Shown piece after piece: positions 1 to 64,000 of a DNA stretch of 64,000 nt. The notes beneath the pieces were generated by a model. It did not search any database. It was given only the letters and a program-made list of their open reading frames with translations, and was not told the origin of the DNA. How positions within the stretch are numbered: position 1 is the first letter of the stretch; every line of letters begins with the position of its first letter. The stretch is from Paraflavisolibacter caeni (GTDB taxonomy: Bacteria > Bacteroidota > Bacteroidia > Chitinophagales > Chitinophagaceae). The translations under genes were made by a program, and so were the position numbers. Where the stretch lies: NCBI RefSeq assembly GCF_025628885.1, contig NZ_JAOTIF010000014.1:62001-126000 (forward strand). Direction: 5' to 3'.

Positions 1-1986
1 TTTTTTAATTAATTCGATCTCAGGATTCGTTAAACCAGTGAACTTAGGCGTTACTGTTGAACCAGAAACTGTACCCGGCAATAAACCAGCCTTGATGGCA
101 TTTTCAATAGCTAACTTGTTGGGCACAAAGAAGGTATAGAAGGAACCGGTAGAAGGACCAGAGTTAAATTCATCAGTAGTTGTATTATACAGATCGGTAC
201 TGGTCACATAGCGCCAGAAATAGTTGTACTCTGAAGTTGTGGCTGCTCCCAATCGTTTCAGGTAAATGCCAATTGCGTAATTGCTATAGGTCAGCGGCCT
301 GTCAATATAATATACAGTGCCATTCTTAGCAGTTTTACTTTTTTGTACAATAACAGGTGCATTGTACTCAGCATTACCAGATCCCTGCACTTTTCCATTA
401 TCATATGTAATGAATTCACCACCATAGGTTTGAACAACACCTGAGCCAGAAAGACTGGTTTGATCGCCTAGAACTACATGCATGTTCAGCATGCGCAGCA
501 AACGCACCAAAGCCGAACTACCTGTAATGACGGTACCTCCACCTGGTGATGTATAACGCCATTGCTCATTTACAATATTGCTTACTGAAGGATCTGCAAA
601 AAAGCCTGAATCATTCAATGCTTTGTTGCTCACCAGGAACAATGTATATTTCTGGCGGATATTGGATATCTGGTATTTCAGTTCCTGACTCAGCAAGCTT
701 GTCATCATCGAATAATTCGGATCGAGATAAGCCCTACCAAAAACACTGCTGAATACATTTGCTTCCTGCACTTTACTGGTACCATAAAAAATACCATTGC
801 TCAGGATCCTCTTATCTATGATGTCAGCTTGACTAAAACGAGCTTCTTCGCCCAGGGAATTGAAAGTTGTTGTAAATTTAGAAGGCCATACGGCTGTTTG
901 CCATAAATGAGCATTGATAAAATCGTAAATAATGTTTATAGGCAACTCCTCAATTTTTTTGTTAGGATAGTTTTCCATCAAAACATTATTGAGATAGCTT
1001 GTCAACACATCGTTGGTTGGAACAAACATACTATAGGAATTCGACTGTCCGTCGTTATCCTGCAACTTCAAAAAGTTCTCGTTATTGGGTGAGAAAGCCA
1101 GGGCAGAATTAAATACTTTGGTAAATACCTGTGAGGTGGAGTTATTCAAACTCTGATACTTCTGAGTTACGCTGGAGTTCAATGCATATGTTATCAGGAA
1201 CTTTTCAAACAGTTTTCTGAACTCACTGTAATTCGGATTGCTTGCCAGGTATTCATCCAGACTTGGTAAAGTTGTGATTACCTTATTTACCACATGGATC
1301 ACACCATTTTCAGCAGCAATATCTTTTTCTGTTACTACAGCATCCACCACATTAAAGCCTGTATAAGTAGTGTTTGGATAGAAATAATTATAGTCTGCGG
1401 CAGTCAATCCTTTACTGGCCATATAACCATCCGCGAAATAAGGAATATACTTGTTGTTATTGTCCGCATCCACATAAAATGTAGTCCCGTTGTTATTGCG
1501 GTTACTGGAAATAACCTTGATAGCATTACCGGAATTATCGTTACCGTTGTAAATACCAGTGTAGCTCGCTGTACGTCTCTTAAATGCAGCGTTGGTCACC
1601 CAACCAGTTACACTTTGGTAATCATCGATCCTGTCCGTTTTGAATGCATTGTACACCAGGCAATAAGTCACGATCTTCTTACAAGCTGCACTATCCAACT
1701 GATCGATGCCGCTAATATTTTTCTCTTTGAAGTAAACCTGGAAAGCAGAATCGTGCGGAGCAAAAAATGTCCAATAACCGGCTGCACTTAAAATATCCTT
1801 ATAACCAGCCTTGTCGATAGCTGCTAATAAGTTTTTAAAATTTCCTTTACCCTGCAATATTTGATAAATTGGGGGCTCCAGGTTTTCCGGTCTTCCGTAA
1901 TATTCATCCCACTCTTTTTTTGTGCAATTCACCAGCAGCACTCCTAGAGTAAGAAGGGGCAAAATTCTGAGTAGAAACTTGTTCAT
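1..1986 (-). CDS. Fasciclin (FAS1) domain lipoprotein, C-terminus beyond the window
   Basis: The reading frame opens at an ATG ending at position 1986 and stays open for 662 codons to the left edge, so the C-terminus is missing. The N-terminus is a lipoprotein signal: a hydrophobic stretch ending LLVNC, with Cys21 as the lipidation site. Two FAS1-like segments can be read. The first (about residues 45-245) contains YWTFFAPHDSAF and NGVIHVVNKVI, typical FAS1 H1/H2 motifs. A second, more divergent one follows (about 255-440, with SYSMFVPTNDVL), and a third may begin near residue 450 (YTLFLVSNKAL). FAS1 proteins are adhesion or matrix proteins, and in Bacteroidota they are often large surface lipoproteins next to Sus-type loci. 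The substrate or partner cannot be inferred. Upstream lie about 700 bases without a gene. Confidence 0.85.
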   Translation of the reverse strand, partial: MNKFLLRILPLLTLGVLLVNCTKKEWDEYYGRPENLEPPIYQILQGKGNFKNLLAAIDKAGYKDILSAAGYWTFFAPHDSAFQVYFKEKNISGIDQLDSAACKKIVTYCLVYNAFKTDRIDDYQSVTGWVTNAAFKRRTASYTGIYNGNDNSGNAIKVISSNRNNNGTTFYVDADNNNKYIPYFADGYMASKGLTAADYNYFYPNTTYTGFNVVDAVVTEKDIAAENGVIHVVNKVITTLPSLDEYLASNPNYSEFRKLFEKFLITYALNSSVTQKYQSLNNSTSQVFTKVFNSALAFSPNNENFLKLQDNDGQSNSYSMFVPTNDVLTSYLNNVLMENYPNKKIEELPINIIYDFINAHLWQTAVWPSKFTTTFNSLGEEARFSQADIIDKRILSNGIFYGTSKVQEANVFSSVFGRAYLDPNYSMMTSLLSQELKYQISNIRQKYTLFLVSNKALNDSGFFADPSVSNIVNEQWRYTSPGGGTVITGSSALVRLLRMLNMHVVLGDQTSLSGSGVVQTYGGEFITYDNGKVQGSGNAEYNAPVIVQKSKTAKNGTVYYIDRPLTYSNYAIGIYLKRLGAATTSEYNYFWRYVTSTDLYNTTTDEFNSGPSTGSFYTFFVPNKLAIENAIKAGLLPGTVSGSTVTPKFTGLTNPEIELIKK

Positions 1987-2223
1987 AGTAAGTAAAAAAA
2001 GTTTTTATGGAAACTTATGGGGAGAGGGCGCAGCGCACATTCATCGTAGCTGAACGATCATAAACAGTAACTCTGTTCAGCACGGAACGAAACACTGAAT
2101 AATTGAAGAAACAATAAAAGTTGGTGATTTTTCGGCCAGCAATCGCTTTTCAATACAGGTAGATTGAAGAGCAGAAAATGTATGTAGAAATTTTGTTCTC
2201 ATAAAGCAAGCAGTGTGTTTTTG

Positions 2224-2242
2224 GCTAACCCTATAGGTTAGC
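2224..2242. repeat. Perfect 7-bp inverted repeat with 5-nt spacer
   Basis: GCTAACC, five bases, then GGTTAGC. It could be an operator for the divergently placed fasciclin gene or simply a small hairpin. There is no T-run beside it, so it is not a standard terminator. Confidence 0.4.
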
Positions 2243-2504
2243 GTAAATAAAGCAGTTGATTAACGTTTGATCAATCGAAATTAATATCTTATTAACATCT
2301 ACTATCCTGCACTATCCTGAATTATTTACGCAATCGTTTGCGGAACGCACATATAACAATGAAGCTAACGTGCTTTTCCACATTATAATAATCATTCGTA
2401 ACCTACTAACTATCTTACACTTAACCTTACATAAAGGAGTTTTTCTATTTTTAAAGTGGTGATGTCACAACTGATTGATTTTAAAAGCAATAATGGTATA
2501 CCAT

Positions 2505-2548
2505 TAAACAAAAAGCGTCAATAGTGAAAACTTATTCACAATTGACGC
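2505..2548 (-). terminator. Rho-independent terminator downstream of the LytTR regulator
   Basis: A 14-bp stem with one mismatch (GCGTCAAT.. pairing with ..ATTGACGC, 2515-2548) is followed on the minus strand by TTTTTGTTT (plus 2506-2514). It lies about 140 bp past the stop of the response regulator gene read on the minus strand. Confidence 0.6.
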
Positions 2549-2690
2549 CTTCTGCTTAAAGTCAGTTTTTTTCTTAAAAACTTTCTACCGGATGGTTGAT
2601 TAAGTATCTCTCATTTGTAAAGAAACTATGACGTTGTCCCTTATAAATCTCCAACAACTTTTGGACAACTCTTTAATATCCAGAGAATAC

Positions 2691-3395
2691 CTACCCCATA
2701 ATTGCAGCAATTGCATCTTTGTATCCTTCACTTACCGGAACTTCTATATCATCAATGAAGACGCTGTTTTTGCGGATGGCTGTGATGTGCTTTTTAGACA
2801 CGATGAAGGATTTATGGACTCTTACAAACTGCGATGGAGGCAATTGATCTTCGAGGCCCTTCATGCTCATGCGGGTAACGACGGGCTTTGAGGTACTTTT
2901 CAAATGAATCTTTACATAATCTTTCAGACCTTCTATCCAGGTGATGTCGGCAAATTCTACTTTAAGGAGACTGTAGTCTACATTTACAAAAAAGTATTCC
3001 TGAGGAGTTTCCGTACTAACAGCTTTGGATCCGGCACGGAGTTCATGTAATTCCCATGCTTTATTGCAAGCTTTAATGAAACGTTCCAATGAAACCGGCT
3101 TCAACAGATAATCGACAACGTCCAGATTAAAGCCATCAAGTGCATATTTTTCATAAGCAGTAACCAGAATAAACATGGGTTTTTGACTCAGGCTTTGGAT
3201 GAATTGCAAACCTGTAAGTCCCGGCATTTGGATATCAAGAAAGATCAAATCAACCGGTTGTTCCTGCAATATTTTCATTGCCTGGAGTGGGTTACTGCAA
3301 ATTGCCACCAACTTCAAGTACGGTACCTTGCTGATGTTATCTTCCAGTAATTCCAATGCCAGCGGTTCGTCATCAATTGCAAGACAAGTCAGCAT
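2691..3395 (-). CDS. LytTR-family response regulator
   Basis: A 234-residue two-component response regulator. The N-terminal receiver domain (about 1-115) has the acidic pair Asp8/Asp9, the phospho-acceptor Asp54 in LDIQMPGLTG, and the Thr and Lys switch region (FILVTAYEKY, LLKPVSLERF). The C-terminal LytTR DNA-binding domain (about 130-232) carries the typical DITWIEGLKDYVKIHL and FVRVHKSFIV segments. It is transcribed with the sensor kinase 48 bp upstream and is presumably phosphorylated by it. LytTR regulators bind direct repeats upstream of targets. The targets here are unknown, but the adjacent outer-membrane protein and fasciclin genes are candidates. Confidence 0.95.
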   Translation of the reverse strand: MLTCLAIDDEPLALELLEDNISKVPYLKLVAICSNPLQAMKILQEQPVDLIFLDIQMPGLTGLQFIQSLSQKPMFILVTAYEKYALDGFNLDVVDYLLKPVSLERFIKACNKAWELHELRAGSKAVSTETPQEYFFVNVDYSLLKVEFADITWIEGLKDYVKIHLKSTSKPVVTRMSMKGLEDQLPPSQFVRVHKSFIVSKKHITAIRKNSVFIDDIEVPVSEGYKDAIAAIMG

Positions 3396-3443
3396 GACTA
3401 AGTTGTAGTTTATAGTTTGTAAATAGGAATAAAAGCTTAGCTG

Positions 3444-4484
3444 TTATTCATTTGTCATCTTAATCTCAAGCTTAACTTCAAACCAGTTGTTTTCTTTTGT
3501 AATGAACAACCGATGGTTGTTACCATAGAGTAAATTTAGTCTTCTTTGTACATTGGGCAGTCCAATACCAGATGTTTTGTCTTTCACCTCATCCGCAGAT
3601 TCAACATATTTATTACCTACAGAAAACCGGAGAAGGCCTTCTTCAGCCTTTAATTGTATATTAATGATCGCGTCATCGATGAGACCGGTACCATGTTTAA
3701 AAGCGTTTTCAACAAAGGGGATCAAAAGCATGGGCTCTATCTGGTAATAGTTATCTGCAATATCCATTGACACATTCACTTTTACGTTATTTCCAAAACG
3801 CTGCTGCTGCAGATCGATATAGCTTTGCAGGTATTCAATTTCCCTTTCCAGGTAAACCTTTTCTTCATCCGACTCATAAAGCATGTAGCGCATCAGTGAT
3901 GAAAGTTTGATCAGGGAGGGCTCCAGCAGGTCCGACTTCTTCCTGGCCAGCGCCACCATGTTATTCAGTACATTGAACATGAAGTGAGGGCTCACCTGAG
4001 ATCGAAGAAGTGTAAGCTCGGTTTTAAGGTTTTCGTTTTCTCTTTCCTGCGCCACCTGGTCCGATATGATTTTATCACGAAAGGTTCGATAAGCCGTACT
4101 GCATGCAAAAAAGAAAAGAAATATAAAAAAAGTAAACAGGATGTGCGTTTGCCAGTGAAAAGAGTCCGGATTGCGCAACAAAAGAAATGTCAGCCAGCCC
4201 AGGACCAGCCAAAGGCAAAATATAGAACATAAAACAATGCCATAAAGCCAGAACTTCCTCTTATAAACCAGCCTGGGAATCAATACCTGGGCATTCAAAT
4301 AGAAAAAACCGATCCAGTACAGGTTATTAATAAAATAATGCAGGGAGGGATTGGAATGCCCGCCACCTCTCTGAGGCGGACGATGATCTTCATAAGAACG
4401 CAGCAAAAAAGGCAAAGAAAACAACAATGCCCAAACCGCTATGTGCAATAATGCAACCACCCATTTCTTATAAGTTGTTTTCAT
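3444..4484 (-). CDS. LytS-type sensor histidine kinase (His_kinase family)
   Basis: A 346-residue membrane kinase. Four hydrophobic segments (about 10-28, 49-70, 78-103 and 113-130) form the sensor, with no obvious periplasmic domain. A coiled coil (about 140-160) leads to the His_kinase domain with SPHFMFNVLNN, where His167 is the likely phospho-acceptor. The ATP-binding domain follows, with the N box in LIPFVENAFKHG and the G box in SGIGLPNVQRRL. The gene precedes the LytTR regulator by 48 bp on the same strand, the usual kinase-regulator order in Bacteroidota. The signal is not known. A Gly/Pro-rich loop after the first helix (residues 35-46) is the only notable extramembrane part of the N-terminal half. 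Confidence 0.93.
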   Translation of the reverse strand: MKTTYKKWVVALLHIAVWALLFSLPFLLRSYEDHRPPQRGGGHSNPSLHYFINNLYWIGFFYLNAQVLIPRLVYKRKFWLYGIVLCSIFCLWLVLGWLTFLLLRNPDSFHWQTHILFTFFIFLFFFACSTAYRTFRDKIISDQVAQERENENLKTELTLLRSQVSPHFMFNVLNNMVALARKKSDLLEPSLIKLSSLMRYMLYESDEEKVYLEREIEYLQSYIDLQQQRFGNNVKVNVSMDIADNYYQIEPMLLIPFVENAFKHGTGLIDDAIINIQLKAEEGLLRFSVGNKYVESADEVKDKTSGIGLPNVQRRLNLLYGNNHRLFITKENNWFEVKLEIKMTNE

Positions 4485-4642
4485 GCCGGCAAATTAGCAA
4501 CAACTTTCCGGCATGAGACACCTGCTCTAAAATATTGCGACGAGTAAGCAAATTATTGAGACCAAATCAATTAAGAATAAGTTAAAGCTTCCTGAAACCA
4601 TTAAATCATGGTTCCTCATTCGAATCATTCATTTGAACCCAA

Positions 4643-4650
4643 TACTTTTG
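4643..4650 (+). promoter_or_regulatory. Bacteroidetes -7 element (TACTTTTG)
   Basis: Exact match to TAnnTTTG, about 17 bases before the chosen ATG at 4668. No TTG is present at the expected -33 distance, so the match alone supports it. Confidence 0.35.
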
Positions 4651-4667
4651 CTGAATTAATTTTTGAT

Positions 4668-5390
4668 ATGAGAAGAATAGTTTTTACCGGATTCATTTTA
4701 ATAGCAGCTTTACACGTTTTTGCTCAGAAAGACAGCACGGTCCATCCTAAGCCGGCGGTTACCTTACCCCGTTCAAATGATCATCTTATCCTGCAATTTG
4801 GTTACACTGCCTGGAATGGCACGCCGGACACGATCAACACCAGCGGCTTTCACAGGGCTTTCAATGCATATTTTATGTTTGATTTCCCATTTAAAAGTAA
4901 TCCACACTTCAGTGCAGCAATTGGAGCCGGCGTAAGTACGGAGAATGTTTATTTTGATAAAACTATCGTTGATATTAAATCAACGTCATCCAGCCTTCAA
5001 TTCAGGGATGCCAGTGATACCAACCATTTCAAAAAGTTCAAGATTGCAACCACCTTCCTGGAAGCTCCTGTGGAATTGCGCTATAACGCTAACCCTGAAA
5101 ACAATAACAAGAGCTTTAAAATAGCTGTTGGCGCCAAAATTGGTACGCTGTTGAATGCCCATACCAAAGGCAAGGAATTGCAAAACAAGGGCGGCGGCAC
5201 AGTGAACGACTATATCACAAAAGAAAATACAAAACGCTTTTTCAACCAGAACCGTATTTCCCTGACGGGACGCATTGGCTACGGGAACCTGAGTATCTTC
5301 GGTTCATACGCAGTAACACCTTTGTTTAAAGAAGGTTTAGCTCCAACCATTCGTCCTTTTACATTTGGAATAATGTTGAGTGGATTATAA
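4668..5390 (+). CDS. Outer-membrane beta-barrel-type protein
   Basis: A 240-residue secreted protein. The start at 4668 is preferred over the in-frame ATG at 4608 because it places a clean signal peptide (MRRIVFTGFILIAALHVFAQ) at the N-terminus. The rest alternates short amphipathic strands rich in Gly, Phe and Tyr (LILQFGYTAW, HFSAAIGAGVSTENVYFD, GRIGYGNLSIFGSYAV), as in small Bacteroidota outer-membrane barrels of the PorT/OmpW-like kind. The pattern ends GIMLSGL. It lies divergently from the kinase-regulator pair, so it may be one of their targets. That is inference. A strong terminator follows at 5420. Confidence 0.75.
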   Translation: MRRIVFTGFILIAALHVFAQKDSTVHPKPAVTLPRSNDHLILQFGYTAWNGTPDTINTSGFHRAFNAYFMFDFPFKSNPHFSAAIGAGVSTENVYFDKTIVDIKSTSSSLQFRDASDTNHFKKFKIATTFLEAPVELRYNANPENNNKSFKIAVGAKIGTLLNAHTKGKELQNKGGGTVNDYITKENTKRFFNQNRISLTGRIGYGNLSIFGSYAVTPLFKEGLAPTIRPFTFGIMLSGL

Positions 5391-5419
5391 CATCTTATGA
5401 AGTATTCTTGATAGAGAAA

Positions 5420-5456
5420 AATGCCGGATGCCCAAAACTGGTAACCGGCATTTTTT
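5420..5456 (+). terminator. Rho-independent terminator of the outer-membrane protein gene
   Basis: AATGCCGG (5420-5427) pairs with CCGGCATT (5445-5452), followed by TTTTTT. It lies inside the longest possible reading frame of hflX, which supports the later hflX start at 5525. Confidence 0.75.
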
Positions 5457-5524
5457 ATTACCTTGGCACACTTTTACATCAAATCCTTAAGAATTATATT
5501 CAAACTCCGCAAATCCGTGGTCAT

Positions 5525-6715
5525 ATGCTGGATACAACAAAAAGAATTGCACATCAGGAACGGGCTGTATTAGTTGGCGTCATTCAGAAAGAACAAAAGG
5601 AACATGAAATACAGGAGTATCTTGATGAATTGGCTTTTTTGGCAGAAACAGCTGGTGCCGTTGCGGTAAAACGTTTTTATCAAAAGCTGGCGCACCCGGA
5701 CAGTAAAACCTTCGTTGGCAAGGGAAAGCTTGAAGAAATTGCCAATTACATCAAAACGCATGACATTAATGTTTTGATCTTTGACGACGAACTCAATGGA
5801 TCGCAAATATCCAACATTGAAAAAATTGTTGATGTAAAAACGATCGACCGTTCAGACCTTATCCTGGATATTTTTGCCCGCCGTGCTAAAACAGCACAGG
5901 CTAAAGCCCAGGTAGAGCTTGCACAATATCAATACATATTACCAAGACTTCGGGGTATGTGGAAGCACCTGGAACGTCTAGGTGGTGGTATTGGTACCAG
6001 GGGTCCGGGTGAAACAGAAATTGAAACAGACCGTCGTATTGTACGGGATAAGATATCGCTTCTGCGCAAAAGGCTGGCTGAAATAGACAAACAATCGTTT
6101 ACACAAAGAAAAGACAGGGGAGAGTTTATACGGGTCTCCCTGGTAGGCTATACCAATGTGGGGAAATCAACGATCATGAACCTGTTGAGCAAAAGCGAGG
6201 TGCTGGCTGAGAATAAGTTATTTGCGACACTTGATACTACTACCCGGAAAATCGTATTTGAGACGACGCCCTTCCTTTTAAGTGATACGGTAGGTTTTAT
6301 CCGTAAATTACCCCACCACCTGGTGGAAAGCTTTAAAAGCACGCTGGACGAAGTACGGGAAGCTGATATTCTGATACATGTAGTAGATATTTCGCACCCA
6401 AACTATGAGGATCAAATTGGCGTAGTCAACAAAACACTCCAGGAACTGAACTCTTTTGACAAGCCCATCCTGATGGTATTCAACAAAATGGACCTGTATA
6501 TAAAGAATACGTTCGATGAGTGGCTGGAAGCAGGGACTAAGGAAGAAATTCTGAGAGACCTGGAAGAAAGGTGGCAGCAACAAACAGGAGGCAATGCCAT
6601 TTTTATTTCTGCCCTGGAGAGAACCAATATAGACAAACTGCGCAAAACGATCCTTGATAAAGTGAGAGAACTTTACCGTGTGCGGTATCCATATAAAACA
6701 GAGTTCTTCTTTTGA
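5525..6715 (+). CDS. hflX: GTPase HflX
   Basis: A 396-residue ribosome-associated GTPase that in other bacteria splits stalled or stress-arrested 70S ribosomes. The N-terminal HflX domain carries KTFVGKGKLEEI and the conserved GGGIGTRGPGETEIETDRR linker. The GTPase domain has G1 GYTNVGKST, G3 DTVGF and G4 NKMD. The start at 5525 is chosen because the in-frame ATG at 5408 would place the upstream gene's terminator inside the coding region and adds 39 residues with no family match. A near-match -7 element (TACCTTGG, 5459-5466) lies in between. A 14-bp inverted repeat follows the stop. Confidence 0.95.
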   Translation: MLDTTKRIAHQERAVLVGVIQKEQKEHEIQEYLDELAFLAETAGAVAVKRFYQKLAHPDSKTFVGKGKLEEIANYIKTHDINVLIFDDELNGSQISNIEKIVDVKTIDRSDLILDIFARRAKTAQAKAQVELAQYQYILPRLRGMWKHLERLGGGIGTRGPGETEIETDRRIVRDKISLLRKRLAEIDKQSFTQRKDRGEFIRVSLVGYTNVGKSTIMNLLSKSEVLAENKLFATLDTTTRKIVFETTPFLLSDTVGFIRKLPHHLVESFKSTLDEVREADILIHVVDISHPNYEDQIGVVNKTLQELNSFDKPILMVFNKMDLYIKNTFDEWLEAGTKEEILRDLEERWQQQTGGNAIFISALERTNIDKLRKTILDKVRELYRVRYPYKTEFFF

Positions 6716-6720
6716 ATGAT

Positions 6721-6769
6721 GAATGACGAATAAGATCAGGCTGAACAGGCTTAGCCTTATTCGTCATTC
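6721..6769. repeat. 14-bp perfect inverted repeat (hairpin) between hflX and the Rieske gene
   Basis: GAATGACGAATAAG (6721-6734) and its exact reverse complement (6756-6769) enclose 21 bases. There is no T-run, so it may act as an mRNA 3'-end stabiliser or belong to a dispersed intergenic repeat. A related GAATGACGAAT word recurs near 10394. Confidence 0.6.
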
Positions 6770-6786
6770 TAATTTATCCCTTCTTT

Positions 6787-7113
6787 ATGTTCCATAAGCC
6801 CCGCTGGATAAAAGTTGCAGATTATATTCATGAAATTCCATTTGGCGACAACAATATAGCAGAAGTAACTGCAAACGGCAAAAAGATATGCATAGCAAAA
6901 TTCAATAACACCCTATTTGCCTTTACCCATAAATGCCCGCACGCCAGTGGGTACTTTTTAAGCGGATATATTGATGCATTAGGCAATGTGGTTTGCCCGC
7001 TGCACCGTTATAAATTTTGCATGAAGAATGGCCGTAATGTAACGGGGGAAGGTTATTACCTCAAACACTGGCCTGTAGAAGTAAGAGAAGACGGCATCTA
7101 CGTTGAAATCTAA
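6787..7113 (+). CDS. Rieske [2Fe-2S] protein
   Basis: A 108-residue stand-alone Rieske ferredoxin. The cluster ligands are Cys50 and His52 (CPH) and Cys70 and His73 (CPLH), separated by 17 residues as in NirD-like and dioxygenase-type ferredoxins. There is no signal peptide or membrane anchor, so it should be cytoplasmic, unlike the Rieske subunit of the bc1 complex. The Rieske disulfide cysteines of respiratory proteins are absent. Its redox partner is not in the window. It could serve an oxygenase or reductase encoded elsewhere. Confidence 0.9.
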   Translation: MFHKPRWIKVADYIHEIPFGDNNIAEVTANGKKICIAKFNNTLFAFTHKCPHASGYFLSGYIDALGNVVCPLHRYKFCMKNGRNVTGEGYYLKHWPVEVREDGIYVEI

Positions 7114-7194
7114 TGGGCAGGCCACAGTTCCCATGAAAGATTGGTAGTATATTGTTTAAGGCATCATTTTTATATAAATGAAAGAAAAGGCAAT

Positions 7195-7425
7195 ATGGAA
7201 TCCATATTTACTACCAATATCAGCATCGGCAACAAGAGTGCCTCTTACCATGTCTATTTTGATCATGAGAAATATATATTCATGCCCGAACCTCCGGAAG
7301 AAGGGCTACCGACGTTTTCTATTAAGAGGGAGCATGATGAATGGCATGACCAGGACCCCATTGACCCGGATTTAAAAGACCAGGCAGTTGAGGCGTTGGA
7401 AGGCTATTTGCTGAAGCAACATTGA
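7195..7425 (+). CDS. Small hypothetical protein
   Basis: A 76-residue acidic protein of unknown function. The ATG at 7195 is chosen over an upstream TTG at 7141 because it follows an A/G-rich stretch (AAAGAAAAGG) and begins where family-like sequence starts. It reads as a small alpha/beta domain with FDHEKYIFMPEPPEEG and a C-terminal helix (DPDLKDQAVEALEGYL). There is no signal peptide or membrane segment. It precedes a strong bidirectional terminator shared with mqnC. Confidence 0.65.
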   Translation: MESIFTTNISIGNKSASYHVYFDHEKYIFMPEPPEEGLPTFSIKREHDEWHDQDPIDPDLKDQAVEALEGYLLKQH

Positions 7426-7448
7426 CCAGTTTTTTTATAGTACAATAG

Positions 7449-7478
7449 AAAAGCCATGCCTGACCAGGCATGGCTTTT
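7449..7478. terminator. Bidirectional terminator between the small hypothetical gene and mqnC
   Basis: A perfect 14-bp stem (AAAAGCCATGCCTG pairing with CAGGCATGGCTTTT) with a 2-nt centre. It gives a T-run on each strand and lies between two convergent genes. Confidence 0.85.
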
Positions 7479-7499
7479 ATCATTATAGTCAGTTATTAT

Positions 7500-8624
7500 T
7501 TAATAACTAACAACCTGTTCCTCAATACTCTCCGGTATTTCACGCCATTCATACTGCTGATTGCGCAATTGCGGTTCAAAACCGGCCTCACGAATAGCTG
7601 CCTGAATGCTTTTAGAGGTGAACCTGTGTGGAGCGCCGGCTGCACTCACTACGTTTTCTTCAATCATGATAGAGCCAAAGTCGTTGGCGCCGGCATGCAA
7701 ACAAAGCTGAGCGGTCTGCTTACCAACAGTCAGCCAGGAAGCCTGAATGTTTTTGATATTGGGCAGCATAATGCGGCTGATCGAGATCATACGGAGGTAC
7801 TCATCGGGAGTAGTCAGATTATGAACCCCACGTATACGGGTCAGCAGGGTATCTACATCCTGGAAAGTCCAAGGTATAAAAGCCAGGAATCCTTTAGCAT
7901 CCTGTGGCTTTTTGGCCTGCACCTCACGGATTTTTACCAGGTGCTCAAAGCGTTCCCTTACCGTTTCCACGTGGCCAAACATCATGGTAGCAGAAGTTGT
8001 AATATTCAACTTATGAGCTTCATGCATAATAGCCAGCCATTCGTCAGCACCGCACTTTCCTTTAGAAATAAGGCGTCGTACACGGTCTACCAGGATTTCA
8101 GCACCTGCACCAGGTAGTGAATCCAAACCTGCTTCTTTCAGAGCAATCAGCACATCGCGATGGCTCATTTTTTCCAGTTTGCAGATGTGTGCCACTTCGG
8201 GAGGTCCAAGTGCATGCAGTTTTATGGTTGGAAATTCTTGCTTGATCTGGCGGAAAGTATTGGTATAAAAGTCCAGGCCCAGTTCCGGGTGGTGGCCGCC
8301 CTGCAACAGTAACTGGTCGCCGCCGTATTTAATTGTTTCCTGGATTTTTTTCCGGTAAGCCGGCATATCAGTAATGTAAGCTTCGGCATGACCTGGGATG
8401 CGATAGAAATTGCAGAACTTGCAGTTGGCAATACAAACATTGGTTGTATTCACATTGCGGTCAATCTGCCATGTAACTTTTCCATGTGGCACCTGCTTTT
8501 TACGCAGTTCATCGGCCACATACATCAGTTCGGTCAGGGGCGCCTGTTCAAACAGGTGCATTCCTTCTTCTATAGACAGATCTTCAAAGCCTAAAGCTTT
8601 ATGAAACAGTTCAGAAAGTGACAT
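7500..8624 (-). CDS. mqnC: Cyclic dehypoxanthinyl futalosine synthase MqnC (radical SAM)
   Basis: A radical SAM enzyme that cyclises dehypoxanthine futalosine in the futalosine route to menaquinone. The [4Fe-4S] motif is CIANCKFC (Cys64, 68 and 71 counting from the chosen start). Family features are DRNVNTTNVC, GPPEVAHIC, LPGAGAEILVDRVR and TTSATMMFGHVET. The GPPE and GAGAEIL segments point to MqnC rather than MqnE. The start at 8624 (MSLSELFHKAL) is preferred. An in-frame ATG at 8654 adds ten residues but overlaps a -7 promoter match at 8631-8638. Length (374) is normal. No other mqn gene lies nearby. Confidence 0.92.
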   Translation of the reverse strand: MSLSELFHKALGFEDLSIEEGMHLFEQAPLTELMYVADELRKKQVPHGKVTWQIDRNVNTTNVCIANCKFCNFYRIPGHAEAYITDMPAYRKKIQETIKYGGDQLLLQGGHHPELGLDFYTNTFRQIKQEFPTIKLHALGPPEVAHICKLEKMSHRDVLIALKEAGLDSLPGAGAEILVDRVRRLISKGKCGADEWLAIMHEAHKLNITTSATMMFGHVETVRERFEHLVKIREVQAKKPQDAKGFLAFIPWTFQDVDTLLTRIRGVHNLTTPDEYLRMISISRIMLPNIKNIQASWLTVGKQTAQLCLHAGANDFGSIMIEENVVSAAGAPHRFTSKSIQAAIREAGFEPQLRNQQYEWREIPESIEEQVVSY

Positions 8625-8630
8625 AGCCTG

Positions 8631-8638
8631 CAAATTTA
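8631..8638 (-). promoter_or_regulatory. -7 element (TAAATTTG) just before mqnC
   Basis: Exact TAnnTTTG on the minus strand, ending six bases before the ATG at 8624. If used, the mRNA would start within a few bases of the start codon. No TTG was found at the -33 distance. Confidence 0.3.
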
Positions 8639-8775
8639 CGTTCTGAATCAACAAAAGGGACGAATGGTTTTTCCGGTTGATGAGTTTAGAATAACTTTAA
8701 TACAGTTTGATGGTTTATTCCCTTTCAGGAATGCTGTACGAACCCCAAAAAACCATGAACGATCCTTCTTCCCCG

Positions 8776-9969
8776 ATGAAAAAGCTTGTCATCTATATCA
8801 TTTGCCTGGCGGCTTGCTTACAAAGCTTTAGCCAGGAGGAATTTATTGAACCATCCAAGCGACTAGCCCGCATACCCTTCCGGCAGCTTACAGGAGGCGT
8901 TATTTTGTTAAATGCGAGGTTTGCGGCTTTTCCCGACTCGCTCAACTTTATATTGGATACCGGATCCGGTGGTATTTCACTCGATTCTACCACGGTAGAA
9001 TATTTTGGGTTAAAACCGGAGGCTTCTACCCGAACTATCCGTGGCATTGCAGGAATCCGGCAGGTTAGCTTTCTCAACAATCAAAAGCTGCATTTTCCTA
9101 GTTTAACAATAGATAGCTTGAATTTTCATGTCAATAACTATGAAATACTGACAGCTGTATATGGTGAGCGCATCGACGGCATTATTGGCTATTCCGTATT
9201 CAGCCGGTATATCGTCAAGGTGAACTATGACAGCTCTTTCGTGGAATTCTGGACCAAAGGTTTATTAAAATACCCCAGGGGTGGCTATTTAATGAGGCCG
9301 TTTATTTCCACCCTGCCCGTGAATTTTGTCCGGGTAAAAGATGAAGGAGAAAGTAACACCCGCTTTTTATTTGATTTGGGAGCAGGCTTAAATCTGATGC
9401 TGACAACTGACTTTATTAAAGACAGTGCTATACTCAATAAGAAACGAAAGTTATACACCAAAGAAGCAGAAGGACTGGGCGGTAAAATTGATATGCACAT
9501 GACAGTGATCAAAGAGGCAAGGCTGGGACCCTATAAATTTAAAAACGTGCCGGTCTATATTTTTGATGACGATTTTAATATTACTTCCTACCCGTATTTA
9601 GGCGGCATTCTGGGCAGCGACATAATTCGACGATTCAACCTGATCCTCAATTATGACAAAAGAGATTTTTACCTGATTCCAAATTCACACTTCAATGATG
9701 CCTTCGATTACATTTATTCTGGCATTGAACTTTATTTCCAGGATGGCAAGATTATCGTTGGAGACGTGGCCAAAGGTTCTCCTGCTGAAGCGGCAGGTTT
9801 GCTGGAAGGTGATATCGTTGTGGCTGTTAATAAAGATTTTAGTCAAAACTTACAGCATTACAAGGCCAGCCTTCAGGCCTCCGTTGGAAAGGCAAAGCTC
9901 ATCGTAATGCGTGGCGAAGTGCTAAAGGAAATAGAATTTAAAGTAAAGAGCATTCTAAGCAATAAGTAA
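8776..9969 (+). CDS. Aspartyl protease with PDZ domain, secreted
   Basis: A 397-residue exported protein with a signal peptide (MKKLVIYIICLAACLQSFSQ). The start at 8776 is preferred to the ATG at 8755 and a TTG at 8707. Two retropepsin-like lobes are visible: LDTGSGGISLDS (Asp61) and FDLGAGLNLML (Asp200), so both catalytic aspartates of a pepsin-like fold sit in one chain. A PDZ domain follows (about 313-395, IVGDVAKGSPAEAAGLLEGD). This aspartyl-protease/PDZ architecture is common in Bacteroidota, but substrates are not known. It probably acts in the periplasm or at the outer membrane. Confidence 0.85.
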   Translation: MKKLVIYIICLAACLQSFSQEEFIEPSKRLARIPFRQLTGGVILLNARFAAFPDSLNFILDTGSGGISLDSTTVEYFGLKPEASTRTIRGIAGIRQVSFLNNQKLHFPSLTIDSLNFHVNNYEILTAVYGERIDGIIGYSVFSRYIVKVNYDSSFVEFWTKGLLKYPRGGYLMRPFISTLPVNFVRVKDEGESNTRFLFDLGAGLNLMLTTDFIKDSAILNKKRKLYTKEAEGLGGKIDMHMTVIKEARLGPYKFKNVPVYIFDDDFNITSYPYLGGILGSDIIRRFNLILNYDKRDFYLIPNSHFNDAFDYIYSGIELYFQDGKIIVGDVAKGSPAEAAGLLEGDIVVAVNKDFSQNLQHYKASLQASVGKAKLIVMRGEVLKEIEFKVKSILSNK

Positions 9970-10108
9970 CCAGGTAGTCTTTTCAGGAGAAAAGAGAGGA
10001 AGCAGTCAGGAAATGGGGTGATGAGTAATGAGTGATGATTTGGGATTTCGGAGCAGGGAAATAGGGGATTGAGGTTGGGTGGATAAGGTGGGGGCAAAAT
10101 CTGTTTCG

Positions 10109-10163
10109 TGCTTCAGGTATGCTGTAAGTATGCTTCAGGTGTGCTTCAGGTATGCGGAAGGCA
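10109..10163 (+). repeat. Tandem 11-bp repeat, five units (TGCTTCAGGTA)
   Basis: Successive units are TGCTTCAGGTA, TGCTGTAAGTA, TGCTTCAGGTG, TGCTTCAGGTA and TGCGGAAGGCA. Three are near-identical and two are diverged, all in exact 11-base register. Confidence 0.85.
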
Positions 10164-10275
10164 TGGTCGGTTAGATAAAGGGGATAGTAAGTCGTGGGTA
10201 TATGGTAGATACGGAGTTGATCCGGAGTAGTATAGGAGTGGTCGAGGAGGATGTAGTTAGGATGTACGGCTAATG

Positions 10276-10352
10276 TTTACTATAACTCTACTATATGTTT
10301 ACTATAACTTTACTGTAAGTTTCCTATAAGATTACTATAAGGGCTCTATAAG
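10276..10352 (+). repeat. Tandem 11-bp repeat, seven units (consensus TTTACTATAAG)
   Basis: Units are TTTACTATAAC, TCTACTATATG, TTTACTATAAC, TTTACTGTAAG, TTTCCTATAAG, ATTACTATAAG and GGCTCTATAAG. The same register can be followed upstream through six weaker units from 10210 (for example TACGGAGTTGA, TCCGGAGTAGT, CGAGGAGGATG). The array has the same 11-bp period as the one at 10109 but a different consensus. Confidence 0.85.
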
Positions 10353-10483
10353 ATCACGGCGAAGGGGTGGGAAAATGTTCGGAATGAGGTCAGAATGACG
10401 AATGATTCGAATGAAGAAGGAAGAATGGGGGGTGATAGATGATAGAAAGTAGAGGGGATTTAGAGATTTGGAGTTTGAAGTTT

Positions 10484-10516
10484 GGGGTTTGGGGTTGGAG
10501 TGAAAGGGGTTTAGGG
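10484..10516 (+). other. Four-run G cluster (possible G-quadruplex)
   Basis: GGGG-3-GGGG-11-GGGG-4-GGG on the plus strand, inside about 80 bases that contain almost no C. Folding potential is inferred from the pattern only. Confidence 0.4.
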
Positions 10517-10593
10517 ATGCAGAGGTAATCAAATGTTAGACGGATAGCGCAGATATGGCTTAGATACGGGGTAGGTAGGTAAACTTCTTCGTC

Positions 10594-10625
10594 TTTGCAC
10601 TTGTTGGTTTTATCCCGTAAACTTG
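10594..10625 (+). promoter_or_regulatory. Putative promoter of the M16 peptidase gene
   Basis: TTTG (10594-10597), 20 bases, TAAACTTG (10618-10625). The -7 element differs from TAnnTTTG by one base. It lies 35 bp before the start codon. Confidence 0.45.
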
Positions 10626-10659
10626 CAGACTATTTTATCATCATAAATCAATTATATAC

Positions 10660-11904
10660 GTGGTCAATTTTGAACGTTTTGTTTTAAGCAATGGATTGAG
10701 AGTGATTGTTCACCAGGATACGTCAACCCCAATGGCAGTGGTTAATGTGATGTACGATGTGGGGGCTAAAGATGAGGATACTTCCCGCACAGGTTTTGCC
10801 CATTTGTTTGAGCACCTTATGTTCGGCGGTTCTCTCAACGTTCCGGAATATGACGATCCGTTGCAAATGGCCGGAGGAGAGAACAATGCCTATACCACTA
10901 ACGACCTGACAAATTATTATATACAACTTCCTGCAGAGAACCTGGAAACGGCTTTCTGGCTCGAGAGCGACCGCATGCTATCGCTGGCATTTAGTGAGAA
11001 GAGTCTTGATGTGCAACGGAAAGTAGTATGCGAGGAATTCAAGGAACACTATCTCAACAAACCTTACGGGGATGTATGGCTGAAGATGCGCGAACTGGCT
11101 TACCAGGTGCATCCTTATAAATGGATGACCATAGGCAAGGAGCTTTCACATATTGAAAATGCCCAGTTACAGGACGTAAAGAACTTCTTTTTTAAACACT
11201 ACCGCCCTGTCAATGCGATTTTGGTAGTGGCTGGGAATGTAACTACTGAACAGGTAAGAACCTTAGCAGAGAAGTGGTTTGGCCCGATAGAGCAAGGCGA
11301 AAGGTATGTCCGCCAGTTGCCTAAAGAGCCTGCCCAGAATGCAGACCGTAAGCTGGAAGTGCACGCTGATGTGCCCCTGGACGCGCTGTACAAATGCTGG
11401 CATATTGCCGACAGGGTTGACAAACGCTATTATATAGCCGACCTCATTACAGAAGTACTCGGCGGTGGGCAATCTTCACGCTTATACCAAAGTCTGGTAA
11501 AAGAGCAAAAGCTGTTCTCTAATATTGAATGTTATCACCATGGAACCGTAGATCCAGGTTTACTAACTATTGAAGGCAAACTAGTGAAAGGAGTAAAGAT
11601 TGAAGATGCTGAAGCTGCCATTAACCGGGAACTGGAAAAGCTGAAAACAGATGGTGTGAGTGAATCTGAATTACAGAAGGGCAAGAACAAAACAGAGAGT
11701 GTCATTGCATTTGAGGATATGACGATCATGAACAGGGCCAACAGCCTTGCCTTTTATGAATTGCTTGGCGATGCTAACCTGATGAATACGGAACTGTCAC
11801 GATATCACCAGGTAACGGTACAGGATATCCTGGAGGAAAGCAATGCTATTTTCCGGGAAGGCAATTGCAATACGCTTTGGTATTTATCAAAGAACCTAAG
11901 TTAA
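10660..11904 (+). CDS. M16-family zinc metallopeptidase, catalytic subunit
   Basis: A 414-residue protein starting with GTG at 10660. The zinc-binding HxxEH motif is HLFEH (His48, Glu51, His52), with the distal Glu in VVCEEFKEH (122-130). The C-terminal half has the usual non-catalytic M16 lobe, including the RLYQSLVKEQKLF substrate-positioning region. There is no signal peptide, so the protein is probably cytoplasmic. The next gene, 96 bp downstream, is an M16 protein lacking HxxEH. Together they resemble the two-subunit bacterial M16B peptidases, in which one chain is catalytic and the other helps bind substrate peptides. Confidence 0.93.
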   Translation: MVNFERFVLSNGLRVIVHQDTSTPMAVVNVMYDVGAKDEDTSRTGFAHLFEHLMFGGSLNVPEYDDPLQMAGGENNAYTTNDLTNYYIQLPAENLETAFWLESDRMLSLAFSEKSLDVQRKVVCEEFKEHYLNKPYGDVWLKMRELAYQVHPYKWMTIGKELSHIENAQLQDVKNFFFKHYRPVNAILVVAGNVTTEQVRTLAEKWFGPIEQGERYVRQLPKEPAQNADRKLEVHADVPLDALYKCWHIADRVDKRYYIADLITEVLGGGQSSRLYQSLVKEQKLFSNIECYHHGTVDPGLLTIEGKLVKGVKIEDAEAAINRELEKLKTDGVSESELQKGKNKTESVIAFEDMTIMNRANSLAFYELLGDANLMNTELSRYHQVTVQDILEESNAIFREGNCNTLWYLSKNLS

Positions 11905-11939
11905 ATACTGATGCCACTGTATTTAGCGGAATCCTGTTC

Positions 11940-11962
11940 AAACAGCTAATATGAGCTGTTTT
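11940..11962 (+). terminator. Weak hairpin with T-run between the two M16 genes
   Basis: AAACAGCT-aatatg-AGCTGTTT followed by TAC. The stem is short (8 bp) and could attenuate rather than end transcription between the two subunit genes. Confidence 0.4.
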
Positions 11963-12000
11963 ACATTTCACATTTATTATTCTATATTTTAGTTTCACTT

Positions 12001-13275
12001 ATGCTCAATCGTAAACAACCCCCAGTAATAAAAGACGCTGTAGAATTTGATTTAAAACTTAAACCTTACGAAAAACATGTTCTGAACAATGGTGTAGAAG
12101 TATATGCTGTTGATGCAGGGACAGAGGAAGTGCTGCAAGTTGAATGGGTGTTTTATGCGGGTAACTGGTTTGAGAAAAAGAACCTGATTGCCGCCAGCGC
12201 CAATTTTTTACTGAAAAATGGAACTTCTCAAAAAAGCGCATTCCAGATCAATGAACACTTTGAATTTTATGGCTCTTACCTTAACCGCCACTGTTATAAT
12301 GAGACGGCAACGCTTTCACTACACTGTTTATCCAAACATTTGGAGGAATTGTTGCCTGTGGTTAAAGAATTGATCGTTGACTCTGTTTTTCCTGAAGAGG
12401 AGATCAATATTTATAAGCAAAACATGAAGCAACGGCTGAATGTGAACCTGAAAAAAAGTGATTTTGTAGCAGGCCGGCTCATCGACGCTTACCTCTTTGG
12501 AGAGCACCATCCTTATGGCCGTTATAGCCACTTTGAAGATTTTGACAATGTGAGCCGAGAGCAAATACAGGAGTTTTACCAACAGTATTACCAGAATGGC
12601 AAAATGATCTTATTTGTAGCAGGTAAATTGCCTTCAAATACCATTGAACTGCTCAACAAGTATTTCGGAGACCTGAAAAATGGACAAGTGGAGCTATTTG
12701 ATCATCAATCACAGGCCGCTGCAGAAAAAAAATACCGTGTTACCAATGATCCCAATGGTGTGCAAGGCGCTATCAGGATGGCATCTCCATTTCCCAACCG
12801 CCACCATCCCGATTTTATGAAAGTGCAGGTATTGAACAATGTGCTGGGTGGCTTTTTCGGATCAAGGTTGATGAGTAACATTCGGGAAGACAAGGGTTAT
12901 ACCTATGGTATTCACAGTTACCTGCAAAACCATATTCAGCAAAGCGCCTGGATGATCAGTACAGAGGCGGGCAGAGATGTTTGCGAGGCCACAATTGTTG
13001 AAGTATATAAGGAAATGGAGGATTTGCGCAATGAACCGATAGATGATGAAGAACTGTTGCTGGTACGTAACTATATGATGGGCAGCATCCTGGGAGACCT
13101 GGATGGTCCGTTCCACATCATCAGCCGCTGGAAAAATATTATTCTGAATGGATTGGATGAAAGCTTCTTTTACAAGCAGATACAAACGATTAAAACCGTA
13201 TCAGCAGAGGAATTGCAGCAGTTGGCGAACAAATACCTGGCGCCAGAGCATTTCTATGAGTTAGTTGTTGTCTGA
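12001..13275 (+). CDS. M16-family peptidase-like protein, non-catalytic subunit
   Basis: A 424-residue M16 homologue. At the position of the zinc motif it reads NFLLKNGT, so HxxEH is missing and it cannot bind zinc in the usual way. It keeps the Arg/Tyr substrate-binding motif of the inactive subunit (GSRLMSNIREDKGYTYG). It follows the catalytic M16 gene, and the two are likely partners in a heterodimer. No signal peptide is seen. Both chains are of normal length, so this is a specialised subunit and not a decayed gene. Confidence 0.9.
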   Translation: MLNRKQPPVIKDAVEFDLKLKPYEKHVLNNGVEVYAVDAGTEEVLQVEWVFYAGNWFEKKNLIAASANFLLKNGTSQKSAFQINEHFEFYGSYLNRHCYNETATLSLHCLSKHLEELLPVVKELIVDSVFPEEEINIYKQNMKQRLNVNLKKSDFVAGRLIDAYLFGEHHPYGRYSHFEDFDNVSREQIQEFYQQYYQNGKMILFVAGKLPSNTIELLNKYFGDLKNGQVELFDHQSQAAAEKKYRVTNDPNGVQGAIRMASPFPNRHHPDFMKVQVLNNVLGGFFGSRLMSNIREDKGYTYGIHSYLQNHIQQSAWMISTEAGRDVCEATIVEVYKEMEDLRNEPIDDEELLLVRNYMMGSILGDLDGPFHIISRWKNIILNGLDESFFYKQIQTIKTVSAEELQQLANKYLAPEHFYELVVV

Positions 13276-13286
13276 ATTCCGCTCAA

Positions 13287-13314
13287 TTGATTTATGGTCT
13301 ATAGTTTACATTTG
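13287..13314 (+). promoter_or_regulatory. Promoter of the holin-like gene, inside an inverted repeat
   Basis: TTG (13287-13289), 17 bases, TACATTTG (13307-13314), an exact TAnnTTTG. The -7 element straddles the end of the left arm of the repeat at 13291-13344. Confidence 0.5.
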
Positions 13315-13344
13315 TCAAGGCAACTCTAAACTATAGACCATAAA
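13291..13344. repeat. 18-bp perfect inverted repeat with 18-bp spacer
   Basis: TTTATGGTCTATAGTTTA (13291-13308) and its exact reverse complement (13327-13344). The right arm continues into further TAAACTATAAACT words, the kind of short TAAACTATA-type repeat common between Bacteroidota genes. A similar word occurs at 51369-51380. Confidence 0.8.
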
Positions 13345-13356
13345 CTATAAACTGAT

Positions 13357-13701
13357 ATGGGATTTATTATTAAAGTTCTTGTTACAGCCGTAGCCGCTTT
13401 TGTAGCAGCCTACTTTCTTGATGGCGTTGATATCGTGGATATCAAAACCACAATCATTGTGGCATTGGTGTTGGCGTTATTGAATACGTTCATCAAACCT
13501 ATCCTTGTTATTTTAACGATTCCTATTACCATTCTGACATTAGGTCTATTTCTGCTGGTGATCAACATCCTGATGGTCAAGTGGACGGCAAGCCTGGTGA
13601 GCGGTTTTACTGTTGATGGCTGGTGGCCTGCACTTTTATTCAGCCTGATTGTTTCTTTTGTAAGCTGGGCATTGGAAAAGATCGTGGGTGCTAATGATTG
13701 A
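13357..13701 (+). CDS. Phage-holin-family IV (YvlD-like) membrane protein
   Basis: A 114-residue protein with four hydrophobic segments (about 3-22, 28-50, 53-80 and 88-108). It matches the widespread PF04020 family by length and by the central LNTFIKPILVILTIPITILTLG segment, quoted here only in part. The family name holin IV is historical. Chromosomal members such as YvlD are not known to lyse cells. There are no phage genes nearby. It is probably an inner-membrane protein with its own promoter inside the inverted repeat just upstream. Confidence 0.85.
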   Translation: MGFIIKVLVTAVAAFVAAYFLDGVDIVDIKTTIIVALVLALLNTFIKPILVILTIPITILTLGLFLLVINILMVKWTASLVSGFTVDGWWPALLFSLIVSFVSWALEKIVGAND

Positions 13702-13753
13702 TTATTAGAAAATCATTTCATCATGTAATTTTAAAGAACAAGTATTACATGAG

Positions 13754-15778
13754 ATGAAATTTCACCCTTACAACCTGAGCAGGGAACGCCTCCTCGATTT
13801 TTATAAAAATCTTTTATGGCCACGTCTTATTGAAGAAAAAATGCTGCTGCTGTTGAGGCAGGGAAAGATATCCAAATGGTTTAGCGGGATTGGGCAGGAA
13901 GCCATTTCAGTAGGCGCGACCATGGCTTTGCAACAAGATGAATGGATCATGCCGCTGCACCGCAACCTGGGTGTATTTACTTGCCGGAATATGCCACTGA
14001 ACAAGCTTTTCAAGCAGTGGCAGGGTGATCTTGATGGTTATACCAAAGGACGCGAAAGAAGTTTTCATTTTGGCAGTAAAGAGCATCACATCTGTGGTAT
14101 GATCTCCCACCTTGGTCCTCAACTGTCAGTTGCCGATGGCGTTGCATTGGCCTATAAACTGCGAAAAGAGCAGAAAGTTTCTCTGGCTTTTACTGGTGAG
14201 GGCGGCACCTCAGAAGGCGAATTCCATGAAGCGCTGAATGTAGCAGCAGTCTGGGACCTACCTGTCATCTTCCTGGTTGAAAACAATGGTTATGGTTTAA
14301 GCACTCCTGTCAGCGAGCAGTACCGTTGCCAGCAATTGTCAGATCGAGGGAAGGGTTATGGCATGGAAGCGGTGACCATTGATGGCAATAATGTATTGGA
14401 AGTTTATCATATCATCAAAGGTATCCGGGAATATTGCATCCGCGAACAGAAGCCATACCTGGTGGAATGCATGACATTCCGGATGCGTGGCCATGAAGAA
14501 GCGAGCGGTACAAGATACGTACCTAAAGAATTGATGGAAGAATGGGCGAAAAAAGATCCTATAACGAATTATGAGGAGTGGTTGGTGAAAGAGGGGATAC
14601 TGGGAAATGAAGAGATCACAACAACCAGGAATGAACTGAAACAAAAAATTGAAAAGGAACTCGCGCCTAATTCCGCCCGTTTAGGTGAAACTTATGCTCC
14701 AGTTGCGGAGGAGCCAACCAGCGCTCAATCCTCGCTCGATGAGGTTTATTGTAAGGAAGCTACTTCGACAAGCGAAACTGCACATCATGGCACCCCCTCT
14801 CTAAAAGTTGAGGGAACTAGCGTAAGATTTATTGATGCCATCTCTTCAGGACTTAGACAAAGCCTGCGGAAGCATCCAAACCTTATTTTGATGGGACAGG
14901 ATATTGCAGAATATGGTGGGGTTTTTAAAATCACAGAAGGCTTTGTAACAGAGTTTGGCAAAGAAAGAGTCCGCAATACACCAATTTGTGAAAGTGCCAT
15001 TATTGGTACAGCATTGGGCTTAAGCCTGGAAGGTTTCAAGAGCATGGTAGAAATGCAGTTTGCCGATTTTGTTACCATGGGTTTCAACCAGATCGTCAAC
15101 AACCTGGCAAAAATCTATTACCGCTGGGGGCAGAACGCAGATGTAGTGATCCGCATGCCTACCGGGGCAGGTGTGGGTGCCGGGCCATTCCATAGCCAGA
15201 GTAATGAAGCATGGTTTGTACATACGTCGGGATTGAAGGTCGTTTATCCCTCTACCCCTTATGATGCCAAGGGCCTATTGAATGCTGCTTTCAATGATCC
15301 CAATCCTATACTGTATTTCGAGCACAAGGCATTGTACCGCAGTATCACTGGTCCTGTACCGGAAGAATACTACACAGTGGAAATTGGTAAAGCAAACCAG
15401 GTGCAAACTGGCGTAGATATTTCCATAATCACCTATGGCAGTGGTGTGCATTGGGCTATAGCCTATGCTGCTGAGCACCTGGACATTTCACTTGACATAC
15501 TAGACCTACGCACCCTACTTCCTATAGATTATGAAGCCATCCGTTATTCGGTAAAAAAAACAGGCAAAGTGCTTGTTTTGCATGAGGACAGTTTAACAGG
15601 CGGCATTGGTGGAGAAGTAGTTGCATGGATAGCAGAGCACTGTTTTGAATGGCTGGATGCGCCAGTTATGCGTTGCGCATCGCTGGACACGCCAATTCCT
15701 TTTAATACAGAGCTGGAGCAGACTTTCCTAGCCAAGGCAAGACTCAATGATTATGTTCAAAAATTAATCGATTACTGA
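13754..15778 (+). CDS. 2-oxoacid dehydrogenase E1, fused alpha and beta subunits
   Basis: A 674-residue thiamine-diphosphate E1 component in which the alpha (about 1-300) and beta (about 357-674) subunits of a branched-chain/pyruvate-type dehydrogenase form one chain. The alpha half has the TPP motif GEGGTSEGEF...NNGYGLS. The beta half has GQDIAEYGGVFK, RMPTGAGVGAGPFHSQSNE and LRTLLPIDYEAI. The exact 2-oxoacid substrate cannot be fixed from sequence; branched-chain 2-oxoacids are the usual annotation. No E2 or E3 gene lies adjacent. The linker (about 302-356) is odd: low in family similarity, with TSTSETAHHGTPSLKVEGTS, which looks derived from intergenic repeat DNA. Confidence 0.9.
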   Translation: MKFHPYNLSRERLLDFYKNLLWPRLIEEKMLLLLRQGKISKWFSGIGQEAISVGATMALQQDEWIMPLHRNLGVFTCRNMPLNKLFKQWQGDLDGYTKGRERSFHFGSKEHHICGMISHLGPQLSVADGVALAYKLRKEQKVSLAFTGEGGTSEGEFHEALNVAAVWDLPVIFLVENNGYGLSTPVSEQYRCQQLSDRGKGYGMEAVTIDGNNVLEVYHIIKGIREYCIREQKPYLVECMTFRMRGHEEASGTRYVPKELMEEWAKKDPITNYEEWLVKEGILGNEEITTTRNELKQKIEKELAPNSARLGETYAPVAEEPTSAQSSLDEVYCKEATSTSETAHHGTPSLKVEGTSVRFIDAISSGLRQSLRKHPNLILMGQDIAEYGGVFKITEGFVTEFGKERVRNTPICESAIIGTALGLSLEGFKSMVEMQFADFVTMGFNQIVNNLAKIYYRWGQNADVVIRMPTGAGVGAGPFHSQSNEAWFVHTSGLKVVYPSTPYDAKGLLNAAFNDPNPILYFEHKALYRSITGPVPEEYYTVEIGKANQVQTGVDISIITYGSGVHWAIAYAAEHLDISLDILDLRTLLPIDYEAIRYSVKKTGKVLVLHEDSLTGGIGGEVVAWIAEHCFEWLDAPVMRCASLDTPIPFNTELEQTFLAKARLNDYVQKLIDY

Positions 15779-15822
15779 TCATGGAGTGCAAGTCCTGGGT
15801 CTGTAATCAATAACTTACTGTT

Positions 15823-16722
15823 TTAAGGCACAAGGAATTCCAGTAAACTTTGTTTCAGTTCAATTTTGATTTCTGAAGACTCCTTTAGTTTCACCACTTC
15901 ATCATCTACGTGTACATGGGTTCCATGCCAACTGATGCGGATGTTTTTTCCTGTGATACTATGGAAATCATAATCTTCCTCAATCCCGTTTATTTTATGC
16001 TGAACGTAGGCCGCCAGCTTTTTTCTATCGTGCTCCGGCACTAGTATAACCTCCAGGTGACCATCTCCGGGATCGGCCTGTGGCGCCAGGAATAGATTAG
16101 GACCGATGGATCGCGTATTCATGATCTCAGCCAGAAGAAAATTTCCTGAATGATCAACCCCGTCTATTTCCAGCATACACCGCTTAGCTTCATAGGATAA
16201 AATGATATCATGCAGTAATTCAAGCGCGGCTTTGATCTTCATTTCTGGTACATCAATTTTTTCTTTACCCGTCTTTTTCATTTCCTGCATGAGGTAAGGA
16301 AAAACGCCATAGCCAAAACTTTCCAGGAAGAATTTTGATTCGGGCACATCATATAACCTTCCCACATCATACTTTTTCACTTTTGCCCCTTGCCAGGATC
16401 TAATAATGTCCTGAGTCTCACCTTCAATACCTAATGTCTTTGCAATATTATTTGCTGTACCTAATGGTAACAGACCAATAGGCCAGTTTTTTTCCAGCAT
16501 CTTTCTGTCCAGAAGGTCTCCCACTACGTCCCTTACTGTGCCATCGCCACCAGCCACCACCAACATATCGATATCAGTCTCAATGTCCTTACCAATGTTT
16601 TTTTTCTTTGTAGATGAATATCTACACTCAAAGCCATTTGCCCTCAGGGTTGACATCAACTCTTCTTTTGAATGTTCTTCATCTCCGGCACCAGGATTGT
16701 GTAAAAGCTTTACCACCTTCAT
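15823..16722 (-). CDS. Diacylglycerol kinase-family lipid kinase (YegS-like)
   Basis: A 299-residue cytoplasmic lipid kinase. The catalytic domain contains VVAGGDGTVRDVVGDLL (about 54-71) and LPLGTANNIAKTLG, both signatures of the DAGK_cat family. The C-terminal YegS-like domain includes LLAEIMNTRSIGPNLFLAP, DPGDGHLEVILV and GTHVHVDDE. Members phosphorylate diacylglycerol, phosphatidylglycerol or sphingoid bases. The substrate here is not known, but Bacteroidota sphingolipids make a sphingoid substrate worth considering. It converges with the E1 gene and diverges from surE. Confidence 0.9.
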   Translation of the reverse strand: MKVVKLLHNPGAGDEEHSKEELMSTLRANGFECRYSSTKKKNIGKDIETDIDMLVVAGGDGTVRDVVGDLLDRKMLEKNWPIGLLPLGTANNIAKTLGIEGETQDIIRSWQGAKVKKYDVGRLYDVPESKFFLESFGYGVFPYLMQEMKKTGKEKIDVPEMKIKAALELLHDIILSYEAKRCMLEIDGVDHSGNFLLAEIMNTRSIGPNLFLAPQADPGDGHLEVILVPEHDRKKLAAYVQHKINGIEEDYDFHSITGKNIRISWHGTHVHVDDEVVKLKESSEIKIELKQSLLEFLVP

Positions 16723-16818
16723 AAGAATGCTGTTGAGACTCTAGAAGCTTAAAAAACGTACCACAGTTGAGAAGAGGGTGAATAATATTATGGCATGAAA
16801 AATATAAAATGAATAAGT

Positions 16819-17553
16819 ATGAGAATTCTTATAACCAACGATGACGGAATTTACAGTCCAGGCATAGCGGCACTGGCAAGAATAGCTACCCGTTTTGGCG
16901 ACGTAACCGTAATGGCGCCGGACGTTGAACAGTCTTCGATGGGGCATGCTGTTACCCATTCCCGGCCACTTTCCTTCAAGAAATCGCCCATTCAGTTTGA
17001 AGGTATTGAAGCTTTCAGGGTAAACGGTACACCGGCGGATTGCGTTGCATTGGGAACTCACTTATATACGAAAACAGATGTGGTGCTTTCCGGAATTAAT
17101 ATGGGACCCAACCTTGGTAACTCGATGTGGCATTCCGGAACACTGGCTGGCGCAAAACAGGCTGTACTGTTAGGAATTAAAGGCATTGCACTGAGTACTC
17201 CGGTAGGGAAAAGTGAACCCAACTTTGACCTGTTGGAACCTTATGTTGAAAAGACCTTAAAGATGTTGCTGGAAAGCCCAGGCTTGAGCCTTTTCAATGT
17301 AAACTTTCCACAAGACCCCCAAGGCATTAAATGGACCCGGCAATCAGTAAGACTATACGATGGCACAATAGTACCAGGTGTAGACCCTTTGGGAAGAAAG
17401 CACTATTGGTTTACGGTGACACCATTGGAACCGGCAGATGAAGGTACTGACCGTTGGGCAGTAGAGAACGGATTTGTATCGATAACCCCGCTCAGACTTG
17501 ACCTGACCAATGAGGAGCAATTAAAGAAAATGCAGGAGCAGGTGGAAGTATAA
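16819..17553 (+). CDS. surE: 5'/3'-nucleotidase SurE
   Basis: A 244-residue metal-dependent phosphatase acting on nucleoside monophosphates, a stationary-phase survival protein. Metal ligands are Asp8 and Asp9 in ITNDDGIYSPGI, the Ser in EQSSMGHAVT, and the Asn in SGINMGPNLG. The start at 16819 gives the canonical N-terminus; another ATG ten bases upstream is out of frame. Length is normal. It stands alone, divergent from the lipid kinase gene, with a terminator hairpin after it. Confidence 0.96.
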   Translation: MRILITNDDGIYSPGIAALARIATRFGDVTVMAPDVEQSSMGHAVTHSRPLSFKKSPIQFEGIEAFRVNGTPADCVALGTHLYTKTDVVLSGINMGPNLGNSMWHSGTLAGAKQAVLLGIKGIALSTPVGKSEPNFDLLEPYVEKTLKMLLESPGLSLFNVNFPQDPQGIKWTRQSVRLYDGTIVPGVDPLGRKHYWFTVTPLEPADEGTDRWAVENGFVSITPLRLDLTNEEQLKKMQEQVEV

Positions 17554-17572
17554 AGAGGTGGATGTTTATTTG

Positions 17573-17610
17573 CCGGCAACCGGTTGCAAATTACTATTAC
17601 CAGTTGCCGG
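17573..17610 (+). terminator. Hairpin terminator downstream of surE
   Basis: CCGGCAAC (17573-17580) pairs with GTTGCCGG (17603-17610), followed by TTTGAG. The T-run is short. The left part is also a 12-bp palindrome (GCAACCGGTTGC). Confidence 0.5.
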
Positions 17611-17628
17611 TTTGAGAAAAACAGAATT

Positions 17629-17651
17629 ATAGCCAGGAGTTTTCCTGCTAT
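17629..17651 (-). terminator. Hairpin terminator of the kinase-RapZ gene
   Basis: On the minus strand ATAGCAGGA-aaac-TCCTGGCTAT (one bulge) is followed by AATTCTGTTTTT, directly after the stop of the minus-strand gene. Confidence 0.55.
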
Positions 17652-17654
17652 GCT

Positions 17655-19130
17655 TTAAGCTTTTGGAACAGCAGGAACAAGCTCATTGATCCATTTCTTT
17701 TCTTCCTGCACCACATGGCAAACTTCTACTTTCACCTTGTACTTGTTTTTCAGGTGTTTTGCCAATGCATCAGCGGCATAGACACTTCTATGCTGACCAC
17801 CGGTACAACCAAAATTCACAGCCAGGTTGCTGAATCCGCGACGGATGTAATCTTCCACGCTGATGTCCACAATGTCATAGACAGAATTTAAAAAGTCGAG
17901 CATGCGGGTTTGGCGTTCCAGGAAATCCATTACAGGCTTGTTGCGCCCGTGGATGGTTTTATATTGTTCATAGCGCCCTGGATTCTCGATGCCCCGACAG
18001 TCAAATACAAAGCCTCCACCATTGCCAGATTCATCAACAGGTATCCCCTTTTTATAAGAAAAGCTGCAGATCTTCACTACCAAAGGTGTGCCTTCATCTG
18101 CCTGGATGGGTGTAAAACGTTTAATAACTTCTTCATCTACACAAATCTCCAGCACCTTTCTGAATTCCGGCAGTACCAGGCCCAAACTATTATTTTCAAT
18201 AAACCATTTTAAATTCTTTAATGCGAAAGGGATGCTGGTGAGAAAATGTGCCTTGCGTTCAAATAATCCCCGGAATCCATAGGCACCCAGCACCTGCAAC
18301 AACCGTATCAATACATAGCCATTGTATTGGGTGCGGAATACGGCCCTATCCAGAGGTTTTTGTATGATTTCTTCAAAAGCATCCATATAATCTTCCAGCA
18401 AAGACGTTTTCCATTCGTCAGGCAGATTAGCTTTAGCCTGCCACAGCATACTGGCCACGTCGTATTGGGGAGCGCCTTTCATGCCGCCCTGGAAATCAAT
18501 GAAATGGACATTTCCATCCTGCACCATAATATTCCGGCTTTGAAAGTCGCGGAACATGAAGTACTTGTATTCAGTATGTGTAAGGTAATTGCTCAATGCC
18601 TCAAAATCATCAATAAGATTTTGTTTGTCGTAGGGCTTTTGCAACACATCCAGAAAGTAAAATTTGAAATACAGCAGATCGGACATAATAGCCTGCTTAC
18701 CAAATTCTTTATTGGTAAGACACAGGTTATAATCCAAACCATTATCGCCCAGCACCTGCAAGCGCGCCAGCTCTTGAAGGCTCTTTTTAAATAAAGTGTA
18801 CACTTCATCTGAAGTGCCTTTCTCTTCTAAAATATGAAGCAATGCGATGTCTCCCAGGTCCTGTTGCAGGTAGGTAGACTTGTCTTCACTGACAGCCAAT
18901 ATTTGTGGCACAGGCAGGTGCTTTTGCTTGAAATGATCAGAGAAATAAAGAAAAGTCTCATTCTCTTTGATATTGGTGCCATAAGTGCCAATTATAGATT
19001 CCCCGCCCTGGCCATGGATGCGAAAATAACGACGGTTGCTACCTGATTCAGGTAAAATATCAATATGGAGGGGTTCCATTCCTTTCCATTGGATATAAAG
19101 CTTGGATATGGCGTCTATAAGTTGCTGCAT
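17655..19130 (-). CDS. AmgK-like sugar kinase fused to a RapZ C-terminal domain
   Basis: A 491-residue two-domain protein. Residues 1 to about 340 are an aminoglycoside-phosphotransferase-fold kinase resembling AmgK (anomeric MurNAc/GlcNAc kinase), with the catalytic loop RDFQSRNIMV and metal site IDFQGG. The usual Brenner-motif His is replaced (FRDFQSRN). Residues from about 362 on are the RapZ C-terminal domain (VVKICSFSYKKG, FDCRGIENPGR, GCTGGQHRSV), which in E. coli RapZ binds glucosamine-6-phosphate. The RapZ N-terminal ATPase is absent. This pairing suggests a cell-wall amino-sugar kinase controlled by, or reporting, amino-sugar levels. The function is inferred. No MurU gene is nearby. 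Confidence 0.85.
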   Translation of the reverse strand: MQQLIDAISKLYIQWKGMEPLHIDILPESGSNRRYFRIHGQGGESIIGTYGTNIKENETFLYFSDHFKQKHLPVPQILAVSEDKSTYLQQDLGDIALLHILEEKGTSDEVYTLFKKSLQELARLQVLGDNGLDYNLCLTNKEFGKQAIMSDLLYFKFYFLDVLQKPYDKQNLIDDFEALSNYLTHTEYKYFMFRDFQSRNIMVQDGNVHFIDFQGGMKGAPQYDVASMLWQAKANLPDEWKTSLLEDYMDAFEEIIQKPLDRAVFRTQYNGYVLIRLLQVLGAYGFRGLFERKAHFLTSIPFALKNLKWFIENNSLGLVLPEFRKVLEICVDEEVIKRFTPIQADEGTPLVVKICSFSYKKGIPVDESGNGGGFVFDCRGIENPGRYEQYKTIHGRNKPVMDFLERQTRMLDFLNSVYDIVDISVEDYIRRGFSNLAVNFGCTGGQHRSVYAADALAKHLKNKYKVKVEVCHVVQEEKKWINELVPAVPKA

Positions 19131-19202
19131 GGCGCAAAGCTAATGGAGTTTGAAGTTCTGATTTTGAAGTTTAGCGTTAAAATGAAAAGATGCTTCGGGG
19201 AA

Positions 19203-20354
19203 TTAGAAATCGCCGGAAGCACCACCGCCACCACCTGTGCCACCACCAAACTTTGTATGTGAGGTTTCCTGAGCAGGTTGACCAAAAGTTTGTGTCACTA
19301 TGATTGATTCCACCTGGAGCTTGTCCATTAATGAGGGTTCGTTTAGTTCCTGGCAGGTATATCCATTCCTCGGCAGCCTGAGGTAGCGAATGAAAGCATA
19401 GGCAATAGCGATGAGCATCATTCCACTCATACACATGATCGCTTCCAGCGACAATACCTGGTAATAGTAACATATCGTAACAACAGTTGCAGCTACCAGC
19501 AATAAGCCTACGCGTAAAAGAACGGAATCCTTTTTCTGAATGCCCATAAATATATACACCAGAGGAGTAGAAATCGTCAGCAACCAAAATAACCAGCCAA
19601 GAGGTAGAGATGCGCCCGGTGCCAATCCTAGTCCCAGAAGTTCGTTGCCTGTTTCGCGAACAATAAAATAGTTGCCTGACAAATAAAAGCAGACCAATGC
19701 CACTATTCGGGAAGACAGAAGGCAGTTTGCATAATATAGGGAAGTTTTTCTCTTCGTAAAAACATAGACAAAAGCAAAGAATGCCATGAGCAAAAAAGGC
19801 ATTGTAACCTTAGCAAAGCTTCCCAGTTCAATATATGTGTAGAATAAAATGCCAGCCATTGATAAAACTGCTATGGCACTCATCAATGCGTCCACAAACC
19901 GGAGCATCAAATAAAAAGAGAGTAAAAAGATGATTACAGCATTTCCAAGAGCGGGAATATCCAGCAACAGGTTCAATCCAGCAACCATCAATAAACCGGA
20001 CATCCATAATAGGGCATCATCTGCGCCAGACCGGTAATGATATTTTTTGCGTATCAATAACTCCAATGCAGTATATGCAGCAAAGCCTGAAAATATCAGT
20101 AATACTCCGAAACCTTTTTCACCACTGTTATTTATAAAAAGTAAAGCAAAAAATCCAAAAGAGCATAAGACAATAACGAGGGTTAGCAGGAACAGTCCAA
20201 TGCGCACAAAGAAATTAGGGATGTAGAACCCAACAGGATATTGGTTCTTTGAGTTCTCTAATTCTTCCTTGCTGATGCACTGATAGCGGTATGCTTCATC
20301 CAACTGATGGTGCACTTCCAGGTTGGCCAGCCATGTTTTGTTATATGCTATCAT
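19203..20354 (-). CDS. Multi-pass membrane protein with glycine-rich tail
   Basis: A 383-residue protein with roughly ten hydrophobic segments after a 45-residue soluble N-terminus. It ends in the tail FGGGTGGGGGASGDF. Gly-rich tails of this kind are typical of TPM-domain and related membrane proteins of unknown role. It overlaps the upstream DUF2157 gene by 14 bp (20341-20354), which implies translational coupling and a joint function. It resembles the DUF4401/DUF2157-partner proteins of Bacteroidota, but no catalytic motif is visible. The function is unknown. Confidence 0.75.
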   Translation of the reverse strand: MIAYNKTWLANLEVHHQLDEAYRYQCISKEELENSKNQYPVGFYIPNFFVRIGLFLLTLVIVLCSFGFFALLFINNSGEKGFGVLLIFSGFAAYTALELLIRKKYHYRSGADDALLWMSGLLMVAGLNLLLDIPALGNAVIIFLLSFYLMLRFVDALMSAIAVLSMAGILFYTYIELGSFAKVTMPFLLMAFFAFVYVFTKRKTSLYYANCLLSSRIVALVCFYLSGNYFIVRETGNELLGLGLAPGASLPLGWLFWLLTISTPLVYIFMGIQKKDSVLLRVGLLLVAATVVTICYYYQVLSLEAIMCMSGMMLIAIAYAFIRYLRLPRNGYTCQELNEPSLMDKLQVESIIVTQTFGQPAQETSHTKFGGGTGGGGGASGDF

Positions 20355-21327
20355 GATGCTTTAGCTTTTTATTCATTTTGATCAGGAAAAGTATAATGCC
20401 AATAGAAGAGCTGATAAAGTACATAAAGACCAGGTAAAGGCCAGATTCCGAGAAATTACCTTCCAGTAGAAAACGGACAATGACATAACTCAAGCCAATA
20501 TAGGTATACAGAGTAAGGATCAATAAATAATAGAACGACCTTTCCTGAAGCGATTTTTGGTAAAAGACCCAAGCAAGCCCCAGCAGCAGCAAGAACCATA
20601 GAAAATAGACGGATTCAAAATGGAACAAACCAGCCAGACAGGAAATGAACGCCAGGTGTGCCCCGAAGTTTGTGTAGGTAAAAGCAAAGTGCGGTTTGAT
20701 ACTGTAGCGCCTGGTAAGTATGGCCACAACCAACAGCAGACTTCCCAACAATAACCCGGAAATGATAAGGGTGCTGCTATTAAAATCATTATCGGCTAAT
20801 ATCTTACTGGGAGTAACCGTTATCCCCACCCAGGCTGCCAAATTTGTAATTGCCAGGCTCAAAATACCGAGGTGATCAAAATAATAAGCTGAGGAAAACA
20901 GCACCACCAATGGAATGAAGGTCATCAATCCGTATCGGTTGCCGAACAAATTGTACTGTGCTTGTAAGTAACCAGTCAGCATCAAAAAGGTGAGACACCC
21001 CAGCAGTAAGATATAATCAAAAAAAGCATGGGGAGAAGTTACCTTGCCGGTGGAAAATGGAGCTTTTGTTTGAAAGCAATAAAAAAAGCTACTAGCGCAA
21101 ACCAGTGCAATCAACATCAAAAGTACCTGGTGGCTAATGATATCGATATTTTTATATACCAGCACACCTAGCCCCGTGGTCAATAGCAATACACCACAAT
21201 AAAGCAGGGTTTTCAGCTCCCAATGCACAGAAAAGAGGCCACTAGAAGCATGCGCTCTTACCCTTTGAAGAGAAGCATCAGTCAAATTGCCTTCAGTATG
21301 CAGCTTTTCGAATAAAGAGGAATCCAT
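20341..21327 (-). CDS. DUF2157 membrane protein
   Basis: A 328-residue inner-membrane protein. The short N-terminal region (MDSSLFEKLHTEGNLTDASL) and the following hydrophobic block (YCGVLLLTTGLGVLVYKN) match the DUF2157 pattern. About nine more hydrophobic segments follow. It is first in a two-gene unit with the Gly-tail protein, overlapping it by 14 bp. There is no enzymatic motif and no known function. Confidence 0.8.
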   Translation of the reverse strand: MDSSLFEKLHTEGNLTDASLQRVRAHASSGLFSVHWELKTLLYCGVLLLTTGLGVLVYKNIDIISHQVLLMLIALVCASSFFYCFQTKAPFSTGKVTSPHAFFDYILLLGCLTFLMLTGYLQAQYNLFGNRYGLMTFIPLVVLFSSAYYFDHLGILSLAITNLAAWVGITVTPSKILADNDFNSSTLIISGLLLGSLLLVVAILTRRYSIKPHFAFTYTNFGAHLAFISCLAGLFHFESVYFLWFLLLLGLAWVFYQKSLQERSFYYLLILTLYTYIGLSYVIVRFLLEGNFSESGLYLVFMYFISSSIGIILFLIKMNKKLKHHDSI

Positions 21328-21428
21328 GGGGCGAATTTCATGTAAAATACAAAAAGAGTGATTGAAACGCTAATCACCGCCGTCTGATAAAGCAGGAGCT
21401 CATCTATTCAAAAGAGGATTCAATAAAA

Positions 21429-21542
21429 TCAATTTTTGCGTTCGAACAGGTTGATGGCAAAAAGCATTAACAGGAGCAGGATTGATAAGCTAAAAAATAT
21501 AAACGCTATTAATACCGCACTATAATCATCAATGATAAACAT
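21429..21542 (-). CDS. Possible 37-residue single-span membrane peptide
   Basis: The frame starts at ATG 21542 and ends at TGA 21429. It has a polar N-terminus (MFIIDDYS), one long hydrophobic helix (SLSILLLLMLFAI) and a basic end (NLFERKN), the shape of a real small membrane protein. There is no clear ribosome-binding site. It lies between the DUF2157 gene and the icmF leader. Support is composition only. Confidence 0.35.
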   Translation of the reverse strand: MFIIDDYSAVLIAFIFFSLSILLLLMLFAINLFERKN

Positions 21543-21700
21543 TTGGAGCGTTGTTTGAATTTCTAAATAGTGTTAGCAAATCATTTGACGTAAAAAGGAA
21601 CAAGGATGTTACACGTAAAAATCATTTTACCAAATGTATATTGTCGTTGTACCGTGCCCAAGTTATTATGGATGAACCGTAGACCTGCTGGATGAGTGGA

Positions 21701-21762
21701 AATAAAATAAAGAAAAGCGGGACCTTATGATCACAAGCAGTTCAAAGTCATAAAAGTCCCGC
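21701..21762 (-). terminator. Strong terminator on the minus strand
   Basis: GCGGGAC (21717-21723) pairs with GTCCCGC (21756-21762), with inner pairing TTATGA/TCATAA. On the minus strand it is followed by TTTTCTTTATTTTATT. It must end a minus-strand transcript that starts upstream of 21762, which fits only the small frame at 21785-21898 or a non-coding RNA. Confidence 0.65.
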
Positions 21763-21784
21763 AAAAAAATGGCAAGCAATCGTC

Positions 21785-21898
21785 TTATGCCTTTTGTAAC
21801 ATAACAGCTAACCTTTGGAAGTTTCGATCTATAGCAATTAACATAAGCGTAATTGTATCATGAATCTTACTTACAGCCCGAATAAGGTAGCTTTCCAT
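21785..21898 (-). CDS. Possible 37-residue small protein ahead of a terminator
   Basis: The frame starts at ATG 21898 and ends at TAA 21785. It encodes MESYLIRAVSKIHDTITLML and a basic helical end (FQRLAVMLQKA). A strong terminator begins 23 bp after the stop, on the same strand, with no other gene to serve. It is either a small protein gene or the coding-like part of a small RNA. It is not recognised as any family. Confidence 0.35.
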   Translation of the reverse strand: MESYLIRAVSKIHDTITLMLIAIDRNFQRLAVMLQKA

Positions 21899-21972
21899 TC
21901 AAGGCAAAGCATTTGTTAAAAACGCTGCACGAAAAGTGAAGAGTTTAAAAATTTTTTCTCTCTGATGTAAAT

Positions 21973-21980
21973 TACTTTTG
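21973..21980 (+). promoter_or_regulatory. -7 element (TACTTTTG) of icmF
   Basis: Exact TAnnTTTG, 17 bases before the icmF ATG, giving a leader of about 14 nt. The -33 region is T-rich but lacks TTG. Confidence 0.45.
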
Positions 21981-21997
21981 TATAGCTTGCTTATTGT

Positions 21998-24900
21998 ATG
22001 AATTTTCCATCGAACAAGGTCCGTATAATTACGGCCGCATCCCTTTTTGACGGCCACGATGCCGCCATCAATATCATGCGTCGTATTCTTCAGAGCAAAG
22101 GTGCGGAGATCATCCATTTAGGTCACAATCGATCGGTACTTGAAATTGTTGAGGCGGCTATTGAAGAAGATGCTCATGGGATCGCTATTACATCTTACCA
22201 GGGCGGCCATATCGAGTTTTTTAAATACATGAAGGATCTGCTGGACGAGGCCGGATGTGGTCACATTAAGATTTTTGGAGGTGGCGGCGGAACTATACTG
22301 CCCCATGAAATTGATGAGTTGCACCATTATGGCATCACCAGGATATACTCGCCCGATGATGGCCGTCGTATGGGACTGGAAGGTATGATTGAGGAAGTTG
22401 TCAAGCTTTGTGACTTTAACCTGAACGGTAATTACACCTCTACCATGCAGGCTCCATTAGGCGAAGTAAAGGATATCCGGCAAATAGCCCGGCAGATCAC
22501 ATTGGCTGAAAACGGAAAAAAACAAACTTTACCAGAAACCGGCCTATCGATCCCAGTTTTGGGCATTACCGGTACCGGTGGTGCAGGAAAATCATCTGTA
22601 ACCGATGAGATTGTAAGGCGTTACCTGAGTGCATTTGCAGATAAAACCATAGCTGTGATTTCTGTTGATCCTTCACGTAAAAAAACGGGAGGTGCTTTGC
22701 TCGGCGACAGAATCCGCATGAATTCGGTTTCATCACCAAGAGCGTATATGCGTTCTTTGGCCACGCGAGAGAGTGATAAAGCATTAAGTGGCCATGTACA
22801 GGATGCTCTAAACATCTGTAAGTCAGCTGGATTCAACCTCATCATCCTGGAGAGTGCAGGCGTTGGACAAAGCGATGCCTCCATTCTGGAACATTGCGAT
22901 GTGAGCCTGTATGTGATGACACCGGAATATGGGGCAGCCTCACAACTGGAAAAGATCAACATGCTGGATTATGCGGATATTATAGCGATCAATAAGTTTG
23001 ATAAAGCAGGAGCATTGGACGCCTTGCACGACGTGCGCAAACAATACAAACGAAATCATGGATTGTGGACCGCCAAGGATGAAGATCTTCCGATTGTAGG
23101 AACTATTGCCGCACAGTTCAATGATGCCGGTGTGAACGAGTTGTTTGAGAAGATCATTCAGGCCATTGAAATAAAAACCAAGGCGACCTTTGGTACGTTA
23201 GCGTTTCATGCACACACTAAAGACACCACCAACAAGTCACAGATCATTCCCCCGAAGCGGGTTCGTTATTTATCGGAAATTGCAGACAACAACCGCAATT
23301 ACGACCGCTGGGCAAAGGAACAATGCGCAATCGCTTCCAAATTGTACCAGGTGACGGGAGCCATGGAGGCAGTGGAAAAAGACGCACCCTATCATGGAGC
23401 GTTGGAACTCATAAGAATGCAATTTGAAAATAAGCTTCACCCCCATGTTAAAAAGCTGATAGAACAATGGCCTGAGACTGTCAAAAAATATAAAGCAGAC
23501 TTCTTTGAATACCAGGTACGCAGCCAAATCATTAAACAACCTTTAACCACCACTTCACTCAGTGGCACGCGCATTCCCAAAGTAGTGCTCCCTAAGTACA
23601 AAGACTGGGGCGATATCCTGCAATGGCTGTTGCAGGAGAACCTTCCAGGCGAATTTCCCTATACAGCCGGCGTATTTGAGTTGAAGCGCCAGGGTGAAGA
23701 CCCTACACGCATGTTTGCCGGTGAAGGCTGCCCCGAGCGTACCAATAAAAGATTCCATTATGTGTCATTAGGCCAGCCTGCCAAGCGATTGTCCACAGCT
23801 TTTGACAGTGTGACGCTCTATGGTGAGGATCCGGACTTCCGTCCCGACATTTATGGTAAAGTGGGCAATTCGGGGGTGAGCATTGCTACTGTGGATGATG
23901 CTAAAAAGCTATACAGCGGCTTTGACCTGTGCGATCCGAAGACTTCTGTTTCTATGACCATCAACGGGCCGGCACCTATTATTTTAGCCTTCTTTCTTAA
24001 CGCCGCTATCGATCAGGAGTGCGAGAAGTGGATTGAGGCGAATGGCCAATGGTCCATAGTGAATGATGTATTCGAAAAGAAGTTTCAGCATTTACCAAGA
24101 CCATCTTATTATAACCCGTCTTCGCCGGAGCGTTTACCTGAAGGCAACACTGGCCTGGGATTGAAATTGCTGGGCTTATCCGGAGACGAAGTCCTACCTG
24201 AAGCAATTTATCAGCAATTGAAAGCACAGGCGCTTTCCCAGGTAAGAGGTACTGTGCAGGCAGACATCTTAAAAGAAGACCAGGCTCAAAATACCTGCAT
24301 CTTTTCTACGGAGTTTGCCCTGAAGCTTATGGGAGATGTGCAGGAATATTTCACCCGGAATAACGTACGCAACTTTTACAGTGTTTCCATTTCCGGCTAT
24401 CACATTGCTGAGGCCGGCGCCAACCCGATTACACAACTGGCTTTTACGCTGGCCAACGGCTTTACCTATGTTGAGTACTATTTGAGCCGGAACATGAACA
24501 TTGATGATTTTGCACCCAACCTGTCATTCTTTTTCTCCAACGGCATGGATACTGAATACAGCGTTATTGGCAGAGTGGCCCGCCGCATTTGGGCCAAGGC
24601 AATGAAGCACCTGTACAAAGCCAATGATCGTTCGCAAAAATTAAAATACCATATCCAGACCTCCGGCCGCAGCTTGCATGCACAGGAAATTGATTTTAAT
24701 GATATCCGTACTACCTTACAGGCGTTGTATGCCATATACGACAATTGCAACTCGCTGCACACCAATGCCTACGATGAAGCCATCACCACGCCAACAGAAG
24801 AAAGCGTCAGAAGGGCCATGGCTATCCAACTGATCATTAATAGAGAGCTAGGTTCTGCGAAAACGGAGAACTTTATTCAGGGCTCCTTCCTCATCGAGGA

Positions 24901-25345
24901 ATTGACTGACCTGGTTGAAGAGGCCGTACTCGCTGAATTTGACCGACTTACAGAAAGGGGCGGCGTGTTGGGGGCCATGGAACGAATGTACCAGCGCAAC
25001 AAAATACAGGAAGAAAGCCTTCATTATGAGCACCTAAAGCATACCGGCGAATTGCCACTGATTGGCGTAAATACGTTTTTGAACAAAAAAGGTTCGCCAA
25101 CAGTTTTGCCTGGAGAAGTCATCAGAAGTACCAAGGAAGAAAAAGAACAACAGATACAAAACCTGCATGCTTTCTGGAAACGGAATGAGGATAAAAGTGA
25201 AAAAGAATTGAAGAAGCTGCAAGAGGTCGCAGTGAACAATGGGAACCTCTTTGCAGAATTAATGGAGGCTGTAAAATATTGCTCGCTGGGACAGATCACA
25301 CATGCTTTGTATGAAGTGGGCGGACAATACAGGAGGAATATGTAA
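21998..25345 (+). CDS. icmF: Fused isobutyryl-CoA mutase IcmF
   Basis: A 1115-residue adenosylcobalamin enzyme with the three-part order typical of IcmF: an N-terminal B12-binding domain ([10 protein letters not shown], about 17-150), a central MeaI-type GTPase chaperone (P-loop GTGGAGKSS near 190; NKFD), and a C-terminal acyl-CoA mutase domain (from about 530, [14 protein letters not shown]). IcmF interconverts isobutyryl- and n-butyryl-CoA, and some members act on isovaleryl/pivalyl-CoA. The Phe in FAGEG, where methylmalonyl-CoA mutase has Tyr, supports the non-dicarboxylate substrate. It stands alone behind a -7 element. Length matches the family. Confidence 0.93.
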
Positions 25346-25430
25346 GGCCCAACTCTCAACAAAAACTTAAAGCTATTTTCCATTTTCTCAATTGGCTGTA
25401 ATTTAACGGCCCTCTAACTAGTTGTATTCC

Positions 25431-27830
25431 ATGAAGAAATTGATTTGTCAATACCTGTTTCGTACTGCTATGGTGATGTTGAGCATTTTCTTTTTTACGA
25501 TTTGCTCACAAGCTCAAACGATTGATTCTACACTGGCTACTTATTCTACCAAATACGCCCAGGAACGTGCTTATCTCCATTATGATAAATCGTCCTATGC
25601 TCCAGGTGAAACCATTTGGTTCAAGGCTTACCTGATGCAAGGGCTCGAACTTGCCGATGGCAGTAAAACTTTTTATATAGACTGGGTAGATGAAAAGGGA
25701 ACCGTGTTGCTACACAGCGTCTGCCCGGTAGTGCAGTCAGTCACCAACGGCCAATTTGATATTCCTGAAAACTATACAGGCAGTGCTATCCATGTAAGGG
25801 CTTATACCAGGTGGATGCTCAACTTTGATACTGCATTCCTCTACCAGAAGAGCATCCGCATTCTTTCTAAAACTCCTGCTACAGCTAAAGTAGCACCTGT
25901 TACTTCTCTGGAGTTCTTCCCAGAAGGGGGAGATGCAGTTGCAGGCATCAGAAACAGGATTGCTTTTAAGGCGGCAGATCAGTGGGGACGGCCGGTAAGT
26001 ATTAAGGGCGTCATCCTGAACAGTGCGGGAAAGGTTGTTGACTCATTGCGTTCAATTCACGATGGGATGGGATCCTTTTTCTTACAACCGGAAGGAAATG
26101 CCACTTATACAGCCAAATGGAAAGAAGCAAAAGGTGTTGAAAAAACAACGCCCCTTCCGGTGATCAAACCTACTGGTATTGCCATGCAGGTAGGCATTAG
26201 CGGTACCAGGCGTATTGTAGCTGTTAACCGCCCGGCAGATGCCCCCGACAACCTGAAGCAGTTATACCTGGTAGGCACCATGCACCAGAACATGGTTTTT
26301 AAGACAGGGGTGAACCTTTCAACGGAGCTTTCGGGAACGAAAATGATTCCTACCGAAACCCTTCCAACAGGCATTTTAACGATCACAGTTTTTGATGCAG
26401 GCTGGAATGCTATTGCAGAACGCATTACGTTCATTAATAATAATGATTATTCTTTTCCTACAGAGATGAACGTGGCACATTGGGGTCTCAGCAAGAGAGG
26501 AAGAGATGAGATTGAAGTTACGGTACCCGCCGGCATCACAGCGAATCTTTCTGTTTCAGTTACTGATGCTGGAATAGCGGCAGACAGCAGCAGCAATATT
26601 TTCTCACACCTCTTACTAACAAGTGAAATCAAAGGACGCGTGTACCGCCCTGCTTATTACTTTTCAAACAACAGCGACACCGTCCGCCAGCAAATGGACC
26701 TCGTAATGCTTACAAATGGTTGGCGCCGCTTTAAATGGGAAGATGTAGTAAAAGGAAAGTTTCCTACCATCACCTACCCGAAAGACAGCACTTATCTTAC
26801 GCTATCAGGGAAGGTAATAGGCGTACATCAAAGCCAGCTTGGGGCAGGCAGCAGTATTATCATGATTGTGAAGCAAAATGACTCTGCCTCCAAAATGCTC
26901 ATGATGCCTATTGATACCAAAGGAAATTTTTCAGATCCGGAGATGGTTTTCTTCGATTCCCTGAAGATCTATTACCAGTTTCCGAAGAACAAAGGTCTGA
27001 GCAGTGCTGATGTACGCTTTATGAGCGACCGCCTGGCAGCTCTTAACTACAGCAAAAACTTTTCGCCTTTTGCAACTATCTCCGATACGACTGGCAGTTA
27101 CCGTCACATGAAACTGGCAGGGGAAAGAGCCAGCCTGATGGAAATGCAAAAGGTGAAGATGTTGGAAAATGTGACAGTCAGCGCTAAAACAAAACCTACG
27201 GTACAGGTAATGGATGAAAAATACACATCCGGATTGTTCAAAGGCGCTGACGCCTACCAGTTTGACCTGCTGAATGATCCATTTGCGGCTTCTTCTTTGA
27301 ATATTTTCCAATACCTCCAGGGAAAAGTCGCCGGTCTCCAGATCACGCAAAGTGGAGGCGGTGCGTCCATGCAATGGCGCGGCGGGTCACCCCAGCTTTA
27401 CCTGGATGAAATACAGACTGATGTGGACATGATCTCGGGCATACCTGTTTCAGATGTGGCCTATATCAAAGTTTTCCGTCCTCCTTTTATGGGCGGTTCC
27501 GGAGGCGGCAATGGCGCTATTGCCATTTATACCCGAAGGGGTGGCGATGTGCAAAGCACGCCGGGTAAAGGATTGGCAAGCAATAAAGTGATAGGCTATA
27601 CGCCGATCAAACAATTCTATGCTCCTAATTACAGCTCGTTCCAACAGCGTAATGAGGAGCGTGATTTGCGGACAACACTATATTGGAACCCCATGCTGGT
27701 AACAACACCGGGTAAGCAAACCGTTATGTTTACCTTTTATAATAATGATGTTAGCCAGTCGTTCCGGGTAGTGATTGAAGGTATGAGCAGCGATGGCAAG
27801 CTTACCAGGTTGGAGCAGATAATGGAGTAA
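25431..27830 (+). CDS. Secreted MG2-like protein with TonB-receptor plug but no barrel
   Basis: A 799-residue exported protein with a signal peptide (MKKLICQYLFRTAMVMLSIF... ending SQAQ). The first part (about 30-140) resembles macroglobulin MG2 domains (YLHYDKSSYAPGETIWFKAY). The middle carries further beta-sandwich repeats. Residues about 610-705 form a TonB-receptor plug domain (SLNIFQYLQGKVAGLQI, PQLYLDEIQ, GGSGGGNGAIAIYTRRG). No 22-strand barrel follows; the chain ends about 95 residues later. Such proteins are widespread in Bacteroidota and unassigned. The start is at 25431, not the upstream TTG. The plug presumably interacts with other envelope proteins. Confidence 0.8.
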   Translation: MKKLICQYLFRTAMVMLSIFFFTICSQAQTIDSTLATYSTKYAQERAYLHYDKSSYAPGETIWFKAYLMQGLELADGSKTFYIDWVDEKGTVLLHSVCPVVQSVTNGQFDIPENYTGSAIHVRAYTRWMLNFDTAFLYQKSIRILSKTPATAKVAPVTSLEFFPEGGDAVAGIRNRIAFKAADQWGRPVSIKGVILNSAGKVVDSLRSIHDGMGSFFLQPEGNATYTAKWKEAKGVEKTTPLPVIKPTGIAMQVGISGTRRIVAVNRPADAPDNLKQLYLVGTMHQNMVFKTGVNLSTELSGTKMIPTETLPTGILTITVFDAGWNAIAERITFINNNDYSFPTEMNVAHWGLSKRGRDEIEVTVPAGITANLSVSVTDAGIAADSSSNIFSHLLLTSEIKGRVYRPAYYFSNNSDTVRQQMDLVMLTNGWRRFKWEDVVKGKFPTITYPKDSTYLTLSGKVIGVHQSQLGAGSSIIMIVKQNDSASKMLMMPIDTKGNFSDPEMVFFDSLKIYYQFPKNKGLSSADVRFMSDRLAALNYSKNFSPFATISDTTGSYRHMKLAGERASLMEMQKVKMLENVTVSAKTKPTVQVMDEKYTSGLFKGADAYQFDLLNDPFAASSLNIFQYLQGKVAGLQITQSGGGASMQWRGGSPQLYLDEIQTDVDMISGIPVSDVAYIKVFRPPFMGGSGGGNGAIAIYTRRGGDVQSTPGKGLASNKVIGYTPIKQFYAPNYSSFQQRNEERDLRTTLYWNPMLVTTPGKQTVMFTFYNNDVSQSFRVVIEGMSSDGKLTRLEQIME

Positions 27831-27851
27831 GCAACATAGTTCTGTATTTAT

Positions 27852-27886
27852 AAAGAAAACCTCCGCTTGTAGTGGAGGCTTTCTTT
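27852..27886 (+). terminator. Rho-independent terminator after the plug-domain gene
   Basis: AAAGAAAACCTCC pairs with GGAGGCTTTCTTT (27874-27886) across a 9-nt loop, with Ts in the right arm. One mismatch. Confidence 0.75.
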
Positions 27887-27971
27887 ATGTGAACTATTAT
27901 ACCAAACCGGATAATGACAAGAGTTACACGAACGAATGATATTGTTCAACATCGCTAGTCGTGAAAGCCGG

Positions 27972-27979
27972 TAGCTTTG
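27972..27979 (+). promoter_or_regulatory. -7 element (TAGCTTTG), possible carbonic anhydrase promoter
   Basis: Exact TAnnTTTG about 95 bases before the ATG at 28075. A TTG upstream is too far away (27 bases). Confidence 0.3.
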
Positions 27980-28074
27980 CCTTCACAAGCCACTTTATTT
28001 CTATATCTCCTACTTGCAGAGAGGCGTCTAATTGATTATTTGCCTATATTAATAATAGCTCAATTTCATTGTTT

Positions 28075-28758
28075 ATGAATAGAAGATCTTCATTTGCAGG
28101 ATATAAGTTTTCCTTCTTCCTGGTTGCTGGCTTATTTTTATTTGGCTGCAAAAATGAAACTCAACCTATAAAAACTAATGCAACACCCCTGGAGAAATTG
28201 TTAAGCGGTAATCAACGGTTTGCTTCTTTTCACCCTGTTCACCCCGATGAAACTGCCAGGCGTATGAAGGAGATTTCTACTGCTCAGCATCCCTTTGCTG
28301 TGATTGTTTGTTGTTCCGACTCACGCGTTCCACCTGAATTATTGTTTGACCAAGGTCTTGGAGACGTATTCGTAATCCGCACAGCAGGAAACGTGATTAG
28401 CGGGTTGGAAATGGGCAGTATTGAATACGCGGTAGAACACCTGGGCGTGAACCTGGTAATGGTATTGGGACATGAAAAGTGTGGAGCCGTTAAAGCTTTT
28501 GTTGATGGTGGGGAAGCACCCGGCCATATCAAAGATATTGTAGATAGCATTAAAGATGAGTTAGAGATCAAGACAGTTGCCAAGGATGATAAAAACCGCC
28601 TGGATGACTGTGTAAAAGCCAATGTGTTACATGGGGTTCATCAATTAGAAACCCAATCTGAAATATTGATCGAGAAAGAACATAAACATGAATTAATGAT
28701 AGTAGGTGCTCGTTATGACCTTGATGAAGGAAGAGTGAGTTTAATAAGTCACTTGTAA
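28075..28758 (+). CDS. Beta-carbonic anhydrase, predicted lipoprotein
   Basis: A 227-residue beta-class carbonic anhydrase (CO2 + H2O to bicarbonate). Zinc ligands are Cys80 (CSDSR, with the Asp82/Arg84 dyad), His133 and Cys136 (GHEKCG). A hydrophobic N-terminus ends LFLFGC, so Cys25 is a likely lipid-anchor site and the enzyme should be periplasmic or envelope-bound. The start at 28075 is chosen over an upstream TTG two codons earlier. Exported beta-enzymes are less common than cytoplasmic ones. The gene stands alone before the sigma/FecR operon. Confidence 0.93.
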   Translation: MNRRSSFAGYKFSFFLVAGLFLFGCKNETQPIKTNATPLEKLLSGNQRFASFHPVHPDETARRMKEISTAQHPFAVIVCCSDSRVPPELLFDQGLGDVFVIRTAGNVISGLEMGSIEYAVEHLGVNLVMVLGHEKCGAVKAFVDGGEAPGHIKDIVDSIKDELEIKTVAKDDKNRLDDCVKANVLHGVHQLETQSEILIEKEHKHELMIVGARYDLDEGRVSLISHL

Positions 28759-28855
28759 TGGGGTCATGAGCCGGACATCAAATCCACATATGGCCATTTA
28801 GCTTTCTAAGTGGTAAAACCGGATTTTCCCTTTTCAGTACCTTAGTAGTATAGAA

Positions 28856-29413
28856 ATGCGCAATTATTCTACGCTTACTGAAGAGGAATTATTAATACGC
28901 CTCCAGGCAGGCAATGAAGACGCATTCACTGAAATTTATAACCGCTATTGGGAGAAACTTCTTGCTATTGGTTATTACCATGTTCGAGATCAACAGGCTG
29001 CTGAGGATATTGTACATGAAGTAATGATCAGTCTGTGGATGAGGAAACGAGACCTTACAATCAACTCTCTGCAGGCATACCTGGCCACTGCTGTTAAATT
29101 TGCAGTGTTCAAATCAATTACCCGTAACAAAAGACGGAGGGAAATCATTGAAGGGCAGGCGCTCTCTGAACACATCTCGGATATAGAAGAAAAGCTCGAT
29201 GCTAAATTTCTGCATGCGTATATGCTGGGCGCCATAGAAGAACTCCCTGAAAAAGCCCGTTTGGTATTTAACTACAGCCGGGTAGAAGAGCTGACCATTT
29301 CAGAAATTGCTAGCAAAATGGATCTGTCTCCAAAAGCAGTGGAATACCACATGACCAAGGCCTTGCGTGCACTTAGAGAAACGCTCAAAAAAATAAAATC
29401 ATTTTTTATTTAG
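28856..29413 (+). CDS. ECF sigma factor (RpoE-like, FecI type)
   Basis: A 185-residue extracytoplasmic-function sigma factor. Region 2 is at about 20-60 (FTEIYNRYWEKLL, DQQAAEDIVHEV) and region 4 is the helix-turn-helix ISEIASKMDLSPKAVEYHM near 145-165. It is the first gene of an operon: sigma, FecR anti-sigma (30 bp later), STN TonB receptor and DUF4249 lipoprotein. By analogy with FecI, it should be released when the receptor signals through FecR and then transcribe this operon or a linked one. A near-match -7 (TACCTTAG) lies just upstream. Confidence 0.94.
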   Translation: MRNYSTLTEEELLIRLQAGNEDAFTEIYNRYWEKLLAIGYYHVRDQQAAEDIVHEVMISLWMRKRDLTINSLQAYLATAVKFAVFKSITRNKRRREIIEGQALSEHISDIEEKLDAKFLHAYMLGAIEELPEKARLVFNYSRVEELTISEIASKMDLSPKAVEYHMTKALRALRETLKKIKSFFI

Positions 29414-29443
29414 GGGTTGGCCTGGCTAGTGGTACTTCATCAT

Positions 29444-30403
29444 ATGACCGAGCAATATATAGAGGAACTCATCCAGAAGTACGCAGATGGAACTGCCACT
29501 GAGGAAGAGATTCTTAAACTAATGAAATGGTATCATGCTGCGCCCATTGGTGACGTTCTATGGCATACTACTGATCCTGGGGAGCAACAGCATGTATACA
29601 ACCGGATGCTCCGGCGCCTGAAGAAGGCGATAAGTCCGGGAAGAGCAAAGGTGCTCAATTTATCGTGGGCAAAGGTGGCAGCCATATTGGTGGTTTTCAT
29701 TGGCGCAGCAATGATGGTGCTCCGGTTTACAAATTCATTTTCCAGCTCCTACATAACAGTAACCAATCCACCTGGCAAAATAAAAATGGTCCGGCTTCCA
29801 GACAGCAGCAGTGTATGGCTGAACGCTTCAAGTACGCTGAGCTATGTTCCATCCTTCAAAAACAAGCGTGCGCTAAAATTAGATGGAGAGGCCTACTTTG
29901 AAGTAACCCACGACCCAGAACATCCATTTAAGGTTGATGCAGGTGGCGTGCAGACAACAGTTCTGGGCACTTCATTTAACATTAAAGCTTATGCAGCATC
30001 TAATACAACAGATATTTCCGTGGTTACAGGTAAAGTGAAGGTGACAAACAAGGCTAAAGACCTTGCTGTCTTAACCCCATCCATGCTATTGGAGTATAAC
30101 CGGAAGGATCAAACAGTACATACCAGGACTATAAATACGAATTCAGTAATATCATGGCAGAAAGGAATATTGCAATTTGAAGGACAAACGCTTGCAGAAA
30201 TAGCAAGTACCCTGGAAAGATGGTATGGCGTCACCATAATATTTGCCAGCCCCGGAATGCGCAATTGCCGTTACTATATGGGATTAGAAAATACTATTTC
30301 GCTGGACAAGCTTCTGGCTACAATGTCTGAGCTTACAGAAATGCAATATGCCTTCAGTAGTGACAGGAAAACAATCACTTTATCTGGTAAAGAATGTCAA
30401 TAA
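29444..30403 (+). CDS. FecR-family anti-sigma factor
   Basis: A 319-residue inner-membrane regulator. The cytoplasmic N-terminus (EELIQKYADGTATEEEILKL) is followed by one transmembrane helix (about 77-95, VAAILVVFIGAAMMVL). The periplasmic FecR domain has PPGKIKMVRLPDSSSVWLNA and GEAYFEVTHDPEHPFKV. A DUF4974 domain closes the chain (ISLDKLLATMSELTEMQY). The start at 29444 is preferred to an upstream TTG at 29417. It should hold the adjacent sigma factor inactive and receive a signal from the STN domain of the downstream receptor. Confidence 0.93.
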   Translation: MTEQYIEELIQKYADGTATEEEILKLMKWYHAAPIGDVLWHTTDPGEQQHVYNRMLRRLKKAISPGRAKVLNLSWAKVAAILVVFIGAAMMVLRFTNSFSSSYITVTNPPGKIKMVRLPDSSSVWLNASSTLSYVPSFKNKRALKLDGEAYFEVTHDPEHPFKVDAGGVQTTVLGTSFNIKAYAASNTTDISVVTGKVKVTNKAKDLAVLTPSMLLEYNRKDQTVHTRTINTNSVISWQKGILQFEGQTLAEIASTLERWYGVTIIFASPGMRNCRYYMGLENTISLDKLLATMSELTEMQYAFSSDRKTITLSGKECQ

Positions 30404-30440
30404 ACTAATACCTATTTAAACAGATCCAAGAGTTTTAACA

Positions 30441-33059
30441 ATGCAAAGAACCTTTTTCAAATTTTTCTTTTGCTCATTCATTATCCTGCTTCCTTTTAAT
30501 GGCATGTCTCAAAAGATGGAGGACGTCAGGATCAATCTTCAATTGAATGATGTTTCGTTAAAAGATGCGATCCGGTCTATTGAAGCTGTTACGCCATTTA
30601 AGTTTTTGGCTAAGGCAGAAGATATTGAGCAAGAACTCCATATTCATATTAATGCGAGCAATGAACCTCTCAATAAAGTGTTGGATAAAATATTCACCGG
30701 AAGGAGGCTGGAGTACAAACAGATAGATCAAAATATTTTGATCAAAAGAGTCGATCAGAAACACGCCCCTGTATCCCAAGTGAATGCAAATGCTGGTACA
30801 CAGAAATATGTACTCCATGGAACCATCAAATCTGAAAAAACAGGAGAAACCATTATTGGGGCAACTATTGTGGTAAATGGTTCCTCTGCTGCAACAATTA
30901 GTAATGAGTATGGCTTTTATTCCCTGACTTTGCCACAGGGAAATTATACACTACTGGTATCAGCTATAGGAATGATCACGAGGAAGGTGCCAGTGAATGT
31001 AAATAAGAATCTCAGGCTTGATCTTTCTATGATAGAGGATGCCAAAAGTCTTGAAGTGGTTACTGTTACTTCAACTGTTACGGCAAGGAGCCTTAAAAAC
31101 CCGCAAATGAGTGTTGAACGGATCAATGTCCAGGAAATTAAAAATTTGCCTGTATTGTTTGGTGAGCGGGATGTATTAAAAACCATCCAACTCCTGCCAG
31201 GAGTAAAGGCAGCGGGTGAAGGTAACAGTGGCTTTTATGTACGCGGCGGGGCAGCAGATCAGAATTTGATATTGCTAGACGAGGCACCTGTATATAACGC
31301 ATCTCACTTACTTGGCTTCTTTTCCACCTTTAATTCTGATGCGATAAAGAATGTAACACTTTATAAAGGTGGCATGCCGGCACAATATGGAGGCAGGTTG
31401 TCATCGGTAGTGGATATCAAAATGAATGATGGCAATAACCAGGACTTTAGTGTCAGTGGGGGCATAGGCTTGATCGCATCACGATTAAATATTGAAGGTC
31501 CCATTCAAAAGGACCGGTCTTCATTTTTAGTATCAGGGCGCAGGACGTATGCGGATGTATTCCTTAAAGTGCTTGGCGATTCATCTCTTAGAAAGACCCA
31601 GCTTTATTTCTATGACCTCAACGCTAAAACAAATTTCACCCTTGATGAAAAAAACAGGTTATACCTCTCTGCTTATTTTGGCCGGGATAAGTTGAGCCAG
31701 GATAAACTCGCAGGCATTAACTGGGGCAATGCGACCAGTACATTGCGTTGGAATCATATTTTCAATAAAAAGCTATTCTCCAATACTTCACTGATCTATA
31801 GCAACTATGATTATAAGATCAATGTAAAAACAGAATCCATAGATTACCAGATCCGTTCCTGGATCAGGGACTGGAATCTGAAAGAGGAACTTCAGTGGTA
31901 CGCCAATGCATCCAATACGATCAATATGGGCATCAATGCGATTTACCATACCATAAAGCCCGGAGAAATATCTGTTACAGGAAATACAGGCACCGTATTA
32001 CAAGGGCTGCCGGACCGCTTCTCACTTGAAAATGCATTATACATCAATAATAACTGGAGGGCTACAGACCGGTGGAACCTGGCGTATGGCCTGCGTGTAT
32101 CATCGTTCTCTATATTAGGTGCAGGTGATTATTACACTTTGGATGCAGGAGGCGAAGTGGCAGATACATTGCATTATGGGCGCGGGGAAGTGGTGAAAAC
32201 ATATGTAAACCCAGAACCAAGGGTGGCTGCCAGTTATCAATTGAACAACACAAGTGCCCTGAAAGCATCTTATACACGCAATACACAAAACCTGCACCTG
32301 ATCTCTAACTCCACCTCATCATCTCCAACAGACAAATGGATTGCCAGCACCAATATTATTAAACCAGAAATAGCAGACCAGGTAGCCATAGGGTATTATA
32401 AAAACATAAAGAATGCGTTGTATGAACTAACCATAGAAGCCTATTATAAAAAGATGCAAAATCAAATTGACTACCGTAACGGAGCGGAAGTGTTTTCCAA
32501 CCGGCCTATCGAAACACAATTGCTATTTGGCAAGGGTCGCGCTTATGGCATTGAGTGGTTATTCAAAAAGAAAGCAGGTAAGTTTAATGGCTGGTTAAGT
32601 TATACACTTTCAAAAACAGAACGCAAGATCGAAGGCATTAATAATAATGACTGGTACAATGCCCGCCAGGACAGAACGCATGATATAGCTATTGTTGGTA
32701 TGTACCAGTTGAATAAAAAATGGACCCTTTCCGCCAACTGGGTTTTCAACACAGGAGAAGCCATTACATTTCCAAGCGGGAAATACAAAGTTGATGGCGA
32801 AGTATATTTTTATTACAGTGAAAGAAATAGTTACAGGATGCCAAACTATCATAGACTCGACTTTAGCGCAACAAAGCAGCTCAAAAAGGGAAAACGTTTT
32901 TCTTCTGAGCTGAATTTTAGTGTTTTTAATGTGTATGGAAGGGCAAACGCATATCAAATAGATTTCCAGGAAAGTGAAGACCATCCTGATAAAACAGAAG
33001 CGGTAAAAACATCTTTATTCACTTTCGTCCCCTCTATTTCTTACAATTTTAAATTCTGA
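30441..33059 (+). CDS. STN-type TonB-dependent outer-membrane receptor
   Basis: An 872-residue receptor with signal peptide (ends NGMSQ), secretin/TonB N-terminal STN domain (about 30-105), a CarboxypepD_reg-like domain (about 130-210, GTIKSEKTGETIIGATIVV), a plug (about 225-340, FYVRGGAADQNLILLDEAPV) and a C-terminal 22-strand barrel ending SISYNFKF. The STN domain is the part that talks to FecR. Together with the sigma, FecR and DUF4249 genes it forms a trans-envelope signalling and uptake unit. The ligand is unknown; DUF4249 partners are not reliably linked to one substrate. Confidence 0.92.
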   Translation: MQRTFFKFFFCSFIILLPFNGMSQKMEDVRINLQLNDVSLKDAIRSIEAVTPFKFLAKAEDIEQELHIHINASNEPLNKVLDKIFTGRRLEYKQIDQNILIKRVDQKHAPVSQVNANAGTQKYVLHGTIKSEKTGETIIGATIVVNGSSAATISNEYGFYSLTLPQGNYTLLVSAIGMITRKVPVNVNKNLRLDLSMIEDAKSLEVVTVTSTVTARSLKNPQMSVERINVQEIKNLPVLFGERDVLKTIQLLPGVKAAGEGNSGFYVRGGAADQNLILLDEAPVYNASHLLGFFSTFNSDAIKNVTLYKGGMPAQYGGRLSSVVDIKMNDGNNQDFSVSGGIGLIASRLNIEGPIQKDRSSFLVSGRRTYADVFLKVLGDSSLRKTQLYFYDLNAKTNFTLDEKNRLYLSAYFGRDKLSQDKLAGINWGNATSTLRWNHIFNKKLFSNTSLIYSNYDYKINVKTESIDYQIRSWIRDWNLKEELQWYANASNTINMGINAIYHTIKPGEISVTGNTGTVLQGLPDRFSLENALYINNNWRATDRWNLAYGLRVSSFSILGAGDYYTLDAGGEVADTLHYGRGEVVKTYVNPEPRVAASYQLNNTSALKASYTRNTQNLHLISNSTSSSPTDKWIASTNIIKPEIADQVAIGYYKNIKNALYELTIEAYYKKMQNQIDYRNGAEVFSNRPIETQLLFGKGRAYGIEWLFKKKAGKFNGWLSYTLSKTERKIEGINNNDWYNARQDRTHDIAIVGMYQLNKKWTLSANWVFNTGEAITFPSGKYKVDGEVYFYYSERNSYRMPNYHRLDFSATKQLKKGKRFSSELNFSVFNVYGRANAYQIDFQESEDHPDKTEAVKTSLFTFVPSISYNFKF

Positions 33060-33061
33060 GC

Positions 33062-33862
33062 ATGAACATGATTAGAATATTATGCGGCCTTTCGTTTATC
33101 CTGGGTTTATGCTCCTGTAAAAAGGTGATAGACTTAGAGCTCAAGGAAAGTGATATAAAATATGTAGTGGAAGGTGCGATTACAAATGAGCCTGGTGTAT
33201 GTAAAGTTTATTTGAGTCAGTCCAAACAATTTAATGAAGACAATCAATTTCCAGGAGTAAGCGGGGCTGTTGTAACCATCAAGGATAATGGGGTGGAATT
33301 CCCTTTGATGGAGACTCAACCGGGCGCTTATGAAACAAAGCTGATCAAGGGAACACCAGGGCATGTCTATCAATTAACCGTTACAATCAGTAGTCATACT
33401 TTCACGGCTTCATGTACCATGCCGCAACCAGTGCATTTAGATTCACTTTATATTTCAGAAGGTCCTTTCGGGCAGTTTGATTTCGCTACCATACAGTATA
33501 AGGATCCTAAAGATCTCAATAACAGGTACAGGTTTGTACAATACGTGAACGGTGTTAAAGACCCGGCGATTTTTTTGGAGAATGACGAGTTTACCAATGG
33601 GAATTCTATTACAATGCAATTGGATAACGGGGTGAATAAAAAAGACGATCCCCGGAATATCAGGAGTGGTGATGAGGTAACAGTTGAAATGCTTTGCCTG
33701 GATGAGGTAATCTATAAATATTGGTATAGCCTGGACGCCGGGGGCGGAGATGGCAGTGGGAGCATTGCGGCTCCTGCAAATCCTTTAACCAATATCAGTG
33801 GAGGAGCACTGGGGTATTTTAGTGCTCATACGATCAGCCGTCAAAAAGTAATTGCGCCATAA
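33062..33862 (+). CDS. DUF4249 lipoprotein
   Basis: A 266-residue lipoprotein whose hydrophobic N-terminus ends GLCSCKK (lipid Cys19). The rest matches the DUF4249 family, beginning ESDIKYVVEGAIT and VSGAVVTIKDNG (immunoglobulin-like strands). It starts two bases after the TonB-receptor stop, so the two are translated from one mRNA. It is probably an outer-membrane surface partner of that receptor, analogous in position to SusD but unrelated in sequence. It ends 10 bp from the convergent slipin gene. Confidence 0.88.
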   Translation: MNMIRILCGLSFILGLCSCKKVIDLELKESDIKYVVEGAITNEPGVCKVYLSQSKQFNEDNQFPGVSGAVVTIKDNGVEFPLMETQPGAYETKLIKGTPGHVYQLTVTISSHTFTASCTMPQPVHLDSLYISEGPFGQFDFATIQYKDPKDLNNRYRFVQYVNGVKDPAIFLENDEFTNGNSITMQLDNGVNKKDDPRNIRSGDEVTVEMLCLDEVIYKYWYSLDAGGGDGSGSIAAPANPLTNISGGALGYFSAHTISRQKVIAP

Positions 33863-33871
33863 GCGCATTGA

Positions 33872-34639
33872 CTATTGATTGCCCCCCTTTTCACCACTCA
33901 TAAATGGTTTCAGAAAATCAATAGGAACCGGGAAGATGGTTGTGGAATTGTTTTCAGTAGCGATTTCTCTTAATGTTTGCAGGTAACGCAATGTCAATGC
34001 GCTAGGTTCTTCAGCCAATATTTTGGCAGCTTCAGATAGCCGCTGTGAAGCCTGGAACTCACCTTCAGCAGCAATCACTTTAGAGCGGCGCTCCCGCTCT
34101 GCCTCGGCCTGCTTGGCCATGGCCCGCTGCATCTCCTGGGGCAAGTCTATTTGTTTGACTTCCACGTTAGAGACCTTTACCCCCCAGGGCTCTGTATGTG
34201 CATCAATGATCTGTTGCAGTTTCTGATTGATCTTGTCCCGCTGAGACAACAGGTCATCCAATTCTGATTGCCCCAATACACTGCGCAATGTAGTTTGAGA
34301 TAATTGCGAAGTGGCCTGGAGGTAATTCTCCACCTGCACAATGGCATTTTGCGGCTCAATCACCCGGAAATAAACAACAGCGTTCACTTTAAGCGACACG
34401 TTGTCTTCAGTGATGATATCCTGTGGTGGCACGTCGAACACTACTGTACGCAGGCTTACTTTCACCATTTTGTCAATGATGGGTATCAGCAGGATCAGGC
34501 CAGGCCCTTTAACACCAATCAGCCGGCCCAGGCGAAAGACAACACCACGTTCATACTCTCTTAAAATACGGATGGCGTTGGAAATGATGATCAATCCAAA
34601 GACGACAACGACAATCAGAACTACCGGAATCTGTTGCAT
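33872..34639 (-). CDS. Slipin / SPFH-domain (band 7) protein
   Basis: A 255-residue stomatin-like membrane protein: one N-terminal membrane segment (about 4-22, [14 protein letters not shown]), then the SPFH domain ([26 protein letters not shown]) and a coiled coil rich in Ala/Glu ([21 protein letters not shown]). Slipins are paired with NfeD proteases in many bacteria, and the upstream gene here is NfeD, 52 bp away on the same strand. A role in membrane microdomain quality control is likely. In archaea the NfeD partner cleaves the slipin C-terminus. Confidence 0.93.
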
Positions 34640-34691
34640 AAAAGTTTATTTAATAGTTCACTTGTTTTTATATTATCCTCCAAATGCAGGT

Positions 34692-35969
34692 TTAGACATC
34701 CCTTTCCACATAGAGGGTAAATCCCTTCCGGTTGATCACCCGGATCTTTGCACCTTTTTCAATAATTCCTGAATTACTTACAGCCTTCCAGATCTCTCCA
34801 TGAAGGAGCACAATACCATTAGGATCCAATATACCCAACGATACGCCTGTTTCGCCTAACAATGCCTCCTGCCCGGTGGCAGGTTTTGCCCGCTGCGCTT
34901 TGATACCTAAGCCAATGACTACCAGGAAAAAAGCGGCAGTAACAATGGTTGATGAGATGATTACGCTCCATGAAATTCGTCCGATACCACCTGAATCTTC
35001 CCGGATCAGCATCATAGAACCAAGCAACAGAGAAAGAATACCGCCAACTGCCAGCATTCCATGGCTGACGATCTTTATTTCCAGGATAAAAAGTATGATA
35101 GCAAAAATGATCAATGCCAGGCCCGCATAATTAATGGGCAGCGTATGCAGTGAATAAAAGGCAAGGATCAGACTAATCACGCCTATAATACCTGGCAGAA
35201 TAGCACCAGGACTGTATAATTCGAACATGATTCCATAAAAACCAAGTAGCAACAAAATGTAGGCAATGTTAGGATCGCTAAGAATGTTCAGCAGGTTTTC
35301 GATAAAGCCCATTTCATAGGTCTTGACCGTCGCCCTGCTGGTATGCAGCGTAACAATGCCTGAAGTGGTTTGCAGTTTCCTTCCATCAAGAAGTTTTAAT
35401 AATTCCCGCTCATTAACAGCAACAAAGTCAATAATGTTTTTATTCAATGCTTCTGTAGCAGTTATAGCAACGCTTTTTCTTACAGCTTCTTCAGCCCATT
35501 GAACATTGCGGTTGCGCTTTTCCGCAATGGTGCGTATGAAGGCGGCAGCATCGTTCGTGGATTTTTCATTCATGATGGTATCTCCGACCATACCCTGCAT
35601 GCCTACAGGATGTGCCGCCCCCATATTGGTGCCTGGCATCATGACTGCTACATGTGCAGCTAATGTAATAAACACACCGGCGGAACCAGCATGGGCACCG
35701 GAGGGCGATACATAAACGACTACCGGCAGGGGAGCGTCTATAATATCACCTACGATGACACGGGTTGATTTCAAAAGACCACCGGGGGTATTCAAATGGA
35801 TCAAAAGGCATTGAGCATGCTCCTCAGCGGCTTTCCTGATGCTGCGCTGAATGAACTCTGCGGAAGTAGGGTTAATGCTTCCATCGATCTTTATGGAGGC
35901 AACCTCCTGCGCCCAAAGCAGCACAGGCCATCCTAAAATACAGAACAGGTATAATAAAGTGCGACGCAT
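34692..35969 (-). CDS. NfeD-family membrane serine protease
   Basis: A 425-residue protein with signal peptide (ends LLWAQ), an N-terminal ClpP-like serine protease domain (about 22-220), four to five transmembrane segments (about 235-365) and a C-terminal OB-fold NfeD domain (LLGETGVSLGILDPNG). By comparison with the archaeal enzyme, the catalytic pair is probably Ser96 (in AHAGSAGVF) and Lys136 (in NEKSTND). It lies upstream of the slipin gene and should act with it. Confidence 0.9.
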   Translation of the reverse strand: MRRTLLYLFCILGWPVLLWAQEVASIKIDGSINPTSAEFIQRSIRKAAEEHAQCLLIHLNTPGGLLKSTRVIVGDIIDAPLPVVVYVSPSGAHAGSAGVFITLAAHVAVMMPGTNMGAAHPVGMQGMVGDTIMNEKSTNDAAAFIRTIAEKRNRNVQWAEEAVRKSVAITATEALNKNIIDFVAVNERELLKLLDGRKLQTTSGIVTLHTSRATVKTYEMGFIENLLNILSDPNIAYILLLLGFYGIMFELYSPGAILPGIIGVISLILAFYSLHTLPINYAGLALIIFAIILFILEIKIVSHGMLAVGGILSLLLGSMMLIREDSGGIGRISWSVIISSTIVTAAFFLVVIGLGIKAQRAKPATGQEALLGETGVSLGILDPNGIVLLHGEIWKAVSNSGIIEKGAKIRVINRKGFTLYVERDV

Positions 35970-36059
35970 AGATTAATGCTATTGCAAGCCGCTGGTTTTC
36001 AGTTCTGATGTATCTACATGTAATTTACTTAAATCTTACCAATTTGCTAATTTGCTCCC

Positions 36060-36638
36060 ATGTACGAATTGCTACAGCAATATTTTAAGGGAAAGATAGA
36101 GATCAGTGAAGGCCAGTTTGAACAGGTAAAAAATGTCTTCACGCCCAAAACAGCACAACGGGGAGAGATCCTGTTACGGTCGGGAGATCCCTGCAGGCAG
36201 GTATTCTTTGTAGCCAAAGGTTGTCTGAGAAGCTATGTGATCGATGATAAAGGAAAGGAATTCGTGATACAATTTGCCCCAGAGAACTGGTGGATAACAG
36301 ATTTGAACAGTTTTTACTCACAGGAAACAGCAATGTTCTTTATAGACGTCATTGAACCTGCAGCAATATTGGCGGGTGAAAAAGACTTTCAGCAAAAGTT
36401 GGAAGCCATACACCCAGACTTTAACCCCTTATTCAACCGCCTGATCCGGAATAGCTACAGGGCCTTGCAAAAAAGGCTGGTCAATCAATTGGTGGCAACC
36501 GCAGAAGATCGTTATCTTGATTTTCTAAATACCTACCCCGACCTTGCCCGCCGCATTCCTCAACGCATGATTGCATCATATTTAGGCGTAATGCCCGAAT
36601 CTTTGAGCCGGATCCGCAAAGAACTTTCTAAAAAATGA
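36060..36638 (+). CDS. Crp/Fnr-family transcriptional regulator
   Basis: A 192-residue regulator with an N-terminal cyclic-nucleotide-binding fold (about 15-120, GEILLRSGDPCRQVFFVAKG) and a C-terminal helix-turn-helix (PQRMIASYLGVMPESLSRIR). It lacks the Cys cluster of Fnr and a clear cAMP phosphate-binding RSxxE motif, so the ligand is unclear. This matches the large group of Crp-like regulators in Bacteroidota. It is divergent from nfeD. Targets are unknown; the downstream YceI gene is a possible one. Confidence 0.9.
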   Translation: MYELLQQYFKGKIEISEGQFEQVKNVFTPKTAQRGEILLRSGDPCRQVFFVAKGCLRSYVIDDKGKEFVIQFAPENWWITDLNSFYSQETAMFFIDVIEPAAILAGEKDFQQKLEAIHPDFNPLFNRLIRNSYRALQKRLVNQLVATAEDRYLDFLNTYPDLARRIPQRMIASYLGVMPESLSRIRKELSKK

Positions 36639-36806
36639 TTTGACCCTTCCATTTTAACATTTATTTCCTAACATACATCAATGTCCAGTTTTGGCTAAGG
36701 GGTGAATTTTGCCTTGTCAAAAACATCAACACAGGAGAAAAAACATCTTCTGTAGCACATGCAGCATTCATAATTAATACTATATATACTTAAAAAACAA
36801 ACAGAA

Positions 36807-37376
36807 ATGAAGAAAACCGTTATTATTGCTTTAGCCCTTGTTGCTTCTTTTGCTGGCTTTGCGCAAACCTGGAACATCGACAAATCACATTCTAAATTAA
36901 ACTTCACAGTTACCCATCTGCTGATCTCTGACGTGGAAGGTTCTTTCAAAAACATCAATTCAACGTTCACTTCTTCTAAAGCTGACTTTTCTGATGCCGT
37001 TATAGAGCTGACTGCTGATGTAAACAGCATTAACACTGATGATGAAAACAGGGATAAACATTTAAAAAGCCCTGATTTTTTTGATGCAGCTAAATACAAC
37101 GCCTTAACTTTTAAGAGCAAATCTTTTAAAAATGTTGGCGGCAAGAAATATAAACTGGCTGGAGACCTGACAATGCATGGCGTAACGAAACCAGTAGTCC
37201 TGGATGTAGTTTATAATGGTTCTGCTGTACATCCTTATTCTAAGAAAACAGTTGCCGGCTTTAAGATCTCTGGCACTTTAAAGCGTTCTGAATTTGGTGT
37301 TGGCACCGCTACTCCTACAGCTGTTGTAGGCGATGAAGTTGCCCTGGTAGCAAATGCAGAGTTTATTAAAGATTAA
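36807..37376 (+). CDS. YceI-family periplasmic protein
   Basis: A 189-residue secreted lipocalin-like protein, with signal peptide MKKTVIIALALVASFAGFAQ and the YceI barrel (WNIDKSHSKLNFTVTHLLIS, DLTMHGVTKPVVLDVVYNG, RSEFGVGT). YceI proteins bind long isoprenoid or lipid-like molecules in a tunnel. A second YceI gene occurs at 49563-50165 in this window, next to a porin. This one stands alone with a good terminator. Confidence 0.92.
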   Translation: MKKTVIIALALVASFAGFAQTWNIDKSHSKLNFTVTHLLISDVEGSFKNINSTFTSSKADFSDAVIELTADVNSINTDDENRDKHLKSPDFFDAAKYNALTFKSKSFKNVGGKKYKLAGDLTMHGVTKPVVLDVVYNGSAVHPYSKKTVAGFKISGTLKRSEFGVGTATPTAVVGDEVALVANAEFIKD

Positions 37377-37380
37377 AGTA

Positions 37381-37408
37381 GTGAATGGTCAATGGTGAAT
37401 GGTGAATT
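37381..37408 (+). repeat. Short GTGAATGG-type microrepeat
   Basis: GTGAATGGTCAATG followed by GTGAATG and GTGAATT, an intergenic word seen widely in Bacteroidota, with no gene attached. Confidence 0.5.
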
Positions 37409-37449
37409 GTGTTAGTCATTGATCCCCTCAATAAAGATCTGTTTCATTA

Positions 37450-37486
37450 AAAGCCAGTACCTCTAAACCAGGTATTGGCTTTTTTT
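37450..37486 (+). terminator. Rho-independent terminator of the first yceI gene
   Basis: AAAGCCAGTACCT pairs with AGGTATTGGCTTT (one G-U pair), followed by a T-run. Confidence 0.75.
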
Positions 37487-37487
37487 A

Positions 37488-37515
37488 TTGAACTTCTTTC
37501 TACTTCGTAGATTTG
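37488..37515 (+). promoter_or_regulatory. Promoter of the CHAD gene
   Basis: TTG (37488-37490), 17 bases, TAGATTTG (37508-37515), an exact Bacteroidetes promoter. It lies about 25 bp before the ATG at 37540. Confidence 0.6.
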
Positions 37516-37539
37516 ACTTTATAGTTCAGATCAAATTTC

Positions 37540-38358
37540 ATGAAAAAGGCCTACCTGGAAGAAGTTATTAATAAACGGTTGCTGCACATGAAAACCCTGT
37601 GTGCGCAAATCACTGGTACTTATGACATTGAAGATATTCATGACCTGCGTGTCGAATATAAAAAGCTGAGGGCATTCATCCGGTTGCTCCAGGGTGAGGA
37701 GGAGTCTTCAAAATTGAAAGTGCCGGGTAAACTAAAAGCTATTTATGAAACAGCAGGTCCTGTGCGCGACTTGCAACTATTTCTGCCTCTTGTGAACCCT
37801 TATTTCAGCCAGCAGCCATCCCAGCAATATTTAGAAAGGCTGCAGCAAAAATCAAGTCATGCAAAGAATGACCTGCAGCAGGCTATTGAAAAAGCTTCAT
37901 TTGACAAGGCAGAAGAATCAATACTCAGTAATTTGCCTAAAAGTTTACGAATAGGAACTGTCAAAAAGTTTGTGCAACATAAAATTACAGCCATTCAAAC
38001 CGGATTGCTTTCAATTCACCACGATGAAGACCTGCATACGATCCGCAAACAACTAAAAGACCTTATTTACAACATAAAAACTTACCGCAACGATTTCAAC
38101 CAACCATTCCCGGTAAGCTTAGGGAACAGTGAAGAAGACCTTAATCATGCCGCTCACCTTTTGGGTAAATATAATGATCTGTGTTTTGCCCTCACATTTT
38201 TGCAAACGCACAAGGAAGAGGGCCTGCCAGAAAATGAAACGCGGCTCCTGGAGCATTTGGAAAGCGAATGGCTAACGGAAAAAGAGACCCGCCAGGCCGA
38301 AGTCATTCAAAAACTTACGGATTTACACCTTGGCCCTGTGCAGCTGAGCAAAGCTTGA
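37540..38358 (+). CDS. CHAD-domain protein
   Basis: A 272-residue cytoplasmic all-helical protein with a CHAD domain. Characteristic basic and His residues appear in IHDLRVEYKKLRAFIRLLQG (about 36-55) and DLHTIRKQLKDLIYNIK (second half). CHAD domains bind polyphosphate. Here there is no adjacent CYTH triphosphatase or polyphosphate kinase gene. A good promoter precedes it and a bidirectional terminator follows. Confidence 0.9.
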   Translation: MKKAYLEEVINKRLLHMKTLCAQITGTYDIEDIHDLRVEYKKLRAFIRLLQGEEESSKLKVPGKLKAIYETAGPVRDLQLFLPLVNPYFSQQPSQQYLERLQQKSSHAKNDLQQAIEKASFDKAEESILSNLPKSLRIGTVKKFVQHKITAIQTGLLSIHHDEDLHTIRKQLKDLIYNIKTYRNDFNQPFPVSLGNSEEDLNHAAHLLGKYNDLCFALTFLQTHKEEGLPENETRLLEHLESEWLTEKETRQAEVIQKLTDLHLGPVQLSKA

Positions 38359-38389
38359 ACCTAAGTACTTATAGATAACTCCAGAAATA

Positions 38390-38418
38390 AAAAAGACAAC
38401 CTGAAAGGCTGTCTTTTT
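38390..38418. terminator. Bidirectional terminator between the CHAD gene and the tRNA
   Basis: AAAAAGACAACC-tgaaa-GGCTGTCTTTTT, with a T-run on each strand. It serves the CHAD gene on plus and the tRNA on minus. Confidence 0.8.
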
Positions 38419-38419
38419 G

Positions 38420-38493
38420 TGGACCCTGCTGGGATCGAACCAGCGACCCTCTGATTATGAGTCAGATGCTCTAACCGTCTGAGCTAAGGGTCC
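38420..38493 (-). tRNA. tRNA with CAU anticodon, probably tRNA-Ile2
   Basis: A 74-nt cloverleaf: acceptor GGACCCT/AGGGTCC, D arm GCTC/GAGC, anticodon stem TCTGA/TCAGA with loop CTCATAA (anticodon CAT), 5-nt variable loop, T arm GCTGG/CCAGC with TTCGATC, and A73. CCA is not encoded. C4-G69 and C5-G68 are the TilS lysidine-synthetase determinants known from E. coli and favour Ile2 (read as k2CAU) over elongator Met. Confidence 0.9.
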
Positions 38494-38725
38494 ATACCAC
38501 ACAAGGCGGTATAAACGGGCAGCAAAGATAAGGAAAGGGGCACATTCTCCACAGCTAAAAAATATTTTTTTAACGAACATCTTTTCCTGCAACGAAAACC
38601 TATTAGCAATTGCCTATATACATTGACTCAAAGTACAGTTTTTGCATAGATGTGTTTTGCAGGACTTGTCCATACAAAATGTATTTGAGCAGAAAATTCC
38701 CTTCATCCTTAAACATACGATTGTT

Positions 38726-41700
38726 ATGACCTTGAAACCAAGAGCCTTACCAATTTTCCGGCTATGGAAAAAAAAGGCCAACATCTTCATGTATCTACTT
38801 CTACTCATTTTATTTACTATTTCACAAACTGCTGCTGCAGGCTATTTCCAAACCCGGCGTATTACAGGCCGTGTTATGTCTCCCAAAAACGAAGCAGTTA
38901 ACGGGGCTTCCGTTTATGTAAAAGGAACCGGTAATGGAACAGTAACCGATTCCAGTGGCAATTTTACATTAAATGTACCCGCGAATGCAACCCTGGCCAT
39001 CAGTCACGTAAGTTTCCAGACCAAGGATGTCCCTGTTGGCGACCAGACTGACCTGACTATTACCATGCAACCAGGACAGAATGTGCTGGAAGGGATAGTG
39101 GTAACAGGTTATGGTTCCCAAAGAAGAAAAGATGTCACTGGTTCAGTAGCTTCGGTAAGCGGTGCTGAAATAGCAAAGTTGCCCGTGCAAACACCTACAC
39201 AAGCCATCCAGGGCCGCGTTGCAGGTGTGCAGGTGATCACGTCCGGGCAACCGAATACCTTGCCTACGGTCCGGGTAAGAGGAACAGGTACGATGCTGGG
39301 CGGCGTTAACCCTTTATATGTTGTGGATGGAGTGATCACTGATGACATCCGCAATATCAATTCTGCGGACATTGTAAGTATGGACATTTTGAAGGACGCC
39401 TCAGCTACGGCTATTTATGGCATGAGAGCGGCAAATGGCGTTATGATCATCACTACGCGTAAAGGGCGTGGCAAACTGACCATAAATTATGATATGAACA
39501 TTGGTCTCCGTGAGGCCACAGACCTGGTGGATATGGCTGGTCCTAATCAATATGTTGGTTATGTGAACGAAGCTAGCCGGTATTATGGCAGCGGAGATAA
39601 CCTAGTTGACCCCTCTGTTCTGGACGGCACTTCTACCGACTGGTTTGATGAGATTTTACGAAAGGGATTTTATCAAAACCATAATATTGCACTTTCCGGC
39701 AGCAGTGATAAGATCAGTTATTTTTTTAGTGTTGGCTATCTCCAGGAACAAGGAATCGTGGTTACCAACAAGTTTAACCGCTTTACGGTGCGCACAAATA
39801 ATGAATATAAATTCACAAAAAATTTAAAACTTTCTACCCTATTCTCATATAGTCGCGCCGATTCCAGGGATGTTAACTTTGCCGGAGCGTTCAATAATGC
39901 CTACCGCACTGTCCCTTATTTGCCGGCCATAAAAGATGGGAAATATGGCAATACTTCTGCTGCAGGCAATGTGGGCAACCCGTTATTGGATCTGGATAAA
40001 ACTTCCAACAGCGGTTTGGAAAACCGCATACAGGGAACCACTATGATTGACTATAACCCGGTATCATGGCTGGCCCTTCGCTCCAGCCTTGGTATAGACC
40101 TCACTTTTTTTCAGAGAAATGAATATCTATACAAGTACCTCAATACAGGCCCGGAAAACGTATTCATTGTACCTGGTGGCAACCAGGTACGCCCCAACAG
40201 CCAGTTGAATGTCACTGATGACGACCGCACCCGTTGGGTTTGGGATAATACAGCAACCATTACCAAAAAGTTTGACCTTCATAGTGTTACCTTCCTGGCC
40301 GGTATCACCACAGAAAAGTTGCGCTTTTCCAGCAATGTATCTGGGCGCCAGGGGGTTCCGGCTAATAGTAACCAGTGGTACTTAAGTACAGGTGATCCAA
40401 GCACGCAAACAAACAGCAGCTCAGCCGATAAGTTTAGCCGAAATTCCTTTATTTCCCGGTTGAATTATGGTTACGATAGCCGATTATTGCTTACAGCTAC
40501 TTTTAGGGCAGACGGTACTTCAAAGTTTCCTGAAGGCAGCCGCTGGGGCTATTTTCCTTCTGTCGGCTTAGGATGGAATATTGCTCAGGAAAAGTTCATG
40601 CAAGACCAGAAGACCTTTACCTCCCTGAAATTGAGAGGAAGCTGGGGCCAGGTTGGTAACGACCAAATACCTTCCAGCGAGTTTTTGCGCGTAGCGACCA
40701 TTGGCCAACCTTATTTCTTTAATAACCAGCAGGCATTGACGCTTTCTCTTGACAAATTAGTTGACGAAGGCCTGACATGGGAAGTAACGAACGAATTTGA
40801 CATAGGCGTTGATGCGTCGTTCTTAAATAACAAGCTTACCGGAACCCTTGACTTTTATGATAAAAGGACAAAGGATGCGCTGGTAATTGCTTCTGTCCCA
40901 GCTGTTCTGGGCGACCCCAACAATGAATACTATACCAATGCGGCTACTATTCAAAATAAAGGTGTTGAACTGGGCGTCAACTGGTCTGACGATATCAATA
41001 AAGACTGGAGCTACAATGTGAACGGCAATATAGCTTTTAATAAAAATGAGGTACTGGAACTGAATCAGGGCATTCCTTTACCCCGCGGTAGCGTGGGAGG
41101 CCAGGGAACAACTACACTTACAGATGTGGGTGAACCTGTAGGCAGTTTTTACCTCTGGCAAGTGGATGGCCTTTTTCAATCGGATGCCGAGGCTGCTGCA
41201 TCGGGACAAACAGGAGCAAGAGCCGGTGACTTAAAATACCGGGACCTTAATGGAGATAAGAAAATTGATGCCAAAGACCGCCAATTCTCTGGCTCTTACC
41301 AACCCAAAGTATTGTATGGTATCAATGGCGGTGTGGATTATAAAACATTTGACCTGAGCATTAATACTTATGGCACAACCGGCGGCAAGATTTACAATGC
41401 TAAAAAAGAAGCAAGGGGGGATGCCCGTGATAATATTGAATCCCATGTGGCACGTAACCGCTGGACAGTTGACAACCCCAATACCGATGTGCCACGGGCC
41501 AATCTGACAGAACTTCCTACTTCCACCTACTTCCTGGAAGATGGCGGTTTTTTCCGTATCAACAACCTGACACTGGGTTATAAACTGCCTGATGATATAG
41601 TTTCCAAGCTCAAGCTGAGTAACTTGAGAGCATTTGTTACCATTCAAAACCTGGTAACCTTTACCGGTTACAGCGGGTTCACACCGGAAATCATACCCAA

Positions 41701-41806
41701 AAGTGAAGCAGGCTCCGACCCGGCAGGTACATTAGCTGCAGGCATCGAGCAAGGCGTTTATCCTACCGTACGCACATGGGCTTTCGGCCTGAATGTTAGT
41801 TTCTAA
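38726..41806 (+). CDS. SusC/RagA-family TonB-linked outer-membrane transporter
   Basis: A 1026-residue SusC-type transporter. The start at 38726 is preferred to an upstream TTG at 38642 and gives an N-terminus with a hydrophobic segment (YLLLLILFTISQTAAAGYF). Then come the carboxypeptidase-like domain (ITGRVMSPKNEAVNGASVYV), plug (SQRRKDVTGSVASVSG; NPLYVVDGVITDDIRNI; AIYGMRAANGVMIITTRKG) and barrel ending FGLNVSF. It imports oligosaccharides together with SusD. It has no STN domain, so it probably does not signal through FecR. SusD, a LamG lipoprotein and a broken glucanase gene follow. Confidence 0.95.
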   Translation: MTLKPRALPIFRLWKKKANIFMYLLLLILFTISQTAAAGYFQTRRITGRVMSPKNEAVNGASVYVKGTGNGTVTDSSGNFTLNVPANATLAISHVSFQTKDVPVGDQTDLTITMQPGQNVLEGIVVTGYGSQRRKDVTGSVASVSGAEIAKLPVQTPTQAIQGRVAGVQVITSGQPNTLPTVRVRGTGTMLGGVNPLYVVDGVITDDIRNINSADIVSMDILKDASATAIYGMRAANGVMIITTRKGRGKLTINYDMNIGLREATDLVDMAGPNQYVGYVNEASRYYGSGDNLVDPSVLDGTSTDWFDEILRKGFYQNHNIALSGSSDKISYFFSVGYLQEQGIVVTNKFNRFTVRTNNEYKFTKNLKLSTLFSYSRADSRDVNFAGAFNNAYRTVPYLPAIKDGKYGNTSAAGNVGNPLLDLDKTSNSGLENRIQGTTMIDYNPVSWLALRSSLGIDLTFFQRNEYLYKYLNTGPENVFIVPGGNQVRPNSQLNVTDDDRTRWVWDNTATITKKFDLHSVTFLAGITTEKLRFSSNVSGRQGVPANSNQWYLSTGDPSTQTNSSSADKFSRNSFISRLNYGYDSRLLLTATFRADGTSKFPEGSRWGYFPSVGLGWNIAQEKFMQDQKTFTSLKLRGSWGQVGNDQIPSSEFLRVATIGQPYFFNNQQALTLSLDKLVDEGLTWEVTNEFDIGVDASFLNNKLTGTLDFYDKRTKDALVIASVPAVLGDPNNEYYTNAATIQNKGVELGVNWSDDINKDWSYNVNGNIAFNKNEVLELNQGIPLPRGSVGGQGTTTLTDVGEPVGSFYLWQVDGLFQSDAEAAASGQTGARAGDLKYRDLNGDKKIDAKDRQFSGSYQPKVLYGINGGVDYKTFDLSINTYGTTGGKIYNAKKEARGDARDNIESHVARNRWTVDNPNTDVPRANLTELPTSTYFLEDGGFFRINNLTLGYKLPDDIVSKLKLSNLRAFVTIQNLVTFTGYSGFTPEIIPKSEAGSDPAGTLAAGIEQGVYPTVRTWAFGLNVSF

Positions 41807-41831
41807 TGTGTGACTATTTAAAACTGAAAAA

Positions 41832-43358
41832 ATGCTTACAAAATATAAAACAAGAGTTATCGCAGCTTTCATTACTACGCTGCTGTTCACAGGAAGTTGC
41901 CAGAAGTTTCTTGATGTTCCACCCCAGGGGCAATTGACCGACGAGGAAATTGCCGGCAACCTGGATGCGGCCGAGCAATTGGTCAATGGTGTTTACAATT
42001 CCCTCTATTTGGGGGGGTTTGCCAGAACCACTATTGGCTGGTTCTATTCTATAGCGACAGATGTAGCCTCTGATGATGAGGATAAAGGCAGCTTTGATGC
42101 TGATTTCCTGCCGGCAAAAGAAATAGACAATTTCACCACTACGCCTACCAATTCAATTATTAATGACCTCTGGACCGGTTATTATGCAGGCATCGTTCGT
42201 GCCAACCAGACCTTGCAAACTCTGGAAGAAAGCACCTTCGAAGAGGCCATCAAAAACCAGTTTCTTGGAGAAGTTCGGTTTATCAGGGGCATGTATTATT
42301 TTAACCTGGTTCGCTTATTTGGCGGTGTGCCGAAGATCATACGGGTGCCTGACGCAACAGAAGGCAATTCCGATGAATTTCAGACCAGGGCGAGTGCTGC
42401 AGAGATTTACCAGGTGGTTATTGATGACCTGCAATTTGCCGTAGACAACCTGGCTCAGAAAGGTGACCCCAATACCGAGGTTGGGCGTGCTACAAAAGGC
42501 GCTGCCCAAGCTTTACTGGCAAAGGTCTACATGTACCAGAAAAACTGGCAGAAGGTATTTGATCTAACCAAGGAGGTCATCAATTCTGGCAAATATTCAC
42601 TGGCTGATAACTATGCCTCAAATTTTATACAAACTTCCACGAACACATCAGAATCGATATTTGAAGTGCAAACTGGTAATACTGCCAATTGCGATGGTGT
42701 CAGCCCCCTTTACAGCAATGGACAGGGGCCCCGTTCAGGAGGTAAAGGAGGATGGAATGATGTAGGCTTGGGTTTTAACAATCCTTCAGAAAGCTTATTG
42801 GCAGCCTACGAACCAAACGACAAGCGTAGGGATGCCTCTATTATTTTTATCCAGCCAACAGTTACTGGCGGACCTAATCCCGGAACAATTTTATGGGACG
42901 GCCTCCGTCTGCCGACAAAAGACTCTGTAGAAAATCTTCGTTATAATTATAAGGCCTATGCCTCTGTTCCCTCTGTCGGGCCTTGTGCCGGAAATAAGGA
43001 TAAAAAGCCCAAAAATATAGTTCTTATGCGCTATGCGGAGGTATTGCTGATGTATGCCGAAGCTGCAGCGATGCTGGGCAATAGCGGAGAAGCACTAGCT
43101 AAGTTGAACCTGGTACGCAAAAGGGCAGGCCTGACCGATGCCACAACCGCAACACAGCAGGATATCTGGAAGGAACGCCGCGTTGAATTGGCTATGGAGC
43201 AGGATCGCTTTTTTGATCTTGTAAGGCAGGGAAGAGCCGGCCAGGTACTACGTGCCCATGGGAAAGCATTTGTTGATAATAAGAATGAGATATATCCCAT
43301 TCCACAGGCGCAAATAGACCTTAGCGGTCATCGATTGGCACAAAACCCTAATTATTGA
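41832..43358 (+). CDS. SusD/RagB-family surface lipoprotein
   Basis: A 508-residue SusD homologue with lipoprotein signal (LLFTGSC, Cys23) followed by QKFLDVPPQGQLTDEEI, the usual SusD start. Tetratricopeptide-like helices and the C-terminal region (LMYAEAAAMLGNSGEALAKL; WKERRVELAMEQDRFFDLVR) are typical. It sits 25 bp after the SusC stop. It binds the glycan at the cell surface and closes over the SusC barrel. Confidence 0.95.
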   Translation: MLTKYKTRVIAAFITTLLFTGSCQKFLDVPPQGQLTDEEIAGNLDAAEQLVNGVYNSLYLGGFARTTIGWFYSIATDVASDDEDKGSFDADFLPAKEIDNFTTTPTNSIINDLWTGYYAGIVRANQTLQTLEESTFEEAIKNQFLGEVRFIRGMYYFNLVRLFGGVPKIIRVPDATEGNSDEFQTRASAAEIYQVVIDDLQFAVDNLAQKGDPNTEVGRATKGAAQALLAKVYMYQKNWQKVFDLTKEVINSGKYSLADNYASNFIQTSTNTSESIFEVQTGNTANCDGVSPLYSNGQGPRSGGKGGWNDVGLGFNNPSESLLAAYEPNDKRRDASIIFIQPTVTGGPNPGTILWDGLRLPTKDSVENLRYNYKAYASVPSVGPCAGNKDKKPKNIVLMRYAEVLLMYAEAAAMLGNSGEALAKLNLVRKRAGLTDATTATQQDIWKERRVELAMEQDRFFDLVRQGRAGQVLRAHGKAFVDNKNEIYPIPQAQIDLSGHRLAQNPNY

Positions 43359-43415
43359 TGAGCAATTACTTTTCCACCCCATTATCCGTATATATTATTA
43401 TCAAAAAAAGAAATA

Positions 43416-44279
43416 ATGAAAAACATTCCAATCATATTTTACAAAGCTGCCATATTCATTTGTATGGGGCTGTTGACCGCTTGCACAGAAGCAGATTATA
43501 GTGACGACTTCAAACCTGGTTCACCTCCTCCTATTGGCGATTATAATAACTCTGATGAAGTGGCTGCTGCCAGCCAGGCAGCAAAGTGGAGTTTTGAGGA
43601 CAACCTAACGGAAAGCAAACAAAACCTGGCCGGCACTAATCACGGCACCACTTTTTCGGCGGGGCAAAAAGGCAAAGCATTACAAGGTTCTCAAACGGGA
43701 TATGTCGATTATCCCAGTGCTGGACCTGCCCTTTCTAACCTGAAAAGCTTTACAGTTTCATTCTGGATGAAATTAGATACTTTCTTTTGTTGCGGAGCTA
43801 CCCAGGTGTTTCATATTGATAATACAAACGATTTCTGGTATAACCTGGCCGTATATTTTGAAGCGAGGGGAGCCGATGATTCCTTACGCTTCAAAATACA
43901 ATTTCATAAAGAAGGTGTTGCTTTCAATAATCAATTTATCGAAGCCCATCCAGATAAAGAACCAAATATCATTGGCAAATGGACGAATTTTGTTGCGGTC
44001 TATGATGGAACAACTTCTACTTTCAGGGCTTACATGAACAATCGTAAATTTTTTCAATCCACTCCTTTGTCAGGTCCAAGCGGCCCGCCTCTGGGCGAAT
44101 TGGCCTTTGCCAATGTTGGCAGGCTCGTCTTTGGTACCTGGAAACAAAAGATCGGTGGACCAGGCGATACATGGATGCAGAACTTCAGGGGATCTGTGGA
44201 TGAATTCAGGATTTATAATAAAGGATTAACTGACCTTGAAATAAGCTCTCTCTACCAATTGGAAAAACAAGGCCGGTAA
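43416..44279 (+). CDS. LamG-like (concanavalin-fold) surface lipoprotein
   Basis: A 287-residue lipoprotein (LLTACTEA, Cys23) with one LamG/Laminin_G_3 domain (about 55-285). WSFEDNLTESKQN opens it and SVDEFRIYNKGLTDLEISSL closes it, both standard for this fold. It is third after SusC and SusD, in the SusE/SusF position, so it is probably an extra carbohydrate-binding surface protein. It has no catalytic residues. The target glycan may be the substrate of the broken enzyme gene behind it. Confidence 0.88.
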   Translation: MKNIPIIFYKAAIFICMGLLTACTEADYSDDFKPGSPPPIGDYNNSDEVAAASQAAKWSFEDNLTESKQNLAGTNHGTTFSAGQKGKALQGSQTGYVDYPSAGPALSNLKSFTVSFWMKLDTFFCCGATQVFHIDNTNDFWYNLAVYFEARGADDSLRFKIQFHKEGVAFNNQFIEAHPDKEPNIIGKWTNFVAVYDGTTSTFRAYMNNRKFFQSTPLSGPSGPPLGELAFANVGRLVFGTWKQKIGGPGDTWMQNFRGSVDEFRIYNKGLTDLEISSLYQLEKQGR

Positions 44280-44295
44280 CCTGGTCTGTTTTGAT

Positions 44296-44324
44296 ACGGC
44301 TGCTATTTACAAAATAGCAGCCGT
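44296..44324 (+). terminator. 13-bp hairpin after the LamG gene
   Basis: ACGGCTGCTATTT-aca-AAATAGCAGCCGT, a perfect stem with a 3-nt loop but only a weak T-run (AATCATTT) after it. It sits 17 bp past the stop and directly before the pseudogene remnant. Confidence 0.6.
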
Positions 44325-44334
44325 AATCATTTAA

Positions 44335-44682
44335 TGGCATTTTCCTACTGGCTACCTGGCACATGAACCAGCCAATGATAATGGGACAATTTCACCAACT
44401 GCTGCTTTATCATCTTTCCCCTACACACCAACAGAATCCATGAAAGCACTGAAATTCTTTTATTACAAACTGGGTGATAAGATATGGAAGCAATACGGCT
44501 TCGTGGATGCATTCAACCTGGGTATTCCCTGGTTTGCAGATTCGTTTCTAGCCATTGACCAGGGGCCAATTATTGTAATGATTGAAAACTACCGAAGCGG
44601 TTTGTTATGGAATCTTTTTTTGAGTTGCCCGGAAATAAAAAAAGGTTTAAAGGATCTAGGGTTTCAGAGTCCGCATCTGTAG
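44335..44682 (+). pseudogene. C-terminal remnant of a glycoamylase/GH144-type glucanase
   Basis: The frame from the stop at 44332 to the stop at 44682 encodes about 115 residues that match the end of the glycoamylase-like (PF10091) family, which includes GH144 endo-beta-1,2-glucanases: GYLAHEP, PTAALSSFPYTP, YGFVDAFNL and AIDQGPIIVMIENYR. Full members are roughly 400-500 residues, so the catalytic N-terminal three-quarters is missing. An ATG inside the remnant (44440) would give an 80-residue protein, but family similarity runs in frame upstream of it, so this is a truncated gene. It shows that the Sus-like locus once carried a beta-glucan-degrading enzyme. Confidence 0.75.
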
Positions 44683-44695
44683 ACCTCTTTGCCGC

Positions 44696-46741
44696 CTAAT
44701 AATTATTTCCCTTACGCATCATGATCGTAATGAGTACACAAAGCCCAAGCACTAAGTAAAGTGATGTATAATGACTTGAGAATGCGCTAGTGGTAGTACC
44801 TGCAACAGAACTATCTTCAATAGTTTGAGTAAGCCGGTAGCCAATCGACTCATCTACTTTTTTCATACTGGCCAAAAATGCTTTTGTTTCCTCAGGCAGC
44901 ACATGGTCTTTCAGGTTCTCATACTCATATTTCAATAATACACGACTTCCTATGCAATTATAGGCATAGTTTAAAACGAAACCAGGGCCGTTAATCTTTT
45001 CAGAAGATTCTTCTGTTTTCCAGGCTTCAGGTAAATTAACTTCAATGTCCTCATGGTAATGAGCAGGAAAAACAAGATCAAATGGCATTTTTCGTGGTTC
45101 CTCCTTTGGTTTTCGTATGACACCATTGATGACAAATGGCTCGAAAGATGCCTTTTTAAAACTATTGGACGCTCCCCAGAAATCGTTTATTGTGTAATAC
45201 TCAATGGTCGTAAATGATCCATCTTGCTCATTATCGATATATGATAAGCTGTCAGCGTTGATCTTTTCAAAGTAATCACTATAAAAATCCAAGTAGTCCT
45301 TTTTCTTCTCATATAGACTTGTGCTTTGAAAATCACTCCTAACATCATCAGCATAAGAGCCGGTGTACATCGTATTGACCACCAACCGGGCAGTGCCGGC
45401 CATCGTCAATACATTGAATACTTCTTTTACGTTCACCATTCCCTTCTCCTGTAAGGGAATGGAAGTGATGCTGGTGGTCGTATCAGTAATGACTAAGCCT
45501 GCCTGGTAGTCAGGAAAAGAAATATCCTGAAGCCTTCCTCTTTGGTAAGAAATTGTAGGATCAAAAAAGTAAATGGCCCCATTTAGCACCACTCTTACAG
45601 TTACATGATCAAAGGCTTTGGGCGAAGGCAGCCAATTACCCACAGTTTTTTTAAAGGATGTATTGATGAACACGGGGCTAGCGTCTATACCCATGCCCCT
45701 TAACAAGCAGCAAAGCAAATAAGATTTATCCTTACAATCGCCAAAGCGTTGTACCAGAACTTGCCCCGGGTCATGTGGCCTATGAGAATTGGGACCTACC
45801 TCAACTCCCATGTAACGAACTTCATCCTGTACAAGGCGCAAAGCAGTTAATATGCGTCCCTCCGGAGTTACATCCTTCTTCTTGATCTCTTCAAGCGTAT
45901 TCTTCATTTCAGGAGATAAAGGGAAATGGACAGGATATAAGTTAAGGGCCCAGTCACTAACCTCCTTCCAGCTTTTAAATTCACTAACCATGACAGTTGG
46001 ATAAGCATCGTACCAGGAAGGCAAATGATCCTCTACATGTAAGGAGGGAACATTAGCCAGCTTCCATTCATAAGTTGTCTCGTTTGCGGAAGTAGTGACA
46101 GCAGGAGATAGGGAGACCTGGTTGTTCTTAATGAACAGATTCCTGTTCTTTGGACTCACCAGTTTGTAATACAACTGGTATACGGGTACAGAAAATCTTG
46201 TATCATATACATCAGCATATTTACCACTAAAGATAGGGTTCATGCCTTTAATCGTATAACTATACTCAATAATATCGCCCTTCCTGACATCATCCAATAA
46301 CAGAACAGCAGTGAGTGAACCATCATAAATAAATCTGTCCAACTCTTTTTCCTTCTGTATGATCTTGATTTTAGATAAGTGCAGTTTATTGATTGAATTA
46401 GCTCCGCGGATGATCCGGATACTATGAAAACATAAATCCTGGTAGGAAGGATCGAAGTTCACGGAGAGCTCTGAGCTGTTTTGTACGCCAGCTTCTGAAA
46501 GTATCTTAATACCAACCTTGTAATAAGATGCTGAATGGATCAGAGAAACCTGTTTTTCATAAACAAGATCCACATAACCGTTATCAGCCTCATGATCCAG
46601 GTTACGAACGGTATAATCAACAGTATTCTGTGTAATCCAGTTAGGAGCACTCTCAACTTTTGGTTGCCCTTTTTGAGCACGCAATGCTACAAAAGGCAAT
46701 AGCATAAACAAGTTGAGCAGTATAATAGAAGTCAGTTTCAT
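44696..46741 (-). CDS. DUF3857/transglutaminase-like exported protein
   Basis: A 681-residue protein with signal peptide (LLPFVALRAQ), N-terminal DUF3857 domain (about 50-220, YYKVGIKILSEAGVQ, GDIIEYSYTIKGMNPIF), a transglutaminase core (about 285-400) and a C-terminal transmembrane segment (SLYLVLGLCVLITIMM). The Cys-His-Asp triad is readable: Cys in RFGDCKDKSYLL, His in FDHVTVRV and Asp in YFFDPTI. It is thus an anchored periplasmic protein that may be an active transamidase or peptidase. It is convergent with the glucanase remnant, 13 bp apart. The role is unknown. Confidence 0.88.
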   Translation of the reverse strand: MKLTSIILLNLFMLLPFVALRAQKGQPKVESAPNWITQNTVDYTVRNLDHEADNGYVDLVYEKQVSLIHSASYYKVGIKILSEAGVQNSSELSVNFDPSYQDLCFHSIRIIRGANSINKLHLSKIKIIQKEKELDRFIYDGSLTAVLLLDDVRKGDIIEYSYTIKGMNPIFSGKYADVYDTRFSVPVYQLYYKLVSPKNRNLFIKNNQVSLSPAVTTSANETTYEWKLANVPSLHVEDHLPSWYDAYPTVMVSEFKSWKEVSDWALNLYPVHFPLSPEMKNTLEEIKKKDVTPEGRILTALRLVQDEVRYMGVEVGPNSHRPHDPGQVLVQRFGDCKDKSYLLCCLLRGMGIDASPVFINTSFKKTVGNWLPSPKAFDHVTVRVVLNGAIYFFDPTISYQRGRLQDISFPDYQAGLVITDTTTSITSIPLQEKGMVNVKEVFNVLTMAGTARLVVNTMYTGSYADDVRSDFQSTSLYEKKKDYLDFYSDYFEKINADSLSYIDNEQDGSFTTIEYYTINDFWGASNSFKKASFEPFVINGVIRKPKEEPRKMPFDLVFPAHYHEDIEVNLPEAWKTEESSEKINGPGFVLNYAYNCIGSRVLLKYEYENLKDHVLPEETKAFLASMKKVDESIGYRLTQTIEDSSVAGTTTSAFSSHYTSLYLVLGLCVLITIMMRKGNNY

Positions 46742-46899
46742 GGTTGCATGTAATTAGCACCACAAATTATAACCTTTTAATGATTCCTTCCAAAAAGGCC
46801 CAGGACAAACCACTTACTGCAATCCCGTGAAATAATCTTGTATTTTCTCACTACATTAGTACGCGCCAAAACAATTGTTTACTTAATAACGCAAATACA

Positions 46900-48102
46900 A
46901 TGACCTTAACTGCTGCGGCTCCTTACAGCAAGCCCCACCAAACCTCTATTGTCAAAATTCCCCGTATTGAAGTAGTTGACGCACTGCGCGGATTTGCCAT
47001 CTTCGCCATCATGCTGCTGCATAACCTGGAGCATTTTGACTTCTATTATTTTCCTCAGCATCTTCCTGCCTGGGTAAAAGCAATTGATAAAGGGATATGG
47101 GACTCTATCTTCTTCCTGTTTGCAGGTAAGGCATATGCCATATTTGCCCTTCTCTTTGGCTTTACTTTCTTCATTCAGATGGAGAACCAAGCTAAAAAAG
47201 GCGTTGATTTTCGATTAAGATTTGTTTGGCGGCTCTTCCTGTTAATGATCTTCGGATGTATCAACGCATTATTCTATGAAGGCGATATTCTTTCTTTTTA
47301 TGCATTACTGGGTGTTATCCTGGTGCCGGTAGGTAAATGGAACAATAAAGCATTACTGATCACAGCAATCATTCTTCTGCTCCAGCCCGTAGAGTGGATC
47401 AATGTCATCAACATACTAAATACACCAGGCTATGTTATTCCCAAGAACTTATCAGACCAGTATTTTTCACAGGTTGGACAATTCATGGCGGGTAGTTCTT
47501 TCTGGAAATTGATAAAAGGCAACTTCCTGGTGGGAAGACCAGCAGTATTCTTCTGGTCCTGGGAAAATGGCAGATTCTTTCAAACGCCAGCCCTGTTTTT
47601 GCTGGGAATGCTGCTGGGCAGGCAAAGGCGCTTTCTTGCATCTGAACAGAATGCTCAATTTTGGAAGAAGATACTGATGATTGCTGCAGTATCATTCATA
47701 CCCCTCTTTTACTTAAAAGGATCTATGCATCAATTCGTTGCAACTGAAGCGCTGGCCAAAAAACTAAGCATGATCATTACAACCTGGTCAAACTTTGCTT
47801 TTATGATGGTTTTGGTGTCCTCCTTTGTTTATTTGTACACTAAAAATGCAGCAAAGCGGGTATTGAATACATTTGCCCCCCTGGGACGCATGAGCCTCAC
47901 CAATTACATTGTTCAATCTATACTGGGAACTTTAGTATACTATGGCTATGGATTAGGATTGTACCAATACACAGGCGCCACCTATTGCCTGTTAATAGGA
48001 ATCCTGTTGTTTACACTTCAATTATTCTTTTGCCGCTGGTGGCTGAGCCGGCACAAGCAAGGTCCACTGGAAAACCTCTGGCACCGAGCCACATGGCTTT
48101 AA
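46900..48102 (+). CDS. DUF418 (YeiB-like) membrane protein
   Basis: A 400-residue multi-pass protein. VDALRGFAIFAIMLLHN at the first helix is the shared signature of the DUF418/acyltransferase-3-like families, and the C-terminal DUF418 block is present (MSLTNYIVQSILGTLVYY, FFCRWWLSRHKQGPLENLWH). About ten transmembrane helices. Related proteins are predicted membrane acyltransferases or transporters, but none is well characterised. It stands alone, convergent with the porin gene. Confidence 0.88.
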   Translation: MTLTAAAPYSKPHQTSIVKIPRIEVVDALRGFAIFAIMLLHNLEHFDFYYFPQHLPAWVKAIDKGIWDSIFFLFAGKAYAIFALLFGFTFFIQMENQAKKGVDFRLRFVWRLFLLMIFGCINALFYEGDILSFYALLGVILVPVGKWNNKALLITAIILLLQPVEWINVINILNTPGYVIPKNLSDQYFSQVGQFMAGSSFWKLIKGNFLVGRPAVFFWSWENGRFFQTPALFLLGMLLGRQRRFLASEQNAQFWKKILMIAAVSFIPLFYLKGSMHQFVATEALAKKLSMIITTWSNFAFMMVLVSSFVYLYTKNAAKRVLNTFAPLGRMSLTNYIVQSILGTLVYYGYGLGLYQYTGATYCLLIGILLFTLQLFFCRWWLSRHKQGPLENLWHRATWL

Positions 48103-48113
48103 AATAATACGTA

Positions 48114-49526
48114 TTAGAAGCCGACAACTGCTTCAATAACATATCCATCGAACTGTCCTCCGGCACGATAGTCGGAGGATGGAAAGTCCTCGTAATTTTG
48201 AACGACATACTCTGCCTTAAGCAATACATTCCGGGTCACAAACCAGCCCCCCGCGAAAGCCAGGCGGTTTACATTTATTTTAGTAGTTATTCCTGACAAT
48301 TCTGCATCCACACTGTTGTAACGGGCTCCTAGGTAAATACTTTCAGCTTTGCCAAACCTGTACAAGCCTTCTAAAGCATATTGGTCTGCGTCTCTCTCGG
48401 TTTTTTCATTTTTTGTCCGGCCTTCCGCATTTTCATAAGTACCAAAAAATTCAAAGCCCTTGAATTTAAGAAAGCCATTCACCATAATGGATTGAACCTT
48501 CTTGGAAAATGCGGGGTTTAAGCGGCCAGAGAACGCTATACTTGTAGAAGCCTGCTGTGTAGCCTGAGGTGTCCCGGCATTGGTTACCCATTTCTCCATT
48601 ACGTTTTGATAGTTAGACCCTGCACGGTCTCCCCCATATAAGGTCAGCCCACTCGCAGGTGAACTGGAGTTGTAGTATATACTCCCGGACAGCCGGAACC
48701 TCAAATCAGGACTTACTTGTTTATCATAAGCAAGTTTACCAAAAAAGGAAGGATTTTTATCTGTATTTTCGTCTGCAGATGTAGCAATAACAGTATCCAC
48801 ATTTCCCTTGAGCATACCGTTGGTAATACCACCCATGGCAAGCCATCCATTTTTTTGGACATACACTTCACCGCCAATTTCTGTAGTAAACGCGTCCATA
48901 ATGTAATTGTCCATAAAGGGATTATACAAAGTTTGGCCACCATCAGAACGACGGAAGTGCTGATCTCCATAATTGATTTCCATATGCCCCACCTTAATCG
49001 TTGTAATCTTCATCAGGTTGGTCCAGAACTCACCTTTGAATGGCAGCTTATCAAACTGGATATATCCTCCTTTTACCCATGTTTCGTTGTGGTGACGGGT
49101 GGACAGATATGTGGTGAGATTTAAGCGGATACCGTCCCCTAACTGGAAATCTGTAAAAAGATTGGCCATAGCCGTCATGAAACCCGCAGTAATGGGATAT
49201 AACTTGTTAGCACCTGCAGTGGAAACACTGGTTCCCCCATTATTATCGGCGTCAGGATTTTCATGATTAATACCCTGGAACTGTTGAGTAAACCCAGCTC
49301 CAAAACGTACTCTGGGTCCTGAATAAGGGATAGTATCTGCCATCTTATTGGTTTCAAAAACATTGATACCCCTTTTGTCATAAGGCCTCCAGTAAGAAGG
49401 TCGCAGGTAAATCTCCCTATCGGGAGTTTCGTCTATGTTTTCCGTCTGTGCATTGACTACAAACGGTAGAGCACAAGCAGTCATTAAAGCCAACTTTATC
49501 GTGCTCGCGATAGTAAACTTTTTCAT
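48114..49526 (-). CDS. Outer-membrane porin-like protein
   Basis: A 470-residue protein with signal peptide (LPFVVNAQ). The body has regularly spaced amphipathic strands and ends GYVIEAVVGF, with the terminal Phe typical of barrel insertion. It resembles Bacteroidota porins with 16-18 strands, such as the OprP/phosphate-selective class, but substrate is not clear. It follows a YceI gene by 36 bp on the same strand, so the two are likely co-expressed. Confidence 0.75.
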   Translation of the reverse strand: MKKFTIASTIKLALMTACALPFVVNAQTENIDETPDREIYLRPSYWRPYDKRGINVFETNKMADTIPYSGPRVRFGAGFTQQFQGINHENPDADNNGGTSVSTAGANKLYPITAGFMTAMANLFTDFQLGDGIRLNLTTYLSTRHHNETWVKGGYIQFDKLPFKGEFWTNLMKITTIKVGHMEINYGDQHFRRSDGGQTLYNPFMDNYIMDAFTTEIGGEVYVQKNGWLAMGGITNGMLKGNVDTVIATSADENTDKNPSFFGKLAYDKQVSPDLRFRLSGSIYYNSSSPASGLTLYGGDRAGSNYQNVMEKWVTNAGTPQATQQASTSIAFSGRLNPAFSKKVQSIMVNGFLKFKGFEFFGTYENAEGRTKNEKTERDADQYALEGLYRFGKAESIYLGARYNSVDAELSGITTKINVNRLAFAGGWFVTRNVLLKAEYVVQNYEDFPSSDYRAGGQFDGYVIEAVVGF

Positions 49527-49562
49527 TTGTAGTGATTTGGTTTAAAGTATAGTTGATGTTAC

Positions 49563-50165
49563 TTATTTACTGGTCAATTTCAGATCGTAAGAAATAGTAA
49601 GGTCATTTCCTGTTTTGATGGTACCAAGCATAGCTGTGGGTGGCGTTACTTTGTAATCCGTCATTTTGATTTTTTTAGAACCGGTTACTGTAATACTTCG
49701 ATCACCATTAAGCTTAGCAGTGCCCACCACATCCGTTTCCTGGATAGTACCGGCAATACTTAGCTTACCCTTCGTTTTGATAGTAAATGTATTAGCATTG
49801 ACCGGTTCTACAGTTGCAGAAGAGACAGTATAAGTAATATTGGCATGCTTATCTGTCTTAAGCGCTTTGTAGGTATTGTTATCCATTCCACTATGCTCGC
49901 TCTTTAAACTTTTTGCAGGAACAGAAAAGGATAGAGCAGACAAGCCTGTGATCTTATGATCACTGCTGATGACAAAAGTTGCAGCAGCACTGCCTTTAGC
50001 TGATTTTTCTGTCCAATCGTGTAAAGAAGAGGTGCCGGAAATCGTAACGTTTGCGCTTGAGGATTGATAATTTGTCTGCGCAAATAAAAAGGTTGGCAAA
50101 TAGGTGAAAGCAAGCAGAACAATAACAAAGAACTTGCTTGTACCCAATAGTTCTTCGCTTCTCAT
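49563..50165 (-). CDS. YceI-family periplasmic protein (second copy)
   Basis: A 200-residue YceI homologue with a hydrophobic secretion signal (FFVIVLLAFTYLPTFLFAQ) and the conserved SSLHDWTEKS, GLSALSFSVPAKSLKSEHSG and KIKMTDYKVTPPTAMLGTIK segments. It differs strongly from the copy at 36807. It lies upstream of the porin gene on the same strand, and a -7 element is found 23 bp before its start. A ligand-carrier role for a lipophilic molecule linked to the porin is inferred. Confidence 0.88.
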   Translation of the reverse strand: MRSEELLGTSKFFVIVLLAFTYLPTFLFAQTNYQSSSANVTISGTSSLHDWTEKSAKGSAAATFVISSDHKITGLSALSFSVPAKSLKSEHSGMDNNTYKALKTDKHANITYTVSSATVEPVNANTFTIKTKGKLSIAGTIQETDVVGTAKLNGDRSITVTGSKKIKMTDYKVTPPTAMLGTIKTGNDLTISYDLKLTSK

Positions 50166-50187
50166 AAAAGTCTTTTACATTCTGCCA

Positions 50188-50195
50188 CAAACATA
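50188..50195 (-). promoter_or_regulatory. -7 element (TATGTTTG) of the yceI-porin unit
   Basis: Exact TAnnTTTG on the minus strand, 22 bases from the yceI ATG. No TTG at -33. Confidence 0.4.
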
Positions 50196-50405
50196 TTGCC
50201 ATATTGATTAAATTATAATTTGTTGGCACATTTGTAAATCATCTGTATATAGATAGTTTTTTACAGGACACAGATTCATTTTGTATCTTACTTTATTAAT
50301 CATTTAACTAGAAAGAATAACCGCAGAAATAGGCGCTATCCTCTCATTGAAGAAAGCTTATTACTGAGAGCCTTATATTCGTATGACAAATAATGAACAA
50401 GATAT

Positions 50406-51335
50406 ATGCTGACATCTGCTGAAAAGAAAACAAGGATCGTGGTGATTGGAGTAGGAGCTGTAGGCTCTACAACTGCTTATACCCTGCTGCTCAGGGAGCG
50501 CATGGACGAATTGGTATTGATAGATGCTAATAAGGACAAAGCGATAGGTGATGCGCTTGACATGAACCATGGACTTCCTTTCCTGGGTAAGGCAAAGGTT
50601 TGGGCCGGAACTTATGAGGACTGCCGCGAAGCAGATATCATCATCATCACCGCTGGAGCGGCCCAACGCACAGGCGAGTCAAGGATTGACCTTTTGAAGC
50701 GTAACGTGGCCATCTTCGAAAGCATAACAGACGAAGTTTTGAAATACAATACGGATGGTATCCTGCTCATTGCCAGCAACCCTGTCGATGTAATGAGTTA
50801 TTTTACCTGGAAAAAATCCGGCTGGCCTTTTCGCCGTGTGATTGGCTCAGGCACCCTACTGGATAGCTCCCGCTTTCGTTACCTGATTGGCGATAAACTG
50901 CATATTGACCCGAGGAGTGTACATGCTCACATCATAGGAGAGCATGGCGATTCTGAACTGCCTGTATGGAGCCTTGCCAACATTGCTGGCTCAGAGATCT
51001 TACTAGGCGAAGAAGACAAGCAGGAAATATTTGCCAACACAAGGGATGCAGCTTACCGCATAATAGAAACCAAAGGTGCCACTTTTTATGCCATTGCGCT
51101 GGCTTTAGATCGTATATGTACCGCCATCTTGAGAAATGAGGCCTCTGTGCTCAATGTGTCCGCACTGCTCACTAATTATCACGGCATAAGTGACGTATAT
51201 CTTGGCGTGCCCTGCATCGTAGACCATACAGGTGTACGCGAAGTATTGCCCCTGCAAATAAATTACAATGAAAAGCAATTACTAAATAAGTCGGCAGAGA
51301 AACTCAAGGGCATTATAGAATCTATTTCATTATAA
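50406..51335 (+). CDS. ldh: L-lactate dehydrogenase
   Basis: A 309-residue NAD-dependent 2-hydroxyacid dehydrogenase of the lactate/malate family. The NAD fold is IGVGAVGSTTAY. The active-site loop reads AGAAQRTGESRIDLL, where Gln87 (LDH) instead of Arg (MDH) marks a lactate enzyme and Arg93 is catalytic. His180 is in GEHGDSE and Arg156 is in LDSSRFR. It catalyses lactate/pyruvate interconversion. The gene is alone. It is divergent from the yceI-porin unit, with the Nudix gene following 64 bp later on the same strand. Confidence 0.9.
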   Translation: MLTSAEKKTRIVVIGVGAVGSTTAYTLLLRERMDELVLIDANKDKAIGDALDMNHGLPFLGKAKVWAGTYEDCREADIIIITAGAAQRTGESRIDLLKRNVAIFESITDEVLKYNTDGILLIASNPVDVMSYFTWKKSGWPFRRVIGSGTLLDSSRFRYLIGDKLHIDPRSVHAHIIGEHGDSELPVWSLANIAGSEILLGEEDKQEIFANTRDAAYRIIETKGATFYAIALALDRICTAILRNEASVLNVSALLTNYHGISDVYLGVPCIVDHTGVREVLPLQINYNEKQLLNKSAEKLKGIIESISL

Positions 51336-51399
51336 GTTTTTTCATCATCAATATTCAACCAACTATTATAAACTATAGTATGGATTTTATCTTTACCCT

Positions 51400-52023
51400 A
51401 TGACACCTACTGAATTACTTGAAGAGATCAAGCGCCTGAAATCAATTGCAGATGTAGGCCTGCTATATTGCAACAACAACTATGACAAGGAACGCTATTC
51501 AGAACTGAAAGACATCTGCTTTCGCCTTTTGAGCGAACTAAGCGGCCACAGCATAGAAGCATTAAAAGAAACTTTTCCATTAATAAAGGACTATCCCACT
51601 GCTAAAGTCGATATCAGGGCTTTTGTGCTTTCTCCCAATAACAAAATCCTGATGGCCAGGGAAAGCGCTGACGGCAATTGGTCACTGCCAGGCGGGTGGG
51701 CGGACATTGGCCACAGTCCTGCAGAAACTGCTGCAAAAGAGTGCAAAGAAGAAACCGGCATTGATGTTATTCCAAAACGACTACTGGCCGTTTACGATAA
51801 AAGGAAACATCCACACCCTCCGGAGCCACACTATATTTACAAACTGGTTTTTCACTGTGAAGCGGTCTCATCAACCTTAAACAAAGGTTTTGATGTACTG
51901 GATGTAGGCTATTTCGACATCAACAACCTGCCAGAACTTTCAACCGACAGGATCTTGAAAAGCCAGTTGGAACAGCTTTATAAAAAAGTAACAAACTCCG
52001 ATTCCGAAACATATTTTGATTAA
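51400..52023 (+). CDS. Nudix hydrolase with N-terminal helical domain
   Basis: A 207-residue protein. The first 60 residues form the short N-terminal domain of a known Nudix subgroup (PF12535; ELLEEIKRLKSIADVGLLYC). The Nudix box is GWADIGHSPAETAAKECKEE plus TGI, with Lys where Arg is usual. Such enzymes hydrolyse nucleoside diphosphates linked to another moiety, and ADP-sugar or ADP-ribose are possible substrates. It may share an operon with ldh. Confidence 0.88.
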   Translation: MTPTELLEEIKRLKSIADVGLLYCNNNYDKERYSELKDICFRLLSELSGHSIEALKETFPLIKDYPTAKVDIRAFVLSPNNKILMARESADGNWSLPGGWADIGHSPAETAAKECKEETGIDVIPKRLLAVYDKRKHPHPPEPHYIYKLVFHCEAVSSTLNKGFDVLDVGYFDINNLPELSTDRILKSQLEQLYKKVTNSDSETYFD

Positions 52024-52081
52024 AAAAGCTATAATGCAACTCCCAGCCTTGCTGTGCAGCCCTGCCTTTTAAGGCCTTAGC

Positions 52082-52339
52082 TTACTTAATCTCCTCAAAA
52101 TCAATATATTCGCCAACATTGTCAGTATTCAGATCCTTCCCCTTGTTTTGTTGTTGCGTTTGAGTATCTGAACCATTACCCTGTTGTTGGTGCTGGTGCT
52201 GGTTCATCTGCTCGTGCATTGCCCGGAAGCTTTTTTTGACCTGTCTGGTGGTCCGGTAGATAGGAATAATGAAGTTAAATACCAGCCTGTACAGCAGGTA
52301 AATCAGGAAACCATAGAATAAAATGCTAAAAACACTCAT
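52082..52339 (-). CDS. DUF4834 small membrane protein
   Basis: An 85-residue protein with one N-terminal membrane helix (ILFYGFLIYLLYRLVFNFII), a basic juxtamembrane stretch and a Gln/His-rich tail (HEQMNQHQHQQQGNG) ending YIDFEEIK. This matches DUF4834, a Bacteroidota-specific family found next to the rimP-nusA-infB operon in many genomes. It has no known function. An exact -7 element lies right before its start. Confidence 0.75.
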   Translation of the reverse strand: MSVFSILFYGFLIYLLYRLVFNFIIPIYRTTRQVKKSFRAMHEQMNQHQHQQQGNGSDTQTQQQNKGKDLNTDNVGEYIDFEEIK

Positions 52340-52344
52340 TACCC

Positions 52345-52352
52345 CAAAATTA
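52345..52352 (-). promoter_or_regulatory. -7 element (TAATTTTG) just before the DUF4834 gene
   Basis: Exact TAnnTTTG on the minus strand, six bases from the ATG. If used, the transcript would be nearly leaderless. Confidence 0.3.
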
Positions 52353-52377
52353 AAGCACAGACTTTAAGATTTTATAA

Positions 52378-52410
52378 TTTGGAACTTATTTAAAGAATCT
52401 CTTAACTTTG
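52378..52410 (+). promoter_or_regulatory. Promoter of the rimP-nusA-infB operon
   Basis: TTTG (52378-52381), 21 bases, TAACTTTG (52403-52410), a full Bacteroidetes promoter. The predicted start of transcription is about 50 nt before the rimP ATG. Confidence 0.65.
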
Positions 52411-52428
52411 CCTCAGCAATGACTATTA

Positions 52429-52453
52429 GAAGGGAACGGAAATCGTTCCCTTC
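52429..52453 (+). promoter_or_regulatory. Leader hairpin before rimP
   Basis: GAAGGGAACG-gaaat-CGTTCCCTTC, a perfect 10-bp stem with a 5-nt loop in the operon leader. It ends 13 bases before the ATG of rimP and is close enough to affect initiation. It also explains why the upstream in-frame ATG at 52419, which would encode the stem, is unlikely to be the start. Confidence 0.6.
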
Positions 52454-52466
52454 TTCTTTATACAAC

Positions 52467-52937
52467 ATGCAAAAAGAAACTATAATACAGGCTGTTGAAG
52501 AAAAAATGGAACAGCTGTTGGCAGAACACCCTAATCATTTCCTGGTAGAAGTGCGTGTAAAGCCCACCAATAATATTAAGGTTTTTATCGATGCAGATGA
52601 AGGCGTAAACTTATCAGTCCTCATAGACTATAACCGGAAGCTTTACAAAATATTGGAAGCCGACGGCATGTTTCCCGATGGCGACTTTTCCCTAGAGGTC
52701 TCCTCCCCTGGGCTGGATGAACCGCTGAAACTGCGCCGCCAGTACACAAAAAACCTGGGAAGATTTGTAGAAGTTACACTCAACGACAGCACAAAGAAAG
52801 AAGGTAAGCTGATCGAAGCCGCCGAAGACGGCATTATCGTCGAAACTGAGACCGGGAAAGGAAAAAAGAAAGAAGTAAAACAGGAATCTGTTTTATTCAG
52901 TGATATAAAAACAACTAAAATTCAAGTGAAGTTTTAA
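52467..52937 (+). CDS. rimP: Ribosome maturation factor RimP
   Basis: A 156-residue 30S assembly factor. The start at 52467 (MQKETIIQAVEEKMEQLL) fits the family; a longer form would run through the leader hairpin. The RimP core is readable: VEVRVKPTNNIKVFIDADEG, NLSVLIDYNRKL and DFSLEVSSPGLDEPL (RimP signature). The gene is first in the conserved rimP-nusA-infB operon, 97 bp before nusA. Confidence 0.95.
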   Translation: MQKETIIQAVEEKMEQLLAEHPNHFLVEVRVKPTNNIKVFIDADEGVNLSVLIDYNRKLYKILEADGMFPDGDFSLEVSSPGLDEPLKLRRQYTKNLGRFVEVTLNDSTKKEGKLIEAAEDGIIVETETGKGKKKEVKQESVLFSDIKTTKIQVKF

Positions 52938-53034
52938 GCCTAAAGAGCATAAGGCGAAGGCTGCATACTGTAACCATCAATCCGCTCCTAAAGCAAACTA
53001 AATCGTAAATCGTAACTTGTAAATTGTACTTCAT

Positions 53035-54282
53035 ATGGCAAGTATCAACCTAATTGAGGCTTTTCAGGACTTTAAAGATGCTGAAAATATAGACCGTCCG
53101 ACCATGATGCGTGTGGTGGAAGATGTTTTTAAAACATTGCTGCGCAAGAAATTTGGCAGTGATGAGAACTTTGACGTAATTGTAAACGCAGAAAAGGGTG
53201 ACTTGGAAATCATTCGCCGCCGTATGATTGTTGAAGACGGAGAAGTAATTGATTCCAACGCTGAGATCGCTTATTCAGACGCCGTAAAGATTGAGCCGGA
53301 CTTCGAAGTAGGTGAAGAACTATATGAAGAAATTGACCTGTACGATTTCGGCCGCAGGGCTATCCTTGCCGCAAAACAAACATTGGCAAGCCGTATTTCT
53401 GACTTGAAGAAAAACATTCTTGCTAAAAAATATGCCGACCGCATCGGGGAGATCATCAGTGCCGAGGTTTACCAGGTATGGAAAAAAGAAATCCTGCTGC
53501 TGGATGAAGAAAGTAACGAGCTGATCCTTCCTAAAAGCGAACAAATACCCCAGGATTATTTCAAAAAAGGTGAAACCATCCGTGCCGTAGTAAAAAAGGT
53601 AGATTTAAAAAATAATAATCCGGTAATTATACTTTCCAGAACTTCACCCGACTTTTTGGCAAAGCTTTTGGAAATAGAAGTACCAGAAATATTCGACGGT
53701 CTGATCGTTATCAAGAAGATCGTCCGCGACCCGGGCGAAAGAGCAAAAGTGGCTGTCGAATCTTACGACGACCGTATTGACCCTGTTGGTGCCTGCGTTG
53801 GTATGAAAGGTAGCCGGATTCATGGCATTGTACGCGAACTGAAAAATGAAAATATTGACGTCATTAACTGGACATCCAACATCCAATTACTGATTCAGCG
53901 TTCTTTAACTCCGGCTAAGGTCACTACAATGGAATTGGAACAGGAAACTAAACATGCAAGTGTTTACCTCAAACCAGACCAGGTTTCTCTGGCTATCGGC
54001 CGCCGTGGCGTGAACATCAAACTCGCCTGCGAACTTACTGGTTACGATATTGACGTATTCCGCGACACAGAAGGTGAAGTAGAAGAATTTGATATCGATC
54101 TGGAAGAATTCAGCGATGAAATTGAACCTTGGATCATTGAAGAATTGAAACGTATAGGCTGCGATACAGCCCGCAGCGTATTGGATCTTACCCCTGAAGA
54201 ACTGGAACGCAGAACAGACCTGGAAAGAGTTACAATTGATGAAATAAGAAAAGTTTTACAGGCTGAATTTGAAAAAGGATAA
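53035..54282 (+). CDS. nusA: Transcription termination/antitermination factor NusA
   Basis: A 415-residue NusA: N-terminal polymerase-binding domain (1-130), S1 domain (about 140-200), and two KH domains with GACVGMKGSRIHGIVREL and SLAIGRRGVNIKLACELTG. A short acidic C-terminus ends in a helix-hairpin-helix-like part (GCDTARSVLDLTPEELERR). It lies between rimP and infB. It acts in pausing, termination and ribosomal RNA antitermination. Confidence 0.96.
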   Translation: MASINLIEAFQDFKDAENIDRPTMMRVVEDVFKTLLRKKFGSDENFDVIVNAEKGDLEIIRRRMIVEDGEVIDSNAEIAYSDAVKIEPDFEVGEELYEEIDLYDFGRRAILAAKQTLASRISDLKKNILAKKYADRIGEIISAEVYQVWKKEILLLDEESNELILPKSEQIPQDYFKKGETIRAVVKKVDLKNNNPVIILSRTSPDFLAKLLEIEVPEIFDGLIVIKKIVRDPGERAKVAVESYDDRIDPVGACVGMKGSRIHGIVRELKNENIDVINWTSNIQLLIQRSLTPAKVTTMELEQETKHASVYLKPDQVSLAIGRRGVNIKLACELTGYDIDVFRDTEGEVEEFDIDLEEFSDEIEPWIIEELKRIGCDTARSVLDLTPEELERRTDLERVTIDEIRKVLQAEFEKG

Positions 54283-54361
54283 AATATCTAGCTGCTTGAA
54301 GGGAGTTAGGTAATTTTACAAAATGGGCACATATCAGGCCCGCATAAAAAGACAATATAAA

Positions 54362-54382
54362 AATCCACCTTTGTGGCGGATT
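54362..54382 (+). other. Small hairpin between nusA and infB
   Basis: AATCCACC-tttg-TGGcGGATT (one bulge) 15 bases before the infB ATG. It may limit infB initiation or mark an mRNA processing site. Confidence 0.35.
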
Positions 54383-54397
54383 AGGGTAAAATAATAT

Positions 54398-57300
54398 ATG
54401 GCAGAAATAATAACACCCAGGTTAATGGCCGCAGCCAAAGAATTCAACATTGGTAAAGATACCCTTGTGGACTTTTTGACGGCAAAAGGTTTTAATAAAG
54501 ACGACCTGAAACCTACCTCCAAGCTGACAGAGGATATGTACCGTGCTCTGCAGGCTGAATTTCAAAGCGATAAGGTAGCAAAGCTGAAAAGCGTTCAAAT
54601 CGACTTACCAAAAGGCGCAGCTGCTGATGCTAAACGCAAAAAGGAAGAGGAGGAAGTTGCCTATCGTGATAAGCCTGCTGCTCGCCCGGAAATAATCAAA
54701 CCGGCGAAAAAAGAAGAGCCTGAACCAGTTGCAGAAGCTGCACCAGCTCCACAACCTGAGCCTCTACCTGCTCCCGAACCAGAGCCAGTAAAGACTGAAA
54801 CTCCTGACGTTATAAGATTGGAAGCCCCTGAATTGGAAGGGCCCAAGATCGTTGATAAAATAGACTTGTCTCAATTTGATGCGCGTCCTAAAAAGACTGA
54901 ACCTAAAGAACAGCCTAAACCACAGGTGGAAGAACCTGTTGCAAAAGCTGAAGAAGAAGTTCAGCCTAAGATGGAAGCGCAACCAGAAACACCGTCTACT
55001 CCGGAGGTACAGCCTCAACCGGAAATTCAACCGGAAACAACTCCGGAATACAAACCTGAACCTCAGCCTGAGGTTCAGCCAGAAGTTCAGCCTGAGCCTC
55101 AACCACTGCCACAGCCTCAACCAGAGACTGAGCCAGTGGCAGAAAGCCAACCTGAACCTCAGCCTGCTCATCAACCACAGGAAGAACCAGTGGCTGAAAG
55201 TCAAACAATAGAAGCACCGGAAGTGACACCTCAAGCTCCAGAAGCAACAGAAACAGGGCCGGTAATCGAAAATATTAGGGCTGAAAGAATTGAAGGTCCT
55301 AAGATACTTGGTAAAATTCAACTACCGGTAGATAGCGATACCCGTCCTAAACACGACGAAAAAAGGAAACGCAAACGTATTCCTATTGAAAAGAAAGATA
55401 CAAGAGATACAAGACAAGATTTCCATAAAGGTCAGGGGCAAGGCCAAACTCAAGGACAAGCTCCTGCAGCCAACAGACCTCCTGGCGGTTTCCAAGTGCA
55501 CAAGCAAGGCCAAGGCGGTGGACAAAGACCTGGCGGACAAGGTCAGGGCCAACAAGGTGGAGGCCGTTTCAACCGCGACCAGAAAGGCAGACCCCAACAA
55601 GGCGGTGGCAGATTTGGTACACCTCGCATTGCAGCTAGAGAGGATAAGCAAATTGACGAAAAAGAAATTCAAAGGAAGATTCAGGAAACACAAGCCAAAT
55701 TGTCTGGTGGTACCGGTAAAGGTAAAAGCCTGAAAGCAAGACTGCGTCGTGAAAAACGTCATGAAATGGCAGACGCTGCAGAAGGTGCTACTGACAACAA
55801 GCTGCAGGTAACTGAATTTATTTCTGTGAGTGAGTTGGCCAACCTGATGGACGTTTCATTTGCTGAAGTGATCAGTAAATGTATGGGCCTTGGTATCATG
55901 GTATCCATCAACCAGCGTCTCGATGCAGAGGTAATTGAATTGGTAGCCAGTGAATTCGGTTACGACGTGGAATTCATCGACGTGGAAAAACAAATGGAAA
56001 TGGAGGAAGAAGACGAGGTGGATCACGAAGATCATCTGGAACCCCGCTCTCCAATTGTTACCATCATGGGTCACGTTGACCACGGTAAAACCTCTTTGCT
56101 CGACTACATCCGTAGGGCTAACGTAGTTGCCGGTGAGGCCGGGGGTATCACCCAGCACATTGGTGCCTACCAGGTAAACCTGCCAAATGGCAAAGACATC
56201 ACCTTCCTGGATACTCCTGGTCACGAAGCGTTTACCGCCATGCGTGCCCGCGGTGCCAAGATTACGGATATTGCAGTGATCGTAATTGCTGCAGACGATG
56301 CCATCATGCCACAAACCCGCGAGGCCATCAGCCACGCACAAGCGGCCGGCGTACCGATGATCTTCGCGATCAACAAAATAGATAAAGATGGAGCCAACCC
56401 TCAAAAGATATACGAACAATTGGCAGGCATGAACCTGTTGGTGGAAGAATGGGGCGGTAAATACCAAAGCCAGGAAATATCTGCCAAAAAAGGTCTCAAT
56501 GTCGACCTGCTCCTGGAAAAGATATTGCTGGAAGCAGAACTGCTCGACCTGAAAGCCAACCCGAATCGTGAAGCCAGTGGCAGCATCATTGAAGCAACGC
56601 TGGATAAAGGCCGTGGCTATGTTGCAACTATCCTGGTTCAGAATGGTTCATTGAATAATGGTGATATTGTGGTGAGCGGTCAGCACTATGGCCGTGTGAA
56701 AGCCATGTTCAACGAACGGAACAAAAAGGTGAATGAAGCACCTCCAAGTACACCGGTATTGATCCTGGGCTTGAACGGCGCGCCTCAGGCTGGTGAGAAG
56801 TTCAAAGTATACGACGACGAAGCAGAAGCTAAAGAAGTGGCCAACCGCCGTGCGCAAATCCTCCGCGAGCAGGGTATGCGTGCCAAGAAACACATCACAC
56901 TGGATGAGATCGGCCGCCGCTTGGCATTGGGTAACTTTAAAGAACTGAAAGTGATCATCAAAGGTGACGTGGACGGTTCGGTAGAAGCCCTGAGCGACTC
57001 ACTGCAAAAACTGTCAACAGAAGAAATCGTGGTGAGCGTAATTCACAAAGGCGTAGGCCAGATCAACGAAAGCGACGTGGTGCTGGCAGAAGCATCTGAT
57101 GCAGTGATCATAGGCTTTAACGTTCGTCCTTCTATGCAGGCGAACCGCCTGGCAGACGGCGCAGGTATTCAGATTAGAACTTACTCTATCATCTACACCG
57201 CCATCGACGAGATCAAGAGCGCGATGGAAGGTATGTTGGAACCAAAAGTTCAGGAAAAAATCGTTGCCAACGTAGAAGTAAGAGAAGTCTACAAATTCGA

Positions 57301-57565
57301 CAAAGTGACCGTTGCCGGTTGTTATGTACTGGATGGTCGGATTAAACGCGACAACAAAGTGCGCGTAATCCGTGACGGTATCGTTGAATATCCGAAAGGA
57401 GAAAATCAACAAGCCGAATTAGGCTCACTCAAACGCTTCAAAGACGACGTAAAAGACGTACAAATGGGTATGGAGTGCGGTTTGACGGTCAAGAACTACA
57501 ACGACCTGAAAGTAGGCGATATCATCGAAGCTTACGAAATCGAAGAGATCAAGCGCACGCTCTAA
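54398..57565 (+). CDS. infB: Translation initiation factor IF-2
   Basis: A 1055-residue IF-2. The GTPase domain starts near residue 555 ([27 protein letters not shown]), with the C-terminal fMet-tRNA-binding domains complete to the end. The N-terminal half (about 75-450) is very long and low-complexity: a Pro/Glu/Gln region with repeated EPQPEVQPE-like words (about 100-280), then a Gly/Gln-rich region with GGGRF (about 340-415). Such extensions are common and variable in Bacteroidota IF-2. It is last in the operon, with a strong terminator after it. Confidence 0.97.
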
Positions 57566-57596
57566 AAGCCAATAGCATAAATAATCTTTAAATAAC

Positions 57597-57631
57597 AAGG
57601 CCTCAGCTTTCAAAAAGTTGAGGCCTTTTTT
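57597..57631 (+). terminator. Rho-independent terminator of the rimP-nusA-infB operon
   Basis: AAGGCCTCA (57597-57605) pairs with TGAGGCCTT (57619-57627), followed by TTTT. Confidence 0.85.
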
Positions 57632-57685
57632 ATGTTCTAAGCATTACGCTGCCTTTTCCTGTTCATCACCAGCAGTTTTTGCATA

Positions 57686-58072
57686 TTACAAGTATTGCAT
57701 CAACCACTCCTTTGCATCTTTGTCGTTGGTAAAACTTTTCATTGGAATTGGCGGTGGCTTAAACTTGAATAGAATGTTCATGATCAATTGCGCCAATCCT
57801 GGTTTCGACACCATAGCCATTGCTTTATAAACATTAGGCAATTGCTCCGTTGAAAACTTCCGGGTTTCTTTATCCGGGACCGGAGAATTGGCCAGGTAAA
57901 TCAGTAATGGAACTGTTTGGTTGCTTGTAATACGCTTTACCAAAGCTATATTATCCGTAATATTCGCAACCGTCCGTTTAGGACTTTTGGATAACGAAAC
58001 CAATATGCCATCATCAAACCAATAGGTGGCAATTTCGCCCTCAAATATTTGTCTGTCTTTTGGTGGTGCCAT
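57686..58072 (-). CDS. STAS/SpoIIAA-like small protein
   Basis: A 128-residue soluble protein. The fold reads as a SpoIIAA-like/STAS domain: beta strand IATYWFDDGILVSLSK, helix VANITDNIALVKRITS, strand VPLLIYLANSP, and a C-terminal helix (NDKDAKEWLMQYL) typical of this Bacteroidota group. No conserved Ser phosphorylation site is certain. An exact -7 element lies 24 bp upstream. The function is unknown. Confidence 0.7.
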   Translation of the reverse strand: MAPPKDRQIFEGEIATYWFDDGILVSLSKSPKRTVANITDNIALVKRITSNQTVPLLIYLANSPVPDKETRKFSTEQLPNVYKAMAMVSKPGLAQLIMNILFKFKPPPIPMKSFTNDKDAKEWLMQYL

Positions 58073-58095
58073 TTCTCTAAACTGTTAGTAAACCC

Positions 58096-58103
58096 CAAAA
58101 GTA
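58096..58103 (-). promoter_or_regulatory. -7 element (TACTTTTG) of the STAS-like gene
   Basis: Exact TAnnTTTG on the minus strand, giving a leader of about 20 nt. No TTG at -33. Confidence 0.4.
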
Positions 58104-58137
58104 TGACGACTGTCTTATTTTGCACTGATTGATATTC

Positions 58138-58169
58138 TTGACCGAGGGGGTTAATGCAAAATAACTTAG
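58138..58169 (+). promoter_or_regulatory. Putative promoter of the 2TM gene
   Basis: TTG (58138-58140), 21 bases, TAACTTAG (58162-58169). One mismatch to TAnnTTTG. Confidence 0.35.
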
Positions 58170-58205
58170 TATAGAAACTGGATTATAAACCATTAAAAAC
58201 ATTTT

Positions 58206-58487
58206 ATGCGAACTTTTACTGACGCTCAATTGCATGAGCTAGCCCATAAGCGGGTAGAATTCAGGACTCACTTAATGGTTTATTTAGTGATAAATGCCGC
58301 TTTGTGGATAATATGGTATATTACAGGTCAGGGATACCCTTGGCCAGTATGGCCAATGACAGGGTGGGGTATTGGTGTGATTTTTCACTATATGTTCGAT
58401 TACCGTCAATCAAGATTTCTCTCAGAAGAAGATGAGTATCAAAAATTGAAGAAAAAATTAGAAGAAAACAATCACATCACTCCATAA
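58206..58487 (+). CDS. 2TM-domain membrane protein
   Basis: A 93-residue protein of the 2TM family (PF13239): a helical N-terminus (AHKRVEFRTHLMVYLVINA), two transmembrane helices (about 22-40 and 48-65), and a charged C-terminal helix (EDEYQKLKKKLEEN). The domain often occurs alone or attached to LytTR kinases in Bacteroidota. It is probably a small inner-membrane protein of unknown role. Confidence 0.85.
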   Translation: MRTFTDAQLHELAHKRVEFRTHLMVYLVINAALWIIWYITGQGYPWPVWPMTGWGIGVIFHYMFDYRQSRFLSEEDEYQKLKKKLEENNHITP

Positions 58488-58541
58488 ACAGATGGTCGGC
58501 AGCTTATATGCGAGTATCCCTGTTGATAACTACAATATTTC

Positions 58542-60137
58542 TTAGAGGCATTCTAAATTAATTGTGCGCTCAACACTGATCTGTTCCAGGAAATATTCGT
58601 CGTGCGATACAACGATGAGCGTTCCTTTATACTCATTAATGGCTGCAGTCAGAATCTCTATGTTTTGAATGTCTAAATTGTTGGTAGGCTCGTCCAACAC
58701 AATAATGTCAGGAGCCTGATTGCTAATTGTCAGGCAGCAAAGCATCAACCGCATTTTCTCCCCTCCGCTAAGATTACTGCACGGCTTGTCCCAATAATCT
58801 TTTGTAAACAAGAACCGGTTGAGCCGGATCTTGACTTCATGTTCCCGCAAAGCAGAATGATTAAATTGACGCGCCTGCTCGTAAACATTGAGCATATTGT
58901 TAATCAACGAATAATCCTGGTCAATGTACACTACCTTATTGTCTGCCCTTACTACTGTACCAACCTTTGGCTCTAATTCACCTATAAAAACTTTAATTAA
59001 AGTCGTTTTGCCCGACCCATTCAATCCTTTCAATGCGATGCGCTCTCCGCTTCTAATCTCAAAGCTCAAGGGTTGCCTCCACAGGACCTCCTCACCATAA
59101 CCATAGTTAATATCCTTTGCCGTAATCAATATTTTGCCTTTGTGAAGTGTAGAATCGTCAAAGCCAAACTTCATTTTGTCCATATCTGGCAACTCCTTTT
59201 TCAATTCGTTCAGCTCTTGTGAAATAGATCCCACTTTTTCAGCATGAACACCTTTCAATCGGGATGTACTCTTTTCTGCATTGTTTCTAAATGTGTTCAT
59301 AGATATGGTAGGAAGCCCGGCTTTTTCCTGTTTCTTCTTGCCTCGGGCGTCCAATTTTTGCTGCCGCTCAGCCGTTTCCCGCTCAACCTCCTTCGCTTTG
59401 CGCAATGCTTTTTCTTTACTCCTGACATCCTGGTTCAACGCATTGACCTCGATAGCCTTCTGCTCTGTATAAAAATTATAATTGCCGCCATATACAACAA
59501 TGCCACCCTTGCTTAACTCACAAACCGAATCAAGCAGATGAAGCAATTTCCGGTCATGACTCACCACAATCATAGTGTTTGAACTAGACTTTATAAACTC
59601 ATAAAGTAAATGCCTTCCTGAAGTATCCAAATGATTGCTCGGCTCGTCCAATAAAACGATTTCTGGTTGATGAATGGAAATGCCGGCAAGGAAAACCTTT
59701 GTCTTTTGTCCGCCACTCAGGGTTTTCATTTTCTGCCCCAGATCAAAACCATCAATCCCCCAATAAGCCAATGCTTCCCTGCAACGTTCTTCTATGTTCC
59801 AATCATCGTTCAGCAATGTCAGGTTTGCTTCAGTAACATGACCATCAAGTATTTCTTTCAATGCCTTTAATCGATCCTCGATACCCAGTGCCTGCGCAAT
59901 AGTAAGATCGTTGTACTGCCCGAAAAGTTGTGGAACATAATATGGCCTTGAGTCCGTACATACGATACCCGTTGAAGGTGAAAAAACACCCGCAATGATT
60001 TTAAGAAGGGTAGATTTTCCCGCACCATTATTACCAATCAAGGCAATTCTATCATGTCGGTTGAAAGCCAGGTTAATATTATCAAACAATAATTCCTTGT
60101 TGGGATGTATATAAGAGAGATTCTGAAGAATCAACAT
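58542..60137 (-). CDS. ABC-F family ATPase
   Basis: A 531-residue soluble protein with two ABC cassettes and no membrane segments. Walker A: GNNGAGKST and GLNGSGKTT; signatures: LSGGQKTKV and LSGGEKMRL; Walker B: IVLLDEPSNHLD and IIVLDEPTNNLD. The charged linker between cassettes (about 225-300, KALRKAKEVERETAERQQK) is the P-site tRNA-interaction motif region. ABC-F proteins act on the ribosome; some give antibiotic resistance, others are housekeeping. The type cannot be fixed from sequence alone. A leader of about 100 nt separates the -7 element from the start. Confidence 0.93.
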   Translation of the reverse strand: MLILQNLSYIHPNKELLFDNINLAFNRHDRIALIGNNGAGKSTLLKIIAGVFSPSTGIVCTDSRPYYVPQLFGQYNDLTIAQALGIEDRLKALKEILDGHVTEANLTLLNDDWNIEERCREALAYWGIDGFDLGQKMKTLSGGQKTKVFLAGISIHQPEIVLLDEPSNHLDTSGRHLLYEFIKSSSNTMIVVSHDRKLLHLLDSVCELSKGGIVVYGGNYNFYTEQKAIEVNALNQDVRSKEKALRKAKEVERETAERQQKLDARGKKKQEKAGLPTISMNTFRNNAEKSTSRLKGVHAEKVGSISQELNELKKELPDMDKMKFGFDDSTLHKGKILITAKDINYGYGEEVLWRQPLSFEIRSGERIALKGLNGSGKTTLIKVFIGELEPKVGTVVRADNKVVYIDQDYSLINNMLNVYEQARQFNHSALREHEVKIRLNRFLFTKDYWDKPCSNLSGGEKMRLMLCCLTISNQAPDIIVLDEPTNNLDIQNIEILTAAINEYKGTLIVVSHDEYFLEQISVERTINLECL

Positions 60138-60245
60138 AATTCCTTTCTTTAGAAGTAAACATTAATTGCCAACGACTTTGCGTAGGCCTCTGTTTGTAAT
60201 TGGAAAGAAATTATATTCTACATTAATCTTTTTAGTTGAGAACGC

Positions 60246-60253
60246 AAACTTAA
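60246..60253 (-). promoter_or_regulatory. -7 element (TAAGTTTG) of the ABC-F gene
   Basis: Exact TAnnTTTG on the minus strand. It would give a leader of about 105 nt, long compared with other genes here; leader attenuation is known for some ABC-F resistance genes. No uORF in it is convincing. Confidence 0.4.
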
Positions 60254-60303
60254 GGAAACTTTTGCTTATGTATAACCTGCATTAAAGCAGTTTCCTGTTC
60301 ATA

Positions 60304-60684
60304 TTATTTCAACCAATACTTGATCATCAAAAAAAGTATGATCAAAAAAATACCAATAAGAGAGACAATGAACAGATACTCTGCAATGCTTTCACACAAG
60401 AATTCCATTTTTTCATTTTTTGTTCTAATTGAAATGAATGAAAAGGTAGAAGAAAGGGTGAGCAGCAAAGCTATAAGAGAAGTTAATTCATCAATGATCG
60501 TATTTGCAGTACTGTTGGTAAAGTGCAACGATGTAAGAACAATTAAACAAAACCCAAGCAAATTTGCAGCTGTTCCTAAAATGTGTGGAGAAGTCCTATT
60601 GCCATTTCCATATTTACTCGTTTTGGGCTCCTTTTTGGCATATTCAACATTCTGGAAGCTTTCCGAAAGATCTTGCCGTCTCAT
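60304..60684 (-). CDS. Small membrane protein, unrecognised
   Basis: A 126-residue protein with three clear hydrophobic segments (about 36-55, 66-83 and 99-123) and a charged, Lys-rich N-terminus. It belongs to no family I recognise. Its 5' end is divergent to the cyclase-TPR gene. If the longest cyclase frame (ATG 60583) were used, the two genes would overlap by about 100 bp, so the GTG start of that gene at 60724 is preferred. Confidence 0.55.
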   Translation of the reverse strand: MRRQDLSESFQNVEYAKKEPKTSKYGNGNRTSPHILGTAANLLGFCLIVLTSLHFTNSTANTIIDELTSLIALLLTLSSTFSFISIRTKNEKMEFLCESIAEYLFIVSLIGIFLIILFLMIKYWLK

Positions 60685-60723
60685 AAATTAAAATTCAATA
60701 AATTTAAAGAAACAGTTCCATAC

Positions 60724-62919
60724 GTGCCTCCCGTTCATCAACTTGCCGCCATTCTGTTTGCCGACATTGCCGGTAACACGATGCTTATGGACACAGATGA
60801 AAAACGGGCATCTATTTTAATGAAACATTATCATCATGAACTGAACAGGATTGTTTCATTACATGGAGGCAAAGTACTAAATGATAACGACGATAGTAAC
60901 CTGTGTATTTTCCCAAGTGCGACTGATGCAGTAAACTGTAGTATAGAGCTACATAGAGCGTTGCTATTTGAACCCGCTGTTCCCCTGAAAATCAGTCTGC
61001 ACATCGGCGAAATATTTCTTGAAAATGATAAAGCCACAGGCGATGCAGTAAAGATCGCCGCACGTATTCAAGCCCTTGGCCAGGAAAACACCATCTTACT
61101 TTCAAAAGAACTTTTTGATAAGATCAAAAATCACCCTGAGTTCAAAGCAGTATCTCTTGGTCGATTCTATTGTGAAGAAATTGATGAAACCATTGAAGTT
61201 TTTGCACTCACAAATGAAGGATTATGGGTGCCAAAGCGGCAAAACCTCATTGGCAAACTAAAAAAGCTAAGTACACTAGTTCGAATATTAATGATTGCTG
61301 CTTTATTAATTGGCGTACTTGCAGCCGCACTCTTTTTATCTAAACAATTTTTGAATAAAGCGCCCCTTTCAACAAAAGAAAATTCAATTGCAATCCTCTA
61401 CTTTGCCAATATGAGTGGTGATCCTAAACAGGAATATTTCTGTGATGGAATTACTGAGGAAATCATCACAAGACTCTCTATGATCAGCGGATTAAGAGTG
61501 AAAAGTCGTACTTCCGTTTTACAGTACAAAAATGATAAGAAGACAGCAAAAGAAATAGCCAGGGAATTAGGTGTGAGTAATATTCTGGAAGGAAGCATCA
61601 GGAAAGAAGGCGATAGTATCCGCATTACAGTTCAATTGATTGATGCAAAAAATGATGAACACGTTTGGAGTGAAAACTATGACAGGGAATTAAAAAACAT
61701 CTTTGATCTACAATCCGATATTGCGCAACATGTCGCTGAAAAATTTGGAATGAAGCTATCAAATGATGACCGGAAAGAAATTACCACATCTCCCACTCAA
61801 AATACGGAAGCCTATGACAAGTATTTACAGGCACGCAACCTTACTTTTATAGAAACAGGCTTAGGCGGAGAATACAGCAACACCCAAAAGGCAATCGCCC
61901 TTTTAAAACAAGCAATTCAAATAGATCCGACTTTTTCTGATGCTTATGCCTTATTGAGTAAAAACTATTCATATTACAGTCCTGTCGCTCCATATTCAAT
62001 GCAAATACCAGATTCAGCTTTATTAATGGCAAAGAAAGCCATTCAATATGGACCGGAAAGAGAAAATGGATTTGAAGCACTTGCATATGCATATTTCAGA
62101 AAAGGCAATTTAGATGAAGCATTAAAATGGCTACTCAAATGCCATGAACTGGTGCCTTATTCTACCGTTGGAACTTCCGCAATTACTGATATCGTGGATA
62201 TTTACCTGAAGAAAAACAAGTATGGAACGGCTATGGAATGGCTTTTGAATGCCATAAAATATGATCCGAAAGAAATAAAAAACTATATAAAAAAGGCTGA
62301 GGTCTTTGAACGCCTTGGCTTATTAGATTCTGTGAAGCACAACATTGATTTAGCAAAAAGAATGAGGCCTGAAAAAGCAAATGCCGAGCTTTTTGATGCC
62401 TTAATTTACCTTTATTTCGGATGGAATTATGAAGACTATAGACATCTGGTTAAATCTGCTTTGCCAAATGATGAGAAAGAGATAGCCTATCAACTGGGCA
62501 TATTTTATTTGTTTCATAGAGACTGGAGAAAGGCAAGCTCATTATACCCTATTTCATCAAACCCGGATGATATGGATGCAGGCCTGGTTAATATACATTT
62601 AGGAAATAAAGCAGAGGGAACACAATTTCTCAACAAAGCAATAGAACATAGAAAAAATGTAAAGGGCTCATTAACTGCCGACCATTTTTATGATATCAGC
62701 CGGTGTTACGCTGCATTAAAAGATCCCATGTATGCCGGATACCTGGATAAAGCAATTGAAATGGGATGGCACAATTATGCTTTCTTTACACATGATCCTT
62801 TTTACGACTTTGTAAAAGACGAACCGGAATTTAAAAGGCTGCATCGCCGCATCACTGAAAGGAATGAACTGTTCAAAGCAGAAGTGAACGCTGTTTTGAA
62901 AAAATTTTACGGCTACTAG
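60724..62919 (+). CDS. Degenerate class III cyclase - TolB-like - TPR membrane protein
   Basis: About 731 residues from a GTG at 60724; an ATG at 60583 would add 47 residues without family support. The order is a class III nucleotide cyclase domain (1-155, beginning QLAAILFADIAGN), a transmembrane helix (about 180-200, ILMIAALLIGVLAAALFL), a TolB/FlgO-like domain (SIAILYFANMSGDPKQEYFC... NILEGSIRKEGDSIRITVQL), and a C-terminal TPR region. In the cyclase domain the first metal Asp stays (FADIAG), but the usual GDG reads DDS, the purine-specifying Lys is Asn, and the transition-state Asn before AAR is Lys (DAVKIAAR). It is likely a sensor with little or altered cyclase activity. Confidence 0.8.
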   Translation: MPPVHQLAAILFADIAGNTMLMDTDEKRASILMKHYHHELNRIVSLHGGKVLNDNDDSNLCIFPSATDAVNCSIELHRALLFEPAVPLKISLHIGEIFLENDKATGDAVKIAARIQALGQENTILLSKELFDKIKNHPEFKAVSLGRFYCEEIDETIEVFALTNEGLWVPKRQNLIGKLKKLSTLVRILMIAALLIGVLAAALFLSKQFLNKAPLSTKENSIAILYFANMSGDPKQEYFCDGITEEIITRLSMISGLRVKSRTSVLQYKNDKKTAKEIARELGVSNILEGSIRKEGDSIRITVQLIDAKNDEHVWSENYDRELKNIFDLQSDIAQHVAEKFGMKLSNDDRKEITTSPTQNTEAYDKYLQARNLTFIETGLGGEYSNTQKAIALLKQAIQIDPTFSDAYALLSKNYSYYSPVAPYSMQIPDSALLMAKKAIQYGPERENGFEALAYAYFRKGNLDEALKWLLKCHELVPYSTVGTSAITDIVDIYLKKNKYGTAMEWLLNAIKYDPKEIKNYIKKAEVFERLGLLDSVKHNIDLAKRMRPEKANAELFDALIYLYFGWNYEDYRHLVKSALPNDEKEIAYQLGIFYLFHRDWRKASSLYPISSNPDDMDAGLVNIHLGNKAEGTQFLNKAIEHRKNVKGSLTADHFYDISRCYAALKDPMYAGYLDKAIEMGWHNYAFFTHDPFYDFVKDEPEFKRLHRRITERNELFKAEVNAVLKKFYGY

Positions 62920-62951
62920 AAAATACGGCTACTAGAAAAGTGGTAATGAGA

Positions 62952-63749
62952 TTACGATTTCAATTGCCCTTGAATGGCAATTGCCCTTGCCTTCAGCTTA
63001 ATTAAACCGTCAAATTCAATTGGCATCTTCTTCTGAATAGCTGATTTTAATTGCTCTTGAGTTTCTGGACTTAGTAATGCCAAATAGCTGGGTGCAGGTC
63101 CTTGTCCCCCTAAGAAGGGATTCCAAAAATCATCAAAGTTTTTAAACACTGTAGCTATATCCAGGTAGGAGGATTCAACATCTATCAGATCAGCTTCTTC
63201 AAATATTTGATGTAATTGTTCTGTATTACAAATTGGAAAACGAACGCCCTCATCAAATTTGTAACCTTCTGTGTCAATCTCCCGGACTGTATCCCAAAAT
63301 AATCTTAAAAACTCCATCTTGCCTGAATAGTCCCAAACATAGGCTGCGATTGTCCCTCCTGGCTTTACAACTCTTTTCATTTCAGAAAATGCACTGATAA
63401 TGTCAGGAAAAAAATTGAGTGCAAGCCCAGAGACAACAATATCAAATGTGTTATCCGATATTGGAATATTAGATGAGCTCCCAATATAGAAATCGGTTTT
63501 GGGCAAGTTTTTTTCTTTTGCCTTTGATAAGAATTCTGATGACGTATCAACACAAGACAAACGATCTGGCTTGCAGGAATTGGATATAGCTTCACTTAAA
63601 GCACCCGTTCCACACCCAAGGTCAAGCCAGGACTTGTGATAAGGAAAATTAAGCCATTGAAGAAATACATCTGCCATTAGTGTACTCCACCTCCCCATAA
63701 AATATTCATATGAGTCGCCACTATTCCACTTGTCGGTTATCCTTTTCAT
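62952..63749 (-). CDS. Class I SAM-dependent methyltransferase
   Basis: A 265-residue methyltransferase. Motif I is WLDLGCGTGALSEA (about 42-55), the acidic loop is CVDTSSEFL, and the post-I/II region has FDIVVSGLALNFFPD. It resembles the UbiE/Coq5-like and methyltransferase-11 group. There is no signal peptide. The substrate is not known and neighbours give no clue. Confidence 0.88.
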   Translation of the reverse strand: MKRITDKWNSGDSYEYFMGRWSTLMADVFLQWLNFPYHKSWLDLGCGTGALSEAISNSCKPDRLSCVDTSSEFLSKAKEKNLPKTDFYIGSSSNIPISDNTFDIVVSGLALNFFPDIISAFSEMKRVVKPGGTIAAYVWDYSGKMEFLRLFWDTVREIDTEGYKFDEGVRFPICNTEQLHQIFEEADLIDVESSYLDIATVFKNFDDFWNPFLGGQGPAPSYLALLSPETQEQLKSAIQKKMPIEFDGLIKLKARAIAIQGQLKS

Positions 63750-63869
63750 TTTTGATGAATATTATTTACGAGTATTAGATATCAGAAACTTGTCCAACAG
63801 TTATTGTGGCAATAATCAGTTTAATTACGCACTAAGTTAAGGTCGTACCAATGGGCAGGTCATCTCAAT

Positions 63870-64000
63870 TTAATTTATAAAAGTAGTTTTTGTCTTCCAT
63901 AATCCGCCTGCAATACTGACACCGGGTACAGCCAAAACCATTGAAGCACTAGCTAGTTTGGTAACAGAAGTTAAGAATTCTCTTCTTCCATAATTGATAT
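63870..64000 (-). pseudogene. Truncated Tat-signal fragment at the right edge
   Basis: The frame enters from the right edge and stops at TAA 63870-63872. It reads INYGRREFLTSVTKLASASM then a hydrophobic VLAVPG and about 15 more residues. RREFL plus the hydrophobic stretch is a twin-arginine secretion signal, normally at the start of a large exported enzyme, but here the chain ends right after it. It is probably the remnant of a longer gene. Its start is beyond the window. Confidence 0.5.

Follow-up and report, generated by a model that had tools for sequence, protein, structure and literature searches.

The window (the whole stretch of 64,000 nucleotides of Paraflavisolibacter caeni DNA that was analysed) contains an intergenic gap of ~690 bp (9970–10659) that runs from a gene for an aspartyl protease with a PDZ domain to a gene for an M16 peptidase, as judged from the Pfam families of both genes and the list of open reading frames. 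Within the gap, and read here on the plus strand, lies a block that comprises some 22 units, each of 11 bp. It opens with CAAAATCTGTTTCG (10095–10108), a left end which a fuzzy-motif search and inspection of the flanks found to be common to what we term type-1 heads. This is followed by five units of the TGCTTCAGGTA kind (array A, 10109–10163), ten degenerate units with GATACGGAGTT-like words (10164–10273) and seven units of the TTTACTATAAG kind (array B, 10274–10350).

An earlier note on this DNA had described two arrays of five and seven units in strict 11-bp register, separated by degenerate units of the same period, and this layout was borne out both by Tandem Repeats Finder (TRF) and by autocorrelation. 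TRF reported period 11 at 10109–10155 (4.3 copies, 77% matches) and again at 10275–10341 (6.1 copies, 76% matches), and the units of array A were also read individually. Over 10109–10352 lag 11 dominates, with a match fraction of 0.592 (z 10.7) that was reached by 0 of 300 dinucleotide shuffles; the match fraction at lag 22 is 0.514. The degenerate middle (10155–10275) retains the period, with a lag-11 match fraction of 0.473 (z 3.9; 0 of 300 dinucleotide shuffles). The arrays are strict in their register but not in the words that had been named for them: two of the five units are identical to TGCTTCAGGTA and none of the seven to TTTACTATAAG. Along the block the units drift in sequence while the register is kept.

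The 11-bp period leads in the block but not in the rest of the gap (autocorrelation over 9970–10660 had been proposed as a check). In the flanks (9970–10094 and 10353–10640) the leading period is lag 7, and lag 11 reaches z 2.8 on the right and −0.5 on the left. On the left, the 7-bp period is located by a period scan in a stretch that is purine-rich on the plus strand (10009–10061), and on the right TRF and the period scan place it in TTTGGAG-like repeats (10454–10509, plus strand). Non-coding stretches of 7-bp period also occur elsewhere in the window (13318–13366, 37362–37425 and 52987–53043), as do lag-12 and 18-bp repeats that are perhaps inside a coding region (55009–55148) and a 16-bp unit in exact tandem duplication (62908–62939).

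Dispersal of the block and change by whole units

Copies of the block were sought by blastn, using 10095–10380 as the query, in the 7.01 Mb and 89 contigs of its own genome. With 40 of 85 first-look candidates scored there were at least 48 matches at E ≤ 10 and at least 41 at E ≤ 1e-6, the latter including the window copy and at least 40 others; these are counts of matches, not loci, some of which adjoin each other, and at least two of the 40 others (C11 and C78) are confined to the query's right edge or flank. The extent of the entire dispersed block, from its type-1 head to ...TATAAGG (10095–10342, plus strand), was taken from the same search. Ten further copies are near full length, aligning from query position 1–2 to 248–257, and they contain identical unusual units in identical order (TGCTTCAGGTA, TGCTGTAAGTA, TGCTTCAGGTG and so on). 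Because copies elsewhere keep the same unit order, the words of arrays A and B are the left and right parts of one block, which vindicates the suspicion that two words with one period had not arisen by one simple local expansion. Genome-wide searches with doubled words gave 73, 107 and 105 matches, and the reversed-pattern control gave 0 in each; the first two, allowing at most 3 mismatches, answer for the units of both arrays (107 for TTTACTATAAG). The fuzzy motif found 34 type-1 heads in the loci examined in this genome, a few of which are possibly chance.

Lengths of the window-type copies are equal modulo 11 in 8 of 12 cases. Alignment gaps of at least 3 positions are multiples of 11 in 94 of 180 instances for window-type copies and 283 of 460 for a sister family, although the pairs lack independence and gaps of this size come easily in periodic sequence, for which reasons the length-modulo-11 count is the safer evidence. 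Since unit order is kept and lengths are mostly equal modulo 11, we can conclude that the block spread whole and afterwards gained or lost units. Slippage-born satellite DNA at this single site, which the earlier note had raised as an alternative, would also produce tandem units and length changes by whole units, but it is hardly credible here: the dozens of dispersed matches in the same genome, among which the longer keep one order of units, contradict local slippage alone as a general explanation. What stands of the proposal is the gain and loss of whole units between copies of a block that is itself dispersed.

The abundance of such arrays was estimated from a random sample of the genome (20 stretches of 20 kb, 400 kb in all), in which lag 11 marks 794 positions per 100 kb of non-coding DNA as against 20 in coding DNA, the split being that of a crude ORF caller. 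Lag 7 comes second among the non-coding periods (369 per 100 kb), and the other non-zero lags in a scan of 5–40 were 22 (253), 14 (95), 20 (41), 21 (24), 15 (6) and 33 (6). The lag-11 arrays of the sample fall in 11 intergenic loci, one of which (in L088) may be chance, and extrapolation therefore gives roughly 190 loci per genome with a wide error. Another 11-bp word family, GGTCTCTATAA, is also intergenic in this genome (L088:16123–16186, L089:13945–14018 and L099:4548–4633), and six loci (L028, L039, L096, L122, L141 and L151) share a module around GGACAAAAGCGGTCATTTCCTGCC to the right of a CGAAGGATG tail. In L036 and L043 a common stretch continues as far as the end of each contig, a pattern suggestive of a longer repeat at which the assembly broke off.

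The same gap was compared, as had been proposed, in relatives of the same genus. A close orthologue of the protease is present in 15 of 17 other genomes of the genus, and the M16 gene adjoins it in 14 of these 15 loci. Measured in the same way from tblastn ends, the gap between the two genes is 55–280 bp in 14 relatives and 694 bp here, and a lag-11 signal is absent from all 15 of the relatives' protease loci; a lag-7 signal appears in three of their gaps (G015, G014 and G006). The short gaps without a lag-11 array thus indicate either a gain of the block in its own lineage or its loss in every other one. Among the relatives compared, whose proteases are 60–70% identical to the one here, no polymorphic copy was observed.

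Other 11-bp families within and beyond the genus

Among 58 genomes searched with the block, the sole match outside its own genome was a weak one in G007, a genome of the same genus. This genome contains arrays of its own, with 14–19 units and words unlike those of the window, and a G007 array used as the query gave 15 matches in G007 and 10 weak matches in the window's genome (G000). A third 11-bp family was found in G015, also of the same genus, where it has 42 matches, while the search of 17 further genomes gave no match at E ≤ 0.01; 27 of the 42 lie on the putative leading strand as judged from positions and GC skews, a weak bias. In a 200-kb sample of G003, a complete genome of the same genus, there was no lag-11 signal.

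Further afield, Pedobacter nyackensis has genuine 11-bp arrays with two kinds of word. An exact search of named genomes, from which near relatives were possibly left out, returned four loci, in this Pedobacter, a Thalassotalea, an Okeania and Providencia, of which the last is a probable chance match. The distantly related Thalassotalea (L058) and Okeania (L060) have short 11-bp arrays with a word similar to GGTATACT, and the Okeania locus also contains 7-bp and 8-bp arrays. When TTACTATR at 11-bp spacing was sought in 147 genomes of the family, a sample that excluded G015 and G007, the window's genome alone stood out with 87 matches (control 3), while the other genomes gave at most 4 matches with controls of up to 5. 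The GGTATACT word is likewise almost confined to its own genome among 395 genomes of the class, with two others giving one match each. To judge from these searches, the specific words are largely restricted to single species. Words containing GTAY or TATG recur, by eye, in the G000, G007, G015 and Pedobacter families. The gap sequence had no match in phages, one leader-bearing element (see below) had none in plasmids, and one leader pattern had none in viral contigs.

Families of satellite-like repeats are not usually expected in the intergenic DNA of bacteria, which is considered too compact for them. The dozens of whole or partial copies here, and the different versions in related species, indicate a little-known type of repeat element and not a local curiosity. 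The 11-bp register outlasts changes of word within a block, between the families of one genome and between species, which makes for a clean system in which to ask whether the mechanism of copying or a protein bound to the DNA keeps the repeat unit to one turn of the helix. The findings also suggest that in such genomes these elements drive intergenic length and perhaps the breaks between contigs.

Resemblance to known elements and proposed mode of spread

The closest known kind of element is BrickBuilt of Porphyromonas gingivalis, a minisatellite within a MITE, which in the portions of its description used here is intergenic, has a limited host range, reaches 19 copies in one strain and is built of spacerless tandem 23-bp units with leader and tail parts (PMC4596501). 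Whole units are gained or lost between strains, the leader and tail have promoter activity, and the same portions report no transposase remnant inside (PMC4596501). The window block is dispersed, multi-copy and intergenic and consists of spacerless tandem units, as a BrickBuilt-like MITE would. On these partial descriptions the resemblance extends to the limited host range, to the gain and loss of whole units and to the phylum, Bacteroidota, which the promoter-like motif and gene content also suggest; it may extend to leader and tail parts, which here occur in sister copies. The differences are that the unit here is 11 bp and not 23, that each block contains several words, that matches are more numerous (at least 41 at E ≤ 1e-6), that inverted ends are found only in tail-bearing sister copies and that, with PF01797 as the one transposase family searched, no insertion sequence with matching ends was identified. 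Taking these together, we consider it likely that 10095–10342 is one of many copies of a non-coding intergenic element that is particular to its species and built from tandem 11-bp units. It would be a minisatellite-bearing, MITE-like and non-autonomous element of the BrickBuilt kind. The whole block would be copied by some enzyme, or by recombination between copies, and then be resized in 11-bp steps by slippage or unequal recombination.

Several hallmarks of mobility were looked for. Target-site duplication was not found around 21 cleanly bounded sister elements (mean match 1.00, compared with 1.20 for re-paired ends; p 0.83), a test which covers the sister elements, the window-type copies differing at their right end. 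A search for the Y1/RAYT transposase family (PF01797), the sole family for which a mobilising enzyme was sought, gave 0 matches in the genome, while the same model matches in 5 of 14 control genomes; REP or BIME elements with a RAYT are rejected on this basis. Imperfect inverted ends are present in tail-bearing type-1 copies, where they beat all 500 shuffles in five of nine and were equalled by at most 7 shuffles in seven of nine (18 and 95 in the other two), although the units look partly palindromic and such matches are therefore easier to obtain. The window copy itself ends in TATAAGG and has neither a leader nor the tail that forms inverted ends.

Other repeats resemble the element in part. 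Plasmid R1 contains parC, two sets of five 11-bp iterons bound by ParR, which resembles the present arrays in that its 11-bp direct repeats all face the same side of the helix; parC, however, is a single plasmid site with a partner operon, whereas here there are many loci and no partner gene was found. The STAR elements of Staphylococcus have a unit whose length and sequence differ from those of the 11-bp element. They are interspersed intergenic direct repeats at species-specific loci that expand and contract, all of which is shared, but in the parts of the account relied on here they contain spacer sequences, unlike the spacerless units of the block (PMC3532100). The heptamer repeat (TAACTGA) and other long simple sequence repeats, as outlined in the sections that we draw on, which relay a survey of units of 1–11 nt (Mrazek 2007), are intergenic direct repeats of short units, some of them in Bacteroidetes (PMC4679880). 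The 7-bp flanks of the block look like repeats of this heptamer type. The block does not: a heptamer repeat is a run of one short word, whereas here a long block of several words, few of whose units equal the named ones, occurs whole at many sites, and some of the families have a promoter-like leader. A long simple repeat is thus rejected for the block. Among the titles and abstract openings listed in the literature searches, no dispersed element with an 11-bp unit is described.

Leaders, transcription and candidate functions

Some families begin with a leader. Upstream of the type-2 sister array (TCAGATCGAAGCATAGTCGAA...), the motif TAYCTTTAG occurs 75–115 bp before 20 of 20 heads, which had been found by the head alone, and TTG stands 18–20 bp before TAYCTTTA in 20 type-2 copies; the leader is conserved and ~100 nt long. 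At six loci a leader, a type-2 array and a type-1 head follow one another in the same order, whereas 28 of the 34 type-1 heads, that of the window included, have no leader within the 600 bp upstream (356 bp for one). For Bacteroides, the consulted part of one report gives a primary sigma motif of TAnnTTTG at −7 with TTTG near −33, the latter not found in Flavobacterium (PMC7366714). The type-2 box recurs at −7, as TA[TC]CTTT[AG], in 18 of 18 G015 leaders (the best 18 of 42 matches, with the box as alignment anchor), and these same leaders are T-rich. The leader-bearing sister family is probably transcribed.

The G015 leader also contains a predicted hairpin. Two-sided changes occur at all five of its pairs (14 cells; the shuffles gave 6.1 ± 2.2, and 0 of 500 reached that count), and a shift of the pairing by one to three columns lowers the number to at most 8. 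Prediction and covariation test used a single alignment, however, and two of the five measures do not stand out (40 and 53 of 500 shuffles). A less likely reading is that the arrays form the main part of a non-coding RNA transcribed from many copies, with promoter, leader, 11-nt units and tail, of which the window copy would be a partial and promoterless example. The two boxes, the G015 hairpin and the constant order at six loci are consistent with such an RNA, as are the folding of one composite sister transcript (z −6.2) and of one tail-bearing sister element (z −4.6). Against this, two other transcripts fold like shuffles (z −0.11 and −0.12), none of the 17 pairs predicted for the G000 leader has a two-sided change, eight G007 copies have no common leader by eye, and only tRNAs reach the Rfam gathering score in the window and in 15 loci. 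For the window block itself, folding does not exceed that of shuffles (as RNA, z −0.55 and +1.43; as DNA, +0.56), and a conserved stem is rejected for it.

Across 32 loci, the neighbouring genes are divergent in 10, tandem in 10 and 8, and convergent in 4 (raw counts). With orientations so mixed, there is no suggestion that the element acts as terminator or promoter for its neighbours, and the window copy probably influences the protease gene and the M16 gene little, if at all.

Eleven base pairs is close to one helical turn. Repeats of this length could place a core on one face of the helix for cooperative binding by a nucleoid or regulatory protein, with the register under selection, and the persistence of that register while the words drift, together with the GTAY and TATG words recurring between species, argues in this direction. 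The best hint of a phased recognition core is the uneven conservation in six G007 loci, picked without a motif among the copies fetched (L242 and others were left out): non-consensus letters are distributed unevenly over the 11 phases (0 of 2000 permutations in each), five adjacent phases scoring 0.74–1.00 and the others 0.32–0.79. Units inherited from one another would give uneven columns too, however, and conservation is not uneven in the window arrays taken alone (p 0.41 and 0.65; 0.04 for the whole block) or in three short G015 arrays of 2–5 units. With no clear orientation preference relative to genes at the 32 loci and no candidate protein, we regard a phased binding array as rather doubtful. 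The same near-match to a helical turn had led the earlier note to propose curved DNA, and TA steps are indeed mildly phased (vector sum 6.8 at 11 bp, with ~5.4 expected by chance). The absence of AAAA, TTTT and AATT from 10109–10352 leaves A-tract curvature unsupported, however, and intrinsic curvature as a selected property is very improbable.

A wider unification can be formulated, although we think it unlikely. It would place the arrays in one class of intergenic elements, found in at least three species of the genus and perhaps in Pedobacter, with words particular to each species, a common 11-bp pitch and a short conserved core. In certain families the elements would act as small non-coding transcription units, each with a promoter and a covarying leader hairpin, the 11-nt units would serve as a multivalent phased platform for one protein, and spread would be SINE- or MITE-like.

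A multi-copy protein of 203 residues (MARQAGPLF...) is encoded in G015 ~290–320 bp downstream of 4 of 18 array copies (~320 bp in L220, L221 and L223; ~290 bp in L219). It had no Pfam match above the cut-off and no NCBIfam match. By tblastn it has no homologue in the G000 array loci examined, with flanks of ~1.5–2.5 kb, and to judge from these loci it is not a general partner of the arrays; one weak match was obtained in the random G000 sample, in L090.
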